A stretch of 64,000 bases of DNA, from positions 1 through 64,000 of the forward strand of contig JAPPMB010000137.1 of NCBI GenBank assembly GCA_028819255.1, written 5' to 3'. A program made the translations under genes and the position numbers. Origin of the DNA: Bryobacterales bacterium. Lineage in GTDB: Bacteria > Acidobacteriota > Terriglobia > Bryobacterales > UBA6623. Shown here one piece after another: positions 1 through 64,000 of this stretch (within the stretch, counting starts at the first letter, position 1; each line of letters starts with the position of its first letter). The notes under the pieces are model-generated. The model was not told where the DNA came from. It searched no databases and saw nothing but the letters and a program-made list of their open reading frames with translations.

Positions 1-2
1 TG

Positions 3-1100
3 ATCGTGGCGGCACTGTCGACAGCGACGGCCATGATGGTCAGCGTCGCCATCATGGTTGGGAGCATGCGGGAAACCCTGCTGGTCTGGATCGACGCGCA
101 GCTCCAAGCCGATCTCTACATCCAGCCCCAGCGGCGTCCCGGTGAAGGCGACTTGCCGACCATGGACGGATCGGTCGCCCTGACCGTCGAGTCGCTCCCG
201 GCGGTCGATGCCGTGGATCGGTACCGCAGGTACGCAATCAGTTACGGAGGGCTGCCCGCAACGCTTGCTCTTGCCGACTTCCGGGTCCTGAAGACGCGGT
301 CGGGAATGAGGATGATCGAGGGCGCGGACTGGACTGCAGTCGCTGACCTCCTGCTGTCGACGGAGAGCGTGATCGTCAGCGAAACGTTCAGCAGCAAGCA
401 CGATGTTCGAATGGGAGACGTGCTCTCCCTGCCGATCGGCGACGGCGCCGAGGACTTCGAGGTCGTTGGCGTTTATCCCGACTACTCCGCGGAGAGTGGC
501 TACATCCTCGGCGACCGAGGCGTCCTGACCCGCCACCTGCCGGACGCGAGGCTGACCGGTTGCGGCGTATATCTTGTTCCGGGCGCCGACATCGAGGCGG
601 CCCGCGCGGAGGTGGTCCGCGCTCTCGCCGGCAGGACGGTCGTGGTCGCCCGAAACCGAGAGCTCCGCGAGAACGCGACCGCGGTCTTTGACCGAACATT
701 CGCGATCACGTACGCCCTGGAGGCGGTGGCGGTGTTTGTCGCGATCCTGGGCATGGCAGGCTCCCTGATCACGCTGGTGATCGACCGGCGTGGGGAGCTG
801 GGCCTGTTGCGCGCCCTTGGGGGATCCAGGGAGCAGATTCGCAGTCTCGTGATGGCCCAAGCCGGAATGCTTGGCATCATGTCCAACCTGATCGGCCTCT
901 TGCTGGGATGCGCTCTGTCGGTCATTCTCGTCAAGGTCATCAACAAGCAGTCGTTCGGCTGGACGATCCAGTTCCACTGGCCGGTCGGCTTTCTCCTGCT
1001 GGCGATTGCCGTGATCTTCGCCGCCAGCCTGGCAGCGGGCTTGTATCCGGCGCGGATCGCATCCTCCAGTGATCCCGGAGGGATGCTGCGGGAGGCATGA
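3..1100 (+). CDS. ABC transporter permease, FtsX-like (3' part only)
   Basis: This is the C-terminal part of a MacB/FtsX-type permease. The frame is open to the left edge, so the true start lies outside the window. Visible parts are a transmembrane segment near the left edge, a soluble periplasmic-type domain of about 200 residues, and a terminal FtsX domain with three hydrophobic segments. The cytoplasmic coupling motif RRGELGLLRALGGSREQI is intact. The ATPase and an AttH-like lipocalin follow directly, the gene order known for AttEFGH-type lipid or lipoprotein export systems. The family is clear. The substrate is not, and the role rests on neighbours. Confidence 0.85.
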   Translation: MVAALSTATAMMVSVAIMVGSMRETLLVWIDAQLQADLYIQPQRRPGEGDLPTMDGSVALTVESLPAVDAVDRYRRYAISYGGLPATLALADFRVLKTRSGMRMIEGADWTAVADLLLSTESVIVSETFSSKHDVRMGDVLSLPIGDGAEDFEVVGVYPDYSAESGYILGDRGVLTRHLPDARLTGCGVYLVPGADIEAARAEVVRALAGRTVVVARNRELRENATAVFDRTFAITYALEAVAVFVAILGMAGSLITLVIDRRGELGLLRALGGSREQIRSLVMAQAGMLGIMSNLIGLLLGCALSVILVKVINKQSFGWTIQFHWPVGFLLLAIAVIFAASLAAGLYPARIASSSDPGGMLREA

Positions 1101-1167
1101 TGGGCCCCTCCCTGCGACAATCAGGCCGGTGATGCGGGAGCCCAGGCATCCTCCGTCGGAGCAAACC

Positions 1168-1872
1168 GTGTCCACGGACGTACTCCGCTTCAGGAACACC
1201 TCGAAGGTCTACGCGCTGGCTCGGCAGTCCGTCGCAGCCCTCACGGATGTCACCGTCTCTGTCGGGCGAGGCGAGTTTGTCGCACTGGTCGGACGCAGCG
1301 GCTGCGGCAAGACCACGTTCCTGAACCTCGCGGGCGCACTGGACGTGCCGTCGGGCGGGGATGTCCTCATCGACGGCCTCTCCACCGTCAGTCTGGATGA
1401 TGCCCAATTGACCCAGGTGCGACGTCAGCGGGTCGGGTTCGTCTTCCAGTTCTTTCGCCTCTTTCCCACATTGAGCGCGGTCGAGAACGTGGAAGTTCCG
1501 CTCCAGCTCGCGGGACTTCCGGGGTCCCGGGCACGCGCTCGGGACCTTCTCGACCTCGTGGGGATGGCGGATCTCGGAGAGCGCATTCCCTATCAGCTGT
1601 CCGGCGGCCAGATGCAGCGCGTCGCCATTGCGAGAGCACTGGGTCCATCTCCGTCGATGCTTCTGGCCGACGAGCCGACCGGCAATCTCGACAGCGAAAC
1701 AGCGCGCACGATTATGGACCTGTTCCGGCGGGTGAACATCGAGTTCGGAACAACAGTCATCATGGCAACGCACAGCATGGCCAACGCATCCCGAGCGGAA
1801 AGGGTGATCGCCCTGAATGACGGACGCCTTGCGTCGGACGAGTCCAGGAATCCCGAGGCGCCCGTTGGGTGA
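1168..1872 (+). CDS. ABC transporter ATP-binding protein, LolD/MacB type
   Basis: This is the ATPase partner of the preceding FtsX-like permease. Walker A (GRSGCGKTT), a Q-loop (VFQFF), signature LSGGQMQRVAIARAL, Walker B (MLLADEPTG) and the H-loop (ATHS) are all present. I chose GTG at 1168 because GGAG lies six bases upstream and the resulting 234 residues match the usual family length. ATG at 1132 is an alternative, and an earlier frame start would overlap the permease. It would energise conformational work by the FtsX permease rather than classical import. The downstream AttH gene begins within ten bases, so the genes are probably co-transcribed. Confidence 0.92.
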   Translation: MSTDVLRFRNTSKVYALARQSVAALTDVTVSVGRGEFVALVGRSGCGKTTFLNLAGALDVPSGGDVLIDGLSTVSLDDAQLTQVRRQRVGFVFQFFRLFPTLSAVENVEVPLQLAGLPGSRARARDLLDLVGMADLGERIPYQLSGGQMQRVAIARALGPSPSMLLADEPTGNLDSETARTIMDLFRRVNIEFGTTVIMATHSMANASRAERVIALNDGRLASDESRNPEAPVG

Positions 1873-1879
1873 GAGGATC

Positions 1880-3052
1880 GTGCCCTTGTCGATCAGGCCG
1901 ATCTGGGCTCGTGCTGGAAACAGGCGGCCAAGGATCGTCGCGTCCGCGGGACGCATCCTGCCCGCGCTGTTACTCACCTGGAACCTGGGGGCGTTCGAGA
2001 GGGCGCGGCCGGGATACGACTATCAGTTCCCCCGCGACTACTTCGAGCATCCGGAATTCCAGTCCGAGTGGTGGTACTACACCGGCAATCTCGCCACCAC
2101 TGAGGGCCGACGCTTCGGCTTCGAGCTGACGTTCTTCCGTGCCGGACTGGACTCGCGCCGGACGGGCGCCGGCACCTGGGACTTCGACCAGGTCTACCTG
2201 GCCCACTTCGTGGTCGCGGACATAGAAGCCGGGCGAACGCTCAAGACCGAGCGGATCAATCGCGCGGGTCCGGGCATCGCCGGAGCATCGCACGACAAGC
2301 GAACCATCTGGAACGGGAACTGGAGCGTGAGTTTCCTCCCGGACGATCCGCTGAGGCCCCCGCAGCGGATGTGGGCCGGCGTTGACGGGGTGTCGGTCAG
2401 CCTCTCGCTTGCGCCGTCCAAACCAGTGGTTGTGCACGGCGTGGACGGGATCAGCCGCAAGGCCAGAGGGCCCGGACGGGCCTCCCACTATCTGTCCTTC
2501 ACACGCCTTCTTGCGAGCGGCGTGGTCGAGATCGGCGGGACCGAGCATGCAGTCGAGGGCCTGGCCTGGATGGACCACGAGTTCTTCACGGACAGCCTGT
2601 CGAGTGATCAGGTCGGATGGGACTGGATGAGCGTCCAGCTCGACGACGGGATCGACCTGATGCTCTACGGCATTCGGGAGACGGGCGGATTCCGGAGCGC
2701 CTTCTCGTCCGGAACGCTCGTGGAGCCGGACGGACAGGCGTCGCACCTGGAGGCCGAGGACTTCCGCATGCTGCCCGGCAGGACCTGGCGGAGCGAGGAG
2801 ACGGGTGCAGCGTACCCGGTGGAATGGGCCGTCGAAGTCCCCCGGCTTGGCCTCAGACTGAAGGTTCGCCCCCTGCGCGACGCCCAGGAGATCTTCAGCG
2901 AACGCGGCTTCACACCCACCTACTGGGAGGGCCCCGTCACGTATTCCGGGGAGCGGGACGGGCAGGCCGTCACGGGGCGGGGCTACCTTGAGATGACGGG
3001 CTACGACAAGCCGTTCACACTTGGAGGGCAGACCGGCGGTCCCGGCGAGTGA
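1880..3052 (+). CDS. AttH/CrtC-type lipocalin-like secreted protein
   Basis: The protein belongs to the AttH / carotenoid 1,2-hydratase (CrtC) lipocalin-like family. Typical features are the N-terminal YDYQFPRDYF...SEWWYYTGNL motif, the FELTFFR strand and the GLAWMDHEF segment in the second half. An N-terminal hydrophobic stretch (GRILPALLLTWNLGAF) after several arginines looks like a signal peptide. The start is uncertain. GTG at 1880 avoids overlap with the ATPase and lies two bases after GAGAGGA. ATG at 1817 would overlap the ATPase gene by 56 bases. With the ATPase and permease it matches the attEFGH arrangement, in which AttH handles a lipophilic ligand outside the cytoplasm. The ligand cannot be read from sequence. 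Confidence 0.85.
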   Translation: MPLSIRPIWARAGNRRPRIVASAGRILPALLLTWNLGAFERARPGYDYQFPRDYFEHPEFQSEWWYYTGNLATTEGRRFGFELTFFRAGLDSRRTGAGTWDFDQVYLAHFVVADIEAGRTLKTERINRAGPGIAGASHDKRTIWNGNWSVSFLPDDPLRPPQRMWAGVDGVSVSLSLAPSKPVVVHGVDGISRKARGPGRASHYLSFTRLLASGVVEIGGTEHAVEGLAWMDHEFFTDSLSSDQVGWDWMSVQLDDGIDLMLYGIRETGGFRSAFSSGTLVEPDGQASHLEAEDFRMLPGRTWRSEETGAAYPVEWAVEVPRLGLRLKVRPLRDAQEIFSERGFTPTYWEGPVTYSGERDGQAVTGRGYLEMTGYDKPFTLGGQTGGPGE

Positions 3053-3053
3053 G

Positions 3054-3911
3054 TCAGCCGGAATGCTGCGAGGGCCGGCGTCCAAGAAGCCTGAAGCTGA
3101 TGTCCACCGCGGGAGCGGAATGGGTCAGGGAGCCTACTGAGGCGAAGTCCGCGCCGGCCTCCGCATAGGCCCGGATGGTCTCGAGGCCCAGGTTGCCCGA
3201 GACCTCAATGCGGGCGCGCCCCGCAACGCGACGGACTGCCTCCCGCACCTCTTCCACTGCAAAATTGTCCAGCAGAATGTGGTCGGCACTGCACGCCAGT
3301 GCCTCCTCCAGCTCCCCGAAGTCCCGGACCTCGATCTCCCTCGGAACACCGCACTCCGCACAGAGTTCCCATGCCCGCCGGACGCCGCCCGCGGCATCAA
3401 TGTGATTGTTCTTGATCAAGACGGCGTCGTAGAGTCCCGCGCGATGATTCGTCCCGCCGCCTGCGCGGACCGCCAGCTTGTCGATGAGCCGCATGCCGGG
3501 CGAGGTCTTGCGAGTGTCCAGCAATCTGCATCTCGTGCCCCTTATCGCGTCGGTGAACCGCCGGGTGAGGGTAGCCACGCCGCAGGTCCGCTGCATCAGG
3601 TTGAGTGCCGTGCGCTCAAGCGTCAGCAGCCGCCGCGCAGTCCCGCTGATGCGCGCGAATGCTGTCCCTGCGGCCACCTCCGACCCCTCGGGCTGGGCGA
3701 GGCTGATCTGTTCGCGCGTGTAGACCAGGTCCAGCATGGGCGTGCCGGCCAACACCAGGTCCTGTTTCGCCAGGAAATGCCCGCATGCTTCCTGCGTCTC
3801 CGGTACGCAGGCCTCGGTCGTTACGTCGCCACTGCCGATGTCCTCCCTCAGCGCAAGATCGATGAGCCTGCGGACCCGGGAATCGTGCCAAGGGGAGGGA
3901 ACTGCGCTCAT
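3054..3911 (-). CDS. nadC: Nicotinate-nucleotide pyrophosphorylase (quinolinate phosphoribosyltransferase)
   Basis: NadC converts quinolinate and PRPP to nicotinate mononucleotide in de novo NAD synthesis. The conserved core is unmistakable: RKTSPGMRLIDKLAVRAGGG, followed by NHRAGLYDAVLIKNNH, and the later EVSGNLGL and VGSLTHSAPAVDISF segments. With ATG at 3911 the product is 285 residues, the normal family size. An in-frame extension to 4157 is low-complexity and lies antisense to panE, so I left it out. The gene is third in a tight minus-strand run behind a hydrolase and panE, with 13 bases between panE and nadC. It converges on the AttH gene with only one base between the stop codons. Confidence 0.97.
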   Translation of the reverse strand: MSAVPSPWHDSRVRRLIDLALREDIGSGDVTTEACVPETQEACGHFLAKQDLVLAGTPMLDLVYTREQISLAQPEGSEVAAGTAFARISGTARRLLTLERTALNLMQRTCGVATLTRRFTDAIRGTRCRLLDTRKTSPGMRLIDKLAVRAGGGTNHRAGLYDAVLIKNNHIDAAGGVRRAWELCAECGVPREIEVRDFGELEEALACSADHILLDNFAVEEVREAVRRVAGRARIEVSGNLGLETIRAYAEAGADFASVGSLTHSAPAVDISFRLLGRRPSQHSG

Positions 3912-3924
3912 GGGGCCGTCATCC

Positions 3925-4902
3925 TCATCCGGACCGCCTGGCCGCCCTCGCAAAGAGCACGCGGGTTGCCGAGTCGATCGCGCGAAGAACGGGAACGTCG
4001 ATGTGCTGCCTCTCGGCGAGCTCGATGACCGCCCCGAGCAGCACGTCGAGTTCCGGCTCTCGTCCCAGGTCCAGATCCTGCAGCATTGATGTCCGGTGGT
4101 CGCCGGCCCTCCTCGCCCCGGCGATCCGCCGTTCATTCGAGATGGCGACATGGACACCGACCGAAGACGCGACCTGCCGGACTTCGTCCATCATGTCCCC
4201 GACCAGGCGGACACCATGGGGCGAGCCGGTCATTTCCGTCAAGGTGGCCCCAGTGAGGGCGCTCAACGGGTTGAACGCCGCGTTGCCGAGGATCTTGACC
4301 CAGAGCTCGTGACGGATGTCGCCGCGCACGGGCGCCTTGATGCCGGCCGAGCGCAATGCGGAAGACAGGGCCAGAACACGCTCCGTTCGCCCTCCGGCCG
4401 GCTCCCCGAGCGGCAAACGGTTCCCGACCGTGTGCTTGATTGCTCCGGGCTCAGTCATGGAACACGAAAAGTAGACAACCGATCCCACCACGAGCGACGG
4501 TGCGATGTGGCGCGCGATCACTCCCTGGGGATCGGCTGCCCGAATCGGCTGGTCGCCTCCGGGCAACCCGTGGAAGTACCACCACGGAAGCCCGTTCTGG
4601 GTCGAGACGAATGTGGTGGACGGGCCCTTGAGAGGCTCGACAAGAGGGGCGATCTGCGCAAGGGATCCCGCCTTGACGGCAAGCACGACGTAGTCGGCGG
4701 GCCCGATGTCCGCGGCAGCGTCCGTGGCGCGGACCCGGACCCGGCTTTCCCCGAAGATCGTGCTGCGCACGGACAGCCCGCGGCGCCGCAGCGCTGCCAG
4801 GTTGTCTCCGCGGGCGATGAAATGCACCTCGTGGCCGCCCTCCTGCAGCCTGGAGCCCAGAAGCCCGCCCACAGAACCCGCTCCGTAGATCGCGAATTTC
4901 AA
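3925..4902 (-). CDS. panE: 2-dehydropantoate 2-reductase (ketopantoate reductase)
   Basis: PanE reduces ketopantoate to pantoate with NADPH for coenzyme A synthesis. The N-terminal dinucleotide-binding motif is GAGSVGG at residues 7-13. The central VLAVKAGSL and the C-terminal ApbA domain motif ELWVKILGNAAFNPLSALTG, with the catalytic Lys and a conserved Asn, are in place. At 325 residues it is the usual length. It sits between the hydrolase (3 bases upstream) and nadC (13 bases downstream). That layout implies one operon for cofactor genes. Paralogous ApbA-family reductases exist, so pantoate synthesis is likely rather than proved. Confidence 0.93.
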   Translation of the reverse strand: MKFAIYGAGSVGGLLGSRLQEGGHEVHFIARGDNLAALRRRGLSVRSTIFGESRVRVRATDAAADIGPADYVVLAVKAGSLAQIAPLVEPLKGPSTTFVSTQNGLPWWYFHGLPGGDQPIRAADPQGVIARHIAPSLVVGSVVYFSCSMTEPGAIKHTVGNRLPLGEPAGGRTERVLALSSALRSAGIKAPVRGDIRHELWVKILGNAAFNPLSALTGATLTEMTGSPHGVRLVGDMMDEVRQVASSVGVHVAISNERRIAGARRAGDHRTSMLQDLDLGREPELDVLLGAVIELAERQHIDVPVLRAIDSATRVLFARAARRSG

Positions 4903-4905
4903 GAC

Positions 4906-5538
4906 TCAACCCTCTCGAAGGACATCCCGAACGGCGCCTTCCAACGCATCCAGCGCATCCGAGAAGAAATGATCCCTGGCGTCGATCCACGTCACTCCGC
5001 AAGGTTCCGCAGCCGCTTCGAGGACAAGTCCCAGATTTCGGCGCGACCCGTACTCATCCTGTGTGCTGTGGATGAAGTGCTTGGGACATGCGCAGTGCCC
5101 TAGAAAGCTGAAGTCCCCCCGGTTCACCGGCAAACCGACGGCAACCACCAGGTCCACGCTGGGTTTCGAACAGCAGACTCGAAGCGAGACGCGGGAACCG
5201 AACGAAAAGCCGCCAACGACCAGGGGCACGCCGGGATGGCGTTCCTGCATGTATCGCATGGCCGCTCTGAGGTCGTCCTGCTCGCCGCGGCCCGCGTCGT
5301 AGGTGCCGCCGCTCGCTCCGACGCCGCGAAAGTTGAAGCGGAGCACGGCGGCACCCGCGCGCCGGGCGCCCCTCGCCATGCGGTAGACCACCTTGTTGTG
5401 CATCGTCCCGCCGTATTGCGGATGCGGGTGGCAGACGACGACAGCCCGCGCGATCGTGCTTGACTTGGGCTCATCCAGGAGTGCCTCGAGCACGCCCGCC
5501 GGTCCGGCGAGGGAGGTCGACCTTAGTGTGCGGGCCAT
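4906..5538 (-). CDS. Alpha/beta hydrolase of the COG2945 type
   Basis: This is a small cytoplasmic alpha/beta hydrolase of 210 residues. The family hallmarks are CHPHPQYGGTMHNKVV at residues 36-51, the RFNFRGVGASGG loop, and the nucleophile elbow GGFSFGS with Ser112. A C-terminal DHFF supplies the likely catalytic His. I chose ATG at 5538 because homologous sequence begins there. The in-frame extension to 5616 is not protein-like. It is the first gene of the minus-strand run with panE and nadC, ending three bases before panE. The substrate is unknown. Members are usually annotated only as predicted hydrolases or esterases. Confidence 0.88.
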   Translation of the reverse strand: MARTLRSTSLAGPAGVLEALLDEPKSSTIARAVVVCHPHPQYGGTMHNKVVYRMARGARRAGAAVLRFNFRGVGASGGTYDAGRGEQDDLRAAMRYMQERHPGVPLVVGGFSFGSRVSLRVCCSKPSVDLVVAVGLPVNRGDFSFLGHCACPKHFIHSTQDEYGSRRNLGLVLEAAAEPCGVTWIDARDHFFSDALDALEGAVRDVLREG

Positions 5539-5771
5539 GGAGCGAGATTCGGATGCGGCACTGGGCTGACACCGCGGTGCCGGTGATCCCTGCCGGATCA
5601 GCCCTCCGCATTGCACCGGAAGTGCATCGCTGTCCTGGACTGCGTTAGATGATCAGGGCCAACCGCCAGTTCCCATTATGGCCGCAAGCCGCCCGTAACG
5701 ATGCGGCCCGATGCGGGTCCCGGACCGACCGAGCGGCGAGTTGCGGAGGATCGGGCCCGGTCCTATGATTG

Positions 5772-7319
5772 ATGCCGATGGTTCGACGTTCCGCATCCGA
5801 TTCTGACGCGATGTCTCCGCAAGGATTCTCGTGTCGTGCCGTGAAGGTCTGGGCGTGCGCGGTCCTGCTGCTGGGTGTCGGATGCGGAACCCGCCAATCC
5901 GTTGAGAGCGTAGAGCACACGAATGTGCTCTTCATCGCCGTCGACGACCTCAATGTCGCGCTCCGCACCTATGGTGCGTACAAGACGGCCAAGACACCGA
6001 ACATCGATCAACTGGCCTCCGAGGGTGTCCAGTTCGACCGAGCCTACGCGCAGGACCCTCTTTGCAATCCGTCCCGCACGTCATTCCTGAGCGGCATGCG
6101 GCCGGAGACGACGGACGTCTACGGCAACTTCGTCGAACCTCGGCACAGGATGGGCGATGTCGTGATGCTCCCCGAGTATTTTCGGTCGCACGGATATTTC
6201 ACTGCGAGAGTTGGGAAGATCGCGCATGGCCGGTACGAGGACTCCGTGTCTTGGGACGTATCCGAAAACGCCGCGCGACGAGAGCACTACCTGCCCGGCA
6301 CCGACCGATCGGAAGTCCGCGACAACTCCTGGATCGAAGGGGCGGAGGACGGACTGTCGAGAGCCGAAATCCTAGGGCATCTTGGACGTCCGACGGGAAT
6401 GCCTCTGACATGGCGCGCTACGGATGAGACCGAAGCCGAGACGCCGGACGGCCAGACGACCCGAAGAGTGATCGAGCTCATCCGCGAGAACCGAGACAGG
6501 CCGTTCTTTGTCGGCGCCGGATTCCACAAGCCTCACCAGCCATGGGTCGCACCGGCGTCGTTCTTCGAACAGCATCCGGTTTCCGAGGTCGAGCTGCCGG
6601 TCGAACCGGAGGACGACCGTTCCGACATCCCGAGGGCGGCTGTGGGCGGATACCCCGAGGACCCCGACCACAGCGACCTGCAGAAGCGGCAGGCGATCGC
6701 CGCTTACCACGCGACCGTGACCCTGATCGACGCCCAGGTCGGGCTCCTGATGAACGCGCTGGAGGAGCTCGGAGTGGAGGACTCGACGATCGTCGTGTTC
6801 GTGAGCGACCACGGTTTCCACCTCAGCGAGCACGGGGGGCTCTGGCGCAAGCACACGCAATTCGAGGAATCGACCCGCGTTCCGCTCATCGTCCGCGTCC
6901 CAAGCGGCATGGCGGGCGCGAGGACGGGTGCCTTGGTGGAGCTTGTGGATCTATACCCGACGCTTGTCGATCTCTGCGGCCTCCCGCCAGCGAAGGACCT
7001 CGAAGGCACCAGCTTCCGCCCGGTGCTCGAGAACCCGGAGGTCGCGTGGAAGAGCGCCGTGTTCTCCGAGGCGAAGCGCAATCGTAACCACGGCCGTTCC
7101 GTACGTACGGCGAGTCACCGATACACCGTGTGGACACCAGAGGAGAGCGGCCCTGTGGAGTACGAGCTCTACGACCTCAACAGCGATCCCAAGGAATTCG
7201 TCAACCTCGCTGGCTCAGCGGAGCACGACGAAGTCCGGAAGCAGCTTGCAGCGACACTTCGAGCGGGCTGGCGTGCTGCCTCGCCGAAGGGCGTTTCGGC
7301 CGCCACCACAGCGGAGTAG
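5772..7319 (+). CDS. Sulfatase, iduronate-2-sulfatase-like lipoprotein
   Basis: This is a type I sulfatase hydrolysing sulfate esters in the periplasm or on the outer membrane. The formylglycine motif C-N-P-S-R starts at Cys98 (numbered from 5772). Metal ligands are in AVDDLN at the start of the domain and SDHG later. Order and spacing (GKIAHG, GFHKPHQPW, VPLIVRVP, ELYDLNSDPKEFVNLA) resemble iduronate-2-sulfatases. An N-terminal hydrophobic segment ends in LGVGC, a plausible lipobox. TTG at 5769, ATG at 5772, 5778 and 5811 are all possible starts. Exact sugar specificity cannot be assigned. The gene is monocistronic as far as the sequence shows. Confidence 0.93.
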   Translation: MPMVRRSASDSDAMSPQGFSCRAVKVWACAVLLLGVGCGTRQSVESVEHTNVLFIAVDDLNVALRTYGAYKTAKTPNIDQLASEGVQFDRAYAQDPLCNPSRTSFLSGMRPETTDVYGNFVEPRHRMGDVVMLPEYFRSHGYFTARVGKIAHGRYEDSVSWDVSENAARREHYLPGTDRSEVRDNSWIEGAEDGLSRAEILGHLGRPTGMPLTWRATDETEAETPDGQTTRRVIELIRENRDRPFFVGAGFHKPHQPWVAPASFFEQHPVSEVELPVEPEDDRSDIPRAAVGGYPEDPDHSDLQKRQAIAAYHATVTLIDAQVGLLMNALEELGVEDSTIVVFVSDHGFHLSEHGGLWRKHTQFEESTRVPLIVRVPSGMAGARTGALVELVDLYPTLVDLCGLPPAKDLEGTSFRPVLENPEVAWKSAVFSEAKRNRNHGRSVRTASHRYTVWTPEESGPVEYELYDLNSDPKEFVNLAGSAEHDEVRKQLAATLRAGWRAASPKGVSAATTAE

Positions 7320-7381
7320 GAGGCGTCTCCAAGACGTTGACGGGAAGGGGGCCGGTTCGATGGACCGGTGTCCTATGCGAT

Positions 7382-7879
7382 CTACGTGTCTGCTGTCTTG
7401 GGCGAGATGGCCCGCGCTTCCGAGTTTGGCGCCGTCCAAACGGCGGGCGTTTGCGGCAATCCGGGCCAGGACGATCCACGGCACGGCGGAATCCCTCGGT
7501 CGGTGAAGGGGATGGCTTGAACCGACTGTTCGCGCAAGACGGAACCGACATCGCCGAACCTCTCCTCGACTGACAGCGGACGGACTCCGGCCTCGCGCAT
7601 CGAGCGCGGCACCTCCGTGGCACGTCGAACGTTGTCGTCCGGAAGGCTCCGCATGTGGGGCGCGCACTGGGCGACGCACAACAGCTGGTCCTCACACATG
7701 AGGCCCATCCAACGTGGGACGACCACGTTCAGCGGCTCGCCCCCTGCGATGGCGCCGAAGACCCTTCCGCACGCTCGGGGAATGACGGAGGTAGCCGGTT
7801 CCGGATTCGATTCCAAGAAGTCCGCGTACGTGGCATCTCTCGGAGGATTCTCGATTCGATTGACGGACTTGCTCGCCAT
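7382..7879 (-). CDS. Unrecognised protein, possibly a gene relic
   Basis: This frame encodes 165 residues that I do not recognise. It is supported by codon use: from ATG at 7879 through about residue 125, third positions are mostly G or C, as in neighbouring genes. The residue mix is protein-like, for example RDATYADFLESNPEP and GLMCEDQLLCVAQCAPHMRSL. The last 40 residues look less natural and may lie beyond a frameshift. There is no signal peptide or membrane segment. It lies convergent to the sulfatase and downstream of TonB receptor 1 on the same strand. It may be a small orphan gene or a decaying one. Confidence 0.4.
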   Translation of the reverse strand: MASKSVNRIENPPRDATYADFLESNPEPATSVIPRACGRVFGAIAGGEPLNVVVPRWMGLMCEDQLLCVAQCAPHMRSLPDDNVRRATEVPRSMREAGVRPLSVEERFGDVGSVLREQSVQAIPFTDRGIPPCRGSSWPGLPQTPAVWTAPNSEARAISPKTADT

Positions 7880-8237
7880 CGCCTGCCGCCTGTAGTCCTG
7901 CCGGCCGCGCGGCCTCCTCGATGCAGGCGCGGCAGTTGCGAAGACGGGGACGGCGGGGCCTGACGTTTCGGCGCCTTCTGCGAGCGACTTGACTAGGACC
8001 TGATCCTCCGGCTCGCGGTCCAATCCCTCGACTCCGAACACACTCCTTGCCCAAGGCTCTCCCAATCGAGCATCGCTTCGAAGAGGCGCCCCTCCACGCA
8101 GAGGTCCACGCCTGAGGGGGGCGCTCGCTGATCCGTCATCGGGTGAAACGGTCGCAAGTGCCGGCAAGAAGACGCCTCGCCCCTCCGGCGACCCGAGGGC
8201 ATACGCGGTACGTGACGCCTGAGGGTGTTGGTGCGGC
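7880..8237. other. Gap without a recognisable gene
   Basis: The stretch lies between the unrecognised minus-strand frame and the end of TonB receptor 1. Open frames run through it on both strands but none has a credible start, codon bias or family motif. I see no convincing hairpin terminator. Confidence 0.5.
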
Positions 8238-11200
8238 CTAAAAGATGTACTTCAGCCCGATCTGCAGGTTGCGCGGCCGGCCGGCACCGGTGATCCGACC
8301 GAAGTTGTTGTTGCCCACCTCCGAGTTCGGGAAGCCGAAGACCGGAGTGTTCGTGAAATTGAAGGCCTCGAACCGGAACTGGAGCGAGTGGCCCTCCGCG
8401 ATTGCGAAGCGCTTGTAGACGGCAAAGTCCCAGTTCGCCAGACCCGGTCCCAGCAGTATGTTGCGTCCGGCGTTTCCGTACTCGTACTCGATGTTCGAGA
8501 CGAAGGCGTCGGTGTTGAACCAGCGTTCGGGGTCGCGCTGGCCCCGAGACAGGTGCGGATCGACACCTGCAACGACGTTCGGCCGGCTGAAGTTGCCGTT
8601 GTTCGCCGGGTTGCCGCGGACCCTCAGGCCGAAGGGGCGCCCGGACGCGAGCGAAGCAATGCCAGCCACGGTCCATCCACCCAGGACAGCTTCCTGCACC
8701 CCGCCCCACGAGCTTCCCCAACGCCGGCCCTGCCCCCAGGGCAGGTCGTAGATGTAGCTGCTCACGAAACTGTGTTTGCGGTGCTGGTTGTCCAGGCTGC
8801 GTTCGGCCCGGCGGTTCAGAGGATTCTGAATGCCGCTGTTGGGAGCGTTCCCTGATCCCGAGAATCCGGGGACATCGCCAATGTTCTTCGACCATACGTA
8901 GGCGGCGAGGAGTGTGAAGCCGTTCGAGTACCTGCGCTCCAACCGGGTCTGGAACGAATGGAAAAGGGAATTGCCGTTGAACTCGTGGCGGTTCATTGCC
9001 GCCAGCGGCCCGACCACGATGTCGGTTCCGGGGAACACGGCACTGGTGTATCGGCGCCGCGAGTTCACGTTGCCGGGGCCCGGCAGCGCGTAGTTGCCGT
9101 CAATGCGGTTCACCAGATGCTGGGCCTTGGTTCCGTAGTATCCGATCTCCCAGACCGTGTTCTCTCCAAGGGAGTGCTGGATGTTGAAGTTCCATTGCTG
9201 AGAGATTGGCCACGGCGGCTCGCGCTCGAACGAAGAGAACCTAAGGCTCACCGCGCGTTCCGGCGTCACGACTCCGTCCGGCACGCCGGTTCGCAGGAGC
9301 ACCGAGGGCCGGATGCTGTCCGTCGAGATCTGCGACTTGATGTGAAACGGCGGGTTGGTCTCGAGGAACTGCCCTCCTCCGGTGCCTTCGTAGTTGGCGT
9401 AGAAGACCCCGTAGCCTCCGCGGAGCACCGTCCCCTCCATCACTCGATAGGCGAACCCAAAGCGTGGCGCGAAGTTGTTGAGGTCCGGGGCGAGGGTCGC
9501 GCGGGAGGCGATGCTGCCGTCCTGGGCCACGAAGAACGTCGGGTTCGCGGGGTCGGTGTCGATGTCGAAGTTCGAAATGCCGTTGTCCTTCTCGTACCAC
9601 GGCATGTTGTGCTCGTAGCGCAGTCCCAGGTTCAGCGTCAGGCGGTCACTGACCCTCCACTCGTCCTGGACATAGAAGTGCTGCCACGGAGCGCGCAGGT
9701 TCATGTACACCGAGTTCGAGATGTCGGTCCGGACCGGGATGCCCAACAGAAAGTCCGCCACCGGTCGGCCGCCCCTGCCGCCGGCAATGTTCTGGGTCTG
9801 GCGCGAGAAGTTGCCGTTGAAGATGAACTGGCCCAGTTCCTGCTGGGGGTTCGTCAGGTAGCTCTGCAGCAGTTGGAGCGAGTACCCGAACTTCACGCTG
9901 TGGCTTCCCCGCGTCCAGTTGGTGTCCACGTTGAGCTGGCGGTTCTGGGAGTCGATCAGGTTGGGCGTGAAATTCGAGGTCCCGATCTGCCGCATTCCGC
10001 TGATGGCGAACCGTGCGGCGCCCCGCAGGGCCTGGCTGACGCCGGTGAGGCCCAGCTCCTGGTTCAGGTTCGTGTCGGCGAGGGCCTGGCGGTTGGTGTA
10101 GATCCTGTTCCACCCGAGCTTGACGTTCGTGATGAGGGTTGGCGTGAAGATATGGTTCCAGCCCAAGGCCATGTTCTGTCCTCGATGGCGGAACTCCGTT
10201 CCGTCACCGTCCTGCTTGGATGGAAACCGAATCGGCGACGGCACGTAGCTGTCCTGCTGGCTGTAGCGCCAGAACACGTTGTCGCTTGCGCCGAAGATCT
10301 GGTCGATGCGAACGTCCCATTTGTCGTCATCCTCGTTGTCGGGAGAGGCCGTGCGCCAGTTCCGCGTCAGCCCGGGGGAGTTCGGAGCAGGATAGTACTT
10401 GCTGGCCTTCCCGGCCACTGGGTCGATCCGAGTGGAAGGAATCACGTTGTTGGGGAAGGCCGTCCTGAGGTTCGCGTCGTCGTCGTAGGTGTCGGGGTCG
10501 TAGACCGTCTGCGGCACTCCTGTGAAGTCGCCGGCGAGTTGCTCTTGAGTGGGTATGGTCACCACGAACGTGGCGGACTCCCGGATACGCGTTCCCTCGT
10601 AGTCGGTGAAGAAGAACGTCGAGTTGCGCTTGATCGGCCCGCCGACCGAGTAGCCGTACTGGTTTCTCTTGAACGGCGGTTTGGGAGCATTCGGGTTGTC
10701 GAAGAAGTTCTTGGCGTCGAGCTTGTCGTTCCGAAGAAACTCGAACATCGTGCCGTGAAGCTGATTCGATCCGGACTTGATCGAGACGTTGACGGTTCCT
10801 CCAAGGGCGCGACCGGACTCGGCACTGTAGGCGTTGGTCGAGATCTTGAATTCCTCAATCGCGTCAATGGAAGGCTTCACGACCTCGGCGCGACGGCCCT
10901 GGGCGGCGATCTGCAATCCGTTGTTGTCCACGCCGTCCAGCGTGTAGTTGTTCTGTGTGGTTCTCTGGCCTCCTGCGCTGTAGCCGCCGAAGCGCCCGCC
11001 AATCGGCCGGATCGCACCTGCCGAGAGCAGGGCAAGCTGCACGTAGTCGCGTCCGTTGAGGGGCATGTCGACGATGCGCTGGTTGTTGATCACCTGTCCC
11101 TGTGTCGCCTCCGTCGTCTCAAGCAGCACGGCATCGGCGGTCACATCAACAACCTCAGTGACTTCGCCGATCTCGAGCGAGACATCGATCACGGCAGTTT

Positions 11201-11504
11201 CCTGCAGTTCGAGATTGATGCCGGACCGGACTGCTCTCTTGAATCCGTCCGCTTCGAATTCGACGCGGTACTCGCCGATCCGAAGGGGAACGGACCGGTA
11301 CAGACCGTCGGCGCTGGTGGACCCGGAGAACTCAAGGCCCGTAGCGACGTGGACGAACTTCACCGTCGCACCGGGGATTACCGCACCTGTCGAGTCGCTG
11401 ACCACCCCCTGGATTCGGGCGGTCTCGATCTGACTGAATGCCTGTGGCGTGATCGCAAGGACCGCCATCAAGGGAAGGCTCAACAGCACTCGACTGAAGG
11501 ACAT
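8238..11504 (-). CDS. Oar-type TonB-dependent receptor with carboxypeptidase-regulatory-like domain (receptor 1)
   Basis: This is an outer-membrane receptor of 1088 residues. Residues 1-25 form a signal peptide ending near QAFSQ. Residues 28-110 are a CarboxypepD_reg-like beta-sandwich (IQGVVSDSTGAVIPGATV). A plug domain follows with the LNGRDYVQLALLSAG segment. The remainder is a large beta-barrel ending in GLKYIF, the aromatic C-terminus recognised by the Bam machinery. ATG at 11504 follows AGAGGAGAG at good spacing. Such receptors are a hallmark of Acidobacteriota and probably take up oligosaccharides or other large ligands with TonB energy. No SusD partner is present. A promoter-like pair lies about 120 bases upstream. 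Confidence 0.95.
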   Translation of the reverse strand: MSFSRVLLSLPLMAVLAITPQAFSQIETARIQGVVSDSTGAVIPGATVKFVHVATGLEFSGSTSADGLYRSVPLRIGEYRVEFEADGFKRAVRSGINLELQETAVIDVSLEIGEVTEVVDVTADAVLLETTEATQGQVINNQRIVDMPLNGRDYVQLALLSAGAIRPIGGRFGGYSAGGQRTTQNNYTLDGVDNNGLQIAAQGRRAEVVKPSIDAIEEFKISTNAYSAESGRALGGTVNVSIKSGSNQLHGTMFEFLRNDKLDAKNFFDNPNAPKPPFKRNQYGYSVGGPIKRNSTFFFTDYEGTRIRESATFVVTIPTQEQLAGDFTGVPQTVYDPDTYDDDANLRTAFPNNVIPSTRIDPVAGKASKYYPAPNSPGLTRNWRTASPDNEDDDKWDVRIDQIFGASDNVFWRYSQQDSYVPSPIRFPSKQDGDGTEFRHRGQNMALGWNHIFTPTLITNVKLGWNRIYTNRQALADTNLNQELGLTGVSQALRGAARFAISGMRQIGTSNFTPNLIDSQNRQLNVDTNWTRGSHSVKFGYSLQLLQSYLTNPQQELGQFIFNGNFSRQTQNIAGGRGGRPVADFLLGIPVRTDISNSVYMNLRAPWQHFYVQDEWRVSDRLTLNLGLRYEHNMPWYEKDNGISNFDIDTDPANPTFFVAQDGSIASRATLAPDLNNFAPRFGFAYRVMEGTVLRGGYGVFYANYEGTGGGQFLETNPPFHIKSQISTDSIRPSVLLRTGVPDGVVTPERAVSLRFSSFEREPPWPISQQWNFNIQHSLGENTVWEIGYYGTKAQHLVNRIDGNYALPGPGNVNSRRRYTSAVFPGTDIVVGPLAAMNRHEFNGNSLFHSFQTRLERRYSNGFTLLAAYVWSKNIGDVPGFSGSGNAPNSGIQNPLNRRAERSLDNQHRKHSFVSSYIYDLPWGQGRRWGSSWGGVQEAVLGGWTVAGIASLASGRPFGLRVRGNPANNGNFSRPNVVAGVDPHLSRGQRDPERWFNTDAFVSNIEYEYGNAGRNILLGPGLANWDFAVYKRFAIAEGHSLQFRFEAFNFTNTPVFGFPNSEVGNNNFGRITGAGRPRNLQIGLKYIF

Positions 11505-12068
11505 TTCGCAACTCTCCTCTCTCGGGTGCGGCTCCGAGACTGCTTTTCGACACTTCGCCGGCCAGTTCGGGTCCATGGACCCGACGGCGCGCCAGAGGCA
11601 TCACCCCGACTCCCACCGCACCCATCCTATCGGCGAGACAGGAGGGAATCAAGTTTCAATCCGGCGAAGGCAAACGGAACCGCACGGCGAACCCGCTCGA
11701 TGGTGGCCAATGCGGCCTTGCGCAGGCTTTTCGGCACACGCGAAGGTATGCGGAGCCCCGCATTTCCCAGACGTGCAGCGACTACGAGGCCGAACTGTCG
11801 AGCGTGGCGGCGGGAGCCCCGAAGGTGGAGATCCTGCCGGTCTCGCGGGGCGGGACAAGACGCAACGGGCGACGAGCCGGCAGGATCCCCGCCTTGCAGA
11901 CACAGCCTCCGGCAGGGCGCGGCGAAGCTGAAGCCATCGCAGATCAGGAGGATGCCCGGCCCGACTGACTGTCAACGCACGCCTTCCGCGAGCCCGCGGT
12001 CTTCACAGGAACCGCCCGATCTCGGGCACAACCTGCACGGAAGCCGGCGCCGCTGATAGTCTCAAGGA
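11505..12068. other. Intergenic region between two divergent genes
   Basis: These 564 bases separate TonB receptor 1 (minus) from the small DMT gene (plus). The part nearest the receptor carries its ribosome-binding site AGAGGAGAG (11512-11520 on the minus strand) and a promoter-like pair. I see no gene in the rest. The frames there are arginine- and proline-rich shadows typical of GC-rich spacer. Confidence 0.6.
11624..11652 (-). promoter_or_regulatory. Sigma70-like promoter candidate for TonB receptor 1
   Basis: On the minus strand TTGATT (11652-11647) is followed after exactly 17 bases by TAGGAT (11629-11624). Each hexamer matches its consensus at four of six positions. A transcript starting here would have a leader of roughly 110 bases before the ATG at 11504. 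It is a prediction from spacing only. Confidence 0.45.
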
Positions 12069-12470
12069 TTGCGAACCAGGACCTGCATCCTGCTGGCGGT
12101 CGTCATCGTCTCGAACGCCTTCGGCAACGTCGTCCTCGGCCACGGCATGCGGGAGGTCGGCGACATCAGCTCCTACTCCCCTCTGAACCTCATTCGATCG
12201 GGCATCGGCAGCCTTTCCAATCCCTGGGTGGTTGCCGGCGTCGTCCTGCTGGCGACCTTCTTCGCCGCGCACACGCTGCTGCTCAGCTGGGCCGACCTGA
12301 GCTACGTGCTCCTAGTGACCTCGATCGGCTACGTTCTGGTGGTGCTGCTCGGCGCTACGCTGCTCGACGAGACTGTCACTCCCCTGCGATGGGCCGGCGC
12401 TCTGCTGATCGCGGCCGGTGTTGGCGTGGTCGGATCCACGCCCGAGTCCACGGTCGAGGTCAAGAAATGA
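12069..12470 (+). CDS. Half-size DMT/EamA-like membrane protein (first of a pair)
   Basis: The product has 133 residues and four predicted membrane helices, with no room for the ten helices of a full EamA transporter. It resembles half-size drug/metabolite-transporter proteins of the SMR/EamA kind, with a conserved end WAGALLIAAGVGVVGS. The start is TTG at 12069 with AAGGA immediately before it, so the exact start is uncertain. Its stop overlaps the start of the next gene in an ATGA, and that next gene is another four-helix protein of the same type. The two probably form a heterodimer. The substrate is unknown. Confidence 0.75.
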   Translation: MRTRTCILLAVVIVSNAFGNVVLGHGMREVGDISSYSPLNLIRSGIGSLSNPWVVAGVVLLATFFAAHTLLLSWADLSYVLLVTSIGYVLVVLLGATLLDETVTPLRWAGALLIAAGVGVVGSTPESTVEVKK

Positions 12471-12826
12471 CGGCCTTCCTACTTGCAATCGTCGTGACCG
12501 GCAGTGTCTTCGGTGATCTGCTCAAGGCTCACGCCATGCGAAAGCAGGGGAGCCCTCGATCCTTTCGCGGTCGGGCTCTGTCGCGATATGCCGTGAACAC
12601 CCTGCGCAGTTCGTGGTTCCTGGCTGCGCTACTGGCGTACACCGCATCGTTCTTCGGGTTCATGGCTTTGGTCTCGATCCGCGACGTGAGCTTTGCCGTG
12701 CCCGCGACCGCGCTGGCCTACGTCCTCGAGACCCTGCTTTCGCGGTGGTTCCTGCGCGAGCACGTGAGCGGCCGCCGGTGGGCCGGCGCCGTGCTTGTGG
12801 TCGCTGGCGTTTGCCTGATCGTCTGA
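12467..12826 (+). CDS. Half-size DMT/EamA-like membrane protein (second of a pair)
   Basis: This 119-residue protein has four hydrophobic helices and the family end motif RRWAGAVLVVAGVCLIV, matching the upstream partner. ATG at 12467 overlaps the upstream TGA (ATGA), implying translational coupling. SMR-type heterodimers such as EbrAB and YkkCD are made in this way from paired genes. The last 167 bases are antisense to the end of the convergent rluB gene, whose basic tail is read from the other strand. Function as a small efflux pump is inferred from architecture only. Confidence 0.78.
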   Translation: MTAFLLAIVVTGSVFGDLLKAHAMRKQGSPRSFRGRALSRYAVNTLRSSWFLAALLAYTASFFGFMALVSIRDVSFAVPATALAYVLETLLSRWFLREHVSGRRWAGAVLVVAGVCLIV

Positions 12827-13718
12827 CACGTCCAGTTCTCCGGGCAGACTTGGCCGGCTTTCCCGCTCGCCTGGAGCCGCCGGCGCGGCTCCGCTGCCGG
12901 CCTGGGCCCGATCGAGCGTGGCGGGGCCGCCCCCGGGCCGGCCTCCGCTGTCCCGGCGCCCTCCCGCGGGGGATCGCTTCGGAATTGGCAGACTTGGCCG
13001 GCGAATCTCCCGCGAGCAGACTGTCGATCTCCCTGCGCTGCAACTCACGCACCTGGCGTGGCTCGAGGCCGCGCAGCGTGACAGTTCCAATGCTCGTTCG
13101 CCGGATCTTCTCCACTAGGAACCCGATTCTCTGGAACATCCTGTGAATCTGACGGTTGCGTCCCTCAACCAGGGTGATCTCGTACCAGGGATTGCGTGCG
13201 GGCTTGACCAGGCGAATCGACAACGGCTTGCTGAGCCGTCCGTCGAGCATCATGCCGTTGCGGAGCTTCTGGACCGCCTCCTGGGACGGGCTGCCGCTGA
13301 TCTTGACTTCGTAGGTCTTGGGAACCTTGTTCCTGGCCGTCAGGATCCGGTTTGCGAAGTCGCCGTCGTCCGTGAGCAGCAGCAGTCCCTCAGTATTGAA
13401 GTCGAGGCGCCCGACCGGGAACAGCCCCTTCGACGGCCGTGCGCCGAGCAGATCCATGACTGTCCGCCTGCCCAGGGGGTCGCTGGTGCTGGTGATGTGG
13501 CCCTTGGGCTTGTTCATCGCCAGGTAGCGTCGGGGCGAGCCCATCCGGAGCGTCTTGCCGTCTACGCTCACGGTGTCCCTCTCGGGGTCCGCCCGCGATC
13601 CAAGTTTCCGAATCACCTCACCGTTGACGGCGACTCGCCCCGCAAGGATCAGTTCCTCGGCCTTTCGGCGTGAGGCGACGCCCGCACGCGCGATGATCTT
13701 CTGCAGCCGATCAGCCAT
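12660..13718 (-). CDS. rluB: 23S rRNA pseudouridine synthase, RluB/RsuA family, with long basic tail
   Basis: The enzyme isomerises uridine in rRNA. Residues 2-55 are an S4 RNA-binding domain. The catalytic domain carries GRLDFNTEGLLLLTDDG with Asp106, plus LVEGRNRQIHRMF near residues 183-195. Residues 240-352 are a tail of mostly Arg, Gly, Pro, Ser and Ala, probably disordered and RNA-binding. Basic tails are known in this family. The last 55 residues are encoded antisense to the convergent DMT gene, so the length of the tail deserves checking. An upstream neighbour on the same strand is scpB, 48 bases away, and scpA-scpB-rluB is a common bacterial gene order. Confidence 0.92.
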   Translation of the reverse strand: MADRLQKIIARAGVASRRKAEELILAGRVAVNGEVIRKLGSRADPERDTVSVDGKTLRMGSPRRYLAMNKPKGHITSTSDPLGRRTVMDLLGARPSKGLFPVGRLDFNTEGLLLLTDDGDFANRILTARNKVPKTYEVKISGSPSQEAVQKLRNGMMLDGRLSKPLSIRLVKPARNPWYEITLVEGRNRQIHRMFQRIGFLVEKIRRTSIGTVTLRGLEPRQVRELQRREIDSLLAGDSPAKSANSEAIPRGRAPGQRRPARGRPRHARSGPGRQRSRAGGSRRAGKPAKSARRTGRVRRSGKRQRPQARRRPTGGRSRARAGTTAKAGSRGRRPARSRARQSSRRGSRPKP

Positions 13719-13766
13719 AGGCAGGTGGTGTTCGTGGTGGCACGGGCAAGGACCTTACTGACGCCG

Positions 13767-14447
13767 CTACCCGTCACCAATCGGTGCGTCCGGCGAGACC
13801 GACGGCGTGCTGTCCGAGTCCTCGCCGGTCTCAACATCAGGACTCTCCAAAGACTGGTCGAGATCGCCCATTTCCTTCAGCGTGGGCAGTTCCGAAAGAT
13901 CGTTCAAGCCGAAATGCAGGAGGAACCCGCCTGTGGTCTTGTACTGCATCGGGCGACCGATCACTCTCTTCCGCCCTGCCGCAGCGACGAGCCTGTGTCT
14001 CAGCAGGGTGTGGATGACACCGCTGGCGCTCGCCTTGCCGCGGATCGCCTGGATCTCGGGGATTGTGACCGGCTGGCGGTACGCCACGATGGCTAGGGTC
14101 TCGAGCGCCGCCGCCGAAAGCCTCAGCCGGGGCTTCTGCGTTCTCACGAACGCCCTCACGGCTTCGTGGTGCTCCGGCTTCGTGAACATCCGGTAGCCGC
14201 CCGCAACCGCCCTGATCTCGATTCCCCTATCCTGTGCTTCATAGGATTTCTGGAGGAGCGCGACTTCGTCGGCAAGGGCCTTGACCGGCAACCCCAGGCT
14301 CTCAGCCAGCTGGGCCTTCGTGGGAGGCTCCTCGGCGCCGAAGATGATGGCCTCCAGCCGCGCGAGCTGCCGAATCCGCCTCGCTTCCGCTTCGGTTTCC
14401 GAGCTGTCAACGGGCGTGACCGGGAACGTGACAACGGTTTCGCTCAA
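13767..14447 (-). CDS. scpB: Segregation and condensation protein B
   Basis: ScpB is the winged-helix kleisin partner in the SMC-ScpA-ScpB condensin that organises and segregates chromosomes. The 226-residue product shows the family core: LEAIIFGAEEPPTKAQLAE, then LRLSAAALETLAIVAYRQPV, IQAIRGKASASGVIHTLL and GRPMQYKTTGGFLLHFGL. An acidic, serine-rich tail follows. Its start overlaps the scpA stop by four bases (ATGA), implying coupled translation. The scpA-scpB-rluB order is a widely conserved cluster and supports the call. Confidence 0.96.
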   Translation of the reverse strand: MSETVVTFPVTPVDSSETEAEARRIRQLARLEAIIFGAEEPPTKAQLAESLGLPVKALADEVALLQKSYEAQDRGIEIRAVAGGYRMFTKPEHHEAVRAFVRTQKPRLRLSAAALETLAIVAYRQPVTIPEIQAIRGKASASGVIHTLLRHRLVAAAGRKRVIGRPMQYKTTGGFLLHFGLNDLSELPTLKEMGDLDQSLESPDVETGEDSDSTPSVSPDAPIGDG

Positions 14448-15343
14448 GGCGCGTGGTCCGGTTTCTCATGCTGTGGACCGGGGGCGCCGCCGTCCTGGAA
14501 CGCCTCATCCAACCCGGTGTGCGCGCGTACGATGATCTCGCCGAAGATCTTGTCCTGACTGAGCGCGACTGCGCTGGCCTTCACCAACTCCAGCAAGGCG
14601 AGAAACGTGGCGACCAGCACTCTCGGCGTCCTCTGCTGCCACAGGATGCGGCGCAGCGAGACCGGTCCGTTCTCGGCGAGAAGCAAGTGCCTGAGGTACT
14701 GGATCTGGCCCGCGACAGAGACGGCATCCTCCGGCAGTTCGACGACCGGCTCGTTCTTGAGCCGGTCGAGCACGTCCCCGAACGTTCTCACGAGGTCGTA
14801 GAGACTGACCTCGAGCCGCTCCGGATCGTCATCCTGGCCGCGAACGGCCTCGCGTCCGCCTGCGGTCCAGACGCTCTCCTCGATGACACGCTTCTCGCGG
14901 AGCATCTCGGCAGCCTGCAGGAACTTCTCGCGCTCGAGGAGACTCTGGACCAGATCCTGCCGTGGGTCCTCGGTCTGCACACCGTCAACGACCGGCGGCC
15001 TAGGCAAAAGCATTTTCGACTTGATCTGAACGAGCGTTGCGGCCAAGAGCACAAACTCGGCGCCGACCTCAACATCCAGCTCCTCTGCGGCCCGGACCGC
15101 ATCCAGGTACTGTTCGGTGATCTGGGCAATCGGCAGATCCAGAATGTCGATCCGCTGCTTCCTGACGAGATCCAGCAGCGCATCAAGCGGCCCTGCGTAC
15201 TGGTCAAGACGGACAAGAAAGGAATCCGACCCGTCGCTGCTGGACTGTCCGCCCCCGTGGGAACGGCTCTTCTCCGGAAGCCGCTGGGATTGGGCAGGCT
15301 CGATTTTGGCCGCCACCGATGGAACAGGTGCCATCAGAATCAA
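14444..15343 (-). CDS. scpA: Segregation and condensation protein A
   Basis: ScpA is the kleisin that bridges the SMC heads. The N-terminal SMC-binding motif FLVRLDQYAGPLDALLDLV begins near residue 42. It is followed by IDILDLPIAQITEQYLDAV and FVLLAATLVQIKSKMLLPRP. The C-terminal winged helix (VLVATFLALLELVKASAVALSQDKIFGEI) is intact. At 299 residues it is slightly longer than average because of a low-complexity N-terminus of about 40 residues, so a later start is possible. It is the first gene of the scpA-scpB-rluB run. Confidence 0.95.
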   Translation of the reverse strand: MILMAPVPSVAAKIEPAQSQRLPEKSRSHGGGQSSSDGSDSFLVRLDQYAGPLDALLDLVRKQRIDILDLPIAQITEQYLDAVRAAEELDVEVGAEFVLLAATLVQIKSKMLLPRPPVVDGVQTEDPRQDLVQSLLEREKFLQAAEMLREKRVIEESVWTAGGREAVRGQDDDPERLEVSLYDLVRTFGDVLDRLKNEPVVELPEDAVSVAGQIQYLRHLLLAENGPVSLRRILWQQRTPRVLVATFLALLELVKASAVALSQDKIFGEIIVRAHTGLDEAFQDGGAPGPQHEKPDHAP

Positions 15344-15444
15344 TCGCGCGGGCAGTCACGGCCCGGCGGGCCCGAGACTCCGTGCGTTCTGCCAGTATAC
15401 GGACTGCCCGTCACCTTGGACAGAAGTGGCGGAGCCTCTCCAAT

Positions 15445-16317
15445 CTAGCTCAGAGCGACCGAGACCGGCTCCGCCGTGGCCCGGTCCGTGACGACGAGGT
15501 GATCGGGATGGTCTCGAACCCAGGTCACCGGATAGTCGTCGCCCGGCTCTCCCAGAACCGCGAGTCGCAGGACTGTCTTCGCCCAGTCCAGCCCGCAGTC
15601 GCTGCGGCAGTAGAGTTGCACTCGACGAGCCCCCAGGCACTGGCGCATGCCGAGCGTCCAGGCGGCTCGCGGAAAGTTCTCCAGGTCCCCGCCGACTCCG
15701 GAACGAATCGAATTGATCGTCCTCGTGAACTCGTTCAGCGCCACCAGACGCACACCCGTCCGAGCGACGCCAGGCTCCGGTTCGTTGAAGGCGATGTGGC
15801 CGTGAACACCGACGCCTCCGAAGCACACGTCGATCCCTCCAAGGTCGCGGATGCGGCGGTCGATGGCATCGGCATTGGACGCGCCTGGGAAGATCACGTC
15901 TCTCCGGCGTGGCTGCAGGGGCGCATCGAGGGATCCGAGCCAGCGCTCGGCGGCGCCTCGGAAGCTCAGCGGATGACTGCGGCGCACCACGTCCCCCGCG
16001 GGAGCGGCGTATTCGTCCATGAAGAACAGCCTGCTGTTGCGGAGCGACAGCGATTCCCGCTGGAGCAGCTGGCCCAGGATCGGGTACTGAGCGACCGGCC
16101 CCCAAGGGAGGATCATGGCGACCGGCCGGCGAGCGGCCGCGCCCTGCCGAATCAATTCGGCGACAGAATGGGCGAAGTGCGTGTGCAACTCGCGAACATC
16201 GTCCACGATGCGAAGGCGGGCGCCGACCCGTCTTTGCAATTCAGTCGCTCCGAGTGCATTGAGCCGCAGGATTTCGCCTGACCGTTGGCCCGTGGATGCC
16301 CACCGGGATTCCTGCAT
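15445..16317 (-). CDS. nagB: Glucosamine-6-phosphate deaminase-like protein
   Basis: The protein belongs to the NagB isomerase family that converts glucosamine-6-phosphate to fructose-6-phosphate and ammonia. The substrate loop FMDEY has Asp101, equivalent to the catalytic base. The signature GGVGVHGHIAFNEP keeps the catalytic His174 and Glu179. The residue two before the catalytic His is His172, where family members usually have Asp or Asn. The start may be further in, at a GTG around residue 38, because the first 30 residues look non-family. It is divergent from an MFS transporter with only 34 bases between, suggesting shared control and a role in amino-sugar use. Confidence 0.85.
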   Translation of the reverse strand: MQESRWASTGQRSGEILRLNALGATELQRRVGARLRIVDDVRELHTHFAHSVAELIRQGAAARRPVAMILPWGPVAQYPILGQLLQRESLSLRNSRLFFMDEYAAPAGDVVRRSHPLSFRGAAERWLGSLDAPLQPRRRDVIFPGASNADAIDRRIRDLGGIDVCFGGVGVHGHIAFNEPEPGVARTGVRLVALNEFTRTINSIRSGVGGDLENFPRAAWTLGMRQCLGARRVQLYCRSDCGLDWAKTVLRLAVLGEPGDDYPVTWVRDHPDHLVVTDRATAEPVSVALS

Positions 16318-16351
16318 CGCAACTAGAGTATGGAAGGGGCGTCAGAGAAAC

Positions 16352-17737
16352 GTGAACGAACGGGATCGCGGGACTCGATGGTACGCGGAGGTCACGCGTC
16401 AGCAGTGGACCGTGCTGCTGATTGCATCGCTCGGATGGGTCTTCGACACGTTCGAGGGCCAAGTCTACGTATCGAGCATGAACGAGGCAATGCCGGACCT
16501 CCTGCCGGGCATGGACCGGATGGGCGCGGCGGAGCGAGCGGGGCGTCTGGCCTATTTCAACAACATCGCGTTCGGCGCGTTCCTTGTGGGGGGCGCTGCG
16601 GGCGGCGTGCTGTTCGGCGTCCTCGGCGACCGGATCGGGCGCGTGACGACGCTGTCGATTACGATCGCCACCTATTCCGCGTTTACGTTCCTCTCGTCGC
16701 TGTCGATGACCTGGTGGCATCTGGTGGCGTTCCGATTCCTGGTGGCGATGGGCGTGGGAGGCGAGTGGGCCGTCGCGGCGGCCTTGGTGGCGGAGGCGTT
16801 CCCCCGGAAGGCGCGCTCCTGGTCGCTTGCTATCTTCCACGCCTCAAGCGTCATCGGCACCTGGCTGGCGATCGGCGTGGGGGCGTTCATCGTTGCCAGA
16901 GGCGCGTTCATCTTGCCGCTGGCCGGGACCCCCTCAGTGGCCAGTTGGAGAGTCGGGTTCGCGACAGGAGCAGTCCCGGCGCTGCTGATCCTGGTGATCC
17001 GCCGGAAGCTCCGGGGTGAGACGCAGGCCTGGAGCCGTTCCAGAAAAGCCTTCAAGGGGCGGACAGGTCGGGCGGCGGAACTGTTCGGACCGGCTCTGCG
17101 GCGGCGCACGTTGGTCGGGATCGCGCTGGCCTCGATCGGTCTCGCGACGTTTTGGGGCGTCCACATCTACGGCAAGGATCTGCTGCGAGGCGAGATTGAG
17201 GCGAGGCTGCCGGAACCCGACCCGAGCCGCGCCGACGGAGCGGACCCCGAGGGCGACCGTTTCGCCCTGCTGAAGCGGTGGGAAATGCTCGGGATGCTGC
17301 TTGCCTCCACCGGTGGCGGCGCCGGCCTGCTTGCCTTCGGCGGACTCGCGGAGGCGCTGGGACGCCGTCGCGCGTTCGTTTTGTTCCACGTGGTCGGATT
17401 CGGCGCGGCTGTGTTGGTGTTTCAGGCGATCTCGTCGCCCGTCGGGCTCATGGTTGCGCTTCCCGTGTTCGGATTCTTCACCGTCGGCATGCACGCCGGG
17501 TACGCAGTCTACTTCCCCGAACTGTTTCCGACCAGGGTGAGAAGCACCGGGACCGGCTTGTGCTTCAACGTGGCCCGGATCCTGGCGGCGCCGGTTCTGG
17601 TCGCGTCCGGCTGGATGCAGCGGGATCTGGGCATGACGATGCGGAGCGCCGCTTCCCTGCTCAGCCTGCTCTTCCTGCCCGGTGCGGCGGTGATTGCGGC
17701 TGGCCCGGAAACCAAGGGAACCGACCTGCCAGAATAG
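16352..17737 (+). CDS. MFS transporter, sugar/metabolite:proton symporter type
   Basis: This is a twelve-helix major facilitator protein of about 461 residues. The family motif between helices 2 and 3 reads GVLGDRIGRV, and helix 4 carries FRFLVAMGVGGEWAVAAALVAEAFP, as in the metabolite:H+ symporter subgroup. GTG at 16352 is the chosen start. In-frame sequence upstream runs antisense to the nagB-like gene and is not protein-like. It is divergent from the nagB-like deaminase and followed after 51 bases by a Tat-exported Gfo/Idh oxidoreductase. That context suggests import of a sugar or sugar derivative. Confidence 0.9.
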   Translation: MNERDRGTRWYAEVTRQQWTVLLIASLGWVFDTFEGQVYVSSMNEAMPDLLPGMDRMGAAERAGRLAYFNNIAFGAFLVGGAAGGVLFGVLGDRIGRVTTLSITIATYSAFTFLSSLSMTWWHLVAFRFLVAMGVGGEWAVAAALVAEAFPRKARSWSLAIFHASSVIGTWLAIGVGAFIVARGAFILPLAGTPSVASWRVGFATGAVPALLILVIRRKLRGETQAWSRSRKAFKGRTGRAAELFGPALRRRTLVGIALASIGLATFWGVHIYGKDLLRGEIEARLPEPDPSRADGADPEGDRFALLKRWEMLGMLLASTGGGAGLLAFGGLAEALGRRRAFVLFHVVGFGAAVLVFQAISSPVGLMVALPVFGFFTVGMHAGYAVYFPELFPTRVRSTGTGLCFNVARILAAPVLVASGWMQRDLGMTMRSAASLLSLLFLPGAAVIAAGPETKGTDLPE

Positions 17738-17788
17738 TCGGCGCTGGAGACGGTTCGAAGCTTGAGAACCGGAGGAGGGAACCGAGCC

Positions 17789-18916
17789 GTGCACGGAGAG
17801 CTTTCCAGAAGAACGCTACTGGCGAGCGGCCTCGCCGCCGCTGCTGTCCGACGGTCGGTCGGGCAATCCGACGAAGCCGGCCATCCGCCGAGAGTCGGCG
17901 TGATCGGTCTGGGAAACCGTAGCGGAAGGCACCTGCATGCCCTTGGGGAGCTTCGGGAAGTCGAGGTGGTGGCGCTCAGCGACATCCAGTCGGATCGGAT
18001 GCGGGCCGCCCGGCAGGGGCCGGCAGCGAACGCCGAGATGTACACCGACTACCGGGAGCTGATCGCTGACTCCCGAGTGCAGGCAGTCACCGTCGCAACC
18101 CCCAACAACCTGCACGCGGAAATGGCGATCGCCGCGCTGCGGGCAGGGAAGGACGTGCTGCTCGAGAAGCCAATCGGACTGAACTACGAGGAGGCTCTCG
18201 CCGTGGCGGCCGCGGCCAGGGAGACCGGCCGGACGCTTGCAATCGGGATGCAGCGCTACTTTAAGGTCGCCTACCGGAAGATCATCGAGGCTGTCAATTC
18301 CGGGGCCATCGGCACGCCGTACCTCTTCAGCCTGAATGAGTACCGTGGGGACTGGAATCCGCGTACCTGGCGCTGGCCGGATCCCCAGACGGGAAAAACG
18401 ACTCCCTGGCGGCACCTGCGCGCTATGGCAGGCTCCAGCCTCCTCGAGTTCTCGGTGCATTCGTACGCCTTGCTGTACGAGATGATCGGACAGCCGCTCA
18501 CGTTCTGTGCGGCGACCGGCGGTGCCGTGCACTGGCCGGAGCGGTCGACGGAGGACAACATCTCGGTGATAGCCGAGTTCGGCGACATTCGACTTCAGCA
18601 CACCTACTCCGGATCCGCTCCCGGGGCAGAGTGGGCCATGACGATCACCGGCAGCAAGGGGTCCCTGCAGTACGACTTCCGAACGGCCACGATCCGCGCC
18701 ATCGGCTCCGAGCCACAGGAACTGGACCTCGGACCGGCCAGGCGCGAGGGCTTCAGCATGGAGGCGGAGATGTACCGGGACTTCTTCTCGGCGATCCGGA
18801 GGGGAGCCGAGCCGGCTCTGAACGCGCAGTTCGCGATTGAGGCATCCAAGATCGCCTATGCCGCCTGGACCAGCATCGACGAGCGCCGGATCGTGACGGA
18901 CAAGGACTACCCATAG
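17789..18916 (+). CDS. Gfo/Idh/MocA family oxidoreductase, probably Tat-exported
   Basis: This is an NAD(P)-dependent sugar oxidoreductase of the glucose-fructose oxidoreductase family, 375 residues. The N-terminus has a twin-arginine motif [15 protein letters not shown]. The Rossmann motif [13 protein letters not shown] follows, then DIQ at the end of strand 2 and the EKPIGLN loop with the catalytic-site Lys. GTG at 17789 is chosen because GGAGGAGGG lies about nine bases upstream. Many Acidobacteriota and Planctomycetes carry such Tat-exported members next to sugar genes. It probably acts on a sugar in the periplasm. It follows the MFS gene and may share its transcript. Confidence 0.92.
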
Positions 18917-19086
18917 ACTTCCCGCCCGGAACGGGTCTCGGGCTGACGTGCCCGAGGCTGCGACACGCGTCTTCCATCCTCATCCCTCAGTCCACTCCGC
19001 TCCGCCGAACAACGACTCCGCTTCCCCAGCGGCAATGCCTAGGAATCTTCGAAGCCAACAACAGGTGGGGCAACCAGCGACGCGCG

Positions 19087-20427
19087 CTAAGGGCCGTTCG
19101 AATCAATCTCGCTCTCCCACGCCGAGAGCGCCGCTTCCAATTCCCTGACAACGTCTCCTTGCGACTCCGATGAGTCAGATGTCTCACCCAAATCCTGTGA
19201 CAAATCAAAGAGTTCCACCGTGGAGTTCGGGTGGCGAATGAGCTTCCAGCGTTCACGTCGCACGGCGGCTGCGCCACGCATTCTCCAGTACAGCGCCCTT
19301 GGTTCGGGAGGTTGGCGCGCCAGCAGCAGGGGCACCAGACTGACTCCGTCGAGGGCCGCATCAGGCTCCGCAGCCCCAGCCAGCTCACGGATCGTGGGAA
19401 CCAGGTCAAATGTCGCGGCAAGAGCGTCGGTCTCGCCTGGTCGGATGCGTCCCGGCCAACGAGCGATCGCAGGCACCCTGTGGCCGCCCTCATGGAGGTC
19501 TCCCTTCTGGCCCCGCAGAGGACCGTTGTCGGAAATGCTGTGATACCCGCCCTGGTAGGTGAGGTACCCGCCGTTGTCGGAAGTGAAGAACACGAAGGTC
19601 TCTTCATCGAGCCCCTGCCGGCGCAGGGCCGCAAGGATTCGCCCGACGCTGCCATCCACCGCTTCCACCATTTCCTTCACTTTCGAGGAGACGTCCAGGC
19701 TGTCGAGTTCGCCGAGCTTCGACAAGTTGTGATAGTTTCCGCCTTCAACCCGGTAGCCCCTGTCCGCAGGGCCCTGCCACGGGAAGTGAATGGCGAGGTG
19801 TGCGACGTACAGAAAGAAGGGCTCGTCGCGATGCCTCCCGATGAAGTCGACGCTGTGCGCTGTGATCAGGTCAACGCCGTAGCCTTCTTCCATCGAGATC
19901 CTGGAGCCGTGCCACCAGTCCTGCCTGCCTGACCGGTCGATGTGGGAATGATGGTCCCCGTCTCCGCTGCCCAGGCCCCGAAAGTCATCGAACCCCTGGT
20001 TCAAGGGCATGAAGGGCGGATGGTATCCCAAGTGCCACTTCCCGTACATGGCGGTGGCATAGCCCTCGGCTGAGAGCATTTCCGCGACCGTGACCGCCTC
20101 GTGGGGAAGCCCAAGGTCGTAATCGTCGATGCCTGACAGCGCACTCTCGAACTGTTCTCCGAAGCGCTGCGGGTAGAGCCCTGTCAGCAGCGCTGCACGC
20201 GTGGGAGTGCACATCGGGCCGTTGGAGTGGAAGTCCGTGAATCGCAGGCCCTCGGCCGCCATGCGGTCAAGGTGCGGCGTACGGTTGAGGCCGCTCCCGT
20301 AGGCCCCGATGTCCCCGTAGCCGAGATCGTCGACCAGAATCAGGACGAAGTTCGGTCTTGTCTCGACCGCCGTGGAACACGACAGAGCGGTCAGGAACGC
20401 CGGCAGGCACACGAACCTAAGGTGCAT
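19087..20427 (-). CDS. Sulfatase, arylsulfatase A / GALNS-like
   Basis: This is a type I sulfatase of 446 residues. The formylglycine motif is C-T-P-T-R at Cys73, inside NGPMCTPTRAALLTGLYPQR. Metal ligands come from VDDLGYGDIG at the start and TSDNGG later, and GKWHLG is present. The N-terminus is a signal or lipoprotein signal (LTALSC). ATG at 20427 is chosen over earlier frame extension, which is not signal-like. It resembles arylsulfatase A and N-acetylgalactosamine-6-sulfatase relatives. With the nagB-like, MFS and Gfo/Idh genes nearby it suggests use of sulfated amino sugars. Divergent from the fatty acid transporter. Confidence 0.94.
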   Translation of the reverse strand: MHLRFVCLPAFLTALSCSTAVETRPNFVLILVDDLGYGDIGAYGSGLNRTPHLDRMAAEGLRFTDFHSNGPMCTPTRAALLTGLYPQRFGEQFESALSGIDDYDLGLPHEAVTVAEMLSAEGYATAMYGKWHLGYHPPFMPLNQGFDDFRGLGSGDGDHHSHIDRSGRQDWWHGSRISMEEGYGVDLITAHSVDFIGRHRDEPFFLYVAHLAIHFPWQGPADRGYRVEGGNYHNLSKLGELDSLDVSSKVKEMVEAVDGSVGRILAALRRQGLDEETFVFFTSDNGGYLTYQGGYHSISDNGPLRGQKGDLHEGGHRVPAIARWPGRIRPGETDALAATFDLVPTIRELAGAAEPDAALDGVSLVPLLLARQPPEPRALYWRMRGAAAVRRERWKLIRHPNSTVELFDLSQDLGETSDSSESQGDVVRELEAALSAWESEIDSNGP

Positions 20428-20497
20428 CGCTCGCAGTGTAGACGAAGTCCCGCCGCCGGGGCCGCAGACGCCCGCTGTGTGTCCCATTCGGCTTCTG

Positions 20498-20503
20498 TAT
20501 ACT
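20498..20503 (+). promoter_or_regulatory. Possible -10 box ahead of the fatty acid transporter
   Basis: TATACT stands out in GC-rich sequence 24 bases before the ATG at 20527. No good -35 element lies 16-18 bases upstream, so this is only a candidate. Confidence 0.25.
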
Positions 20504-20526
20504 CTCGCCAAGGTCAACTCCGTCCA

Positions 20527-21927
20527 ATGCCGTCTGAACCTGCCAAACAATCCGTACCGGAAGGCGCCCAGCCACCGGACCGGCTCTTCCGCATGGCGCA
20601 GGTGATCGGGAACTGGATCCCCGACGCGATGACCATGGCCATCCTGCTCATGGTTGTCCTTGCGATTGCAGCCCTCCTATTCGGAGACCCGCCGCTCCAG
20701 GTGATGGACGCCTACTACGAAGGCCTATGGATGCTCCTGCCCTTCACGATGCAGATGAGTCTGATCCTGGTGCTCGGCTCGACGCTCGCATCCACCAGAT
20801 TCTTCGGACGCCTTGTCCACACGCTCTCGAGTCTGCCCCGGAGCGAAGGGCAGACGATCGCCCTTTCGATGGCGACGACATGCTGCCTCGCCTACTGCTT
20901 CTGGGGCCTCAGTCTGGCCCTGGCCCCCCTGGTCGCCGTTACCTATGCCCGGCAATCGGAACTCAAGGGACACCCGGTTGACTTCCCGTTCCTTCTCTCG
21001 GCCAATGCGGCTGCGGGCGCAATCTGGCAGTTCGGCCTCTCGGCGAGTGCGCCCCTGCTCATGAACACGCCGGACCACTTTCTCGAGCACGTGACGGGCC
21101 TGATGCCGTTGTCCACGACGATCTGGGCGCCGGCGACACTGGTCTACCTGGCCGTCTATCTGACCAGCGTGTTCACTCTGGCCCGGCTCCTCATGCCCAA
21201 GAAGGCGCGGCCGATCTCGATGTTTCCAGAGTCCCGCAAGCTCGCCGACTCCACCCTCAGCGCGGCGGGCAAGCCTGTCGAGAAGCCGCCGCGCTCTGAC
21301 CGGTTCGCCGAGCGCCTGGAAGCCAACCGCATGCCGTGTGCAGTCCTCACGGCGGCGCTCTTCGGGTGGCTGCTCTACCACGTCTTCGTCAGAGGGGGGG
21401 GACTTCAGCTCAACTCGCTGATCACCGCGCTGTTGACACTCGGCCTGCTTCTGCACGGCAGCGTGCTGAACTTCACCAGGGCACTTCCTCGCGCAGTGGT
21501 GACGGCGTGGCCGGTCATCGTGCTGTACCACCTCTACGCCGGTGTGGCCGGTCTGCTGGAAAAGACCTCGATCGGCATAGAATTCGCCGAGTATCTGGCG
21601 TCCATTTCCACGGAGTACACGTTCCCCCTCCTCACGCTGGTGTCGGCCGCGGTGGTCTCCGTCTTCGTGCCGTCGAGCGGCGGCCAGTGGGTCATCCAGG
21701 GGTTCATAACGTCGAAGGCCTCGCTCGCCGTTGGCGTGACGGCCCAGCGGGGCCTCCTCGCGCTGAGCGTCGGAGACCATGTGGGGAACCTCGTTTCGCC
21801 GTTCTGGGCGGTGATTGCTGCGGGTATCGCAAGAATGGACTTTCGCACGTATATCGGATACAACTACGTCTGGGTGGTCCTCTGGGTTGGCTTCGGAGCC
21901 TTGTGCTTCACGTTCCTTCCCGCGTAG
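20527..21927 (+). CDS. Short-chain fatty acid transporter, AtoE family
   Basis: This integral membrane protein of 466 residues has about twelve hydrophobic segments and matches the AtoE/TIGR00366 short-chain fatty acid transporter family. Diagnostic stretches are WIPDAMTMAILLM near the N-terminus, the CLAYCFWGLSLALAPL helix, and FVPSSGGQWVIQGF with the following SVGDHVGNLVSPFWAV. ATG at 20527 is used; sequence before it is spacer and antisense to the sulfatase. It would import acetoacetate, butyrate or similar acids. The divergent partner 100 bases away is the GALNS-like sulfatase, with no obvious functional link. Confidence 0.92.
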   Translation: MPSEPAKQSVPEGAQPPDRLFRMAQVIGNWIPDAMTMAILLMVVLAIAALLFGDPPLQVMDAYYEGLWMLLPFTMQMSLILVLGSTLASTRFFGRLVHTLSSLPRSEGQTIALSMATTCCLAYCFWGLSLALAPLVAVTYARQSELKGHPVDFPFLLSANAAAGAIWQFGLSASAPLLMNTPDHFLEHVTGLMPLSTTIWAPATLVYLAVYLTSVFTLARLLMPKKARPISMFPESRKLADSTLSAAGKPVEKPPRSDRFAERLEANRMPCAVLTAALFGWLLYHVFVRGGGLQLNSLITALLTLGLLLHGSVLNFTRALPRAVVTAWPVIVLYHLYAGVAGLLEKTSIGIEFAEYLASISTEYTFPLLTLVSAAVVSVFVPSSGGQWVIQGFITSKASLAVGVTAQRGLLALSVGDHVGNLVSPFWAVIAAGIARMDFRTYIGYNYVWVVLWVGFGALCFTFLPA

Positions 21928-22359
21928 AGTCGAGCAGGAGAACGCTGCCTCCGGTGTCGGGTCCTTTGTCGGGCGTCGCTTGTGAGGCTGGGCAGCACTC
22001 GCCCCACGTGAAACTGTGGCACGCACGAATTCCGCAGAATCCTTCGGTTCCTGCTTAGCCGTGTCGGACTCGTCGGCTGCGGCCTTCAGGAGGCAGGTCG
22101 GACCGAAGAGTCACACTCGCTCCGGAAGTGCAGGGTGCGGCTAAGCGGCTATTGCGGGCCTACGGTGGCCGGAAGGAGGAGCGCCATGCGCACCATTTCC
22201 ATACCGGCACAGGACGTGCTGAACTCGTCGCGCGGTGTGGAACGCTGCGGACGGCAGTCTCGCCACGGGAGCGGGAACTGCCGTTTCTCGGATCTGAACT
22301 TGGAGTTCTCGCGCACTGAGCGCCGAGAAAAACATTCGCTACGGGTGGGAGCTTGCCGG
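21928..22359. other. Gap with an isolated strong ribosome-binding site and short frame
   Basis: No family is recognised here. AAGGAGGA at 22172-22180 stands seven bases before ATG at 22186. The frame starts MRTISIPAQDVLNSS, like small antitoxin-type proteins, but soon becomes arginine-rich and runs to 22437 into the antisense of the methylase end. It may be the 5' stub of a lost gene. An 8-base inverted repeat (22284-22291 with 22323-22330) lies inside. Confidence 0.35.
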
Positions 22360-23397
22360 TTACGGGACCGATGGTTGAACGATTCGCGTGCTTTTCCCGC
22401 CGTGGACAGATGGCTCGGCGCACCATTGCTTTCTTAGCAGCCCCAAGCCTTCCTCCAGGCCCGGGTCCAAGCGCATTACGCTGGCAGTTCCGAACAGCAG
22501 TTCGCGGTCGAGAGCCTCGCGAGTCTCGTCGCGATAGGCCTCGTTTGCCGGTAAGAACTCGCGGTCCTTGATGCTGTCGAAGATCTCGCGGCAGCGATCC
22601 AGCTGTCCCGCAGTCAACTCACGAGGGTCGAGCACGGGTAGCCCTGTGAGCTTGGCAACGGTGATGGACGCCCGTCCCTGCTGCTGCCTCGTCCCGTGCC
22701 ACCAGAACAGGACAAGCCCCAGAGTTGAGTTGGCCCAAAGCAGGAGGGGAACCTCGAATCGCGGCTCATGAGGAATCAGGTTCGGCCAAGCCCTTCCTCC
22801 CAGGCACTCTTCCGGCGTAAGGCACATGGCGAGGCTCTGGGAGTTCAATCGGAAGTCCCTGTTGGCATGCAGCCGGGACGCCCCGCGGTTCCAGCGCTCG
22901 ACCGCTCGCGCTCGGTCGTTCGGTCGGGGATCCCCACAAGAGTCGGGCAACACCACGAACCTGCGTTCCCCGTCGGCGAAATGCGCCCAAAGCATCGGCC
23001 ACGTCGGTATCTCGCCCACACGCAGGTTGCGCACGATGAACGGTCCTCGGGCAAGGCCTGTCTCACTGCTGGTTGTGAAGCCGCCGTTGATGTCTCTGTC
23101 AACAAGGCCCCGCGCCGCCACCGCGCCAAGCGCCACCACCGGCAGCTTGATCGCCTGCGCCCGCCGCGGCAAGCGGAGATACCCTCCGGCTAGGCTGCGC
23201 GCCGCCTCGATGACGCTCGCGGACCGGACGCCTGCGGCACCCGCTTCCAGGATGTCACCCAGCACGGCCTGACATCTGGCATTCTTCGCTTTGACCGCGG
23301 CCTCGAGCAGCGACGAGGGCCTTGCCGACAGATTGGAGAATGCCGCCTCGGACCCGCCCTCGTCCCGCTTGGTCGCCACAACTAGGCATTCGGCCAT
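22360..23397 (-). CDS. C-terminal fragment of the split N-6 DNA methylase
   Basis: This piece follows the second in-frame TAG. The open frame begins at 23484 with ALRAHYDDIHLTS, typical of sequence just after the methyltransferase catalytic fold. ATG at 23397 is the first possible independent start. The rest resembles the C-terminal half of large N6 methylases, with NLIPHEPRFEVPLLLWANST and a helical end that in this family contributes to target recognition. It is unlikely to work alone because motifs I and IV are in the preceding piece. It ends in TAA at 22360. Confidence 0.6.
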   Translation of the reverse strand: MAECLVVATKRDEGGSEAAFSNLSARPSSLLEAAVKAKNARCQAVLGDILEAGAAGVRSASVIEAARSLAGGYLRLPRRAQAIKLPVVALGAVAARGLVDRDINGGFTTSSETGLARGPFIVRNLRVGEIPTWPMLWAHFADGERRFVVLPDSCGDPRPNDRARAVERWNRGASRLHANRDFRLNSQSLAMCLTPEECLGGRAWPNLIPHEPRFEVPLLLWANSTLGLVLFWWHGTRQQQGRASITVAKLTGLPVLDPRELTAGQLDRCREIFDSIKDREFLPANEAYRDETREALDRELLFGTASVMRLDPGLEEGLGLLRKQWCAEPSVHGGKSTRIVQPSVP

Positions 23398-23484
23398 GCC
23401 GGTGTCCGCCGAGAACGCCCGCGCCGTACTGCCGGTCGCGGCAATGGACGTCAGATGAATGTCGTCGTAGTGGGCCCGCAGGGC

Positions 23485-24825
23485 CTACCGCGCCCCTTGC
23501 CACGACCCTCCCCTTGCGAACGAGAACGGAAGCACCATGGCCAGCACGCCGCCGTCTCTCAGCTTGCTGTGCCCCAGGTCCATGAAGTTCGACGCGAGAC
23601 CCGCGTTGCCATGGCCGAATAGGCCCGTCGTCTTCCTGAGTTTCCGTCCCATCGCCTGCTGCTCGTCGTGCGACGTGCTGAAGCCCGCGAACGACGGCAC
23701 CGGTATCTCGGCATGACGCGCCTCGTGGTTCGTCGGCCGCGTGAACGGCGGGTTCATGATGACCAGATCGCAGGACCTGTCCGCAATCGTGACGGAGTGT
23801 TCGCTGCGACTCTCCGACACCGTGCCGCCCATGGACTCGCTCGCGGCGAACAGGGAGTAGGAATGCTCCACATCGACAAAGTCCAGTGCGCCGACGTTGA
23901 TCTCGCCGTCGCTGACGCCGTACGGCAGCGTCACGATTCCGGACTTCCCGTAGGTGAGGGAGGGATGGGCGCTGGACAGCATGGAGCAGGTCAGATGGGC
24001 CGCGGCGGGCATGATGTCCAGCCCGGTCAGAACGCGCTCCATCAGGGCCTGATGCAGATCCTTGTCGTCGCCTCCGGCCCTGCGGTGGCGGCGGTTCACG
24101 GCACGCTGCACGGCGGACAGCAGAGCCCCCGTGCCGCAGGCGAAGTCCGCGATCCTCAGCTCTTCGATCACGGTCCGGTCCGACCAGTCCACATTCAGCC
24201 GCTCGACCGCCAGCTCCGCAAGCAGGCACGCGGACTCAGGCAGCGTGTAGAAGGTCGCGAGGAACTTCCGGTCGGCGATGAGGGTCTGGAACATCCTCCC
24301 TGCGAGGTCGTGATAGGTCGTCGCGCCCAGCTTGGCCAGTTCGGAAACGGACTCTCCGATCCGGCCCATCACGCGGAGAACCGCCCTGATCGGTATCTCC
24401 TCCAGCAGGTCGCGGGCAAGGCTGAAGATCGGCCAGTAGTTCACTTCGAGGATCGTCTCCCATGCATCCAGGAGCCTGAACTTGTCGAAGACGCCCTCCC
24501 GCTGGACGGGCGGAACGCCTGGCTTCCCCTCAATCGCCGCGTGGAACACGAAGGCGGAGACGCAGATCGCCGCCACCATGCGCTCGGTCTGCTTGCCGGC
24601 TTCCTGGTGAAGCACCTCGGCGAGCCGCTCCGGAGGGACTGGTCCGGACCAATTCGCAAGCAGGTTCGCCGCTTGCCGCACCACCCGTTCGAGGACTTCG
24701 GTGCCTCGTGCCAGTCTTCGTTCCGAGAGCGAGAGGTGCTCGACGGCATCCGCGAGATCGTCCATGCCCCCTTCCAGCCACCTCCGCCCGGGCGGCCAGC
24801 GGACGCTTTGGCCCCTGGCATCCAT
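23485..24825 (-). CDS. Methyltransferase-domain fragment of the split N-6 DNA methylase
   Basis: The 446-residue frame holds the SAM-binding motif FACGTG at residues 228-233 and the catalytic motif NPPF at 358-361. The family helical region before them is intact. ATG at 24825 directly follows the first TAG, so it could be translated by re-initiation. The end, VLPFSFARGGSWQGAR, normally continues into the next fragment without a break. In intact relatives this part transfers a methyl group from SAM to adenine in DNA. Alone it lacks the C-terminal region and is probably inactive. Confidence 0.75.
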   Translation of the reverse strand: MDARGQSVRWPPGRRWLEGGMDDLADAVEHLSLSERRLARGTEVLERVVRQAANLLANWSGPVPPERLAEVLHQEAGKQTERMVAAICVSAFVFHAAIEGKPGVPPVQREGVFDKFRLLDAWETILEVNYWPIFSLARDLLEEIPIRAVLRVMGRIGESVSELAKLGATTYHDLAGRMFQTLIADRKFLATFYTLPESACLLAELAVERLNVDWSDRTVIEELRIADFACGTGALLSAVQRAVNRRHRRAGGDDKDLHQALMERVLTGLDIMPAAAHLTCSMLSSAHPSLTYGKSGIVTLPYGVSDGEINVGALDFVDVEHSYSLFAASESMGGTVSESRSEHSVTIADRSCDLVIMNPPFTRPTNHEARHAEIPVPSFAGFSTSHDEQQAMGRKLRKTTGLFGHGNAGLASNFMDLGHSKLRDGGVLAMVLPFSFARGGSWQGAR

Positions 24826-25203
24826 CTAGTGCGTGGCGTAAAAGAATGCGGAACCCTCGACGGATTCGAGGTCACCGGTCCTGAGTCTCCCAGGCAGGAC
24901 AACGGACAAAACGCCTTCGATTTCGGCTCCTGTGCCCTGCAAGCTGGTCCCCAGCCGGCCTGCCGCGTCCAGGTCGAGCGTGTACGCCGGGGCGAACTCG
25001 GTCTCCACGATTACCGGCTGGCAAAAAGGCGGGGCGATCAGGATGTCCGGCCTCTTGGCTGTCCCCGTCCGCTGTTCAGCCTCCTGGATCACCTGGGTCC
25101 GCTCGGCGTGGACAGTTGCGTCAGTCCAGTCGGGATTCCGCCGTCTGAGGGCCCGCGCCAGCGCACCGTTCGCCTGCGGTTCCGTGTCCCTTGGGCCACT
25201 CAT
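24826..25203 (-). CDS. N-terminal nuclease-like fragment of the split N-6 DNA methylase
   Basis: This 125-residue frame carries a PD-(D/E)xK-like pattern: Pro52-Asp53 in RPDILI and Glu67-x-Glu69 in PVIVETEF. As I recall the family, such a domain precedes the methylase in one polypeptide, so the TAG at its end is internal to the ancestral gene. ATG at 25203 overlaps the TGA of the upstream transposase-relic frame (ATGA). That may be chance or translational coupling acquired after the insertion. No SD-like motif was noted. Confidence 0.6.
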   Translation of the reverse strand: MSGPRDTEPQANGALARALRRRNPDWTDATVHAERTQVIQEAEQRTGTAKRPDILIAPPFCQPVIVETEFAPAYTLDLDAAGRLGTSLQGTGAEIEGVLSVVLPGRLRTGDLESVEGSAFFYATH

Positions 25204-25920
25204 ACAGCCACATCCCTGGCAAGCGAAGCCCAATCTTCATCCCGGATCGGCTCCTCGGACCATCCGCCCCGTCCATCCATCCCCGAGACCGTGCGCGCGA
25301 TCGGGTCGGCAGAATTGGACTCGCGGACATCTTGCCGCCCCTTGAATTCCCTAATGTACCGTTGCGGATGCCTCGGCAACGTCTCGGGGCCGATGCCGAT
25401 GCAGCCACGCTCGCCCGTGCCGGGAAACGCTTCCGCTCGGCTCGTCCTCCCCTGATCGCGAACGTGTTCGCAGCCGGGCTGCCCCGACGGCCCGGGACCA
25501 AGTGTCGGCGAGTTGCAGGCGCTTGCATCTCCCGGGCAGTCCGAAGTTCTCAAGTCCGTCCGGTCGCTCACGAAACCCTGCGACATGCCCGTGTCGGTAG
25601 CGGCCTCCGCCTCATCCGAGGCGTCGTGGGCGTCCCGGCCTCTCGCGCCCACGAGCGCCGAATCTGCCGCCGGTCCGCAAGCGGTCAGCTCCTCACGAGT
25701 GTCGTTCCGCGGGTTCCCTCGCTTGCCTCCCATGGGGGTCTCGTCCACTCGGAGGGTTCCGCAGAACGGTCCCATCCTCGCCCGAGACGCCGCTGGAAGC
25801 CGGTCTGCCATGAACGCAGGCGACTTCCGCACAGTTCCCGGTTCCCGCTGGAGCTTCATGGACAGGATTCCCTGGCCGTTCGCGCTGGACGGTTGATGCG
25901 CGTGTTCCAGGCACGCTGCT
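25200..25920 (-). pseudogene. IS1595-family transposase relic
   Basis: The frame retains the order of an IS1595-type (ISPna2-like) transposase: SMKLQRE, then MADRL, VDETPMGGK with the first catalytic Asp, GFVSDRTD, GDASAC with the second acidic residue, and the end RYIREFKGRQDVRES. The HTNGIESFW motif reads RTSRAEAF here, so the third catalytic residue is lost. The N-terminal zinc ribbon is missing. The frame extends open to 26027 without good similarity. I found no terminal inverted repeats by eye. The relic ends exactly at the methylase gene start, suggesting the insertion helped isolate that gene from its promoter or neighbours. Confidence 0.65.
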
Positions 25921-26023
25921 CGAGGCCGGACGCCTCCATGAGCGCGCCCAGCTTGAGACCGGAATGAGCAAGGTCGGTCCCCGACGGCGGTTGTTGCCTG
26001 GTGCGCCGCATTCATGCCCAATC

Positions 26024-26065
26024 CCATTATACTACTAGTTTTTATATGGTAACACTTTCCAGTCT
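26024..26065. promoter_or_regulatory. AT-rich patch with a perfect TATAAT on the minus strand
   Basis: About 40 bases are strikingly AT-rich for this genome. The minus strand reads TATAAT at 26031-26026, with weak TGTTAC-like sequence at -35 spacing. It would point toward the transposase relic and methylase. The plus strand has TATATG but no matching -35 box for the sulfatase-fold gene. Confidence 0.3.
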
Positions 26066-26175
26066 ACGTATGAGGAGCATGGCCACCGGTGGAATCTGCG
26101 TGGCCGAGGCCCCGAAGCAGTTCGGCCAGCAGTCCCGAATACCATGTCGCCGTTGTGTGATAGCCTTTCGCTGAT

Positions 26176-27774
26176 ATGGCAAGTTCCACACGGGACAGCG
26201 TGTCCCGCCGAGGCTTCATCAAGGGGACCTCGCTGGGTGCCGCGACGGGAGCCGCCGCCGGGCTGGGCGCCTGCTCGGCGCCCCCCGCCACGGCACTGTC
26301 AGGGGGTGCCTGGGAGCGTCCCCCCGACCAGCGCGGCAAGGGCAACCGCCGGAACCTGATCTTTCTGAACACCGACACGTTTCGCGCCGACAACCTGCAG
26401 GCGTACGGAGGCAACGGCCTCGTCAGGTGCCCCAGGCTGGATCGGTTCGCCGAGGACAGCGTTGTGTTCGCGGACTGCTATCCCGAGGCTATGCCGACGA
26501 TCCCCATCCGGCGCGTGCTGATGACCGGCCGGAGGATCATGCCCTATTACTATTTCCACCAGCACGAGCCCGTCCAGACGCCGGGCTGGCACGAGCTGTT
26601 CTACGAGGACCAGACGGTCTCCGAGACGCTTGTCGAGGCGGGCTACCAGACGGCCTTCTTCGCCGACATTCCCCACCTGCAGCGACCTGGAAAGAACTTC
26701 CATCGCGGCTACCGGTACTACGAGTGGTCTCGCGGCCACGAGGTTGATTTCTACGAGCAGGCTCCGGCCGACCTGCAGAGCATCGTGCCCGAACACTATC
26801 CGCAGGAATACTGGGATCGGTGGGTGGAAATGGATCCGGGCCGCCCGGCCTTCATGCGGCAGTTCCTGGCGAACCGCGCGCGCTACGAAAACGAGTGCGA
26901 GGCGATCATCGAGCTTGTCGCAAAGAACGTCATCAACTGGCTCCACCGCAATCACGACAAGACCCCTTTCTTCCTGCACCTCGAGGCATTCGATCCGCAC
27001 GAGCCGTGGGACCCGCCCAAGCGCTTTCTGGACGAATACATGCCGGACGCCACGGGCCCGACCTGGTGGGAGCCTCCCTATTCGGACATCGAGGTGCCCC
27101 AGTCCGGCATCGACCGCCTGCGGGCCAACTACGCCGGCGAATCGATGTGCGTCGACTACTGGATCGGCGAGATCCTCGCAGCCGTGGAGGAGCTGGGACT
27201 GTACGACAACTCGGTCGTGGTTTTCTTTTCGGATCACGGCGCGCTGCTCGGAGAGCAGGGTCAGTTCCTCAAGGGACCGAAGCGCGTCCGCCGGCAAGTC
27301 ACGCACAATCCGTTCGTCGTGCGCCTCCCCGGGAAGGAGTCGGCGGGAACCCGCGCCTCGGGATTCGTCCACCATCCGGATGTGATGCCCACGCTGTTCA
27401 GCCTTCTTGAGCTTGACCCGCCGCCCCGCGCGACCGGCAAGAACCTGTGGGGCCTGACTCGCGGCGACGCGAGTCCGCACACCGAACTGGTGCAGGGCTA
27501 CGGGTGGATCGCCGCGGTCCGTACCAAGGAATGGCAGTTCTCCAGGGTCATGGACCGCGACAGGCTCGGATACGACTACGATCCCGAACTCTACAGCCTC
27601 GCCGACGACCCGGACGAGCTCACGAACGTGGCGGACCAGCATCCGGATGTCGTGGCGGACCTGAGTGCAAGGATCGACGCATACCTCGAGTCCGGAGAGG
27701 GCCTGACCATGGGGCACTTTCGCGGTCGCGAGGACTTTGCTCCCGACAAGGAGCGTGAGACATTGGGACCGTGA
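26176..27774 (+). CDS. Sulfatase-fold hydrolase with Thr at the nucleophile position, Tat-exported
   Basis: The protein has 532 residues. SRRGFIKGTSLGAATGAAAG is a Tat signal followed by a possible lipobox at GAC. The alkaline-phosphatase-superfamily fold is clear: LNTDTFRADN (metal Asp67), FDPHEPWDPP, FFSDHGALLGEQG, KGPKRVRRQ and the C-terminal ELYSLADDPDELTNVA. At the formylglycine site the sequence is T108-x-P-x-R112 instead of C/S-x-P/A-x-R. Without Cys or Ser no formylglycine can form. Thr is the nucleophile in several phosphohydrolases of this superfamily, so a phosphatase, phosphonate or phosphodiester activity is possible. Loss of activity is the other reading. Confidence 0.88.
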   Translation: MASSTRDSVSRRGFIKGTSLGAATGAAAGLGACSAPPATALSGGAWERPPDQRGKGNRRNLIFLNTDTFRADNLQAYGGNGLVRCPRLDRFAEDSVVFADCYPEAMPTIPIRRVLMTGRRIMPYYYFHQHEPVQTPGWHELFYEDQTVSETLVEAGYQTAFFADIPHLQRPGKNFHRGYRYYEWSRGHEVDFYEQAPADLQSIVPEHYPQEYWDRWVEMDPGRPAFMRQFLANRARYENECEAIIELVAKNVINWLHRNHDKTPFFLHLEAFDPHEPWDPPKRFLDEYMPDATGPTWWEPPYSDIEVPQSGIDRLRANYAGESMCVDYWIGEILAAVEELGLYDNSVVVFFSDHGALLGEQGQFLKGPKRVRRQVTHNPFVVRLPGKESAGTRASGFVHHPDVMPTLFSLLELDPPPRATGKNLWGLTRGDASPHTELVQGYGWIAAVRTKEWQFSRVMDRDRLGYDYDPELYSLADDPDELTNVADQHPDVVADLSARIDAYLESGEGLTMGHFRGREDFAPDKERETLGP

Positions 27775-27804
27775 GCGGGTTCCTCAGGACCGGAGGGTCT
27801 GACC

Positions 27805-28689
27805 ATGAACCGACTTCGCAGCAGCGACTATCATCCCGAGGTCCTGCGCCTATTCGACGCGTACGTGCATGGTGCGCTGAGCCGGCGGGACTTTATCGAC
27901 CGCGCCGCGCCCTTCACGGCAGGCGTGAGCTCGGCCGCCGTGCTGGCGAGCCTGAGTCCCGACTATGCCCTCGCCCAGCAGGTCCCCGAAGACGACTCCC
28001 GCATTCGCGCCGGGAGAATCACCTACGACTCCCCAGAGGGGCACGGGGCCATGCGGGCCTACGTCGTGCGCCCGGCCTCGGCGTCGGGCAAGCTTCCCGG
28101 AGTCGTCGTCGTCCATGAGAACCGTGGTCTGAATCCGTACATCGAGGACGTGGCCCGCAGACTTGGTGCGGCGGGATTCCTGGCAATGGCGCCGGACGGT
28201 CTCACTCCCAAGGGCGGCTATCCGGGAAACGACAGCGACGGTCGCCGGCTGCAGGCGGAACTTGACCGCGACAAGCTTGTCGAGGACTTCGCCGCGGCGG
28301 TGGAGCATCTGCAGGCTCATGAAGACTGCACGGGCAAGGTCGGCGCCGTCGGCTTCTGCTTTGGCGGGTTCGTCGTGAATGCGCTGGCGGTTCGCAATTC
28401 CGAACTGGCCGCGGCCGTTCCGTTCTACGGCAGGCAGCCGCCCGCCGGCGCCGTGCCGGGAATCAGGGCTCCGCTGCTGCTGCACTACGCGGAACTCGAC
28501 CGGAGGATCAACGAAGGCTGGCCGGCCTACGAAGAGGCGCTGAAGGCGAACGGGAAGACGTATACCGCACACATGTACGAGGGCGCAAACCACGGCTTCC
28601 ACAACGACACGACGCCCCGGTTCGACGAGGACGCCGCTGGCCTCGCGTGGAAAAGAACGCTCGACTTCTTCAACACGCACTTGAGGTAG
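27805..28689 (+). CDS. Dienelactone hydrolase family protein, Tat-exported
   Basis: This is a 294-residue alpha/beta hydrolase of the dienelactone hydrolase family. Residues 1-55 contain SRRDFIDRAAPFTAGVSSAAV, a Tat-type signal. The nucleophile elbow is GFCFGG with Cys185, as in true dienelactone hydrolases. VVVHENRGLN forms the oxyanion-side loop and NHGFHND supplies the His. It starts 31 bases after the sulfatase-fold gene and is probably co-transcribed. Substrates of exported members are mostly unknown. Cleavage of an ester or lactone outside the cytoplasm fits. Confidence 0.92.
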   Translation: MNRLRSSDYHPEVLRLFDAYVHGALSRRDFIDRAAPFTAGVSSAAVLASLSPDYALAQQVPEDDSRIRAGRITYDSPEGHGAMRAYVVRPASASGKLPGVVVVHENRGLNPYIEDVARRLGAAGFLAMAPDGLTPKGGYPGNDSDGRRLQAELDRDKLVEDFAAAVEHLQAHEDCTGKVGAVGFCFGGFVVNALAVRNSELAAAVPFYGRQPPAGAVPGIRAPLLLHYAELDRRINEGWPAYEEALKANGKTYTAHMYEGANHGFHNDTTPRFDEDAAGLAWKRTLDFFNTHLR

Positions 28690-28765
28690 CGCCTCGCCGG
28701 GGGCAGCACGGGAAGGCAAGAGGCGCGCCAGCCGCGGGATCCTTGCAGAGATGACCTCTGGCAAG

Positions 28766-28808
28766 CGGGCGAGGCAGCCGACGCCGCTGTCGGGCGAGGC
28801 AGCCGACG
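28766..28808 (+). repeat. 18-base direct repeat, two copies 25 bases apart
   Basis: CGGGCGAGGCAGCCGACG occurs at 28766-28783 and again at 28791-28808 with no mismatch. It looks like a local duplication in spacer DNA. Confidence 0.7.
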
Positions 28809-28890
28809 TGGTGGCACACGTTGCCAAGGGGCGGATCCCCGAGCCGGTCAGGCTCGATCGGGATGAAACGATCGAAGCCTCCGCGACCGT

Positions 28891-28910
28891 CCACACGGAC
28901 CACCGTGTGG
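28891..28910. terminator. Perfect hairpin between convergent genes
   Basis: CCACACGG and CCGTGTGG form a perfect 8-base stem around a 4-base loop (ACCA). There is no T-tract on either strand, so it may act as a bidirectional stop or merely block read-through. Confidence 0.4.
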
Positions 28911-29051
28911 TCCTGCTGCCGGGATGGCTTCGGCAACATCAGGACCGCTGCCCGGACGGGAGACACCCCCCTTCCGGACTGAACAGCTCATCCAGTTGTG
29001 GCCAAGACCAGGGTCCGGAACTGTTTCGTTGACGGGCGAATCCGCTCGGAC

Positions 29052-30467
29052 TCAGGCGACAAGCTCCCGGATCACCTGACCCCCGGTTTGCGACAGCTGC
29101 TTGAAGCGCCCGCCGTGGAAGTACGTGAGGACGCTGTCATCGAGCCCCAGTAGATGCAGAAGCGTCACGTGCAGGTTCTTGATGGGGTGGACCACCTCAA
29201 CGGCTCGGTGACCGATCTCGTCCGTTGCGCCAATCACATGGCCCGCCTTGACGCCGCCGCCGGCGAAGAACATCGCCTGGGCTTCGGCATTGTGGTCGCG
29301 ACCGATCGCGACGCCCCCGCCGCGGTGATGGTTGTCGGGACTCCGGCCAAACTCGCCCAGCCAGACGATCAGCGTCTCGTCGAGCAGTCCGCGCTCCCTG
29401 AGGTCCTTGATCAGCGCTGTCACCGGCTTGTCAATGCTGTAGATCCGGGCCTTGTGGGAGCGCTCGAGGTAGTCGTGCGAGTCCCAGCCCCCCGAAAAGA
29501 TCTGGACGAACCGGACACCCTTCTCAACGAGCCGCCGGGCCAGCAGGCACCGCCGTCCGAACGAACCCGTCGCCTCATCGTCAAGGCCGTACATTTCACG
29601 CACCGATTCGGGCTCCCCGTCGAGGTCGATGATGCCTGGCACTTCGGTCTGCATGCGGAATGCCAGCTCGTAGTTCGCCATGCGCGCCGAGAGCTCGTCA
29701 TGGGCCGGGTGCCGCACCTGATGGTCTCGATTGAGCTGGGCCAGGACGTCCAGGTTCGCCCGCTGGTGCTCCCGCGTCTTCCAGGCCGGCGGGTGGATGT
29801 CGAGGATGGGCGATCCCTCGGCGCGGAGCGGCGTTCCCTGGTAGTACGCCGGCAGAAAGCCGTTGGTCCAGTTGCCGGAGCCCCCCTGTGGGAATCCTGC
29901 TTCCGCCAGCACGATGTACCCCGGAAGATTCTGGTTTTCACTGCCGAGACCGTAGGTCACCCACGATCCGACCGCTGGGTCGCCTCCGAACTTGTTGCCG
30001 GTGTTCATGTGAAACAGCGCCGTCGGATGGTCCACGGACTCGGACTGGCAGCCCCTGTACACACACAGCTCGTCGGCCACCTCCGGGAGGTGGACGAAGT
30101 GCTCGCACATGTCGATCCCGGCCTGGCCGACCTTGCGCGAACTGTAGGGGCTCTGCACGTAGTAGCGCACCCCGGAGGACATCGGCGAGAACTGCTCCCC
30201 GACTCTCTCGAACTTCTGCATGTGCAGATCCCGCAGCTTGGGCTTCGGGTCGAACGTGTCGATGTGGCTGGGCCCGCCCTCCATCACGAGAAAGATGCAG
30301 GCCTTGGCCTTCGCCGAATGGTGCGGCTTCCTGACCGCCAGCGGCCCGGTAGCCTCCTTTGCAAGCAGGTCGCTGAACGCCACGCTTCCGAGGCTGGCGC
30401 CCAGCGAATAGAGAAACCCTCGCCGGGAAACTCCCAAATGCCCTTGCGTATGGACCTTGGTCAGCAC
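29052..30467 (-). CDS. DUF1501 protein, Tat-exported (copy 1)
   Basis: DUF1501 proteins are sulfatase-like or alkaline-phosphatase-superfamily proteins of unknown activity, abundant in Planctomycetes and Acidobacteriota and usually encoded beside DUF1549/DUF1553 proteins. The Tat motif is SRRGFLYSLGASLGSVAF. The family core MEGGPSHIDTFDPKP, then the later GGWDSHDYLE, VWLGEFGRSP and GRDHNAEAQAMFFAGGGVKAG, are present. GTG at 30467 is the start because GAGGGGG lies just upstream. The product is 471 residues. It follows the DUF1549/DUF1553 gene at 138 bases on the same strand, the standard pairing. Confidence 0.95.
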   Translation of the reverse strand: MLTKVHTQGHLGVSRRGFLYSLGASLGSVAFSDLLAKEATGPLAVRKPHHSAKAKACIFLVMEGGPSHIDTFDPKPKLRDLHMQKFERVGEQFSPMSSGVRYYVQSPYSSRKVGQAGIDMCEHFVHLPEVADELCVYRGCQSESVDHPTALFHMNTGNKFGGDPAVGSWVTYGLGSENQNLPGYIVLAEAGFPQGGSGNWTNGFLPAYYQGTPLRAEGSPILDIHPPAWKTREHQRANLDVLAQLNRDHQVRHPAHDELSARMANYELAFRMQTEVPGIIDLDGEPESVREMYGLDDEATGSFGRRCLLARRLVEKGVRFVQIFSGGWDSHDYLERSHKARIYSIDKPVTALIKDLRERGLLDETLIVWLGEFGRSPDNHHRGGGVAIGRDHNAEAQAMFFAGGGVKAGHVIGATDEIGHRAVEVVHPIKNLHVTLLHLLGLDDSVLTYFHGGRFKQLSQTGGQVIRELVA

Positions 30468-30605
30468 TCCAATCCCCCTCGTTCCTTTCCGCGCGCCCGG
30501 CGGATCGATCGTCCCAAGCCGTTTGCAGTCCGGACGGCGCAGGTCCCCGGACTCCGACGGGTGTGACCGCCCTGAGCCCTCCATCTGCGGCCGCCCGAGC
30601 CGTGC

Positions 30606-33386
30606 CTAGTAGACATAGACGAACTCATTGGCATTGAACAGGGCGAGGCACATGTCGGCGAGCGCCCTGGTCCCGGGCTCCACATCCCAAGCCTTGGCAT
30701 GGGGGATGTAGTCCTCGTAGACATCCAGCGGCTCTCTGTAGTCCAGGGCGAGGCCGGACATTTCCTCGACCACGGTTCGATCCAGGTACTTCGGCGGGGA
30801 CTCGGGTTGCGGAATGTGTGCCCGATGATACTCGGTCATCGCCCGGACGTGGGAGGCCATAGCCGCGCGCTCCTCCTCGGACGCGCTGCGGCCGAACGCA
30901 AGCCGGAACGCGCGGTCGACACGATCCTCGACCGACCCCGACCTAGCCCGGAGGCGCAGCGCCATGGCGATCGACCGGTCGATTGAGTTCTCGCTGTTCA
31001 GCAGGGTGAAGACCTGCGGAGTGACCGTGGACGCGTCGCGGCGCTCACAGGAGAGGTCGTAGCTCGGCTGGTTGAAGACCTCCATCAGCGGCTCCATCTG
31101 CATGCGCATCCGATACACGTAGATGGACCGCCGATTGCGCTGCTCGGGGCTTCTGGACGGCTGGTACGCCGGCGCGATCGTCACTTGGTTCATCCGGGGC
31201 TGGGCCTGAAACTCGAGATTGACCTCCGGGTACACCGGCAGTCCCCCGATCTCCGGATTCAGTTCCCCCGATGCGACCAGCATCGAGTCCCGGATCTCCT
31301 CGGCCGTGAGCCGGCGGGGAGGAAACCAGCTGAGAAGCTCGTTGTTCGGATCGCTCCCGTCAAGCGCCTCCGGGTCGGGCGGGCTGTCACTGCGCCGGTA
31401 GGCGTCCGAGGACATGATGAGCCGGTGCAGCTTCTTGATCGACCAGCCTCCCTCGACGAAGCGACGGGCCAGCCAGTCGAGGAGCTCCGGGTGGGTCGGC
31501 TTGCTGCCCATCTTGCCGAGGTTGTTCGCGTTCCCTGCAATGCCCCTGTCGAAGTGGTGTTGCCAGACGCGATTGACGATCGAACGGGTGGCAAGCGGGT
31601 TGTCGGGGCTGGCAATCCAGCGGGCCAGTCCAAGCCGCCGACCCCGCATCGTGCCGGGAATCTCGTGCGCTTCCGGCGCCGAAGCCGGGAGGTAGCTGAC
31701 CGGCACGGCGCTCAGGACGCCGGGGACGACCATGTCGCCGCGCGAGAAGGCTGAGCCGCCCGCGAGGATGAATGACTCGGGAGGGTCGCCGCGCAGCTTC
31801 TCGGCCTCGGGCATCCTGAGCCGCTCCGAATTCTCGTGCTTGACGGGGCCTTCGTAGACGCTGTGGGCCATCGGCTGGTAGCGTTCGAGTCGCCGGTTCC
31901 AGATCTTGGCATCGTTGTTGCGGACCTTGAAGTAGCCGAGGTCCCTGATCGTCAGGCCGACATGCCGGGGAGGCTTCTCGCCCTCGGGCCTGTCCCTGAG
32001 CTTCTCCCGGGGCTGGTAGGGAATCCCCCGTTCGGCGCACCATGCGCGCGCGGCCCTCTCCTCCTTGGCCTTGATCGCGTCGGCATCCGCCCTGGCGGCG
32101 GCTCGCAGGCGCTCGAGCCGGGCCTGCTCCTGGGCGAAGAAGTTGCGGTTCTCGGAATCAAGAAACTCGGCCGGCAGCTCCGCGAGCTGGGTGGTCGCAA
32201 AGACCGAGTACATCCGGTAGTAGTCGCGTGTCGGAATGGGATCGAACTTGTGGTCGTGGCACTTCGCGCAGCGCAGGGGCAGGGAGAGGAAGGTCTCGCC
32301 GACACTGTTCGTGATGTCGTCGAGGTACAGCTGCCGCGAAAGCACCTTCTGCATCATTCCGGTGTGCTCCCACGGGCCCATGCGGAGATAGCCCGTGGCG
32401 ACCCGCATCGCCGGATTCCGCGGTTCGAGGATGTCGCCGGCGAGCTGCTCAATCACGAATCGGTCGTACGGCTTGTCGTCGTTGAAGGAACGGATGACGT
32501 AGTCGCGGTACCGCCAGGCGTTCGAGCGTTCCCAGTCGTTGGAGTAGCCGGCGGTGTCGGCGTACCGGACGACGTCGAGCCAGTGCCGTCCCCACTGTTC
32601 GCCGTAATGGGGGCTTTCGAGCAGGCGGTCGATGACCTTGCCCCACGCGTCAGGGGACTCGTCAGTGGCAAAAGCCTCGACGTCTTCGGGACTGGGCGGC
32701 AGGCCGGTGAGGTCATAGGACGCCCGGCGAATGAGGATGCGCCGGCTTGCGGGGGCAGCCGGCTCGAGACCCGCCTCGGCAATCTTGCGTCCGATGAACG
32801 CGTCGACCGGATGGCCGCCGCTCGCATCGGGAGTCTCGACCTCGCGCAACGGTCGAAACGCCCAGAGATCCTCCTCGTCGTACCGCCGGTTGGTCCAGTC
32901 GTCCGAAAGCCCTCCGCTCGTCGCGACGGTCACGCCCGCAGCTGTCCGGGCCGAGGCCAGATCCTCGGCAACATATGCGCGCTGCGCAGCCTCGTCGGGC
33001 CACGGAGCACCCGCGTTGATCCAGTCGCGGATCTTCCAGACCTGCTCTTCCGTGAGCCGGTCCGTGTCCTTGGGCGGCATCTGCAGGTTCGCGTTCTTCC
33101 TGCTGACCGCTTCGTGGAGCAGGCTCGCGCCGGCATCGCCCGGGACGAGGGCCGGCCTCGAGGAGGCGCCGCCTCGAAGCATGGACTCGCGGGACGTGAG
33201 ATCCAGCCCGCCCAGGACCGCGGCCGGATCCTGTCCGTGACAGGCGAAGCAGCGTTCAGCGAGCAACGGCTTGACCTCGACCGCGAACAGCCGCTCTGCG
33301 GAATCACTCTCTGCGCCAGCTGCACTGCCCGAGAAGGCGCAGATCAAGGCTGCGACGAAAGCACCAGAAAACCGCATCACGCCCAT
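30606..33386 (-). CDS. Planctomycete-type cytochrome C protein, PSCyt1-DUF1549-DUF1553 (copy 1)
   Basis: This 926-residue secreted protein has a signal peptide, then a PSCyt1 cytochrome-like domain with haem motif CFACH at residues 46-50. A DUF1549 domain follows, ending with a second haem-type motif CAKCHDHKFDPIPT. A C-terminal DUF1553 domain (SIVNRVWQHHFDRGIA, then the family end ANEFVYVY) completes it. ATG at 33386 is chosen; ATG at 33377 is also possible. Its function is unknown. The haem motifs suggest electron transfer or a c-type cytochrome fold at the cell surface. It is paired with DUF1501 downstream and is divergent from a second copy. Confidence 0.94.
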   Translation of the reverse strand: MGVMRFSGAFVAALICAFSGSAAGAESDSAERLFAVEVKPLLAERCFACHGQDPAAVLGGLDLTSRESMLRGGASSRPALVPGDAGASLLHEAVSRKNANLQMPPKDTDRLTEEQVWKIRDWINAGAPWPDEAAQRAYVAEDLASARTAAGVTVATSGGLSDDWTNRRYDEEDLWAFRPLREVETPDASGGHPVDAFIGRKIAEAGLEPAAPASRRILIRRASYDLTGLPPSPEDVEAFATDESPDAWGKVIDRLLESPHYGEQWGRHWLDVVRYADTAGYSNDWERSNAWRYRDYVIRSFNDDKPYDRFVIEQLAGDILEPRNPAMRVATGYLRMGPWEHTGMMQKVLSRQLYLDDITNSVGETFLSLPLRCAKCHDHKFDPIPTRDYYRMYSVFATTQLAELPAEFLDSENRNFFAQEQARLERLRAAARADADAIKAKEERAARAWCAERGIPYQPREKLRDRPEGEKPPRHVGLTIRDLGYFKVRNNDAKIWNRRLERYQPMAHSVYEGPVKHENSERLRMPEAEKLRGDPPESFILAGGSAFSRGDMVVPGVLSAVPVSYLPASAPEAHEIPGTMRGRRLGLARWIASPDNPLATRSIVNRVWQHHFDRGIAGNANNLGKMGSKPTHPELLDWLARRFVEGGWSIKKLHRLIMSSDAYRRSDSPPDPEALDGSDPNNELLSWFPPRRLTAEEIRDSMLVASGELNPEIGGLPVYPEVNLEFQAQPRMNQVTIAPAYQPSRSPEQRNRRSIYVYRMRMQMEPLMEVFNQPSYDLSCERRDASTVTPQVFTLLNSENSIDRSIAMALRLRARSGSVEDRVDRAFRLAFGRSASEEERAAMASHVRAMTEYHRAHIPQPESPPKYLDRTVVEEMSGLALDYREPLDVYEDYIPHAKAWDVEPGTRALADMCLALFNANEFVYVY

Positions 33387-33493
33387 GCCCGTCGAAACCA
33401 GCCCCATCCTAGCACCGGGCTGTCCGGCTCGCGAGCATTCGGGACCGCGACCGGTTCCGCAGTCCGCCATTCCGCCGAATGGAAACCCGGCTC

Positions 33494-33514
33494 ACTGATA
33501 GAATTTCCATCAGT
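33494..33514. promoter_or_regulatory. Inverted repeat between two divergent DUF1553 genes
   Basis: ACTGAT (33494-33499) and ATCAGT (33509-33514) are perfect inverted arms around 9 bases. The site lies three bases before the ATG at 33518 and inside the shared spacer of the two divergent genes. It could be an operator or a small hairpin that affects the plus-strand start. Confidence 0.35.
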
Positions 33515-33517
33515 CTG

Positions 33518-36667
<3,150 letters not shown>

Positions 36668-36864
36668 AATGATCGGAAGACAGACTCAGGCGTCGGCCGA
36701 TCCTCAATCATCCACAGCCTAGCCGCAGGGCAAGCGGCGGATTCGGCCTCCGATTTGATCGCTGTGGTGCGGGCCGGTCTGTCCCGCCCGAGTGACTTCG
36801 CTATAACGCAGAGGCGCCGGTCGGACCCGTCTGGCGCCAAGAATGAAAGAGCCGCTTCCGCCTC

Positions 36865-38154
36865 TTACGGCTGGACGCTCTCGCGTTGTTCCAGCTCGGC
36901 CAGCTTGTTCCTCGCGGCAGAGGCCAGCGGCGCATTCGGCGCGGTACGCAGGAAGGTCCGGTAGCTCTCGGCCGCTTTGGCGAAGTCGGACTTGTTCTCC
37001 TGAGCCAGGCCCAGAATCAGGTGGACTCTCGGCCGCTCGCTCGCTTCGCCACGTGCGATCATTGTCGTCGCCATCTTCTCCGCAGCGTCGATCTTGCCTT
37101 GACTGATGGCGGCGACGGCCGCTTTGTAGCGGACTGCAGGCGACGGGGGAAACAAGGCCAGATAGCGATCCGCAAGCGACTCAAGCTCCGGCCAGTCCTT
37201 GCGCCGGAAAGCGGCCTCGATCAGCGGTTCGTACGGCCGCAAGTAGCTTGAATCGGCGCCAATCGACCGCTGGTACGCCAGGCGGGCGCCCGCGGCGTCG
37301 CCGAGCCCCGACCGGGCCTCTCCCAAGGCCCACCACGCGGCTGCAAATCGCGAGTAGAGCTTCACGGCCCGCTCGAGCTGGCGAGCCGCCTGCCTGTACT
37401 TCGGGTCTTTCTGAACCAGTGCCTCGAGCCCCTTGCGGAATGCGCCGGTGGCGGCCTTTGGCGCCGCGAGTGTCGTTGGACTGAAAGCACTGCCCTTGAC
37501 CCCGTCGAGTCGATGGAGGACTAGCGTGCCTACGTTCAGCGCCCCCATGCCACGGAAATCCCGCAGACGCAGCCGGTCCGAACGGTAGCCCGGCAACTCC
37601 ACCAGCAGAACACAGTGAGAGAGGTTCGGCACTCGGAACCCTGCCTGGCGCGTCGGTCCCTCGAATCCTGTCGTGGGATACAGCGGAGACAGCGCAGACT
37701 GGCTTGAGTCAATGATTCGGACGGCCGAGGTGTTTTCGGGATAGAAGCTGAATCGGCCCTGGGCGTCGGTCAGATCCTGCGGAGAGGATCCCGCAAGCTC
37801 CGAAGCGTCTCCTCCGCGCAGGAAGCGCTCGGACATTGCGCCGCAATCCATTCTGACGACCACGCTCTCTGCAGGCGGTTCGCCGTCTTGCATGATCACT
37901 CGGCCGTGAATGTAGATCGGCTGGACGGGCCCTCTCCGGTAAGAGGGCGCCGTCCTTCCGCGCCGCTGAGCCTCGTCTTTGGAGCCTGTCCGAGATTGCG
38001 TTGTCGACGACCCGCTTGCTGCCCCGGACTCACCGGCTCGGGTTCCGCTCCCGGTACTTGCCTGTGAGGACGAACCCGGTCCCTGCGCCTGCGCCCAGAG
38101 GACACTTGCACTCGCAAGGAGGCAAATCACGCGAAGAATGGAATTGGGCGTCAT
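36865..38154 (-). CDS. Secreted TPR protein with a carboxypeptidase-regulatory-like N-terminal domain
   Basis: The 429-residue product begins with a signal peptide (ILRVICLLASASVLWAQAQ), then a Ser/Gly/Thr-rich linker, then a domain around residues 80-220 with the pattern of carboxypeptidase-regulatory-like sandwiches (HGRVIMQDGEPPAESVVVRM, DAQGRFSF). Residues 240-425 are tetratricopeptide-like helix pairs, ending in an Ala/Leu-rich coil. ATG at 38154 is chosen at the start of the signal. Such proteins are common in Acidobacteriota and may be adaptor or envelope proteins. No partner is evident; it is divergent from the DUF1592 gene. Confidence 0.8.
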   Translation of the reverse strand: MTPNSILRVICLLASASVLWAQAQGPGSSSQASTGSGTRAGESGAASGSSTTQSRTGSKDEAQRRGRTAPSYRRGPVQPIYIHGRVIMQDGEPPAESVVVRMDCGAMSERFLRGGDASELAGSSPQDLTDAQGRFSFYPENTSAVRIIDSSQSALSPLYPTTGFEGPTRQAGFRVPNLSHCVLLVELPGYRSDRLRLRDFRGMGALNVGTLVLHRLDGVKGSAFSPTTLAAPKAATGAFRKGLEALVQKDPKYRQAARQLERAVKLYSRFAAAWWALGEARSGLGDAAGARLAYQRSIGADSSYLRPYEPLIEAAFRRKDWPELESLADRYLALFPPSPAVRYKAAVAAISQGKIDAAEKMATTMIARGEASERPRVHLILGLAQENKSDFAKAAESYRTFLRTAPNAPLASAARNKLAELEQRESVQP

Positions 38155-38336
38155 CCTCGAATAGGAACTTCGCCCTTTCGTCGGCTCATGCGGCGGGTCG
38201 TTGGACGAACCGGTTTCGCGCACAGCCTCAGTCTAAGGGGGCCAACTGCCACGAAAGCGTTTGCGCGCAGTCTGTGGCTCTTAACCGGTATCGGGTTCCG
38301 GACGAGCCTTGATACGATATCCATAGGCTCGGCTGA

Positions 38337-40691
38337 ATGACTCGCTGTGTGTATTTGAGTCTCAGCGCGACCTTGGTGTTGGTCGCGATCTGCGCACCGG
38401 CCACACCGGCTCAAGCCTTGGACGCGGAGGTGTCACTTCCGACCTTCGTGGGCCAATATTGTTTGGCCTGTCATGGTTCCGACACAAGGACGGCCGGTCT
38501 GGATCTGGAGGGATTGGTCGCCGTCGAGGTGTCACGGAATCCCGAGCGATGGGAAGCGGTCGTCCGGAAGCTCCGTGCGCGACAGATGCCGCCTCCGGGC
38601 ATCCCTAGGCCGGACGAAGCGGCATACCGAACCGCGACCGAGTCCATCAGCGAGCTGCTTGACCGCCATGCGGCTGCCAAGCCGAACCCAGGCCGGGTCG
38701 GGACCTTTCGAAGGCTGAACCGGACGGAGTACCGCAACTCCATCCGCGATCTCCTAGGTCTGGACGTCAATGTCGAGGCCCTGCTGCCGGCTGACGAGGC
38801 CAGCCACGGATTCGACAACGTCACGGTGGGCGACCTGCCCCCAATGCTGCTCGAGCGCTACGTATCGGCGGCCGAGAAGATCAGCCGACTTGCGGCGGGC
38901 CGGGCCGGCCGGGTTCCCGACGCCCACACGGTTCGGGTGCCGCCGGACCTGACACAGGAGGGCCACATCGAAGGGCTTCCGCTGGGCACGCGCGGCGGGA
39001 CGGTCGTCCCGTACACCTTTCCAGTGGACGGAGAGTACGAAATCTCGGTCCGACTGTCGCGGGACCGCAACGAGGACATCGAGGGCCTGAGCCGCCCGCA
39101 CCAGCTGGAGCTGCTGGTCGACCGAGAGAGGGTGGCGCTGTTCGACGTGAAGCCGCCGCCGAAAGGCAACGACCACCGCCTTGCGGACAGTCATCTCACG
39201 GCTCGACTCGCAGTGGCCGCGGGCCCCCGCCTGGTCGGGGCCACGTTCCTGATGGACCCCGCCGTGCTCCTCGAGTCCCAGCGTCAGCCCTACCAGGCCC
39301 GCTTCAACTTCTACAGGCACCGAAGGACGCAGCCCGCAATCTACTCGGTGACCATCGTCGGGCCGGTCAGCCAGGCGGGTGTCAGCCCGACTCCAAGCCG
39401 GAAGCGGATCTTCACCTGCGAACCCCAAGTGCCATCGGAGAGCGAGGCGTGCGCCGAGTCGATTCTGGGCAGGCTGGCAGCTAAGGCCTACCGGCGCCCG
39501 CTCATGCCGAGCGACCTTGAAGGACCGATGCGGTTCTACCGCCGGGCGGCAGTCGAGGAGGGCGAGGGATTCGAGGCCGGGATCGAGCGAGGGCTTTCCG
39601 CCATTCTGGTCAGCCCGCAGTTTCTGTTCCGCATCGAACGCGAGGCCAAGGACATCCCCTCCGGCACCGCGTATCGAGTCAGCGACTTCGAGCTGGCGTC
39701 CAGGCTGTCGTACTTCCTGTGGAGTAGCCTGCCGGACGAAGCACTGCTCGATGCGGCCGCAAGCGGCGGGCTCCATGCCGCCTCGAACCTGGAGCCGCAG
39801 GTGCGCCGCATGCTCGCGGACCCCCGATCCAAGTCGCTGGTCGACAATTTTGCCTCACAGTGGCTGCACCTCCGGAATCTTGACTCGATCCGTCCCGACA
39901 TGCGCCTCTTTCCGGACTTCGACGACAATCTGCGACAGGCTCTTCGCAAGGAAACGGAGCTGCTGCTTGAGAGCGTGATCCGGGAGGACCGGAGCGTCCT
40001 GGATCTGCTCAGCGCGGACTACACCTTCCTTAACGAGCGGCTTGCAAAGCACTACGGCATTCCGAACGTCTACGGAACCCGTTTTCGCCGGGTGAAGCTT
40101 CCTGACGCAAGTGTTCGTGGCGGTCTGCTGCGCCACGGCAGCGTCCTGACGGTCACGTCGTACGCGACGCGGACATCGCCGGTGATCCGAGGCAAGTGGA
40201 TTCTCGAGAACGTCCTGGCCATGCCCCCGCCCCCTCCTCCCGCAGACGTCCCCGAATTGAAGGACAACACGGTGTCGGGCAAGCTCTCAGTCCGCGAGCG
40301 GCTCGCGGAGCATCGGGCGAACCCGGCCTGCGCAAGCTGCCACAATCCGATGGACCCTCTGGGATTCGCCCTGGAGAACTACGATGCCGTGGGCCGGTGG
40401 CGAACCCGCGATGGAGGGGAGCCGATAAATCCTTCCGGCCAGCTGGCCGACGGCACGCATGTCGATGGCGTCGAAGGCCTGGAGCGGGCGCTGCTTCAGC
40501 GTCCGGAACTTTTCGCCGGAGCACTGGCCGAGAAGCTTCTCACGTTCGGACTTGGGCGTGGCGTCGAATACTACGACGCGCCGGCGGTTCGCGAGATCGT
40601 ACGGCAGGCCGCGGCGGATGATTTCCGGTTTTCTTCACTTATCCTAGGTGTAACTGGAAGCATGCCGTTTCAGATGAGGAGGTCGCGATGA
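38337..40691 (+). CDS. DUF1592-family cytochrome-like protein (DUF1587-1592-1588-1585)
   Basis: This 784-residue secreted protein starts with a signal peptide and a haem-type motif CLACH at residues 42-46. The order DUF1587 (FRRLNRTEYRNSIRDLLGLDV), DUF1595/DUF1592 (the ASRLSYFLWSSLPDEALL segment), DUF1588 (SVLTVTSYATRTSPVIRGKW) and DUF1585 (VDGVEGLERALLQRPELFAGALAEKLLTFGLG) follows. A second CxxCH, CASCHNPMDPLGF, is present. It overlaps the following DUF1552 gene by four bases (ATGA). This pair is a fixed unit in Planctomycetes and Acidobacteriota. Its biochemical role is not established. Confidence 0.95.
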   Translation: MTRCVYLSLSATLVLVAICAPATPAQALDAEVSLPTFVGQYCLACHGSDTRTAGLDLEGLVAVEVSRNPERWEAVVRKLRARQMPPPGIPRPDEAAYRTATESISELLDRHAAAKPNPGRVGTFRRLNRTEYRNSIRDLLGLDVNVEALLPADEASHGFDNVTVGDLPPMLLERYVSAAEKISRLAAGRAGRVPDAHTVRVPPDLTQEGHIEGLPLGTRGGTVVPYTFPVDGEYEISVRLSRDRNEDIEGLSRPHQLELLVDRERVALFDVKPPPKGNDHRLADSHLTARLAVAAGPRLVGATFLMDPAVLLESQRQPYQARFNFYRHRRTQPAIYSVTIVGPVSQAGVSPTPSRKRIFTCEPQVPSESEACAESILGRLAAKAYRRPLMPSDLEGPMRFYRRAAVEEGEGFEAGIERGLSAILVSPQFLFRIEREAKDIPSGTAYRVSDFELASRLSYFLWSSLPDEALLDAAASGGLHAASNLEPQVRRMLADPRSKSLVDNFASQWLHLRNLDSIRPDMRLFPDFDDNLRQALRKETELLLESVIREDRSVLDLLSADYTFLNERLAKHYGIPNVYGTRFRRVKLPDASVRGGLLRHGSVLTVTSYATRTSPVIRGKWILENVLAMPPPPPPADVPELKDNTVSGKLSVRERLAEHRANPACASCHNPMDPLGFALENYDAVGRWRTRDGGEPINPSGQLADGTHVDGVEGLERALLQRPELFAGALAEKLLTFGLGRGVEYYDAPAVREIVRQAAADDFRFSSLILGVTGSMPFQMRRSR

Positions 40692-42031
40692 TTCTCACCA
40701 AGAAGGCGCTTCCGCGCCGGACGTTCCTGAGAGGTACCGGAGCGACGCTGTCCCTGCCCCTGCTCGACGCGATGGTCCCGCCGCTCACGGCCCTCTCCAA
40801 GACTCCGGCGAAGCCGGTGAGGAGACTCGGGTTCGTCTACGTTCCAATGGGCTCGGACATTTCGCGATGGACTCCGCCCGGAGGAGAGAAGCTCGAGGAA
40901 CTTTCGCCGACGCTTTCCTCCCTGAGCCCCGTGATCGACGACATCACGGTCGTCAGCAACCTTGAGCTGAAGAACTCCTATCCGGGGACCCACGCCACCT
41001 CGAACGCCGGCTTCCTCAGCGCGGCCAAAGCGAAATGGACGGAGAGCACGGACTACTACCTGGGGACAACGGCCGACCAGATCGCCGCAAGGCAGATCGG
41101 CCAGGAGACGAGGCTGCCGTCGCTCGAGATGGCCATCGATCTGATGTCGATGGTGGGGCAGTGCGACAACGGGTTCGCCTGCGTGTACCAGAACAACCTC
41201 TCGTGGTCGTCCCCCACGACGCCGCTGCCGGCAGAGGCTCATCCAAGGATCGTCTTCGAGCGCCTGTTCGGGGAGGGCGGATCCCCGGAAGACCGTCGCG
41301 AGGCGCTGCGCCGCAAGGCGAGCCTCCTCGATTGGGTTGTTGAAGACACGCAGAGGCTGCAGTCGGATCTCGGGCCTGAGGATCGAGCGCGAGTGGACCA
41401 GTACCTGACTTCGATCCGCGAGGTCGAGCGCCGGATCCAGAAGGCGGAGGCCGAAAGCGCGGACGGGGCGTTGCCCGACCTCGACCGCCCGGTGGGCGTC
41501 CCGGCGGCGTACGGCGATCACGCGAAGCTGATGTTCGACCTGCAGGTGCTTGCCATGCAAGCGGACATCACCCGGGTCATCACGTTCCAGCTGGCGCGCG
41601 AGACCAGCACCAGGACCTACGCGGAAGCAGGAGTTCCCGAGCCCCATCACCCGCTGACCCACCACGGCAACAATCCCGAGAAGATTGCCAAGGTAGCCAA
41701 GATCAACGGCTTTCATGTCTCGCTGTTCTCAGCGTTTCTGGAAAAGCTCAAGGCCACCAGGGAAGGGGAGGGGTCACTGCTGGACAACACGGCGTACCTC
41801 TACGGCAGCGGGATGGGGAACCCGAATGTCCATGACCACACCAATCTGCCGATTCTCGTGGCGGGAGGTGCCGCAGGAGGAATCAGGGGTGGTCGCCACA
41901 TCAGGTACTCGGAGCCGACACCTCTCGCGAATCTTCACCTGACGCTGCTCGACCGGGTCGGGATTCGCCTGGACCAGTTCGCCGACAGCAACGGCCTGAT
42001 CGAAGATCTGGCAGAGCCCCTCAGCATCTAG
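40688..42031 (+). CDS. DUF1552 protein, Tat-exported
   Basis: The 447-residue protein has a Tat motif PRRTFLRGTGATLSLPLLDA. The family core FVYVPMGSDISRWTP, then SNLELKNSYPGTHATSNAGFL and YLYGSGMGNPNVHDHTNLPIL, is intact. DUF1552 proteins belong to the same superfamily as DUF1501 and always travel with DUF1592 proteins. ATG at 40688 overlaps the stop of the DUF1592 gene, so they are translated together. The product would be folded in the cytoplasm, perhaps with a cofactor, before export. Its activity is unknown. Confidence 0.95.
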   Translation: MILTKKALPRRTFLRGTGATLSLPLLDAMVPPLTALSKTPAKPVRRLGFVYVPMGSDISRWTPPGGEKLEELSPTLSSLSPVIDDITVVSNLELKNSYPGTHATSNAGFLSAAKAKWTESTDYYLGTTADQIAARQIGQETRLPSLEMAIDLMSMVGQCDNGFACVYQNNLSWSSPTTPLPAEAHPRIVFERLFGEGGSPEDRREALRRKASLLDWVVEDTQRLQSDLGPEDRARVDQYLTSIREVERRIQKAEAESADGALPDLDRPVGVPAAYGDHAKLMFDLQVLAMQADITRVITFQLARETSTRTYAEAGVPEPHHPLTHHGNNPEKIAKVAKINGFHVSLFSAFLEKLKATREGEGSLLDNTAYLYGSGMGNPNVHDHTNLPILVAGGAAGGIRGGRHIRYSEPTPLANLHLTLLDRVGIRLDQFADSNGLIEDLAEPLSI

Positions 42032-42056
42032 GGTTTCCGAAGCGGAGCGGTCAGCG

Positions 42057-43562
42057 ATGAGGGGACATCCAAGGGCGATCGGCTGGGTTGGAGTCGCGGC
42101 CCTCGCAGCGTCGTCGGCATTCGGAGACGCATCCTCATCAACTTCGCTTGCGGACGCGGCAGAACTTGGCGACTCGGAGAGGGTCCGTACTCTGTTGGCC
42201 TCGGGAGGCGACCCCAACGCGACCCAGGTTGACGGAATGACGGCCCTGCACTGGGCGGTCCATCGTGACGACCTGGCCACAGCGGAACTGCTTGTGGAAT
42301 CCGGTGCTTCGGTCCGGACCTCCAGCCGATACGGCGTAGCGCCTCTTTCTCTGGCCTGTGTCAACGGGAGCCGGGAGATGGTTGAACTGCTGCTCGATGC
42401 GGGAGCCGATCCCAACACCACGCTCCGCGGTGGCGAAACCGTCCTGATGACCGCTTCGCGGACCGGAAGGGTAGGGGCCGTCAAGGCTCTCCTCAGCCAT
42501 GGCGCAGAGGTCGGGGCGAGGGAGAGCACCGCCCGGCAAACGGCTCTGATGTGGTCCGCGGCGGAGGGACATGCGGATGTCGTGCGGGAATTGGTCCGGG
42601 CCGGCGCCAACCCCAGCGCACGCCTGGCATCCGGATTCACTCCGCTGCTTTTTGCAGCTCGCGAAGGGCGCATCGACGCACTCCGTGAACTGCTGGAGGC
42701 CGGTGCGGACCCCAACGACCTGATCCGACCGCCAGCCGACGCGCCGAGCCAGGCGCGAGGCTACAGGGGTGCGCCGCCGTTCGGCGCAAGCGCATTGCTG
42801 ATTGCGGTCGAGAACGGCCACTTCGAACTCGCCGTTGAGCTCCTCGATGCGGGTGCCGACCCAAACGCCGCGATGCCGGGATATACCGTGCTCCACGCAA
42901 TTGCACGCGCCAGGAAGCCGGGCATGGGCGACAACGATCCGCCTCCGCAAGGCTCCGGAGACTTGAGCAGTCTTGGTTTCGTGCGCGAGATCGCGCGCCG
43001 CGGCGCGGATCTCAACGCAAGGATGCCGAAGAACATCAACCTCGGCAACACGAGGCTCAGGAAACTCGGAGCAACGCCGTACTTTCTTGCCGCCCAGAGC
43101 GCGGACGCCGAACTCATGCGGACGCTTGCATCGCTTGGAGCCGATGTTCGGATCCCGAACGCTGACAACAGCACCCCGCTCATGGCCGCGGCCGGTCTGG
43201 GAACGCGGTCGCCGGGTGAGGATGCGGGAACGGAACCTGAGGTTCTGGAGGCCGTGGGAGTCGCGTTGGAGCTCGGGGCGGACATCAATGCCGTTGACGA
43301 CAACGGAGAGACAGCCATGCACGGCGCCGCCTACAAGAACCTTCCCGCCGTGGTCGAGTACCTCGCGTCGAAGGGTGCGGAGCTCAGCGTGTGGAACACC
43401 GAGAACCGATTCGGATGGACACCCCTCGCGATCGCGACAGGCTACCGGTTCGGCAACTTCAAGCCGTCCCAGGTCACGGTCGACGCAATTCGCCGCGTCA
43501 TGCTCGCCGATGGCGTGCTGCCACCTGAGCGGATCGAAGCGACGACGCAGCAGATCTACTGA
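42057..43562 (+). CDS. Secreted ankyrin-repeat protein
   Basis: This 501-residue protein has a signal peptide (MRGHPRAIGWVGVAALAASSAFG) and about ten ankyrin repeats, for example DGMTALHWAVHRDDLATAEL, GVAPLSLACVNGSREMVELL and ENGHFELAVELLDAGADPNA. It begins 25 bases after DUF1552, so the three genes DUF1592-DUF1552-ankyrin form one operon. This triplet is repeatedly seen in Acidobacteriota. Ankyrin repeats bind other proteins, so a structural or partner-binding role in the same complex is a reasonable guess. Confidence 0.9.
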   Translation: MRGHPRAIGWVGVAALAASSAFGDASSSTSLADAAELGDSERVRTLLASGGDPNATQVDGMTALHWAVHRDDLATAELLVESGASVRTSSRYGVAPLSLACVNGSREMVELLLDAGADPNTTLRGGETVLMTASRTGRVGAVKALLSHGAEVGARESTARQTALMWSAAEGHADVVRELVRAGANPSARLASGFTPLLFAAREGRIDALRELLEAGADPNDLIRPPADAPSQARGYRGAPPFGASALLIAVENGHFELAVELLDAGADPNAAMPGYTVLHAIARARKPGMGDNDPPPQGSGDLSSLGFVREIARRGADLNARMPKNINLGNTRLRKLGATPYFLAAQSADAELMRTLASLGADVRIPNADNSTPLMAAAGLGTRSPGEDAGTEPEVLEAVGVALELGADINAVDDNGETAMHGAAYKNLPAVVEYLASKGAELSVWNTENRFGWTPLAIATGYRFGNFKPSQVTVDAIRRVMLADGVLPPERIEATTQQIY

Positions 43563-43907
43563 CGCGAAACGCCCTGGCCGCCCGGTGCTGAATCGCGGGC
43601 GGCAGGCAGCGACACAATCGCGCACGCCCGGCACTCGGATCCGACGCCCACGAGGCTAGGGCGCTCATGGAACCTGAATGGGCCTTTCCCGCGGTACCCC
43701 TCGAACCGGTGGTGCAGCGCTTCGCCCGCTCGCGCTTCAATCGGTCTCTCGGATCGGATCGACGGCGCGCCTCGCGGAGCTCCGCCCCAGCGCCCCACTC
43801 CCGAATGGGCGGCTCCTCCGTCCCGCGCGGCCCGCATTTCACTGCGAAACGCCGCCGGATCGCCGTCTGTACTCTCGGCAGAGCCCACCAGATCCTCCGG
43901 TAGCGTT

Positions 43908-43919
43908 CTTTCCGGAAAG
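43908..43919. promoter_or_regulatory. 12-base perfect palindrome upstream of TonB receptor 2
   Basis: CTTTCCGGAAAG is an uninterrupted palindrome about 55 bases before the putative -35 box of the receptor gene. It could be an operator for a dimeric regulator. Chance occurrence is possible. Confidence 0.3.
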
Positions 43920-43973
43920 TCCGCATAATCTTGCATCCGAAACGGAATGTTGCTGAGAAACACTGATTTTCGA

Positions 43974-44002
43974 TTGACAGCAGCCAGTGAAAGGAGTAAG
44001 AA
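43974..44002 (+). promoter_or_regulatory. Sigma70-like promoter for TonB receptor 2
   Basis: TTGACA (43974-43979), a perfect -35 box, is followed after 17 bases by TAAGAA (43997-44002), matching the -10 consensus at three of six positions. The leader to ATG 44043 would be about 35 bases and contains AAGGAGG. Confidence 0.5.
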
Positions 44003-44042
44003 AAGGCGGCAAGCTAGGTTCCCGAAGGCAAGGAGGTTCAGG

Positions 44043-47000
44043 ATGCACACTCGAGGTATCTTCATTTCCCTAGTGGTTCTTCTCCTGACGGCGCCGCTGA
44101 TCGCCCAGATCAACACAGGGACGATTTTCGGCACCGTGCGGGATTCCCAGGGCGCGGTGGTCCCCGGCGCCGACGTCACGGTCACGCTGACCAGCCTGGG
44201 CGACTCCGTCGTGCTGAGCACCAATGAAGCCGGCGTGTACCAGGCCGCAGGCTTGCGTCCCGGCATGTACCAGGTCCGGGCCGAGACGGACGGCTTCAAG
44301 ACGGCGGTACGGGACGAGATCCGGCTCGCCATCCAGCAGCGTCTGGAGGTAGGGTTCACGCTCGAAGTCGGAGACGTGACCGAGCAGGTGCAGGTCGTTG
44401 CGCCGGTTGTGGGCGTGGAGACGGAGAGCGGCCAGCTCGGCACCGTGATCGAAGCCGGTGAGATCGCGGACCTCCCGCTCGACGGCCGGCGCTACTCCGA
44501 CCTGATTCTGCTCAGCCCCGGCGCGGTCCCTGCACCGGGCGCGCGGTCCAACCCGCGCGAAGCACGGATCAATGTCGACGGCAACTTCTCGCTGCAGAAC
44601 TACTTCGCCCTCAACGGAGTCGACAACAACACGTTCACGACCAACGGGCAGGAGCGGAGTCCACAGGCCGTTCAGCCCCCGCCCGACGCTCTCCAGTCCT
44701 TCAAGATCCAGACCCGGACCTACGATGCGGAGTTCGGGTGGAGCCAGGGCGCGGTCATCAACGCCGAGATCAAGTCGGGAGCGAACAACTTCCACGGTTC
44801 GGGCTGGTACTTCCTCCGCAATGACAAGCTCAACGCCAACAACTTCTTCAACAACGCAGCCGGCATCGAGCGAGGGGCCGAGAACCGAGGGCAGTACGGA
44901 CTGACCATCGGCGGCCCCGTCGCCCGGGACAGGACCTTCTTTTTCGCCGACTACCAGCGCACGGACGCCAGCAAGGCCGGCGGCGCGAACGGAACGGTTC
45001 CCACCGCGCAAATGAGACAGGGCATCTTCACGGGCGACCGCGACCTGGAGATCGACCGGGACGCCGACGGCACGCCCTTCTATCCCGAAATCGTGCCGTG
45101 CGTCGACGAAGCCAACGACATCCTCAACCTCACGGCGAGCCGAACCGATGGACGGCCTTGCGGCGATCCGGCGGGCATGGCGCTCGGTGCGCTGTATCCG
45201 GATCCCAACGCCGGCAAATTCGGCTTCCAGTCGGCCCTCGACGTTCCGCTGGAACAGAACTCGTACGATGTCCGGATCGACCACCGCCTGACCGACAAGG
45301 ACACGCTGTACGGCTCCTACAGCTTTCTCCAAACCGACACCATCGTCGAGCAGGGCCCGTTTCCGAATCCGCTGGCCACGGGGGGATTCACCGCCAACAG
45401 CTATGTTCGCGGCCAGCTGATGGCGCTGACCTGGAACCGGATCTTCAGTCCGTCCGTGTTCAACAGCTTGCGGTTCGGGTTCAACCGCATCTACTCGACG
45501 TCCGATCCCATCGCGCCGGAAGGCGACGCCGGGCCCGAATTCGGGCTGAATTCCCTGCCTGGCACATTCGCCTACGGCCTCCCGCCGATCCGCGTCTCCG
45601 GCTATTCGATGCTCGGAACCTCGGAATGGAGGCCGCAGTTCCAGGTTTCCCAGGTCTTCCAGCTGCTCGACAACCTCAGCGTCATCCGAGGCAACCACTC
45701 GTTCAAGCTCGGGTTCGAGTACAAGCGCGCCATGAACGAGTATCTGGACGTGAAGGCGCCGAACGGTCGCTACATCATCCCCAGAAGCTATGTCGGCGAC
45801 GGCTTCGCCAACCTGCTCCTCGGCAACGTCGGCCGGGTCGAGGCCACCTCCGCACTGGTTCCCCGCACCTATACGGACGGCTTCATGTTCTATCTCCAGG
45901 ACTCCTACAAGGCCTCGTCCAACCTCACACTCAACTACGGAGTCCGCTACGAGTACTTCACGCCCATCCAGGAGCGCGACAGCCTGATGTCCAACTTCGA
46001 TCCCAACGCGAACGGGGGCCGCGGTGCCCTGATCACCGCCAATCCCGGAGACCTCGGGACGGTGCCGTGCGAGTTCGAATGCGTGCAGCGCGCACAGGGC
46101 GACGGGATTTTCGCCAGAGCCCTGGTCCATCCCGATCGCAACAATCTCGCGCCCAGGTTCGGCGCGGCCTATCGTGTCGGAGACCATACGGTGATCCGAG
46201 GCGGCTACGCGATCTTCTATCAGGCGATCGACAGAATGGGGAGTTCGGCTGCGCTTTCGTTGAATCCGCCCCAGCTGATCGAATTCCGCGGCCAGGAGTC
46301 GCAGTTCCACGAGCCACCGAAGATGCTGCTTAGCGACCCGTTCCCCGGCGGCAGCAACGAGTTCAATCCCCAGAGAATCGATCTCCGGAGCCGGAGCTTG
46401 TTCGAGACCGCGCCGTGGTCGCAGCAGTACAGCTTCGGCTTTCAGTTCCAGCTCGAGCAGAGCTACTTGTTGGACCTCTCGTACGTCGGCGGAGACTCGA
46501 ACCGCATCCGCAAGCTCCAGCCCTTGAACCAAGGCTACCTGCACCCGGACGGACAAGTCTCGAACCCGTTTCCGGACTGGGCGCGTCTGAGCGACCACCT
46601 GGCCAGCAACGGCAGTGCCAACTACAACGCCCTACAGGTGAGCCTGCGGCGGGCAATGGTCGGCGGATTGGCCTTCAACATGAACTACACATGGAGCAAA
46701 GCCTTGGGAGACACGCAGGACAATCTCTCGGGTGGGGCGTCCTTCAGCAACGTGCGGCCGCAGAACGCCTACGACCTGGCCGCCGACTACGGACGGCTGG
46801 TCTTCGACCAAGCGCATCGTTTCGTGTTCAACTGGACTTGGGAGATTCCGTTCCCCACCGAAAGCTCCGCGCGGCACGTGCTGGGCGGCTGGCAGTTCAA
46901 CGGCATCTGGAGCTCCACCTCCGGTTCTCCCATCGGCATCCGCGGCCCCGACCGGAGCCGCACGCGGAGCCAGAACGCCCGGGCGGACTGCATCGGCGAC

Positions 47001-47330
47001 CCGCACGGCCCCAGAACCGTCGAGCAGTTCTTCAACACCTCGGCATTCGCAATCGCACAGAACGGGACTTTCGGCAACTGCGGGGTGGCGAGCCTGAGCG
47101 GCTGGCCGCATCACAACTTCGATCTGTCCCTGTTCAAGAACTTCGGACTGGGATTCAGCGAAGACGCTAGGCTGCAGGTCCGGTGGGAGTTCTTCAACGC
47201 CTTCAACACGCCACAGTTCGACAATCCGCAAAACCGGGTGGACCGCGGCCGGTTCGGCCAAACGACCAGGGTTCTCGATCCGTTGCGGGAAGGCCGAGTG
47301 ATTCAATTCGGGCTGAAGTTCATCTTCTAG
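44043..47330 (+). CDS. Oar-type TonB-dependent receptor with carboxypeptidase-regulatory-like domain (receptor 2)
   Basis: This 1095-residue outer-membrane receptor has a signal peptide (GIFISLVVLLLTAPLIAQ). The CarboxypepD_reg-like domain covers residues 25-110 (TIFGTVRDSQGAVVPGADV). A plug with DGRRYSDLILLSPGA follows, and a large barrel ends in IQFGLKFIF. It is a paralogue of receptor 1 with a similar layout but differing in sequence through the barrel. ATG at 44043 has an excellent AAGGAGG site. A hairpin follows the stop codon. The APC permease gene begins 97 bases later and may or may not be co-transcribed. Confidence 0.96.
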   Translation: MHTRGIFISLVVLLLTAPLIAQINTGTIFGTVRDSQGAVVPGADVTVTLTSLGDSVVLSTNEAGVYQAAGLRPGMYQVRAETDGFKTAVRDEIRLAIQQRLEVGFTLEVGDVTEQVQVVAPVVGVETESGQLGTVIEAGEIADLPLDGRRYSDLILLSPGAVPAPGARSNPREARINVDGNFSLQNYFALNGVDNNTFTTNGQERSPQAVQPPPDALQSFKIQTRTYDAEFGWSQGAVINAEIKSGANNFHGSGWYFLRNDKLNANNFFNNAAGIERGAENRGQYGLTIGGPVARDRTFFFADYQRTDASKAGGANGTVPTAQMRQGIFTGDRDLEIDRDADGTPFYPEIVPCVDEANDILNLTASRTDGRPCGDPAGMALGALYPDPNAGKFGFQSALDVPLEQNSYDVRIDHRLTDKDTLYGSYSFLQTDTIVEQGPFPNPLATGGFTANSYVRGQLMALTWNRIFSPSVFNSLRFGFNRIYSTSDPIAPEGDAGPEFGLNSLPGTFAYGLPPIRVSGYSMLGTSEWRPQFQVSQVFQLLDNLSVIRGNHSFKLGFEYKRAMNEYLDVKAPNGRYIIPRSYVGDGFANLLLGNVGRVEATSALVPRTYTDGFMFYLQDSYKASSNLTLNYGVRYEYFTPIQERDSLMSNFDPNANGGRGALITANPGDLGTVPCEFECVQRAQGDGIFARALVHPDRNNLAPRFGAAYRVGDHTVIRGGYAIFYQAIDRMGSSAALSLNPPQLIEFRGQESQFHEPPKMLLSDPFPGGSNEFNPQRIDLRSRSLFETAPWSQQYSFGFQFQLEQSYLLDLSYVGGDSNRIRKLQPLNQGYLHPDGQVSNPFPDWARLSDHLASNGSANYNALQVSLRRAMVGGLAFNMNYTWSKALGDTQDNLSGGASFSNVRPQNAYDLAADYGRLVFDQAHRFVFNWTWEIPFPTESSARHVLGGWQFNGIWSSTSGSPIGIRGPDRSRTRSQNARADCIGDPHGPRTVEQFFNTSAFAIAQNGTFGNCGVASLSGWPHHNFDLSLFKNFGLGFSEDARLQVRWEFFNAFNTPQFDNPQNRVDRGRFGQTTRVLDPLREGRVIQFGLKFIF

Positions 47331-47336
47331 CCGGCT

Positions 47337-47381
47337 TGCCCGCCCGAGCCGCCCACATCCGGGACCGCCGCCGGGCGGGCA
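47337..47381 (+). terminator. GC-rich hairpin after TonB receptor 2
   Basis: TGCCCGCCCG (47337-47346) pairs perfectly with CGGGCGGGCA (47372-47381) across a 25-base loop, seven bases after the stop codon. There is no T-run, as is common in GC-rich genomes. Confidence 0.45.
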
Positions 47382-47427
47382 TGCAGGTCCGATAGTCCGA
47401 TAGCCGCGCCTGGCGTGGTGGCGAAAG

Positions 47428-48837
47428 ATGTGCGAACCTGCAAGGCAAGCGCTCATGCAGGCAGAACAGCCCTCCCCTGCAAATTCCGAACTGGGTCTGG
47501 TCCGAGGCCTCGGACTGAAGGAATCCGTCTCGGCCAACGTGGTCGAGATGCTCGGCATCGGCCCCTTCATCACGATCCCGATTCTGATCGCCGCCATGGA
47601 AGGCCCCCACGCCATGCTGGGGTGGCTGCTGGGAGCGGCGCTGGCCGTCTGCGACGGACTGGTCTGGGCCGAGCTGGGGGCCGCCATGCCGGGAGCGGGA
47701 GGCTCCTACGTCTATCTCCGGGAAGCCTACGGCCCGAAGAAGATGGGCCGGCTGATGTCGTTCCTGTTCGTCTGGATGATCTTCTTCACCGCCCCGCTCT
47801 CGGTAGCGACCGGCGCGGTCGGGTTCGCCCAGTACGCGCAGTACCTCGGGCCGGAACTGTCAACCCTGACCACCCAGCTCATCGCGGTCGGTCTGTGCCT
47901 CGTCATCACATTCGCGCTGTACCGCGGGATCCGGACGATCGGCCGACTCTCGTTCATCCTCATGCTGGTCGCTGTGGGAACGATTCTCTGGGTGATCGTC
48001 TCAGGGCTGTTCAACATCCGGGGCGAGCTTCTCCTGGATGTTCCCGAGGGGGCATTCTCCTGGTCCTGGGGCTTCGTTTCGGGGCTCGGGGGCGCCGCTC
48101 TGATCGGCATCTACGGATACGGCGGCTACAACAACATCTGTTTCCTAGGGGGCGAGGTCAGGAATCCGAGCCGGAACATTCCGTTCGCGGTCATCGCCTC
48201 GATCGCCATCGTCGCGCTCCTCTACATCTTCCTGAACACGACGATCCTCGGTGTCGTTCCGTGGCGAGAGGCGATGGACTCCCAGCACGTGGTGTCCGAC
48301 TTCATGGAGATCGTCTACGGACCCTGGGCGGCCCAGCTGCTCACGGGCCTCGTTCTGGCGGCGTCGGCTGCATCCGTGTTCGCCCTGCTCCTTGGCTATT
48401 CGAGGATCCCTTATGCGGCCGCCAGGGACGGGAGGTTCTTCGCGGTCTTCGGCAAGCTGCATCCGACCGGGCGCTTCCCGCACGTCTCCCTGCTAACTCT
48501 GGGGCTCGGCTCGACAGTCTTCTGCTTCCTTGATCTCAGCAACATCATCCAGGCCCTCATCGTGATCCAGGTCATCGTCCAGGTGCTGGGGCAGATTGTC
48601 GCCGTGACGCTGATCCGGACCTGCCGGCCCGACATCCACCGTCCGTTCCAGATGTGGGGGTATCCGGTTCCGAGCCTGGTGGCCATGGTCTTGTGGCTCC
48701 TCGTGCTCGTCTCGACGGGAGTAACGATCGTGGCATTGGGGCTGCTGGTGCTGGCGCTGGGAGTCGGCCTCTACATGCTCAGAGCCCGCCGGGTCGGCGA
48801 ATGGCCGTTTCTCCCTCGGGCGTCCGGCGAATCGTGA
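47428..48837 (+). CDS. Amino acid permease, APC family
   Basis: This is a 469-residue membrane protein with about twelve hydrophobic helices. It has the APC-family pattern: VSANVVEMLGIGPFITIPILI in helix 1, AELGAAMPGAGGSYVYLREAYGP in helices 2-3, and GYGGYNNICFLGGEVRNPSRNIP later. The subgroup suggests a proton-coupled amino acid or polyamine importer. ATG at 47428 is used; ATG at 47455 is equally possible. It lies in the same direction as TonB receptor 2, separated by a hairpin. The last 59 bases overlap the end of the convergent CRTAC1 gene. Confidence 0.9.
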   Translation: MCEPARQALMQAEQPSPANSELGLVRGLGLKESVSANVVEMLGIGPFITIPILIAAMEGPHAMLGWLLGAALAVCDGLVWAELGAAMPGAGGSYVYLREAYGPKKMGRLMSFLFVWMIFFTAPLSVATGAVGFAQYAQYLGPELSTLTTQLIAVGLCLVITFALYRGIRTIGRLSFILMLVAVGTILWVIVSGLFNIRGELLLDVPEGAFSWSWGFVSGLGGAALIGIYGYGGYNNICFLGGEVRNPSRNIPFAVIASIAIVALLYIFLNTTILGVVPWREAMDSQHVVSDFMEIVYGPWAAQLLTGLVLAASAASVFALLLGYSRIPYAAARDGRFFAVFGKLHPTGRFPHVSLLTLGLGSTVFCFLDLSNIIQALIVIQVIVQVLGQIVAVTLIRTCRPDIHRPFQMWGYPVPSLVAMVLWLLVLVSTGVTIVALGLLVLALGVGLYMLRARRVGEWPFLPRASGES

Positions 48838-50545
48838 TTTCCGCACCCGCCTCGATGCCACGCAGGACCGAAGTCTCGCCCGTAGGCCAGCGCACCTCCA
48901 CCGAGTCGGCCCTCGTATGCGAGCCCAGTCCGAAGTGGAGGACCAGCTCGCTCTGGGAGAGATAGCTTCCGCCGCTCGGGACTTCGCGCAGCTGCCGCAG
49001 ATCACCGGACCGCACCCTGACCTGGGCTCCCAGGGCGAGCCGGTTTCCGCCTGACCCGACAAGGTGAATCCTGAGGTGCTGGCTCCCGCTGGCGCTTTCG
49101 TTCCAGAACAGAGCTGGCGCGGCGTCAATGTTGCTGACCACCACATCCAGCCTCCCGTCGCCGTCCAAGTCGGCGCTTGCCGCTCCGCGGCTGGATTGCT
49201 CGTGGTCGAGATTCAGGAGGCCCGGCTGCTCCTCGAACCGGCCGTCGCCGAGATTCCGGAACAGAAGGCTTTGCTGGCGGTACGGAGCGACGGACGACTC
49301 CTGGAGCTGATCGACATTCGGAAAGACGTGGCCGTTCGCCACGAAGATGTCGAGCCAGCCGTCGTTGTCGAAGTCTCCGAACAGGGTTCCCCACCCAACA
49401 AGGGGCAATGTCGGTCGATCCAGACCCGACCGAGTGGTCACATCCGAGAAATTGAGTTCGCCCTCGTTCCGGTACAGCGTGTTGTACTCCTCCGAGAAGT
49501 GCGTAACGTAGAGGGAGAGCCGGCCCTGGTTTAGATAGTCCCCCACGGCGACTCCCATCCCGGCCTGCTCGACTCCGTGCGCGTTGAAAGCCACGCCCGA
49601 AAGGAGTCCGAGTTCCTCGAACACCGAGTTGCCCAGGTTCCTGTAGAGAAGGTTGGGTGTCGAATCGTTGGCCACGAAGAGATCGGGCAGGCCGTCGTCG
49701 TCCAGATGCGCGAAGAGAGCTCCGAGACCGAAGTGGCCATGCACATCGTCCAGGCCGCTGGCGAGGGAGGCTTGTTCGAAAGTCCCGTCTCCCCGGTTCA
49801 GGAAGAAGGAGTCACCAGCCCCCTTCAGACCACGAGGTCCGCACATCACAGGGAGGCCCATGTACTTGCAGCCCAGACCGGCTCCCCCCATCGAGCCGTA
49901 CGCGGGACTCCCCGGCTCGGGCAGATTGGCCGGATCCAGATCGATGTAGTTGGCGACGAACAGGTCGAGGTCGCCGTCCAGATCGACATCGGACCAGGAC
50001 GAGCCTGTCGACCAGCGAGGATCGGTTACGCCCGCCTGCTCGGCGGCGTCGGAGAACGTTCCGTCGCCTTGGTTGCGCAGGAGCTGGTTGGGGCCATACG
50101 AGGTGATGTAGAGATCGGGATGGCCGTCGGCGTTGTAGTCGGTCACGGAGCAGCCCATGCCCCAGTAGCCGTCCCCGGCCGCGCCCGCCTCTTGCGTGAC
50201 CTCCTTGAAGCGGCGCCCGCCCAGGTTGCGAAACAGGGCATGCCGCAGAGGCGATGGCCGGCCGTCCCGGAAGTTCTCCAGGCGCCCGCCGTTGACAAAG
50301 TACAGGTCCACCCGCCCGTCCGAATCGTAGTCGACGACACAGACACCGGCGGAATTGGCCTCGACGATGTAGCGCTTCTCGCGGTCGCCGCTGATCACTC
50401 GGAAGCCGCCCAGCCCCGACCGTTCCGCTGACTCCAGGAACCGCAACTGGCACCGGGCCAGGCTCGCCAGCGGCGGCAAGAGATGCATTGAGAGGGCAAC
50501 GCAGCCAACGAGTGCCGGCCATTGCAGGCGCCGGATGGGAATCAC
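48779..50545 (-). CDS. CRTAC1-like protein with FG-GAP/VCBS repeats and ASPIC/UnbV domain
   Basis: This secreted protein of about 588 residues has FG-GAP/VCBS repeats with calcium-binding loops of the type DYDSDGRVDLYF, DYNADGHPDLYI, DVDLDGDLDLFVANY and DFDNDGWLDIFVANG. Its C-terminal ASPIC/UnbV domain contains GAQVRVRSGDLRQLREVPSG and FGLGSHTRADSVEVRWPTG. It forms a beta-propeller for protein or sugar binding on the cell surface. Candidate starts are GTG at 50569, 50554 and 50545. I chose 50545 because it begins the signal peptide and avoids overlap with the divergent antitoxin. TPR proteins are frequent partners. Confidence 0.92.
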   Translation of the reverse strand: MIPIRRLQWPALVGCVALSMHLLPPLASLARCQLRFLESAERSGLGGFRVISGDREKRYIVEANSAGVCVVDYDSDGRVDLYFVNGGRLENFRDGRPSPLRHALFRNLGGRRFKEVTQEAGAAGDGYWGMGCSVTDYNADGHPDLYITSYGPNQLLRNQGDGTFSDAAEQAGVTDPRWSTGSSWSDVDLDGDLDLFVANYIDLDPANLPEPGSPAYGSMGGAGLGCKYMGLPVMCGPRGLKGAGDSFFLNRGDGTFEQASLASGLDDVHGHFGLGALFAHLDDDGLPDLFVANDSTPNLLYRNLGNSVFEELGLLSGVAFNAHGVEQAGMGVAVGDYLNQGRLSLYVTHFSEEYNTLYRNEGELNFSDVTTRSGLDRPTLPLVGWGTLFGDFDNDGWLDIFVANGHVFPNVDQLQESSVAPYRQQSLLFRNLGDGRFEEQPGLLNLDHEQSSRGAASADLDGDGRLDVVVSNIDAAPALFWNESASGSQHLRIHLVGSGGNRLALGAQVRVRSGDLRQLREVPSGGSYLSQSELVLHFGLGSHTRADSVEVRWPTGETSVLRGIEAGAEITIRRTPEGETAIRRPGGL

Positions 50546-50561
50546 ATGCAACACAGACGGA

Positions 50562-50816
50562 GTGCACACAGTATATTTTCCGCAATCCGTGCTCGCCGGA
50601 CTGGCTCGGATCGCGGAGAAGCGAGGAATGAGCCGGAACCGGCTGATCGTGGAGTCGTGTCGACGGGTCGTGGAAGAGCGGACGGGCTGGCCCGCAGACC
50701 TGTTTTCGAACGATCACTCGAGCGAGACAGACTTGCAGCTGCTCCGGAAGGGCGAAGATGGCTTTCTGGACGCCATCGGAAGTGCCCGCAGAAGTCGGGT
50801 GCACCTTCCATTCTGA
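50562..50816 (+). CDS. Ribbon-helix-helix-type antitoxin
   Basis: The 84-residue protein begins with a beta-strand and helix pair typical of CopG/Arc-type DNA-binding antitoxins: HTVYFPQSVLAGLARIAEKRGMSRNRLIVESCRRVVEER. GTG at 50562 is chosen; the annotation of an upstream ATG is possible at 50535. Its stop overlaps the start of a PIN-domain toxin gene in TGATG, the usual coupled TA layout. The toxin is broken, so this may be an orphan antitoxin. It is divergent from the CRTAC1 gene with almost no spacer, so it may bind DNA between them. Confidence 0.75.
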   Translation: MHTVYFPQSVLAGLARIAEKRGMSRNRLIVESCRRVVEERTGWPADLFSNDHSSETDLQLLRKGEDGFLDAIGSARRSRVHLPF

Positions 50817-51236
50817 TGTTACTCCTCGATACAAGCGCCGTCTCGGCGTTCATGCATCGGCGCCCGGTCGCGTTACATGGACTGTGGGAAGAAGACCCAT
50901 TGGCCGTTTAGCTCTGCACCCGCCGGGGCGGCGGAGATCTGGTTCGGTCTGTCGCGCCTGGAAGCCGACTGGCGCCGCCGGCGCCTCCCAACTAACGAGT
51001 TTCGGCGCTTGTGCGCCGCCCTGCGCTGGGCGGACTGGAGCGAGCCGACATCCTGTGTATTCGGGCAATGGAATGCCGCGCTACATTAGCGAGGGGCACC
51101 GATCAAGGACATGGACTTGGCGATAGCGTCGCCTGGCCTCAGCCATCCGGCCCGACTCGCCACCCGCGACGTGCGCTACTTCGCGAGAATTGACGACTTG
51201 AAACTGGTCGACTGGTCTGAGCCCCAGCATAGTTGA
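50816..51236 (+). pseudogene. vapC: VapC-like PIN-domain toxin, broken by nonsense codons and a frameshift
   Basis: The start is intact: MLLLDTSAVSAFMHRRP, with the first catalytic Asp in LLDTS. TAG at 50909-50911 then interrupts it. The sequence resumes in another frame as AGAAEIWFGLSRLEADWRRR with the second acidic residue, then TAG again at 51087-51089. It continues in that frame through IKDMDLAIASPGLSHPARLATRDV and KLVDWSEP to TGA at 51236. The family order is complete but at least one frameshift and two stop codons separate the pieces. The protein cannot be made intact. The antitoxin before it is undamaged. Confidence 0.8.
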
Positions 51237-51249
51237 GTGGTCCGTCTGA

Positions 51250-51560
51250 AGCCACAGACCGATCCGAGCATCGGGTCTGCTTGCGTCGCCGCAACGAGTG
51301 GGGCAAGGCGACCGTCAGCCCGCTGGCCTCCGCCGACGACTTTCCGCGGGTTGCGTTCGCGGACTTGGAGACTCTATGCATGCCCCGTGGACGAGTGCGG
51401 GCTTGCGCCTCCATCGGGCAAATGACTGGATCGGTTTGCGAGGGCAGGGCAAAGTGCTCAAGATACTGCGGGCAGATTCTCGACGTCGACGTCTCCACCG
51501 ACAGTAGGCTATGCACGGACTTGATCCCCCGTTGGGCACGATGGCGCACGAATTGGAGTG
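51250..51560 (+). pseudogene. Coding relic of unknown family, frameshifted
   Basis: Coding-like codon use appears in the frame giving RRRNEWGKATVSPLASADDF and VAFADLETLC. A second frame then continues with SAGLRLHRANDWIGLRGQG, and a third with ILDVDVSTDSRLCTDLIPRW. The pieces read as one protein split by two frameshifts. I do not recognise the family. Confidence 0.35.
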
Positions 51561-51671
51561 CAGCGCGGGCCGCCCACCCTCAAGCGTGTCGCGGCTCGCC
51601 CCTCCTTTGACCGGGCCTCGGCCCAATCGTCCAGCGGGCCGTCTCGAGGCCGACCCCGCCGAGCCGGTCGC

Positions 51672-51990
51672 CTAGCGCCGGATCAGATGCGAGAACGGCC
51701 ACGCCGTCGCCGACACCTTGATCACCAGCTCCAGTCTCTTTGGCTTGATTCCAGCCACGTGGGGCACTGTCGGCGCGACTTCGCAGAAGGTTCGGAAGCA
51801 GACCCGAGCAATGCCGACGAGCACCTTGATCGCGTCACGAACTCAAGAAACCACGCCTTAGTGAACCGGAGGTCGGTCCTGTCCAAGGGCGATCTCGCGG
51901 ACGCAGTCCTCGCCGCGTCCCGGCAAGAGGCCGCGTCGCCCCTCTCGAGGCTCCTTGGTGCGGATCCGCCCCCCGGAGGGACTCGCCCGC
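51672..51990 (-). pseudogene. C-terminal coding relic of unknown family, frameshifted
   Basis: On the minus strand the frame ending at TAG 51674-51672 gives DAIKVLVGIARVCFRTFCEV and later KRLELVIKVSATAWPFSHLI, with strong G/C preference in third positions. A different frame upstream (LDRTDLRFTKAWFLEFV) shows the same bias and would join through one frameshift near 51840. No family is recognised. Confidence 0.35.
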
Positions 51991-52338
51991 GAAAACGGAA
52001 CCTACCGAGGACTGTCCGAGCCCGCCCCCTTGGGTACTGGCAGCCGGAGCCGTGTTCCGGAAGGGCCGGCCGACGGCCCATTCCCCAATTCCATCTCCCG
52101 CGAGTAGGTGTTGCGGGCATGGCCGAAGTCGGTGCCTCCCTCGATCGCTGTACGGCGCTCATCCCATGTGCTGGATACGCTGCTATCAACTGCCGGCGGG
52201 CTATAGCAAACCTGCCTCGGCAGTGCCCGGCAGCAAAGTGTGGCCGGTCCCTGTTGCGGTGGGCGTCATCGCGCTTGGGGGTATACTCGCCTCGGTCGTT
52301 TCCTGGTTGGCATGGCCTGTTCTGAGAGGGTGGCCGTC

Positions 52339-53346
52339 ATGACCGCGCGGAGAACTATGAAAGTCTTAGGCGGAGGAGAATTCCTCTACGAAGTCGACCC
52401 GGCTTGGCCGCAGGTCCCCGAGGGCTGGAGTTTCCACGAGGTGGCCGGAGTCGCGACCGACTCGCAGGACCGGGTGTATGTCTTCAATCGTGGGGAGCAC
52501 CCGGTGATGGTGTTTCAGGCCGACGGGAAGTTCTTGTCTTCCTGGGGCGAGGGGGAGTTTGTCCGGGCCCACGGGATTTGGATTGGGCCGGATGATGCAG
52601 TCTACTTGACCGATGATCTCGGGCACACTGTCAGGAAGTACACTCCCACGGGCGATCTACTAATGACGCTCGGAACAGAGGGCTCGCCGAGTGATACGGG
52701 AGTCGAGAACTTCGACTATCGCACTATCAAGCAGGCCGCGGGCCCATTCCACTACCCAACGAACCTCGTCCTCAACGCACAGGGGGAGATGTACGTCTCC
52801 GACGGTTACGGTAACGCGCGGGTCCACAAGTTCACGCCGGACGGGCGACTGCTGATCTCGTGGGGAGAACTCGGCAATGGGCCCGGACAGTTCCATCTGC
52901 CGCATGGAATCGCCGTGGACAGCATGGGGAGAGTCTTCGTAGCCGACCGCGAGAATGACCGGTTACAGGTCTTCTCGCCGGATGGTGAGTTTCTGGCCGA
53001 GTGGACTACCGTCGTTCGGCCTTGCCAAGTGTTCATCGACACCCGGGACAACGTCTTCGTTGCCGAAGTGGGGCGCCGCGTAGGCATGTTCCCGTGGATG
53101 ACACCGGACCTGAGCGTGACCGGCGGGCGCGTCAGTGTTTTCAACGTCGATGGGGAGCGGCAGGCCAACTGGGGCGGCGGCGACCACCCTGAGGAACCGG
53201 GCGATTTCTACGCACCGCACGACGTCTGGGTGGATTCGCAGTGCAATGTGTATGTTGGCGAAGTTACTTGGTCAGCCGGAGGTAACCAGGGCTTGGCCCC
53301 TCCGAATTGCCCAACGCTGCAGAAGTTCATTAGGAAGCACGACTGA
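52339..53346 (+). CDS. NHL-repeat beta-propeller protein, peptidyl-alpha-hydroxyglycine amidating-lyase-like
   Basis: The 335-residue protein consists of NHL repeats. Typical blades are VATDSQDRVYVFNRGEHPVMVF, IWIGPDDAVYLTDDLGHTVRK, IAVDSMGRVFVADRENDRLQVF and VWVDSQCNVYVGEV. Overall order and length resemble peptidyl-alpha-hydroxyglycine alpha-amidating lyase-like proteins of bacteria. There is no signal peptide; ATG at 52339 or 52357 are both possible. Third-position G/C preference looks weaker than in neighbours, so transfer is possible. It is the only complete gene between the two damaged TA modules. Confidence 0.85.
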   Translation: MTARRTMKVLGGGEFLYEVDPAWPQVPEGWSFHEVAGVATDSQDRVYVFNRGEHPVMVFQADGKFLSSWGEGEFVRAHGIWIGPDDAVYLTDDLGHTVRKYTPTGDLLMTLGTEGSPSDTGVENFDYRTIKQAAGPFHYPTNLVLNAQGEMYVSDGYGNARVHKFTPDGRLLISWGELGNGPGQFHLPHGIAVDSMGRVFVADRENDRLQVFSPDGEFLAEWTTVVRPCQVFIDTRDNVFVAEVGRRVGMFPWMTPDLSVTGGRVSVFNVDGERQANWGGGDHPEEPGDFYAPHDVWVDSQCNVYVGEVTWSAGGNQGLAPPNCPTLQKFIRKHD

Positions 53347-53947
53347 AAGAACTTGCCGTTTAGACCGATTACGTGCATTGGACGGCTCGCCTAGCTGGCT
53401 CACCTTTGCTCTTTCGACCTATCGCGGGATTGCGGGTCTCAGCGCAACATCCAGAAGAGCCATAACTTAGCCTTCGGCCTAGTGTGTGGCGTGAGATCGT
53501 CACCCAACTTCGCGGGCGAGGGAAAGGCGGTGAGCGCAACTTGGTAATTCGATAAACCGTAAGAAAACCGGTCTCACGACGGATCGACGCTTGAAGTCGC
53601 GAGACTGGGTTGCGCGACGAGCCCGGGCAGGATGCGTCACGCGGCCTGGCTTCGCCAATGCGCTTGTCGCAGGGCGGCGATCGCCGTCATGCCCGCGGGA
53701 ATCCAGTCGCGTCCACGGGCCTGCGGTCCGCAGATGCCGTTCTCCGGAAAGAGTGGTCCAGCCGGCCCGCCCGGGCATTGAACGATAGGGAGGCCTGCCT
53801 TCAAAGCCTGCTTCGAGCTCGTAGCGGTCTCCATCGAAGAGGGCCCGCCAGCTCCCGACCGCAGACCATGCGGTTCGCGCTCCTGCCGGCCCTGCACCCG
53901 CCGGAACGGACTGCGGTTCCCGGAATCCGGACCCGGCGGGGGCGAGT
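53347..53947. other. Gap with a REP-like element
   Basis: No gene is recognised. A short stretch at 53686-53705 resembles a very common bacterial intergenic repeat. Frames across the gap are arginine-rich and lack starts or motifs. Confidence 0.5.
53686..53705 (+). repeat. REP-like intergenic sequence
   Basis: GTCATGCCCGCGGGAATCCA is close to the widespread GTCATTCCCGCG...GCGGGAATCCA intergenic repeat found in many bacteria. Only one copy was noticed here, so the call depends on the genome. Confidence 0.4.
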
Positions 53948-54400
53948 CTAGCGGGGGTCACCGAGATCCAATGCCCGCTGCTGGATCAAATGCTGAGAGA
54001 TGCGAAGCCAGTTCTCGCATTGAAGGCCCTCGACTCGCCCGAACTCGCGTTCGTTGGCGGTGACGATCGTGCAATCGAGCGTCACGGCGTGGGCGGCGAT
54101 GAGCAGGTCATTGCTGCCGATCGGCTGGCCGGCTCGCTCGAGCCGGGTGCGGAGGATCGCGTACACGGCGGCGGCCGGCGCCTCGAAAGGCATGACTTCA
54201 ATGCGATGGAGCACCGCCTCGACTTGAGCCTTGAGCCGCGACGATCGGCGTTTCTCGGCTCCGTAACGGATTTCGGCGGCAACGATGATGCTGGTGCAGA
54301 CCTGGGATTCGCCGACATCGCGAATCCGCTCCATCACCTGTCCCGTCGGGTTGCGAATGAGGTCCGAGACGATGTTGGTGCCAAGCAGGTAGCGCTTCAG
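53948..54400 (-). CDS. vapC: VapC-like PIN-domain toxin, probably inactive
   Basis: The PIN domain is nearly complete. It has AAEIRYGAEKR with the second acidic residue, NDLLIAAHAV with the third, and TANEREFGRV at the end. At the first site, canonical LLDTN reads LLGTN, so the first metal-binding Asp is Gly. The natural start position has CTG rather than ATG, overlapping the vapB stop as CTGA. Both changes would lower or abolish toxin activity. The next in-frame ATG is far inside. The product from CTG would be 150 residues. It may persist as a harmless partner of the antitoxin. Confidence 0.75.
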   Translation of the reverse strand: MKRYLLGTNIVSDLIRNPTGQVMERIRDVGESQVCTSIIVAAEIRYGAEKRRSSRLKAQVEAVLHRIEVMPFEAPAAAVYAILRTRLERAGQPIGSNDLLIAAHAVTLDCTIVTANEREFGRVEGLQCENWLRISQHLIQQRALDLGDPR

Positions 54401-54648
54401 ATTTCCACCTGCCTCGGCGGCGGGTCCGGGATCGGAGGGAATTCCTCGTCGATAGGCTGGAGCGTCGCCAGTAACGCGAGCAGCGATCCCTTGGCGACAG
54501 GCTCGATAATCAGCCGGGAGCCGTCTTTCCGGATCATCACTTCGTCGCCGGGGAGTTCGAATTCGCGGGGAATCCGCAGAGCTTGGTTCCGACCGTTCCT
54601 GAAGAGCTTGGCCCTGCGCTTGCGCCCCCACTCCGTCCTCGATGGCAT
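54397..54648 (-). CDS. vapB: VapB-type antitoxin, AbrB/SpoVT fold
   Basis: The 83-residue protein has the swapped-hairpin AbrB pattern AKLFRNGRNQALRIPREFELPGDEVMIRKDGSRLIIEP at residues 13-50. The C-terminal part (residues 55-80) would wrap the VapC partner. It would bind its own promoter and neutralise the toxin. ATG at 54648 is a clean start; the end overlaps the vapC start. The antitoxin looks intact while its toxin does not. Confidence 0.88.
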   Translation of the reverse strand: MPSRTEWGRKRRAKLFRNGRNQALRIPREFELPGDEVMIRKDGSRLIIEPVAKGSLLALLATLQPIDEEFPPIPDPPPRQVEI

Positions 54649-55044
54649 TTCCCGGAGTATATGCCATCTCAGTCCGTCCGTCCTGCCGCTTGCATGGGCC
54701 TTTCAGGGCGGATCCGCCCTGCATAGCCGGAATCGGTCGGTCTCGCGAGCCAGGAGTGGAAGCGGTCCCAAGGATTCACGGCCGAGGATCTGTCGCAGCC
54801 GTGCGAACACTTCCGAGCCGACGTTCCCCGACCGGCCGGTGCCTGCGATGCCCCCGGCTGGGCTCCGCACGAGCTGGGGCCTCAGGAGCCTGATTCTCGC
54901 CCGGGTCGGGAGGCTGGTGTCGGTGCCGGTCGTTCCCATCCGCGGTCGGTTTCCTCTTGAGAGCCCGCACTTCCGAAACCGAGTCGATCCCTCCCAAGCA
55001 GTGTCCAAGCAATCCGGGCCCGCGAGGGTTACACTGACAGCCTG
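54649..55044. other. Gap without a recognisable gene
   Basis: The region between vapB (minus) and the TPR gene (plus) must contain both promoters. No clear -35/-10 pair stands out. Frames here are arginine-rich without family motifs. Confidence 0.5.
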
Positions 55045-56823
55045 ATGGCTCCTTCGCGGAAGGGTCGCCACGGCACGGGCATCGCCAGGCCCCTCCGAAG
55101 GTTCCCATGTCGTCGAGCCGCGTGGGCTTGCTGGATCGCATTCCTCTGCGTGTTCCAGCCGGAGGAGGGTTTCCCCCAGGTACGGCTCCCTGCGGAGTCT
55201 GTCGCCGAGTTCGAGCGAGCCTTGGCCCACTTCCGGGCCGGAAGCTACGAAGCGGCCCTGCAAGAGATTGAGCCGCTAGGAAGCCGCTACCCGGATGCTG
55301 CGGAGATCCAGCACTTGCTGGCGATCATCCTCGACCTGAATCGGCGCCCGGAAGAGGCCAACCGGCACTTCCGGCGGGCCGTGGAACTCCAGCCGCGGTC
55401 GGTCGGGTTTCGGACGAATTTCGGCGCCAGTCTGATGCGCCTTGGGCAAGCGTTGGAGGCGGAGCGCCAGTTTCGACACGCTCTCGAGCTGGAACCGAAC
55501 CATCCGACGGCAAGCTTCAATCTGGGGACCACACTCTTGCAGCAGGGCCGGCCCGAAGACGCTCTGCCGTGGCTCGAGAAGGCGCTCTCGATCCAGCCGG
55601 ACGTCTTTCAGAACGCCTATCAGCTTGCCTACTGTCGATTCCTGCTGGGCAGGTACGAGGCGGCAGACACGCTGTTGAGGAGACTTGCGGGCGTGGCGGA
55701 GTCCCGAGCCGAGGTGCGGTTCCTGCAAGCACTTACGGATCGGGCGCTCGGGCGTGCCGACCGGACCGACGAGATCATGCGAGCGATCAGTCCGATGCTG
55801 AACGGGCAGCCTGAGATGGAATTCCAGGCTGCGCTGCTGCTGCTGAATCAGGACCTGGCCGCACCGTCCGAAGAGCTGCTCCGGTCGGTAGTCGGACAGC
55901 TCCCGGCCTCCTATCCGGCCCATTTTCACCTGGCCGTTGCTCAGGAGAGGCTCGGCAAGCTGCCCGAAGCCGTCCGGACGGCGAGGGCCGCGCTGGCCCT
56001 CGAGGAGACCTCGGAGGCTCACTTGCTCCTGGCGGACCTCCTCGAGTCGCAGGGACAGCCTCTCGAGGCCGTGACGCACTTCCAGAGGGCGGTCGCTCTC
56101 GATCCCACCTCCGAACACTACTTCGCACTCGGGTACGAGTTCCTAAGTCACTGGAACTGGGAGGCCGCGGCGCAGGTTTTCTCCGAAGGCCTCGAACGGG
56201 TGCCCGACTCCTGGAACCTCTGGATCGGCGCGGGAGCGGCGGCGCTCGGTCTGACGCGGTACGAGGAAGCGACGCGGGCCTTCCTGAAGGCCGTAGGGCT
56301 GAGGCCCGAGGAGATGATGGGTTTCCATCTCCTTTCGCAGGCCTTCGATCGATCGGAACAGTCATTCGAGGACGCCTTGCTCTCTTTCCGGCAACTTCTC
56401 GAGCGGGATCCAATGAATCCGCTCGCCCGATACTTCGAGGCGCTCGCCACGTTCCGCCAGGCGTCACGCTCGGGAGATTTCAGCCAAGTCGCGAACCGGG
56501 TTGACACGCTGGCCGAGCTGACCCGGGAGGACCCGCGCTACCTGGAAGCCCAGCTGCTAATGAGCGAAATCCAATTCGAGCTCCAGAACTGGCCCGCTGC
56601 AGTCGAAGCGCTCCACCAGGCCGTCCGACTCGATCCGGATCACGTATTGGCCCACTACCGGCTCGGACTCGCGCTTCAGAGGACCGGGAAACGGCAGGAG
56701 GCTCGTCAGATGCTCCAGCGGTACCGTGAGTTGAAGGACCGGGAAGACCGCACGATCGGCGAGAGAGTCGCGGTGACCACCCGGTTCATCGTCGATCTCA
56801 AAAAGGATGGCAGGCGTCGCTGA
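55045..56823 (+). CDS. Secreted TPR-repeat protein
   Basis: The 592-residue protein has an N-terminal basic region and a hydrophobic segment (AAWACWIAFLCVFQP), then about a dozen tetratricopeptide repeats. Examples are ANRHFRRAVELQPRSVGFRTN, AERQFRHALELEPNHPTAS, ALPWLEKALSIQPDVFQN and AVEALHQAVRLDPDHVLAHY. TPR arrays form protein-binding superhelices. In Acidobacteriota, such proteins are commonly near CRTAC1/UnbV proteins like the one at 48.8-50.5 kb. It ends in a lysine- and arginine-rich tail (DLKKDGRRR). No enzyme domain is visible. Confidence 0.88.
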   Translation: MAPSRKGRHGTGIARPLRRFPCRRAAWACWIAFLCVFQPEEGFPQVRLPAESVAEFERALAHFRAGSYEAALQEIEPLGSRYPDAAEIQHLLAIILDLNRRPEEANRHFRRAVELQPRSVGFRTNFGASLMRLGQALEAERQFRHALELEPNHPTASFNLGTTLLQQGRPEDALPWLEKALSIQPDVFQNAYQLAYCRFLLGRYEAADTLLRRLAGVAESRAEVRFLQALTDRALGRADRTDEIMRAISPMLNGQPEMEFQAALLLLNQDLAAPSEELLRSVVGQLPASYPAHFHLAVAQERLGKLPEAVRTARAALALEETSEAHLLLADLLESQGQPLEAVTHFQRAVALDPTSEHYFALGYEFLSHWNWEAAAQVFSEGLERVPDSWNLWIGAGAAALGLTRYEEATRAFLKAVGLRPEEMMGFHLLSQAFDRSEQSFEDALLSFRQLLERDPMNPLARYFEALATFRQASRSGDFSQVANRVDTLAELTREDPRYLEAQLLMSEIQFELQNWPAAVEALHQAVRLDPDHVLAHYRLGLALQRTGKRQEARQMLQRYRELKDREDRTIGERVAVTTRFIVDLKKDGRRR

Positions 56824-57432
56824 CGCCGAACAGCTTGTCCGCGAGGGAGAGCTCTCGACGGATCTGGAAGGTCTCTCGGGCTTGGGCCAGGAAGTGAAGG
56901 TCGATCCTCGGGCTCCTCCGCGCTGGTCCGGAATGCCCTGAGCCGACTTGCAGCAGCATCCTTCGACTACCTTGGGCTTCATCCGTTGGGCTACGTCCGG
57001 GACGTCCGAGTGGAGGACCGCAACGTGCTCCAAGATCTGACGGCCTCGACGAGGCACCGCAGCCCACCTGTCCGATTCCACTGTCGTCGAAATCGTTCCT
57101 GAGCGTTCCGCACGTTCCGTCTGCCGAGCACCTCCTCCGTTGCCACTTGCACCGCGAGGCATTCCGCAGGACCTCGCTGCACTGGAACACTCCCAGAGGG
57201 CTGATCCAGGTGCTGGAAAGCCAGGTGTTGATCGAGTGACAACGAGCTCACGCTCCCTTGTTGGACCGCCTGTCCCAAGCCGAGCCGACGGCGCATTCTC
57301 CCGAGTCGGAGTCGAACTTCGCGCCGTTTCTTCGCGACAGGTCAGAATTGATTGGATTGCCTTCGATTCCGAACCTACACTGAATTCGCCGTTCGGGGAT
57401 TCAGCCGGCGGTCCGAGTTCAAGGAGGACACC
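56824..57432. other. Gap before the PIG-L gene
   Basis: About 600 bases without a recognisable gene on either strand. Minus-strand frames show some protein-like segments, for example DLHFLAQARETFQIRRELSL, but no start or family. A coding relic is possible. The AAGGAGG site at 57422-57428 belongs to the following gene. Confidence 0.45.
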
Positions 57433-60180
57433 ATGCGAATGCAGTTTCGAATCCGCAGCCTGGCCTTTCCGTTCCTAGTGTCGATGTGCTTCGTGGCTGG
57501 CCCGACGCAGCCTGTGACCGGCGCGCCCGGATCCGGCCTCGACCGGGTCCTGACGCTGGCGGAGTCAAGGACGGGCCCCCACGCTCTCTCGGTGGACCGG
57601 GGCGCTTCGGGCCTCTGGCAGCGGCTCCTGCGGCTGCAGACGACGGCGAGCGTCCTCTATACGATCGCTCATCCCGATGACGAGCAGGGAGGGACCCTGA
57701 CGTACCTCAGCCGAGGCCGGGGCGTGCGGACCTCGCTCCTGTCGCTCAATCGCGGCGAGGGCGGCGCCAATGCCATCGGTCCCGAGCTGTTTGACGGATT
57801 GGGCTTGGTTCGAACCGAGGAGCTGCTCGTTTCCGACCGCTATTACGGCCTGGACGACCAGTACTTCACGACGTTGATCGACTACGGCTACTCCAAGAAC
57901 TTGGACGAGGCGCTCCGTCAATGGGGAAGGGAGAACGTCCTTCGGGATGTCGTGCGGGTGATTCGGATCAACCGTCCGCTAGTTCTCATCTCGCGCTTTT
58001 ACGGCGGCCCGAGAGACGGACACGGCAACCACGAGACGGCCGGAGCCGTGACACAGGAGGCGTTCGACGCGGCAGGGGATCCCGATCGGTTCCCCGATCA
58101 GATCGGCAAGGAGGGACTCCGGCCCTGGCAGCCCCTGAAGCTGTATCGAAGCAACCTCCGCTCGAGACGCCTGTCGGGTCCCGGCATCGAGCCTCCGGAT
58201 CACCGCTGGCACGTTGACGTCAATTCCGGAACGTTCAGCCCCTGGCTGGGAGAGAGCTACGAAGAGTTCGCGGCGCTGGGCCTGAGCTTTCAGCGCTCCC
58301 AGGTGAGCGGCCGCCGGCGCGAGCGGTCCGGAGAACATCACCAGTACTTCGAGAGAGTGCGGAGCCGGGTGGAAGGTCCGGAGCGGGAAACCGGATTCTT
58401 CGACGGGATCGACACGTCTGTCGCGGGAGTCTTCGAACTGTTGGGAGCCGCGCCTCCCGAGGGCGTCTTCAGGTTGCTCCTGGAAGTCGAGGGCAACGTC
58501 AGCGATGCCGTCGCAGCCTATAGCGCACGCAATCCAGCCGCGGTTGTGCCCTTTCTGGTTCGGGGTCTGGGCGTGACGCGCGAGGCGATACGCCTCTCCC
58601 AAGGCCACGATGAGGCGCTGTTCCTCCTTGCAATCAAGGAGCACCAGTTCCAGGAAGCCATCAACACGGCTCTCGGAATTCAGTTCCGAGCCGTGTCCGC
58701 GCCGCTCGATTCCGGAGCGCCGGCTTCACCGTTCGCTCCGCTCGCCACCATGGGGCCCGCGGTTCCAGGCCAGCGGTTCCAAGTCGAAGTCTCCATCGTC
58801 AATCCCAGCAGCCTCCCGATTGAAACCGAAGGAATCGCCTTTGAAGGCGCTGGCGACTGGGGGGTCGAGGGGGATTCCAGTTCGGGCAAGGTGCTCCGGT
58901 CCGGCAAGAGGCTTGCAGCCCGGTTTGTCGTTGAGACGCCTCGGGATGCGGCCCTCTCACGGCGCTACTTTCATCGCGAATCGATCCGCGACAGCCGCTA
59001 CGCCGTCCGGGATCCGGAATCCCTGCACCTTGCCGGGCGTGCTCCTGCCCTCTCGGCGGCGGTCGACTACGCCATTGGCGGCCAGTCGGTGCGCGCCGGC
59101 GGGGTCGTGTACCGCCGGGAAGCGAACCTTCCGTACGGATACGAGTACCGCGAGCTGAAGATCGTTCCGGCACTCGCCGTGAACGTCTCGCCGGCCAATC
59201 TGATCGTTCCGCTTGGCTCGCGTCGGAACGCGGTGTCGGTTGATGTGGAGGTGCTCAACAGCCAGGACGGCGAGATCCAGGGTGAACTCTCGCTGGAAAC
59301 CCCCGAAGGCTGGCTCGCCGAGCCGGCTAGGCAGAAGTTCGAGTTCTCCCAGACGAACGCACGCCGCAACTTCAGCTTCTCGGTCACCGTGCCCCGACTC
59401 CGGGAAGGGACGTACGATCTGCGAGCCGTCGCCCGTGCGGGAGGGCGGGAATACCGCCAGGGATATCAGGTGATCCGGCACAGGGACTACGACGTTCGCT
59501 ACCTGTACCGGGATTCCGTGACACGTGTCCGGGGCGTCGATGTCAAGATCGCTTCCGGCTTGAAGGTGGGGTACGTGATGGGCGTGGGAGACGAGGTTCC
59601 AAGCGGAATCGAACAGATGGGCGCCGAGGTCACCTTGCTGGGCACCGACGATCTGGCTACGGGAGACCTGGGGACCTATGGGGCGATCGTGGTGGGCACG
59701 CGGGCCTACGCTGTGCGGCGGGACCTGATCAACTACAACCGGCGTCTGCTGGAGTACGCCCGCGACGGCGGAAACCTGGTCATTCTCTACCAGACCCAGG
59801 AGTTCGTGCCCGCCAAGTGGGCGGCGTTCCCGGCCGATCTGCCGCGCAGGGCGGAGGAGGTTTCCGAGGAGGATTCGCCCGTCCGAATCCTGGCTCCCGA
59901 CCATCCCGTTTTCCTGCGACCCAACGCGGTCGTGGCCGCCGACTTCGAGGACTGGATCGAGCAGCGCGGCTCCAAGTTCTTTTCCTCCTGGGACAGCGCG
60001 TACGTGCCCCTCGTCGAGACACAGGACAAGGGCCAGGCACCTCAGAGCGGCGGATGGCTAACGGCGCGGTTCGGCAGGGGCCACTACACCTACTTCGCCT
60101 ATGCGGTCCACCGGCAGCTCCCCTACAGCGTGCCCGGAGCGTATCGCATCTTCGCCAACGTCCTGTCCCTTGGCCACTGA
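57433..60180 (+). CDS. Large secreted PIG-L family deacetylase with C-terminal amidotransferase-like domain
   Basis: The 915-residue protein starts with a signal peptide. The PIG-L/LmbE deacetylase domain covers about residues 65-320, with the zinc motif AHPDDE at 79-84 and the distal HGNHETAG. Beta-sandwich-like regions follow. The last 220 residues (GLKVGYVMGVGDEVPSGIEQM...) resemble a class I amidotransferase-like fold without an obvious catalytic Cys. ATG at 57433 has AAGGAGG upstream. Such multi-domain deacetylases are frequent in Acidobacteriota and may remove N-acetyl groups from sugars, which would fit the nagB-like and sulfatase genes. Confidence 0.9.
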   Translation: MRMQFRIRSLAFPFLVSMCFVAGPTQPVTGAPGSGLDRVLTLAESRTGPHALSVDRGASGLWQRLLRLQTTASVLYTIAHPDDEQGGTLTYLSRGRGVRTSLLSLNRGEGGANAIGPELFDGLGLVRTEELLVSDRYYGLDDQYFTTLIDYGYSKNLDEALRQWGRENVLRDVVRVIRINRPLVLISRFYGGPRDGHGNHETAGAVTQEAFDAAGDPDRFPDQIGKEGLRPWQPLKLYRSNLRSRRLSGPGIEPPDHRWHVDVNSGTFSPWLGESYEEFAALGLSFQRSQVSGRRRERSGEHHQYFERVRSRVEGPERETGFFDGIDTSVAGVFELLGAAPPEGVFRLLLEVEGNVSDAVAAYSARNPAAVVPFLVRGLGVTREAIRLSQGHDEALFLLAIKEHQFQEAINTALGIQFRAVSAPLDSGAPASPFAPLATMGPAVPGQRFQVEVSIVNPSSLPIETEGIAFEGAGDWGVEGDSSSGKVLRSGKRLAARFVVETPRDAALSRRYFHRESIRDSRYAVRDPESLHLAGRAPALSAAVDYAIGGQSVRAGGVVYRREANLPYGYEYRELKIVPALAVNVSPANLIVPLGSRRNAVSVDVEVLNSQDGEIQGELSLETPEGWLAEPARQKFEFSQTNARRNFSFSVTVPRLREGTYDLRAVARAGGREYRQGYQVIRHRDYDVRYLYRDSVTRVRGVDVKIASGLKVGYVMGVGDEVPSGIEQMGAEVTLLGTDDLATGDLGTYGAIVVGTRAYAVRRDLINYNRRLLEYARDGGNLVILYQTQEFVPAKWAAFPADLPRRAEEVSEEDSPVRILAPDHPVFLRPNAVVAADFEDWIEQRGSKFFSSWDSAYVPLVETQDKGQAPQSGGWLTARFGRGHYTYFAYAVHRQLPYSVPGAYRIFANVLSLGH

Positions 60181-60424
60181 TCGGAGGAAGGCGCTTGGTC
60201 GGGCCCGCGCAGTGCCCCGGAACCCCACGTTGACCTCGGCACTCCACCCGAGTGCTGCCACCATGTCTGGGTAGTTACCCGTTTCGGCAACCTACGGACT
60301 TCAACGCCCACTTTGGGCTCGATCATGATCCTCCCGCCGGTGCATTGTCGATAGAATGTCTCTGAGTTCCAGCGCCGGAGGGCGAACCGGAGTGTTCGTA
60401 TCCCGGCCGGGCTGACCCGGAAGC

Positions 60425-61843
60425 ATGACAGTTCACACCACGCCGACACGTCGATCCGTTCTGCGCGATGCCACGATGGGCATCGGCTGGTGCGCGTTTG
60501 CTTCGCTGCTGGCCAGGGAACACGCGCACGGGTCCTATGATCCCGCAGACCCGCTCGCCCCAAAGATGCCTCCCCTGCCGGCCAGAGCGAAGCGAGTCAT
60601 CCACATCTTCATGAACGGCGGCCCCTCGCAGGTCGACACGTTTGACCCGAAGCCCGCGCTGACGCGATACGGCGGTCAGAAGCTTCCGGTCCATCTCCGG
60701 ACCGAGCGCGAGACAGGCGCCGCATTTCCTTCGCCGTTCGAATTCAGGAAGCACGGTCAGAGCGGTATCGAGGTCAGCGAGATCTTTCCGAAGGTCGCGG
60801 AACACGTTGACGATCTCTGCGTGATTCGGTCCATGCACACCAACATTCCGAACCACGGTCCCTCCCTGATGTTGATGAACACAGGGTCGAGCCAGCAGTC
60901 GCGCCCCAGTTTCGGCTCCTGGCTCACATACGGACTGGGCACGGAGAACCGCAATCTCCCCGGTTTCGTCGTCCTCTGTCCCGGCGGGTACCCGGTCTTC
61001 GCGGCGCGGAACTGGCGTTCGGCGTTTCTGCCGGGTTCGTTCCAGGGAACGCATATCGACACCCTGCACCAGGCTCCGGAGAAGCTGATCGCGAACGTTC
61101 GGAGCGGATTCGCGAGCGAGGGCTCCCAGCGCCGGCAGCTGGACCTCCTGCAGCGGCTCAACCGCGTCCACGCATCAGACAGGCCCGGGGATGCACTGCT
61201 GGAGGCGAGGGCTCAGTCCTTCGAACTGGCATTTCGCATGCAGATGGAGGCTACCGATGTCTTCAACGTCGGCCGCGAGCCGGAGTCGGTGCGCAACTTG
61301 TACGGGGACACGGTGCATGGCCGGCAAATGCTGATCGCCCGCAGACTCCTCGAAAAGGGCGTCCGGGTTGTCCAGGTCTGGCACGGCGCCGGACAGCCGT
61401 GGGACTCTCACAGCGAAATCGAGGCGAACCACCGTCGACTGGCCGGAGAATGCGACGCTCCGATCGCCGCCTTGCTCACCGACCTGAAGCAGCGTGGAAT
61501 GCTTGACGACACACTCGTCATCTGGGGCGGTGAGTTCGGACGGACGCCGGTCGTCGAGTTGACGTCGTTCGGCTCGAATCACGGCAAGAACGGGCGCGAC
61601 CACAACTCGTACGGGTTCTCGATGTGGCTTGCCGGCGGGGGCGTCAAGGGCGGCTACGTTCACGGCGCAACCGACGATTTCGGGTTTCGGGCCGCGGAGA
61701 AGAAGGTCCACGTGCATGACCTGCACGCCACGCTGCTGTATCTGCTGGGCTTCGACCACGAGCGATTCACGTTCCGACACTCGGGCAGGGACTTCCGATT
61801 CACGGATGTCCACGGCCGGGTCGTGCATGACCTGATCAGCTGA
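60425..61843 (+). CDS. DUF1501 protein, Tat-exported (copy 2)
   Basis: The 472-residue protein has a Tat-like N-terminus (TRRSVLRDATMGIGWCAFASLL). The family core HIFMNGGPSQVDTFDPKPAL, the QVWHGAGQPWDSHSEIE segment, VIWGGEFGRTP and GRDHNSYGFSMWLAGGGVKGG are present. It is a paralogue of copy 1 at 29 kb but lacks an adjoining DUF1549/DUF1553 gene. The upstream PIG-L gene lies 244 bases away in the same direction. Function is unknown; phosphatase-superfamily ancestry suggests ester hydrolysis. Confidence 0.95.
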   Translation: MTVHTTPTRRSVLRDATMGIGWCAFASLLAREHAHGSYDPADPLAPKMPPLPARAKRVIHIFMNGGPSQVDTFDPKPALTRYGGQKLPVHLRTERETGAAFPSPFEFRKHGQSGIEVSEIFPKVAEHVDDLCVIRSMHTNIPNHGPSLMLMNTGSSQQSRPSFGSWLTYGLGTENRNLPGFVVLCPGGYPVFAARNWRSAFLPGSFQGTHIDTLHQAPEKLIANVRSGFASEGSQRRQLDLLQRLNRVHASDRPGDALLEARAQSFELAFRMQMEATDVFNVGREPESVRNLYGDTVHGRQMLIARRLLEKGVRVVQVWHGAGQPWDSHSEIEANHRRLAGECDAPIAALLTDLKQRGMLDDTLVIWGGEFGRTPVVELTSFGSNHGKNGRDHNSYGFSMWLAGGGVKGGYVHGATDDFGFRAAEKKVHVHDLHATLLYLLGFDHERFTFRHSGRDFRFTDVHGRVVHDLIS

Positions 61844-61957
61844 CCTCGCCGCCGGCTCGACGTCGGTCGGAATCCGCCTCGCAGCGTCAGGCTAGAATGG
61901 GAGTGCGTGGGGCGTCCGTCCGGAGGCCCCAGCGTTGCCGGAAGGCAAGGTGACCCG

Positions 61958-62662
61958 TTGGCTAGGCTCCGTCGCAAGGATCTGAAACGAGACCGGTTCG
62001 TCGAGGAGGTCACACACCAGGTAAGGTTCGTTACCAGGCACAAGAGGCAGTTCATCGGCGCGGGCATTGCAGCTGCTGTCCTGCTCGTCGCCGGAGTTGG
62101 CTACTGGACCTACGACAGGCAGAGACAGGCCGAGTCCCGCGCCGCCCTGCAGGAGGCGATCGAACTGTTCCACGGCGAGGTCACCTCCGAGGAGCGCCCC
62201 GGCTTCAAGACGTTCGCCACCGAGGCCGACCGAACCGACCAGGTCACGCGCGCCCTCGACGCAATCAGCCTGGACTACCCCGGAACGGTCGCCGCCACGG
62301 GCGCGTCGTACTACTCCGGTCTCCTGGACCGGGAGCACGGCAACATCGCTGAGGCGCGCGCTCATTTCGAGCAGGCCGTAAGAGGGAGGGGGGCCGAGTT
62401 TGCGGCCTTGGCTCGCCTCGCGCTCGGAGGGCTGCTGCTCGACCAGGGAGAAGCCGATGCGGCCAGGGTGCAGTTCGAAACGCTGGCTGAAGACCCCACC
62501 CGTCTTGTATCCCGGGATCTCGCAAACATCGAGATCGCCCGCACGTTTGCCGTCAGCGATCCGGAGCGGGCCCGCGAAATCCTGAGCACAATCCAAGCGG
62601 AGAACGGTCCCGCCAGTGCCATGGCGTCAGCGTTGATGGAGACACTGGGCGAGGGCGGCTGA
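61958..62662 (+). CDS. YfgM-like tetratricopeptide membrane protein
   Basis: The 234-residue product has a charged N-terminus, one membrane helix (FIGAGIAAAVLLVAGVGYWTY) near residues 31-51, and a periplasmic TPR-like region with ALARLALGGLLLDQGEADAARVQF. This is the architecture of YfgM/TPR_21 proteins, ancillary to the Sec translocon and to periplasmic chaperones. TTG at 61958 is the likely start. In-frame codons upstream to 61907 are possible but not protein-like. It is followed by dgt after 14 bases, so the two are co-transcribed. Confidence 0.8.
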   Translation: MARLRRKDLKRDRFVEEVTHQVRFVTRHKRQFIGAGIAAAVLLVAGVGYWTYDRQRQAESRAALQEAIELFHGEVTSEERPGFKTFATEADRTDQVTRALDAISLDYPGTVAATGASYYSGLLDREHGNIAEARAHFEQAVRGRGAEFAALARLALGGLLLDQGEADAARVQFETLAEDPTRLVSRDLANIEIARTFAVSDPERAREILSTIQAENGPASAMASALMETLGEGG

Positions 62663-62676
62663 TCCCCGGTAGGGCG

Positions 62677-63837
62677 ATGACAGCCAGGCTGCGGTTCCCT
62701 ACCGGGCAATCGCGCCTGCGCAGGCACCCGGAGCCTCCGGACCCAGACACGTACCGCAATCCGTTCCAGCGGGACCGGGACCGCATCATCCACTCCCGTG
62801 CATTCCGGCGGCTTGCAGGAAAGACCCAGGTCATAACCCTCCCGAGCTCCGAGCACAGTCGGACCCGGCTGACCCATACGATCGAGGTGTCGCAGATCGC
62901 ACGGACCGTCGCGACGGCACTGGGGCTCAACGTCGACCTCGTTGAGGCGCTTGCGCTTGGCCACGACCTCGGGCACCCGGCATTCGGCCACACGGGAGAG
63001 ACTGCCCTGAACGCCGAAATGCGCCGGCACGGACTGCACTTCGACCACAACCTGCATGCCCTGCGCATCGTTGAGCACTTCGAGGGCCGCTACGCCGCGT
63101 TCCGCGGCCTGAACCTGACGTTCGAGGTCCGGGAGGGTCTGATCAAGCACTCCCGCGACCTGGACCCGGATGAGCCCCTCCACCGGGCATACTGTGAGTA
63201 CCTGCCGGGTCAGCAACCGCTGCTCGAGGCTCAGATGATCGACGCGGCCGACGAGGTGGCCTACCTGACCGCCGACCTCGAGGACGCCGTCGAGGGGCGG
63301 TTTCTCGATCAGCACGAGATTCGTCGGCGAGTGCCGGCGTTTGCCGACCTTGCGTACCGAGTGCGGTCAGAGTATCCGGGCTGCGACAGCCGTCGCGCAA
63401 TGCGGGAAACGCAGCGCCGGCTGGTCGGCCTGCTCGTGCGAGGTCTGATCGAGGGCATCCGGTGCACTGCCGAGGATTCCGGCGCCAATAGCTGGCAGGC
63501 TGTCCGTCACCTGCCTGAGAGGATAGTCACATCCGCCGAGCCAACCGCGGAGACGATGCGGGAGATTCGATCTCTTCTGACCGAGTCATACTACACTGCC
63601 ATGGCCACCCGCCGGATCGCGAACCGGTGCGCGGACAAGCTGAGAGAACTCTTCCGGCACTACATGGACCACCCGCAGGCTCTGCCGGACAATCGGGCCG
63701 AACTTCTCCGAAGCGAACCGCTGCCCCAGGTCGTCTGCGATTACGTGGCCGGCATGACGGACGCGTACCTGCTCAGGCGCTACGATCAGCTGTTGGGCGG
63801 GAGGCGCAGTGAGGAGCTCAGTGGCACCCTCGCATAG
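62677..63837 (+). CDS. dgt: Deoxyguanosinetriphosphate triphosphohydrolase-like protein
   Basis: This is an HD-domain dNTP triphosphohydrolase of 386 residues. It cleaves dGTP (or other dNTPs) to the nucleoside and triphosphate, controlling the dNTP pool. Metal-binding residues are visible: His67 in RLTHTIEV, His96-Asp97 in GHDLGHPAFGHTGE, and the distal Asp in MIDAADEVAY. The N-terminal DRDRIIHSRAFRRLAGKTQV motif is typical. It follows the YfgM-like gene and is overlapped at its end by the start of the next gene. Confidence 0.95.
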   Translation: MTARLRFPTGQSRLRRHPEPPDPDTYRNPFQRDRDRIIHSRAFRRLAGKTQVITLPSSEHSRTRLTHTIEVSQIARTVATALGLNVDLVEALALGHDLGHPAFGHTGETALNAEMRRHGLHFDHNLHALRIVEHFEGRYAAFRGLNLTFEVREGLIKHSRDLDPDEPLHRAYCEYLPGQQPLLEAQMIDAADEVAYLTADLEDAVEGRFLDQHEIRRRVPAFADLAYRVRSEYPGCDSRRAMRETQRRLVGLLVRGLIEGIRCTAEDSGANSWQAVRHLPERIVTSAEPTAETMREIRSLLTESYYTAMATRRIANRCADKLRELFRHYMDHPQALPDNRAELLRSEPLPQVVCDYVAGMTDAYLLRRYDQLLGGRRSEELSGTLA

Positions 63838-64000
63838 ATTCGGCTGGCTGCGTCTGGCGGGCGTCGCAGGATTGGCGTGCTGGGCGCTTGTCCCGCTAGT
63901 CCCGATGCCAATCGTCAGCTGCCCATGCGATCACGCCGAGGCCGAGACCCTCGCGAGCAGGGTCTGCAGCCTGTGCGGCACAGCGGAGCGGCACACCGAC
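63809..64000 (+). CDS. Start of a cysteine-containing secreted or membrane protein (runs off the window)
   Basis: From GTG at 63809 (or 63821) the frame stays open to the end of the window, overlapping the dgt stop. The product begins with a basic segment, then a hydrophobic helix (LAGVAGLACWALVPLV), then a Cys-containing part with SCPCDH and VCSLCGTAERH. A lipoprotein or small metal-binding protein is possible. GAGGAG at 63811-63816 fits the second start. Too little is visible to name the family. Confidence 0.5.
   Translation, partial: MRSSVAPSHRFGWLRLAGVAGLACWALVPLVPMPIVSCPCDHAEAETLASRVCSLCGTAERHTD

Follow-up and report, generated by a model that had tools for sequence, protein, structure and literature searches.

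The minus strand at 22360-25203 of the window, the whole 64,000-nucleotide stretch of DNA analysed here, raises the question of whether a restriction-modification gene interrupted by two in-frame TAG codons has been inactivated or is still decoded through its stops. Translation showed a single frame of 948 codons, in which the only internal stops were two TAG codons ahead of the natural stop TAA at 22360-22362. The first TAG (24828-24826) was codon 126 and the second (23487-23485) was codon 573, as a previous sequence-only reading of this DNA had reported. No frameshifts or indels were found over 2.8 kb and the homologues aligned collinearly in the same frame from end to end, which agreed with the claim of that reading that the frame is unshifted. 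Both stops were read from an assembly consensus. Judged by its length and by 27 aligned intact relatives, the frame is not a product of chance.

The codons ahead of the first TAG (codons 1-125; 24829-25203) encoded an N-terminal nuclease domain with a predicted restriction-endonuclease-like fold, based on its motif and a fold match with BpuSI. Codons 127-572 (23488-24825) covered a helical spacer and the first part of an N6-adenine methyltransferase domain, while codons 574-947 (22363-23484) covered the end of the methyltransferase and a target-recognition (specificity) part with the terminus EPSVHGGK, a C-terminus conserved in the family. The motifs of gamma-class N6-adenine methylases (FxGxG-like and NPPF/Y) were present as motif I FACGTG (24144-24127) and the catalytic motif IV NPPF (23754-23743), both with core residues invariant in the family. 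In the nuclease domain, D53 (25047-25045) and E67 (25005-25003) were invariant in 27 relatives and the third motif position was E69 (24999-24997). The corresponding PD-(D/E)xK-type motif in the intact relatives had an invariant D50 and E64 and a third position with E in 21/27 and K in 6/27. All of these features were on the minus strand.

The structure of L046, an intact orthologue with 73% identity, was modelled from an alignment of 27 sequences with a pLDDT of 85 and a pTM of 0.88. In a whole-chain Foldseek search the best solved structures were BpuSI (3s1s; E 1e-16) and DrdV (7lo5; E 6e-13), and high scores across the methylase and recognition regions were obtained for CamA, BrxX, MmeI and BsaXI. 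The N-terminal 152 residues of the orthologue folded alone with a pLDDT of 93. This isolated nuclease domain had no significant Foldseek match; a second aligner placed it with the BpuSI nuclease (Z 8.4, rmsd 3.5, 121 aligned residues) and also with the nuclease domains of BsaXI and DrdV. By this architecture, the intact protein is a predicted single-chain Type IIG-like restriction-modification enzyme, and in the relatives a single polypeptide (open frames of approximately 940-1000 codons) comprised the nuclease, the methylase and the specificity part. The conserved motifs and the Type IIG match of the orthologue model bore out the earlier description of a nuclease-like domain followed by an N6 methylase and a specificity-type end.

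BpuSI and DrdV, which are Type IIG (IIC) enzymes, have the same architecture as this protein: a PD-(D/E)xK-type nuclease at the N-terminus is followed in the same chain by a helical spacer, an N6-adenine methylase and a target-recognition domain. However, sequence identity to them was approximately 12-14%, and the window copy differs in carrying two stops. BREX PglX/BrxX and CamA have the same methylase and recognition-domain fold but no fused N-terminal nuclease, and where the flanks of relatives were read, none of the neighbouring genes stood out as a BREX partner. In Pfam and NCBIfam, no family was above the cut-off for the closest intact orthologue of the window gene, which had marginal matches only; the Eco57I profile fell just under the cut-off there and above it in one other relative. 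The methylase core was the only match in PADLOC. Identification as MADS2, PglX or DISARM was rejected, as the shared methylase core matched these weakly and far under the NCBIfam cut-offs.

Approximately 30 full-length relatives had a single open frame across both TAG positions. Besides the same genus, many other phyla contained such relatives, most of them in metagenome-assembled genomes. The alignment held 27 relatives, 26 of which were 35-73% identical to the first. Neither TAG of the window was found in any aligned relative, and none of these was split at either position, so the homologues are not separate proteins that end where the stops now stand. At the first TAG the relatives carried S, T, Y, A, Q, E or L and at the second K, R, Q, G, D, V, S, E, N, W or A. 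The stops had therefore not replaced conserved residues; both positions were variable and residue-tolerant, yet lay within folded elements. The first corresponded to strand 117-124 of the orthologue model, the final beta-strand of the nuclease core, and the second to helix 563-575, which follows motif IV in the methyltransferase domain.

When translated over the matched stretch, the near full-length relatives were all open through both TAG sites. Lesions among them were restricted to two copies and were in both cases away from the TAG sites of the window. The closest orthologue by DNA (L049 in genome G010; VXRL01000030.1, 4001-6828; 77% identity) was broken independently: codon 26 was a TAG, and the frame shifted near codon 432. 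The other copy (L077) had a late frameshift.

Selective constraint was estimated from five orthologues with our own implementation of a Goldman-Yang type codon model, with the best of five topologies tried. Omega was 0.194 for the window branch and 0.087 for the background (2dlnL 22.3), and 2dlnL was still 14.5 after columns near gaps were removed. The increase was present in every segment and was clear both between and after the TAGs. Constraint is relaxed on the window branch, where synonymous divergence is high. Since synonymous sites were near saturation, it can only roughly be estimated that the unconstrained time may amount to a tenth of the branch. The sequence-only reading had also pointed to a lack of other decay; this stood for indels but failed for substitutions, since the branch carried an excess of amino-acid change. 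No rise in omega was found for the broken G010 copy, and its inactivation may therefore be even more recent than that of the window gene.

Overall, these results argue, with a probability of about 0.89, that the window gene is a pseudogene, a recently inactivated copy of a Type IIG-like restriction-modification enzyme that is horizontally mobile and encoded by a single gene. As is expected of a pseudogene, the disruptions were absent from functional relatives and constraint was relaxed in our codon model. The proposal that the gene was killed recently by two point mutations was thus well supported by uninterrupted relatives, by the different lesions of the nearest relative and by the relaxed constraint. 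Against decay, 2.8 kb of sequence held no indels and omega was well under 1, so that any inactivation is recent. The residue tolerance of both TAG positions also speaks against it, as readthrough would need such positions too.

In its intact form, the enzyme would be one polypeptide in which the C-terminal part recognises a DNA site, the central domain methylates adenine and the N-terminal nuclease cuts unmodified DNA. Two independent nonsense substitutions would halt translation, the first within the nuclease domain once 125 residues have been made and the second within the methylase domain. Because both TAGs fall inside folded domains, no fragment would be a complete enzyme; neither the annotated start nor internal starts would give a complete nuclease or methylase domain, and activity is probably lost. 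Selection to retain the window copy was probably weak because several further relatives of this enzyme are uninterrupted in the genome.

The alternative that survives best, and is still unlikely, is that at least one of the TAGs has not become fixed, being a consensus or assembly error or a minority-strain variant, in which case many cells would carry an intact gene. The window genome is a draft in 174 contigs, probably metagenome-assembled as the named relatives are, and constraint was strong through most of the window branch, all of which would suit this explanation. However, it would require two separate substitutions in one gene, each of them nonsense; constraint was measurably relaxed on the branch, and further broken copies were found in the same genome and genus.

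Low-rate readthrough of TAG, which would supply full-length restriction enzyme in small, adjustable amounts, was the other explanation that had been proposed from the sequence and was considered very improbable. If both TAGs were decoded at low frequency, and the other single-TAG genes of the genome were treated likewise, which is just as improbable, the cell would retain a trace of full-length restriction-modification enzyme that could possibly be adjusted. The maintenance of the frame over both TAGs without indels, the residue-tolerant positions and the occurrence of several other genes with a single in-frame TAG in a sampled 1.4 Mb are consistent with this. However, the in-frame stops were not conserved among relatives, as readthrough would lead one to expect, and neither TAG was common to any of them; constraint was relaxed downstream of the TAGs too, and two successive readthrough events would probably leave very little product. 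Among the papers searched, there was no precedent for readthrough-controlled restriction enzymes.

The decoding of TAG in this genome also gave readthrough no support. RF1 was present, above the profile cut-off, and TAG terminated 274 of 693 gene-like frames in the 1.4 Mb sample (approximately 40%). A TAG-recoded genome was rejected on both grounds, as TAG was in regular use as a stop. The amber-suppressor tRNA suggested as a check was not seen, since no CUA anticodon was present among 43 tRNA matches; 42 were read with sense anticodons, and the 43rd, at a contig end, read CAC. This tRNA set was incomplete, with some isoacceptors missing from the assembly, and near-cognate readthrough needs no special tRNA. 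Of the in-frame stops that had coding sequence on either side, TAG made up 23/50 here (46%) and 13/29 (45%) in the single-contig sister genome G008, showing no TAG excess. The first 600 kb had given 23 TAG of 41 in-frame stops, and interrupted genes listed by hand had likewise tended towards TAG, a signal that was gone in the larger sample and in the sister genome. From codon usage, a fraction of 0.59-0.60 of single-base nonsense changes was expected to give TAG, and the chance of both nonsense mutations being TAG was approximately 0.36. Because some 60% of random nonsense changes in this GC-rich genome are expected to be TAG anyway, an in-frame TAG pair alone does not indicate recoding, which is a caution for genome scans.

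A naturally divided gene, with the nuclease, methylase part and specificity part made as separate assembling proteins, can be dismissed: separate subunits exist in some Type II and Type I systems and the ATG immediately after the first TAG (TAGATG, 24828-24823) could permit reinitiation, but the homologues contradict such a division, the breaks lie within a nuclease strand and a methylase helix and not in linkers, and past the second TAG the next in-frame start codon is 30 codons downstream.

Recent inactivation of the window gene fits the wider distribution of the family. DNA similarity between the window and its orthologues (70-77% match) was limited to the gene and absent from the flanks, and because it stops at the gene borders, the gene lies at unrelated sites in each genome. 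The same genome held a relic of the same subfamily, a broken 5' piece with TGA, TAG and TAA (C55:40851-41396), and further uninterrupted relatives on three other contigs (C105, as a tandem pair, C85 and C74), as well as other methylase genes. Sister genomes G004, G005, G007 and G017 carried short end-fragments of the subfamily. Restriction-modification systems have been described as alternating between purifying and relaxed selection and as frequently lost, particularly when many of them coexist (Oliveira et al. 2014, PMC4176335), and the decay of the window gene fits the turnover described there. That study surveyed complete systems, whereas the present case is one gene just after inactivation.

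A freshly broken defence gene is ordinary decay and alone of little weight. Together with the other copies, it shows the turnover of a single-gene restriction-modification system in an apparently sponge-associated Acidobacteriota genus, in which intact, freshly broken and fragmentary copies were found together. Judging from its relatives, the host looks like a sponge-associated bacterium. Sponge symbionts have been reported to be rich in restriction-modification genes (PMC5649159, PMC5099237), and several relatives of the gene came from metagenome-assembled genomes of groups known from sponges; in the parts consulted, the reports differ in counting restriction-modification genes, with no description of this enzyme family.

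The two uninterrupted enzyme relatives in tandem at C105:7270-13333 had 990 and 988 codons, a possible duplication of an active restriction-modification gene. Immediately upstream of the window gene, on the same strand, a degenerate IS1595/ISXO2-type transposase relic was identified at 25215-25874, which is not part of the enzyme but counts among the signs of decay. Pfam gave no match for this upstream 275-codon frame, and the relic was recognisable only against intact copies in the same genome (L155 and L156), to which tblastn showed 32-33% identity over 217-220 residues with E values of 2e-28 and 3e-30, respectively.

Finally, several other interrupted genes were noticed in this genome; a homology scan of the 1.4 Mb sample for such genes was partly affected by antisense-frame noise and was used for single cases only. 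An AAA ATPase and a SulP-type transporter with one TAG each and a PQQ dehydrogenase with one TAA were found on another contig of the same genome (C163; L137:13284, L140:14746 and L140:11519), and all three frames were otherwise continuous. A truncated second Type I-like restriction-modification locus (L132, C39:120000-139999; positions 16459 and 17284) had a single TAG in each gene piece and shared 80-83% identity with a copy on that stretch that was uninterrupted. Ordinary pseudogenes or errors in the consensus could account for these genes with a single stop. On the contig of the window, an FtsX/MacB-type permease (L129:11591; C135, approximately 95.2 kb) was apparently cut by one TAG into 456 and 372 codons, and other copies of this permease in the genome were single frames of approximately 820-870 codons.
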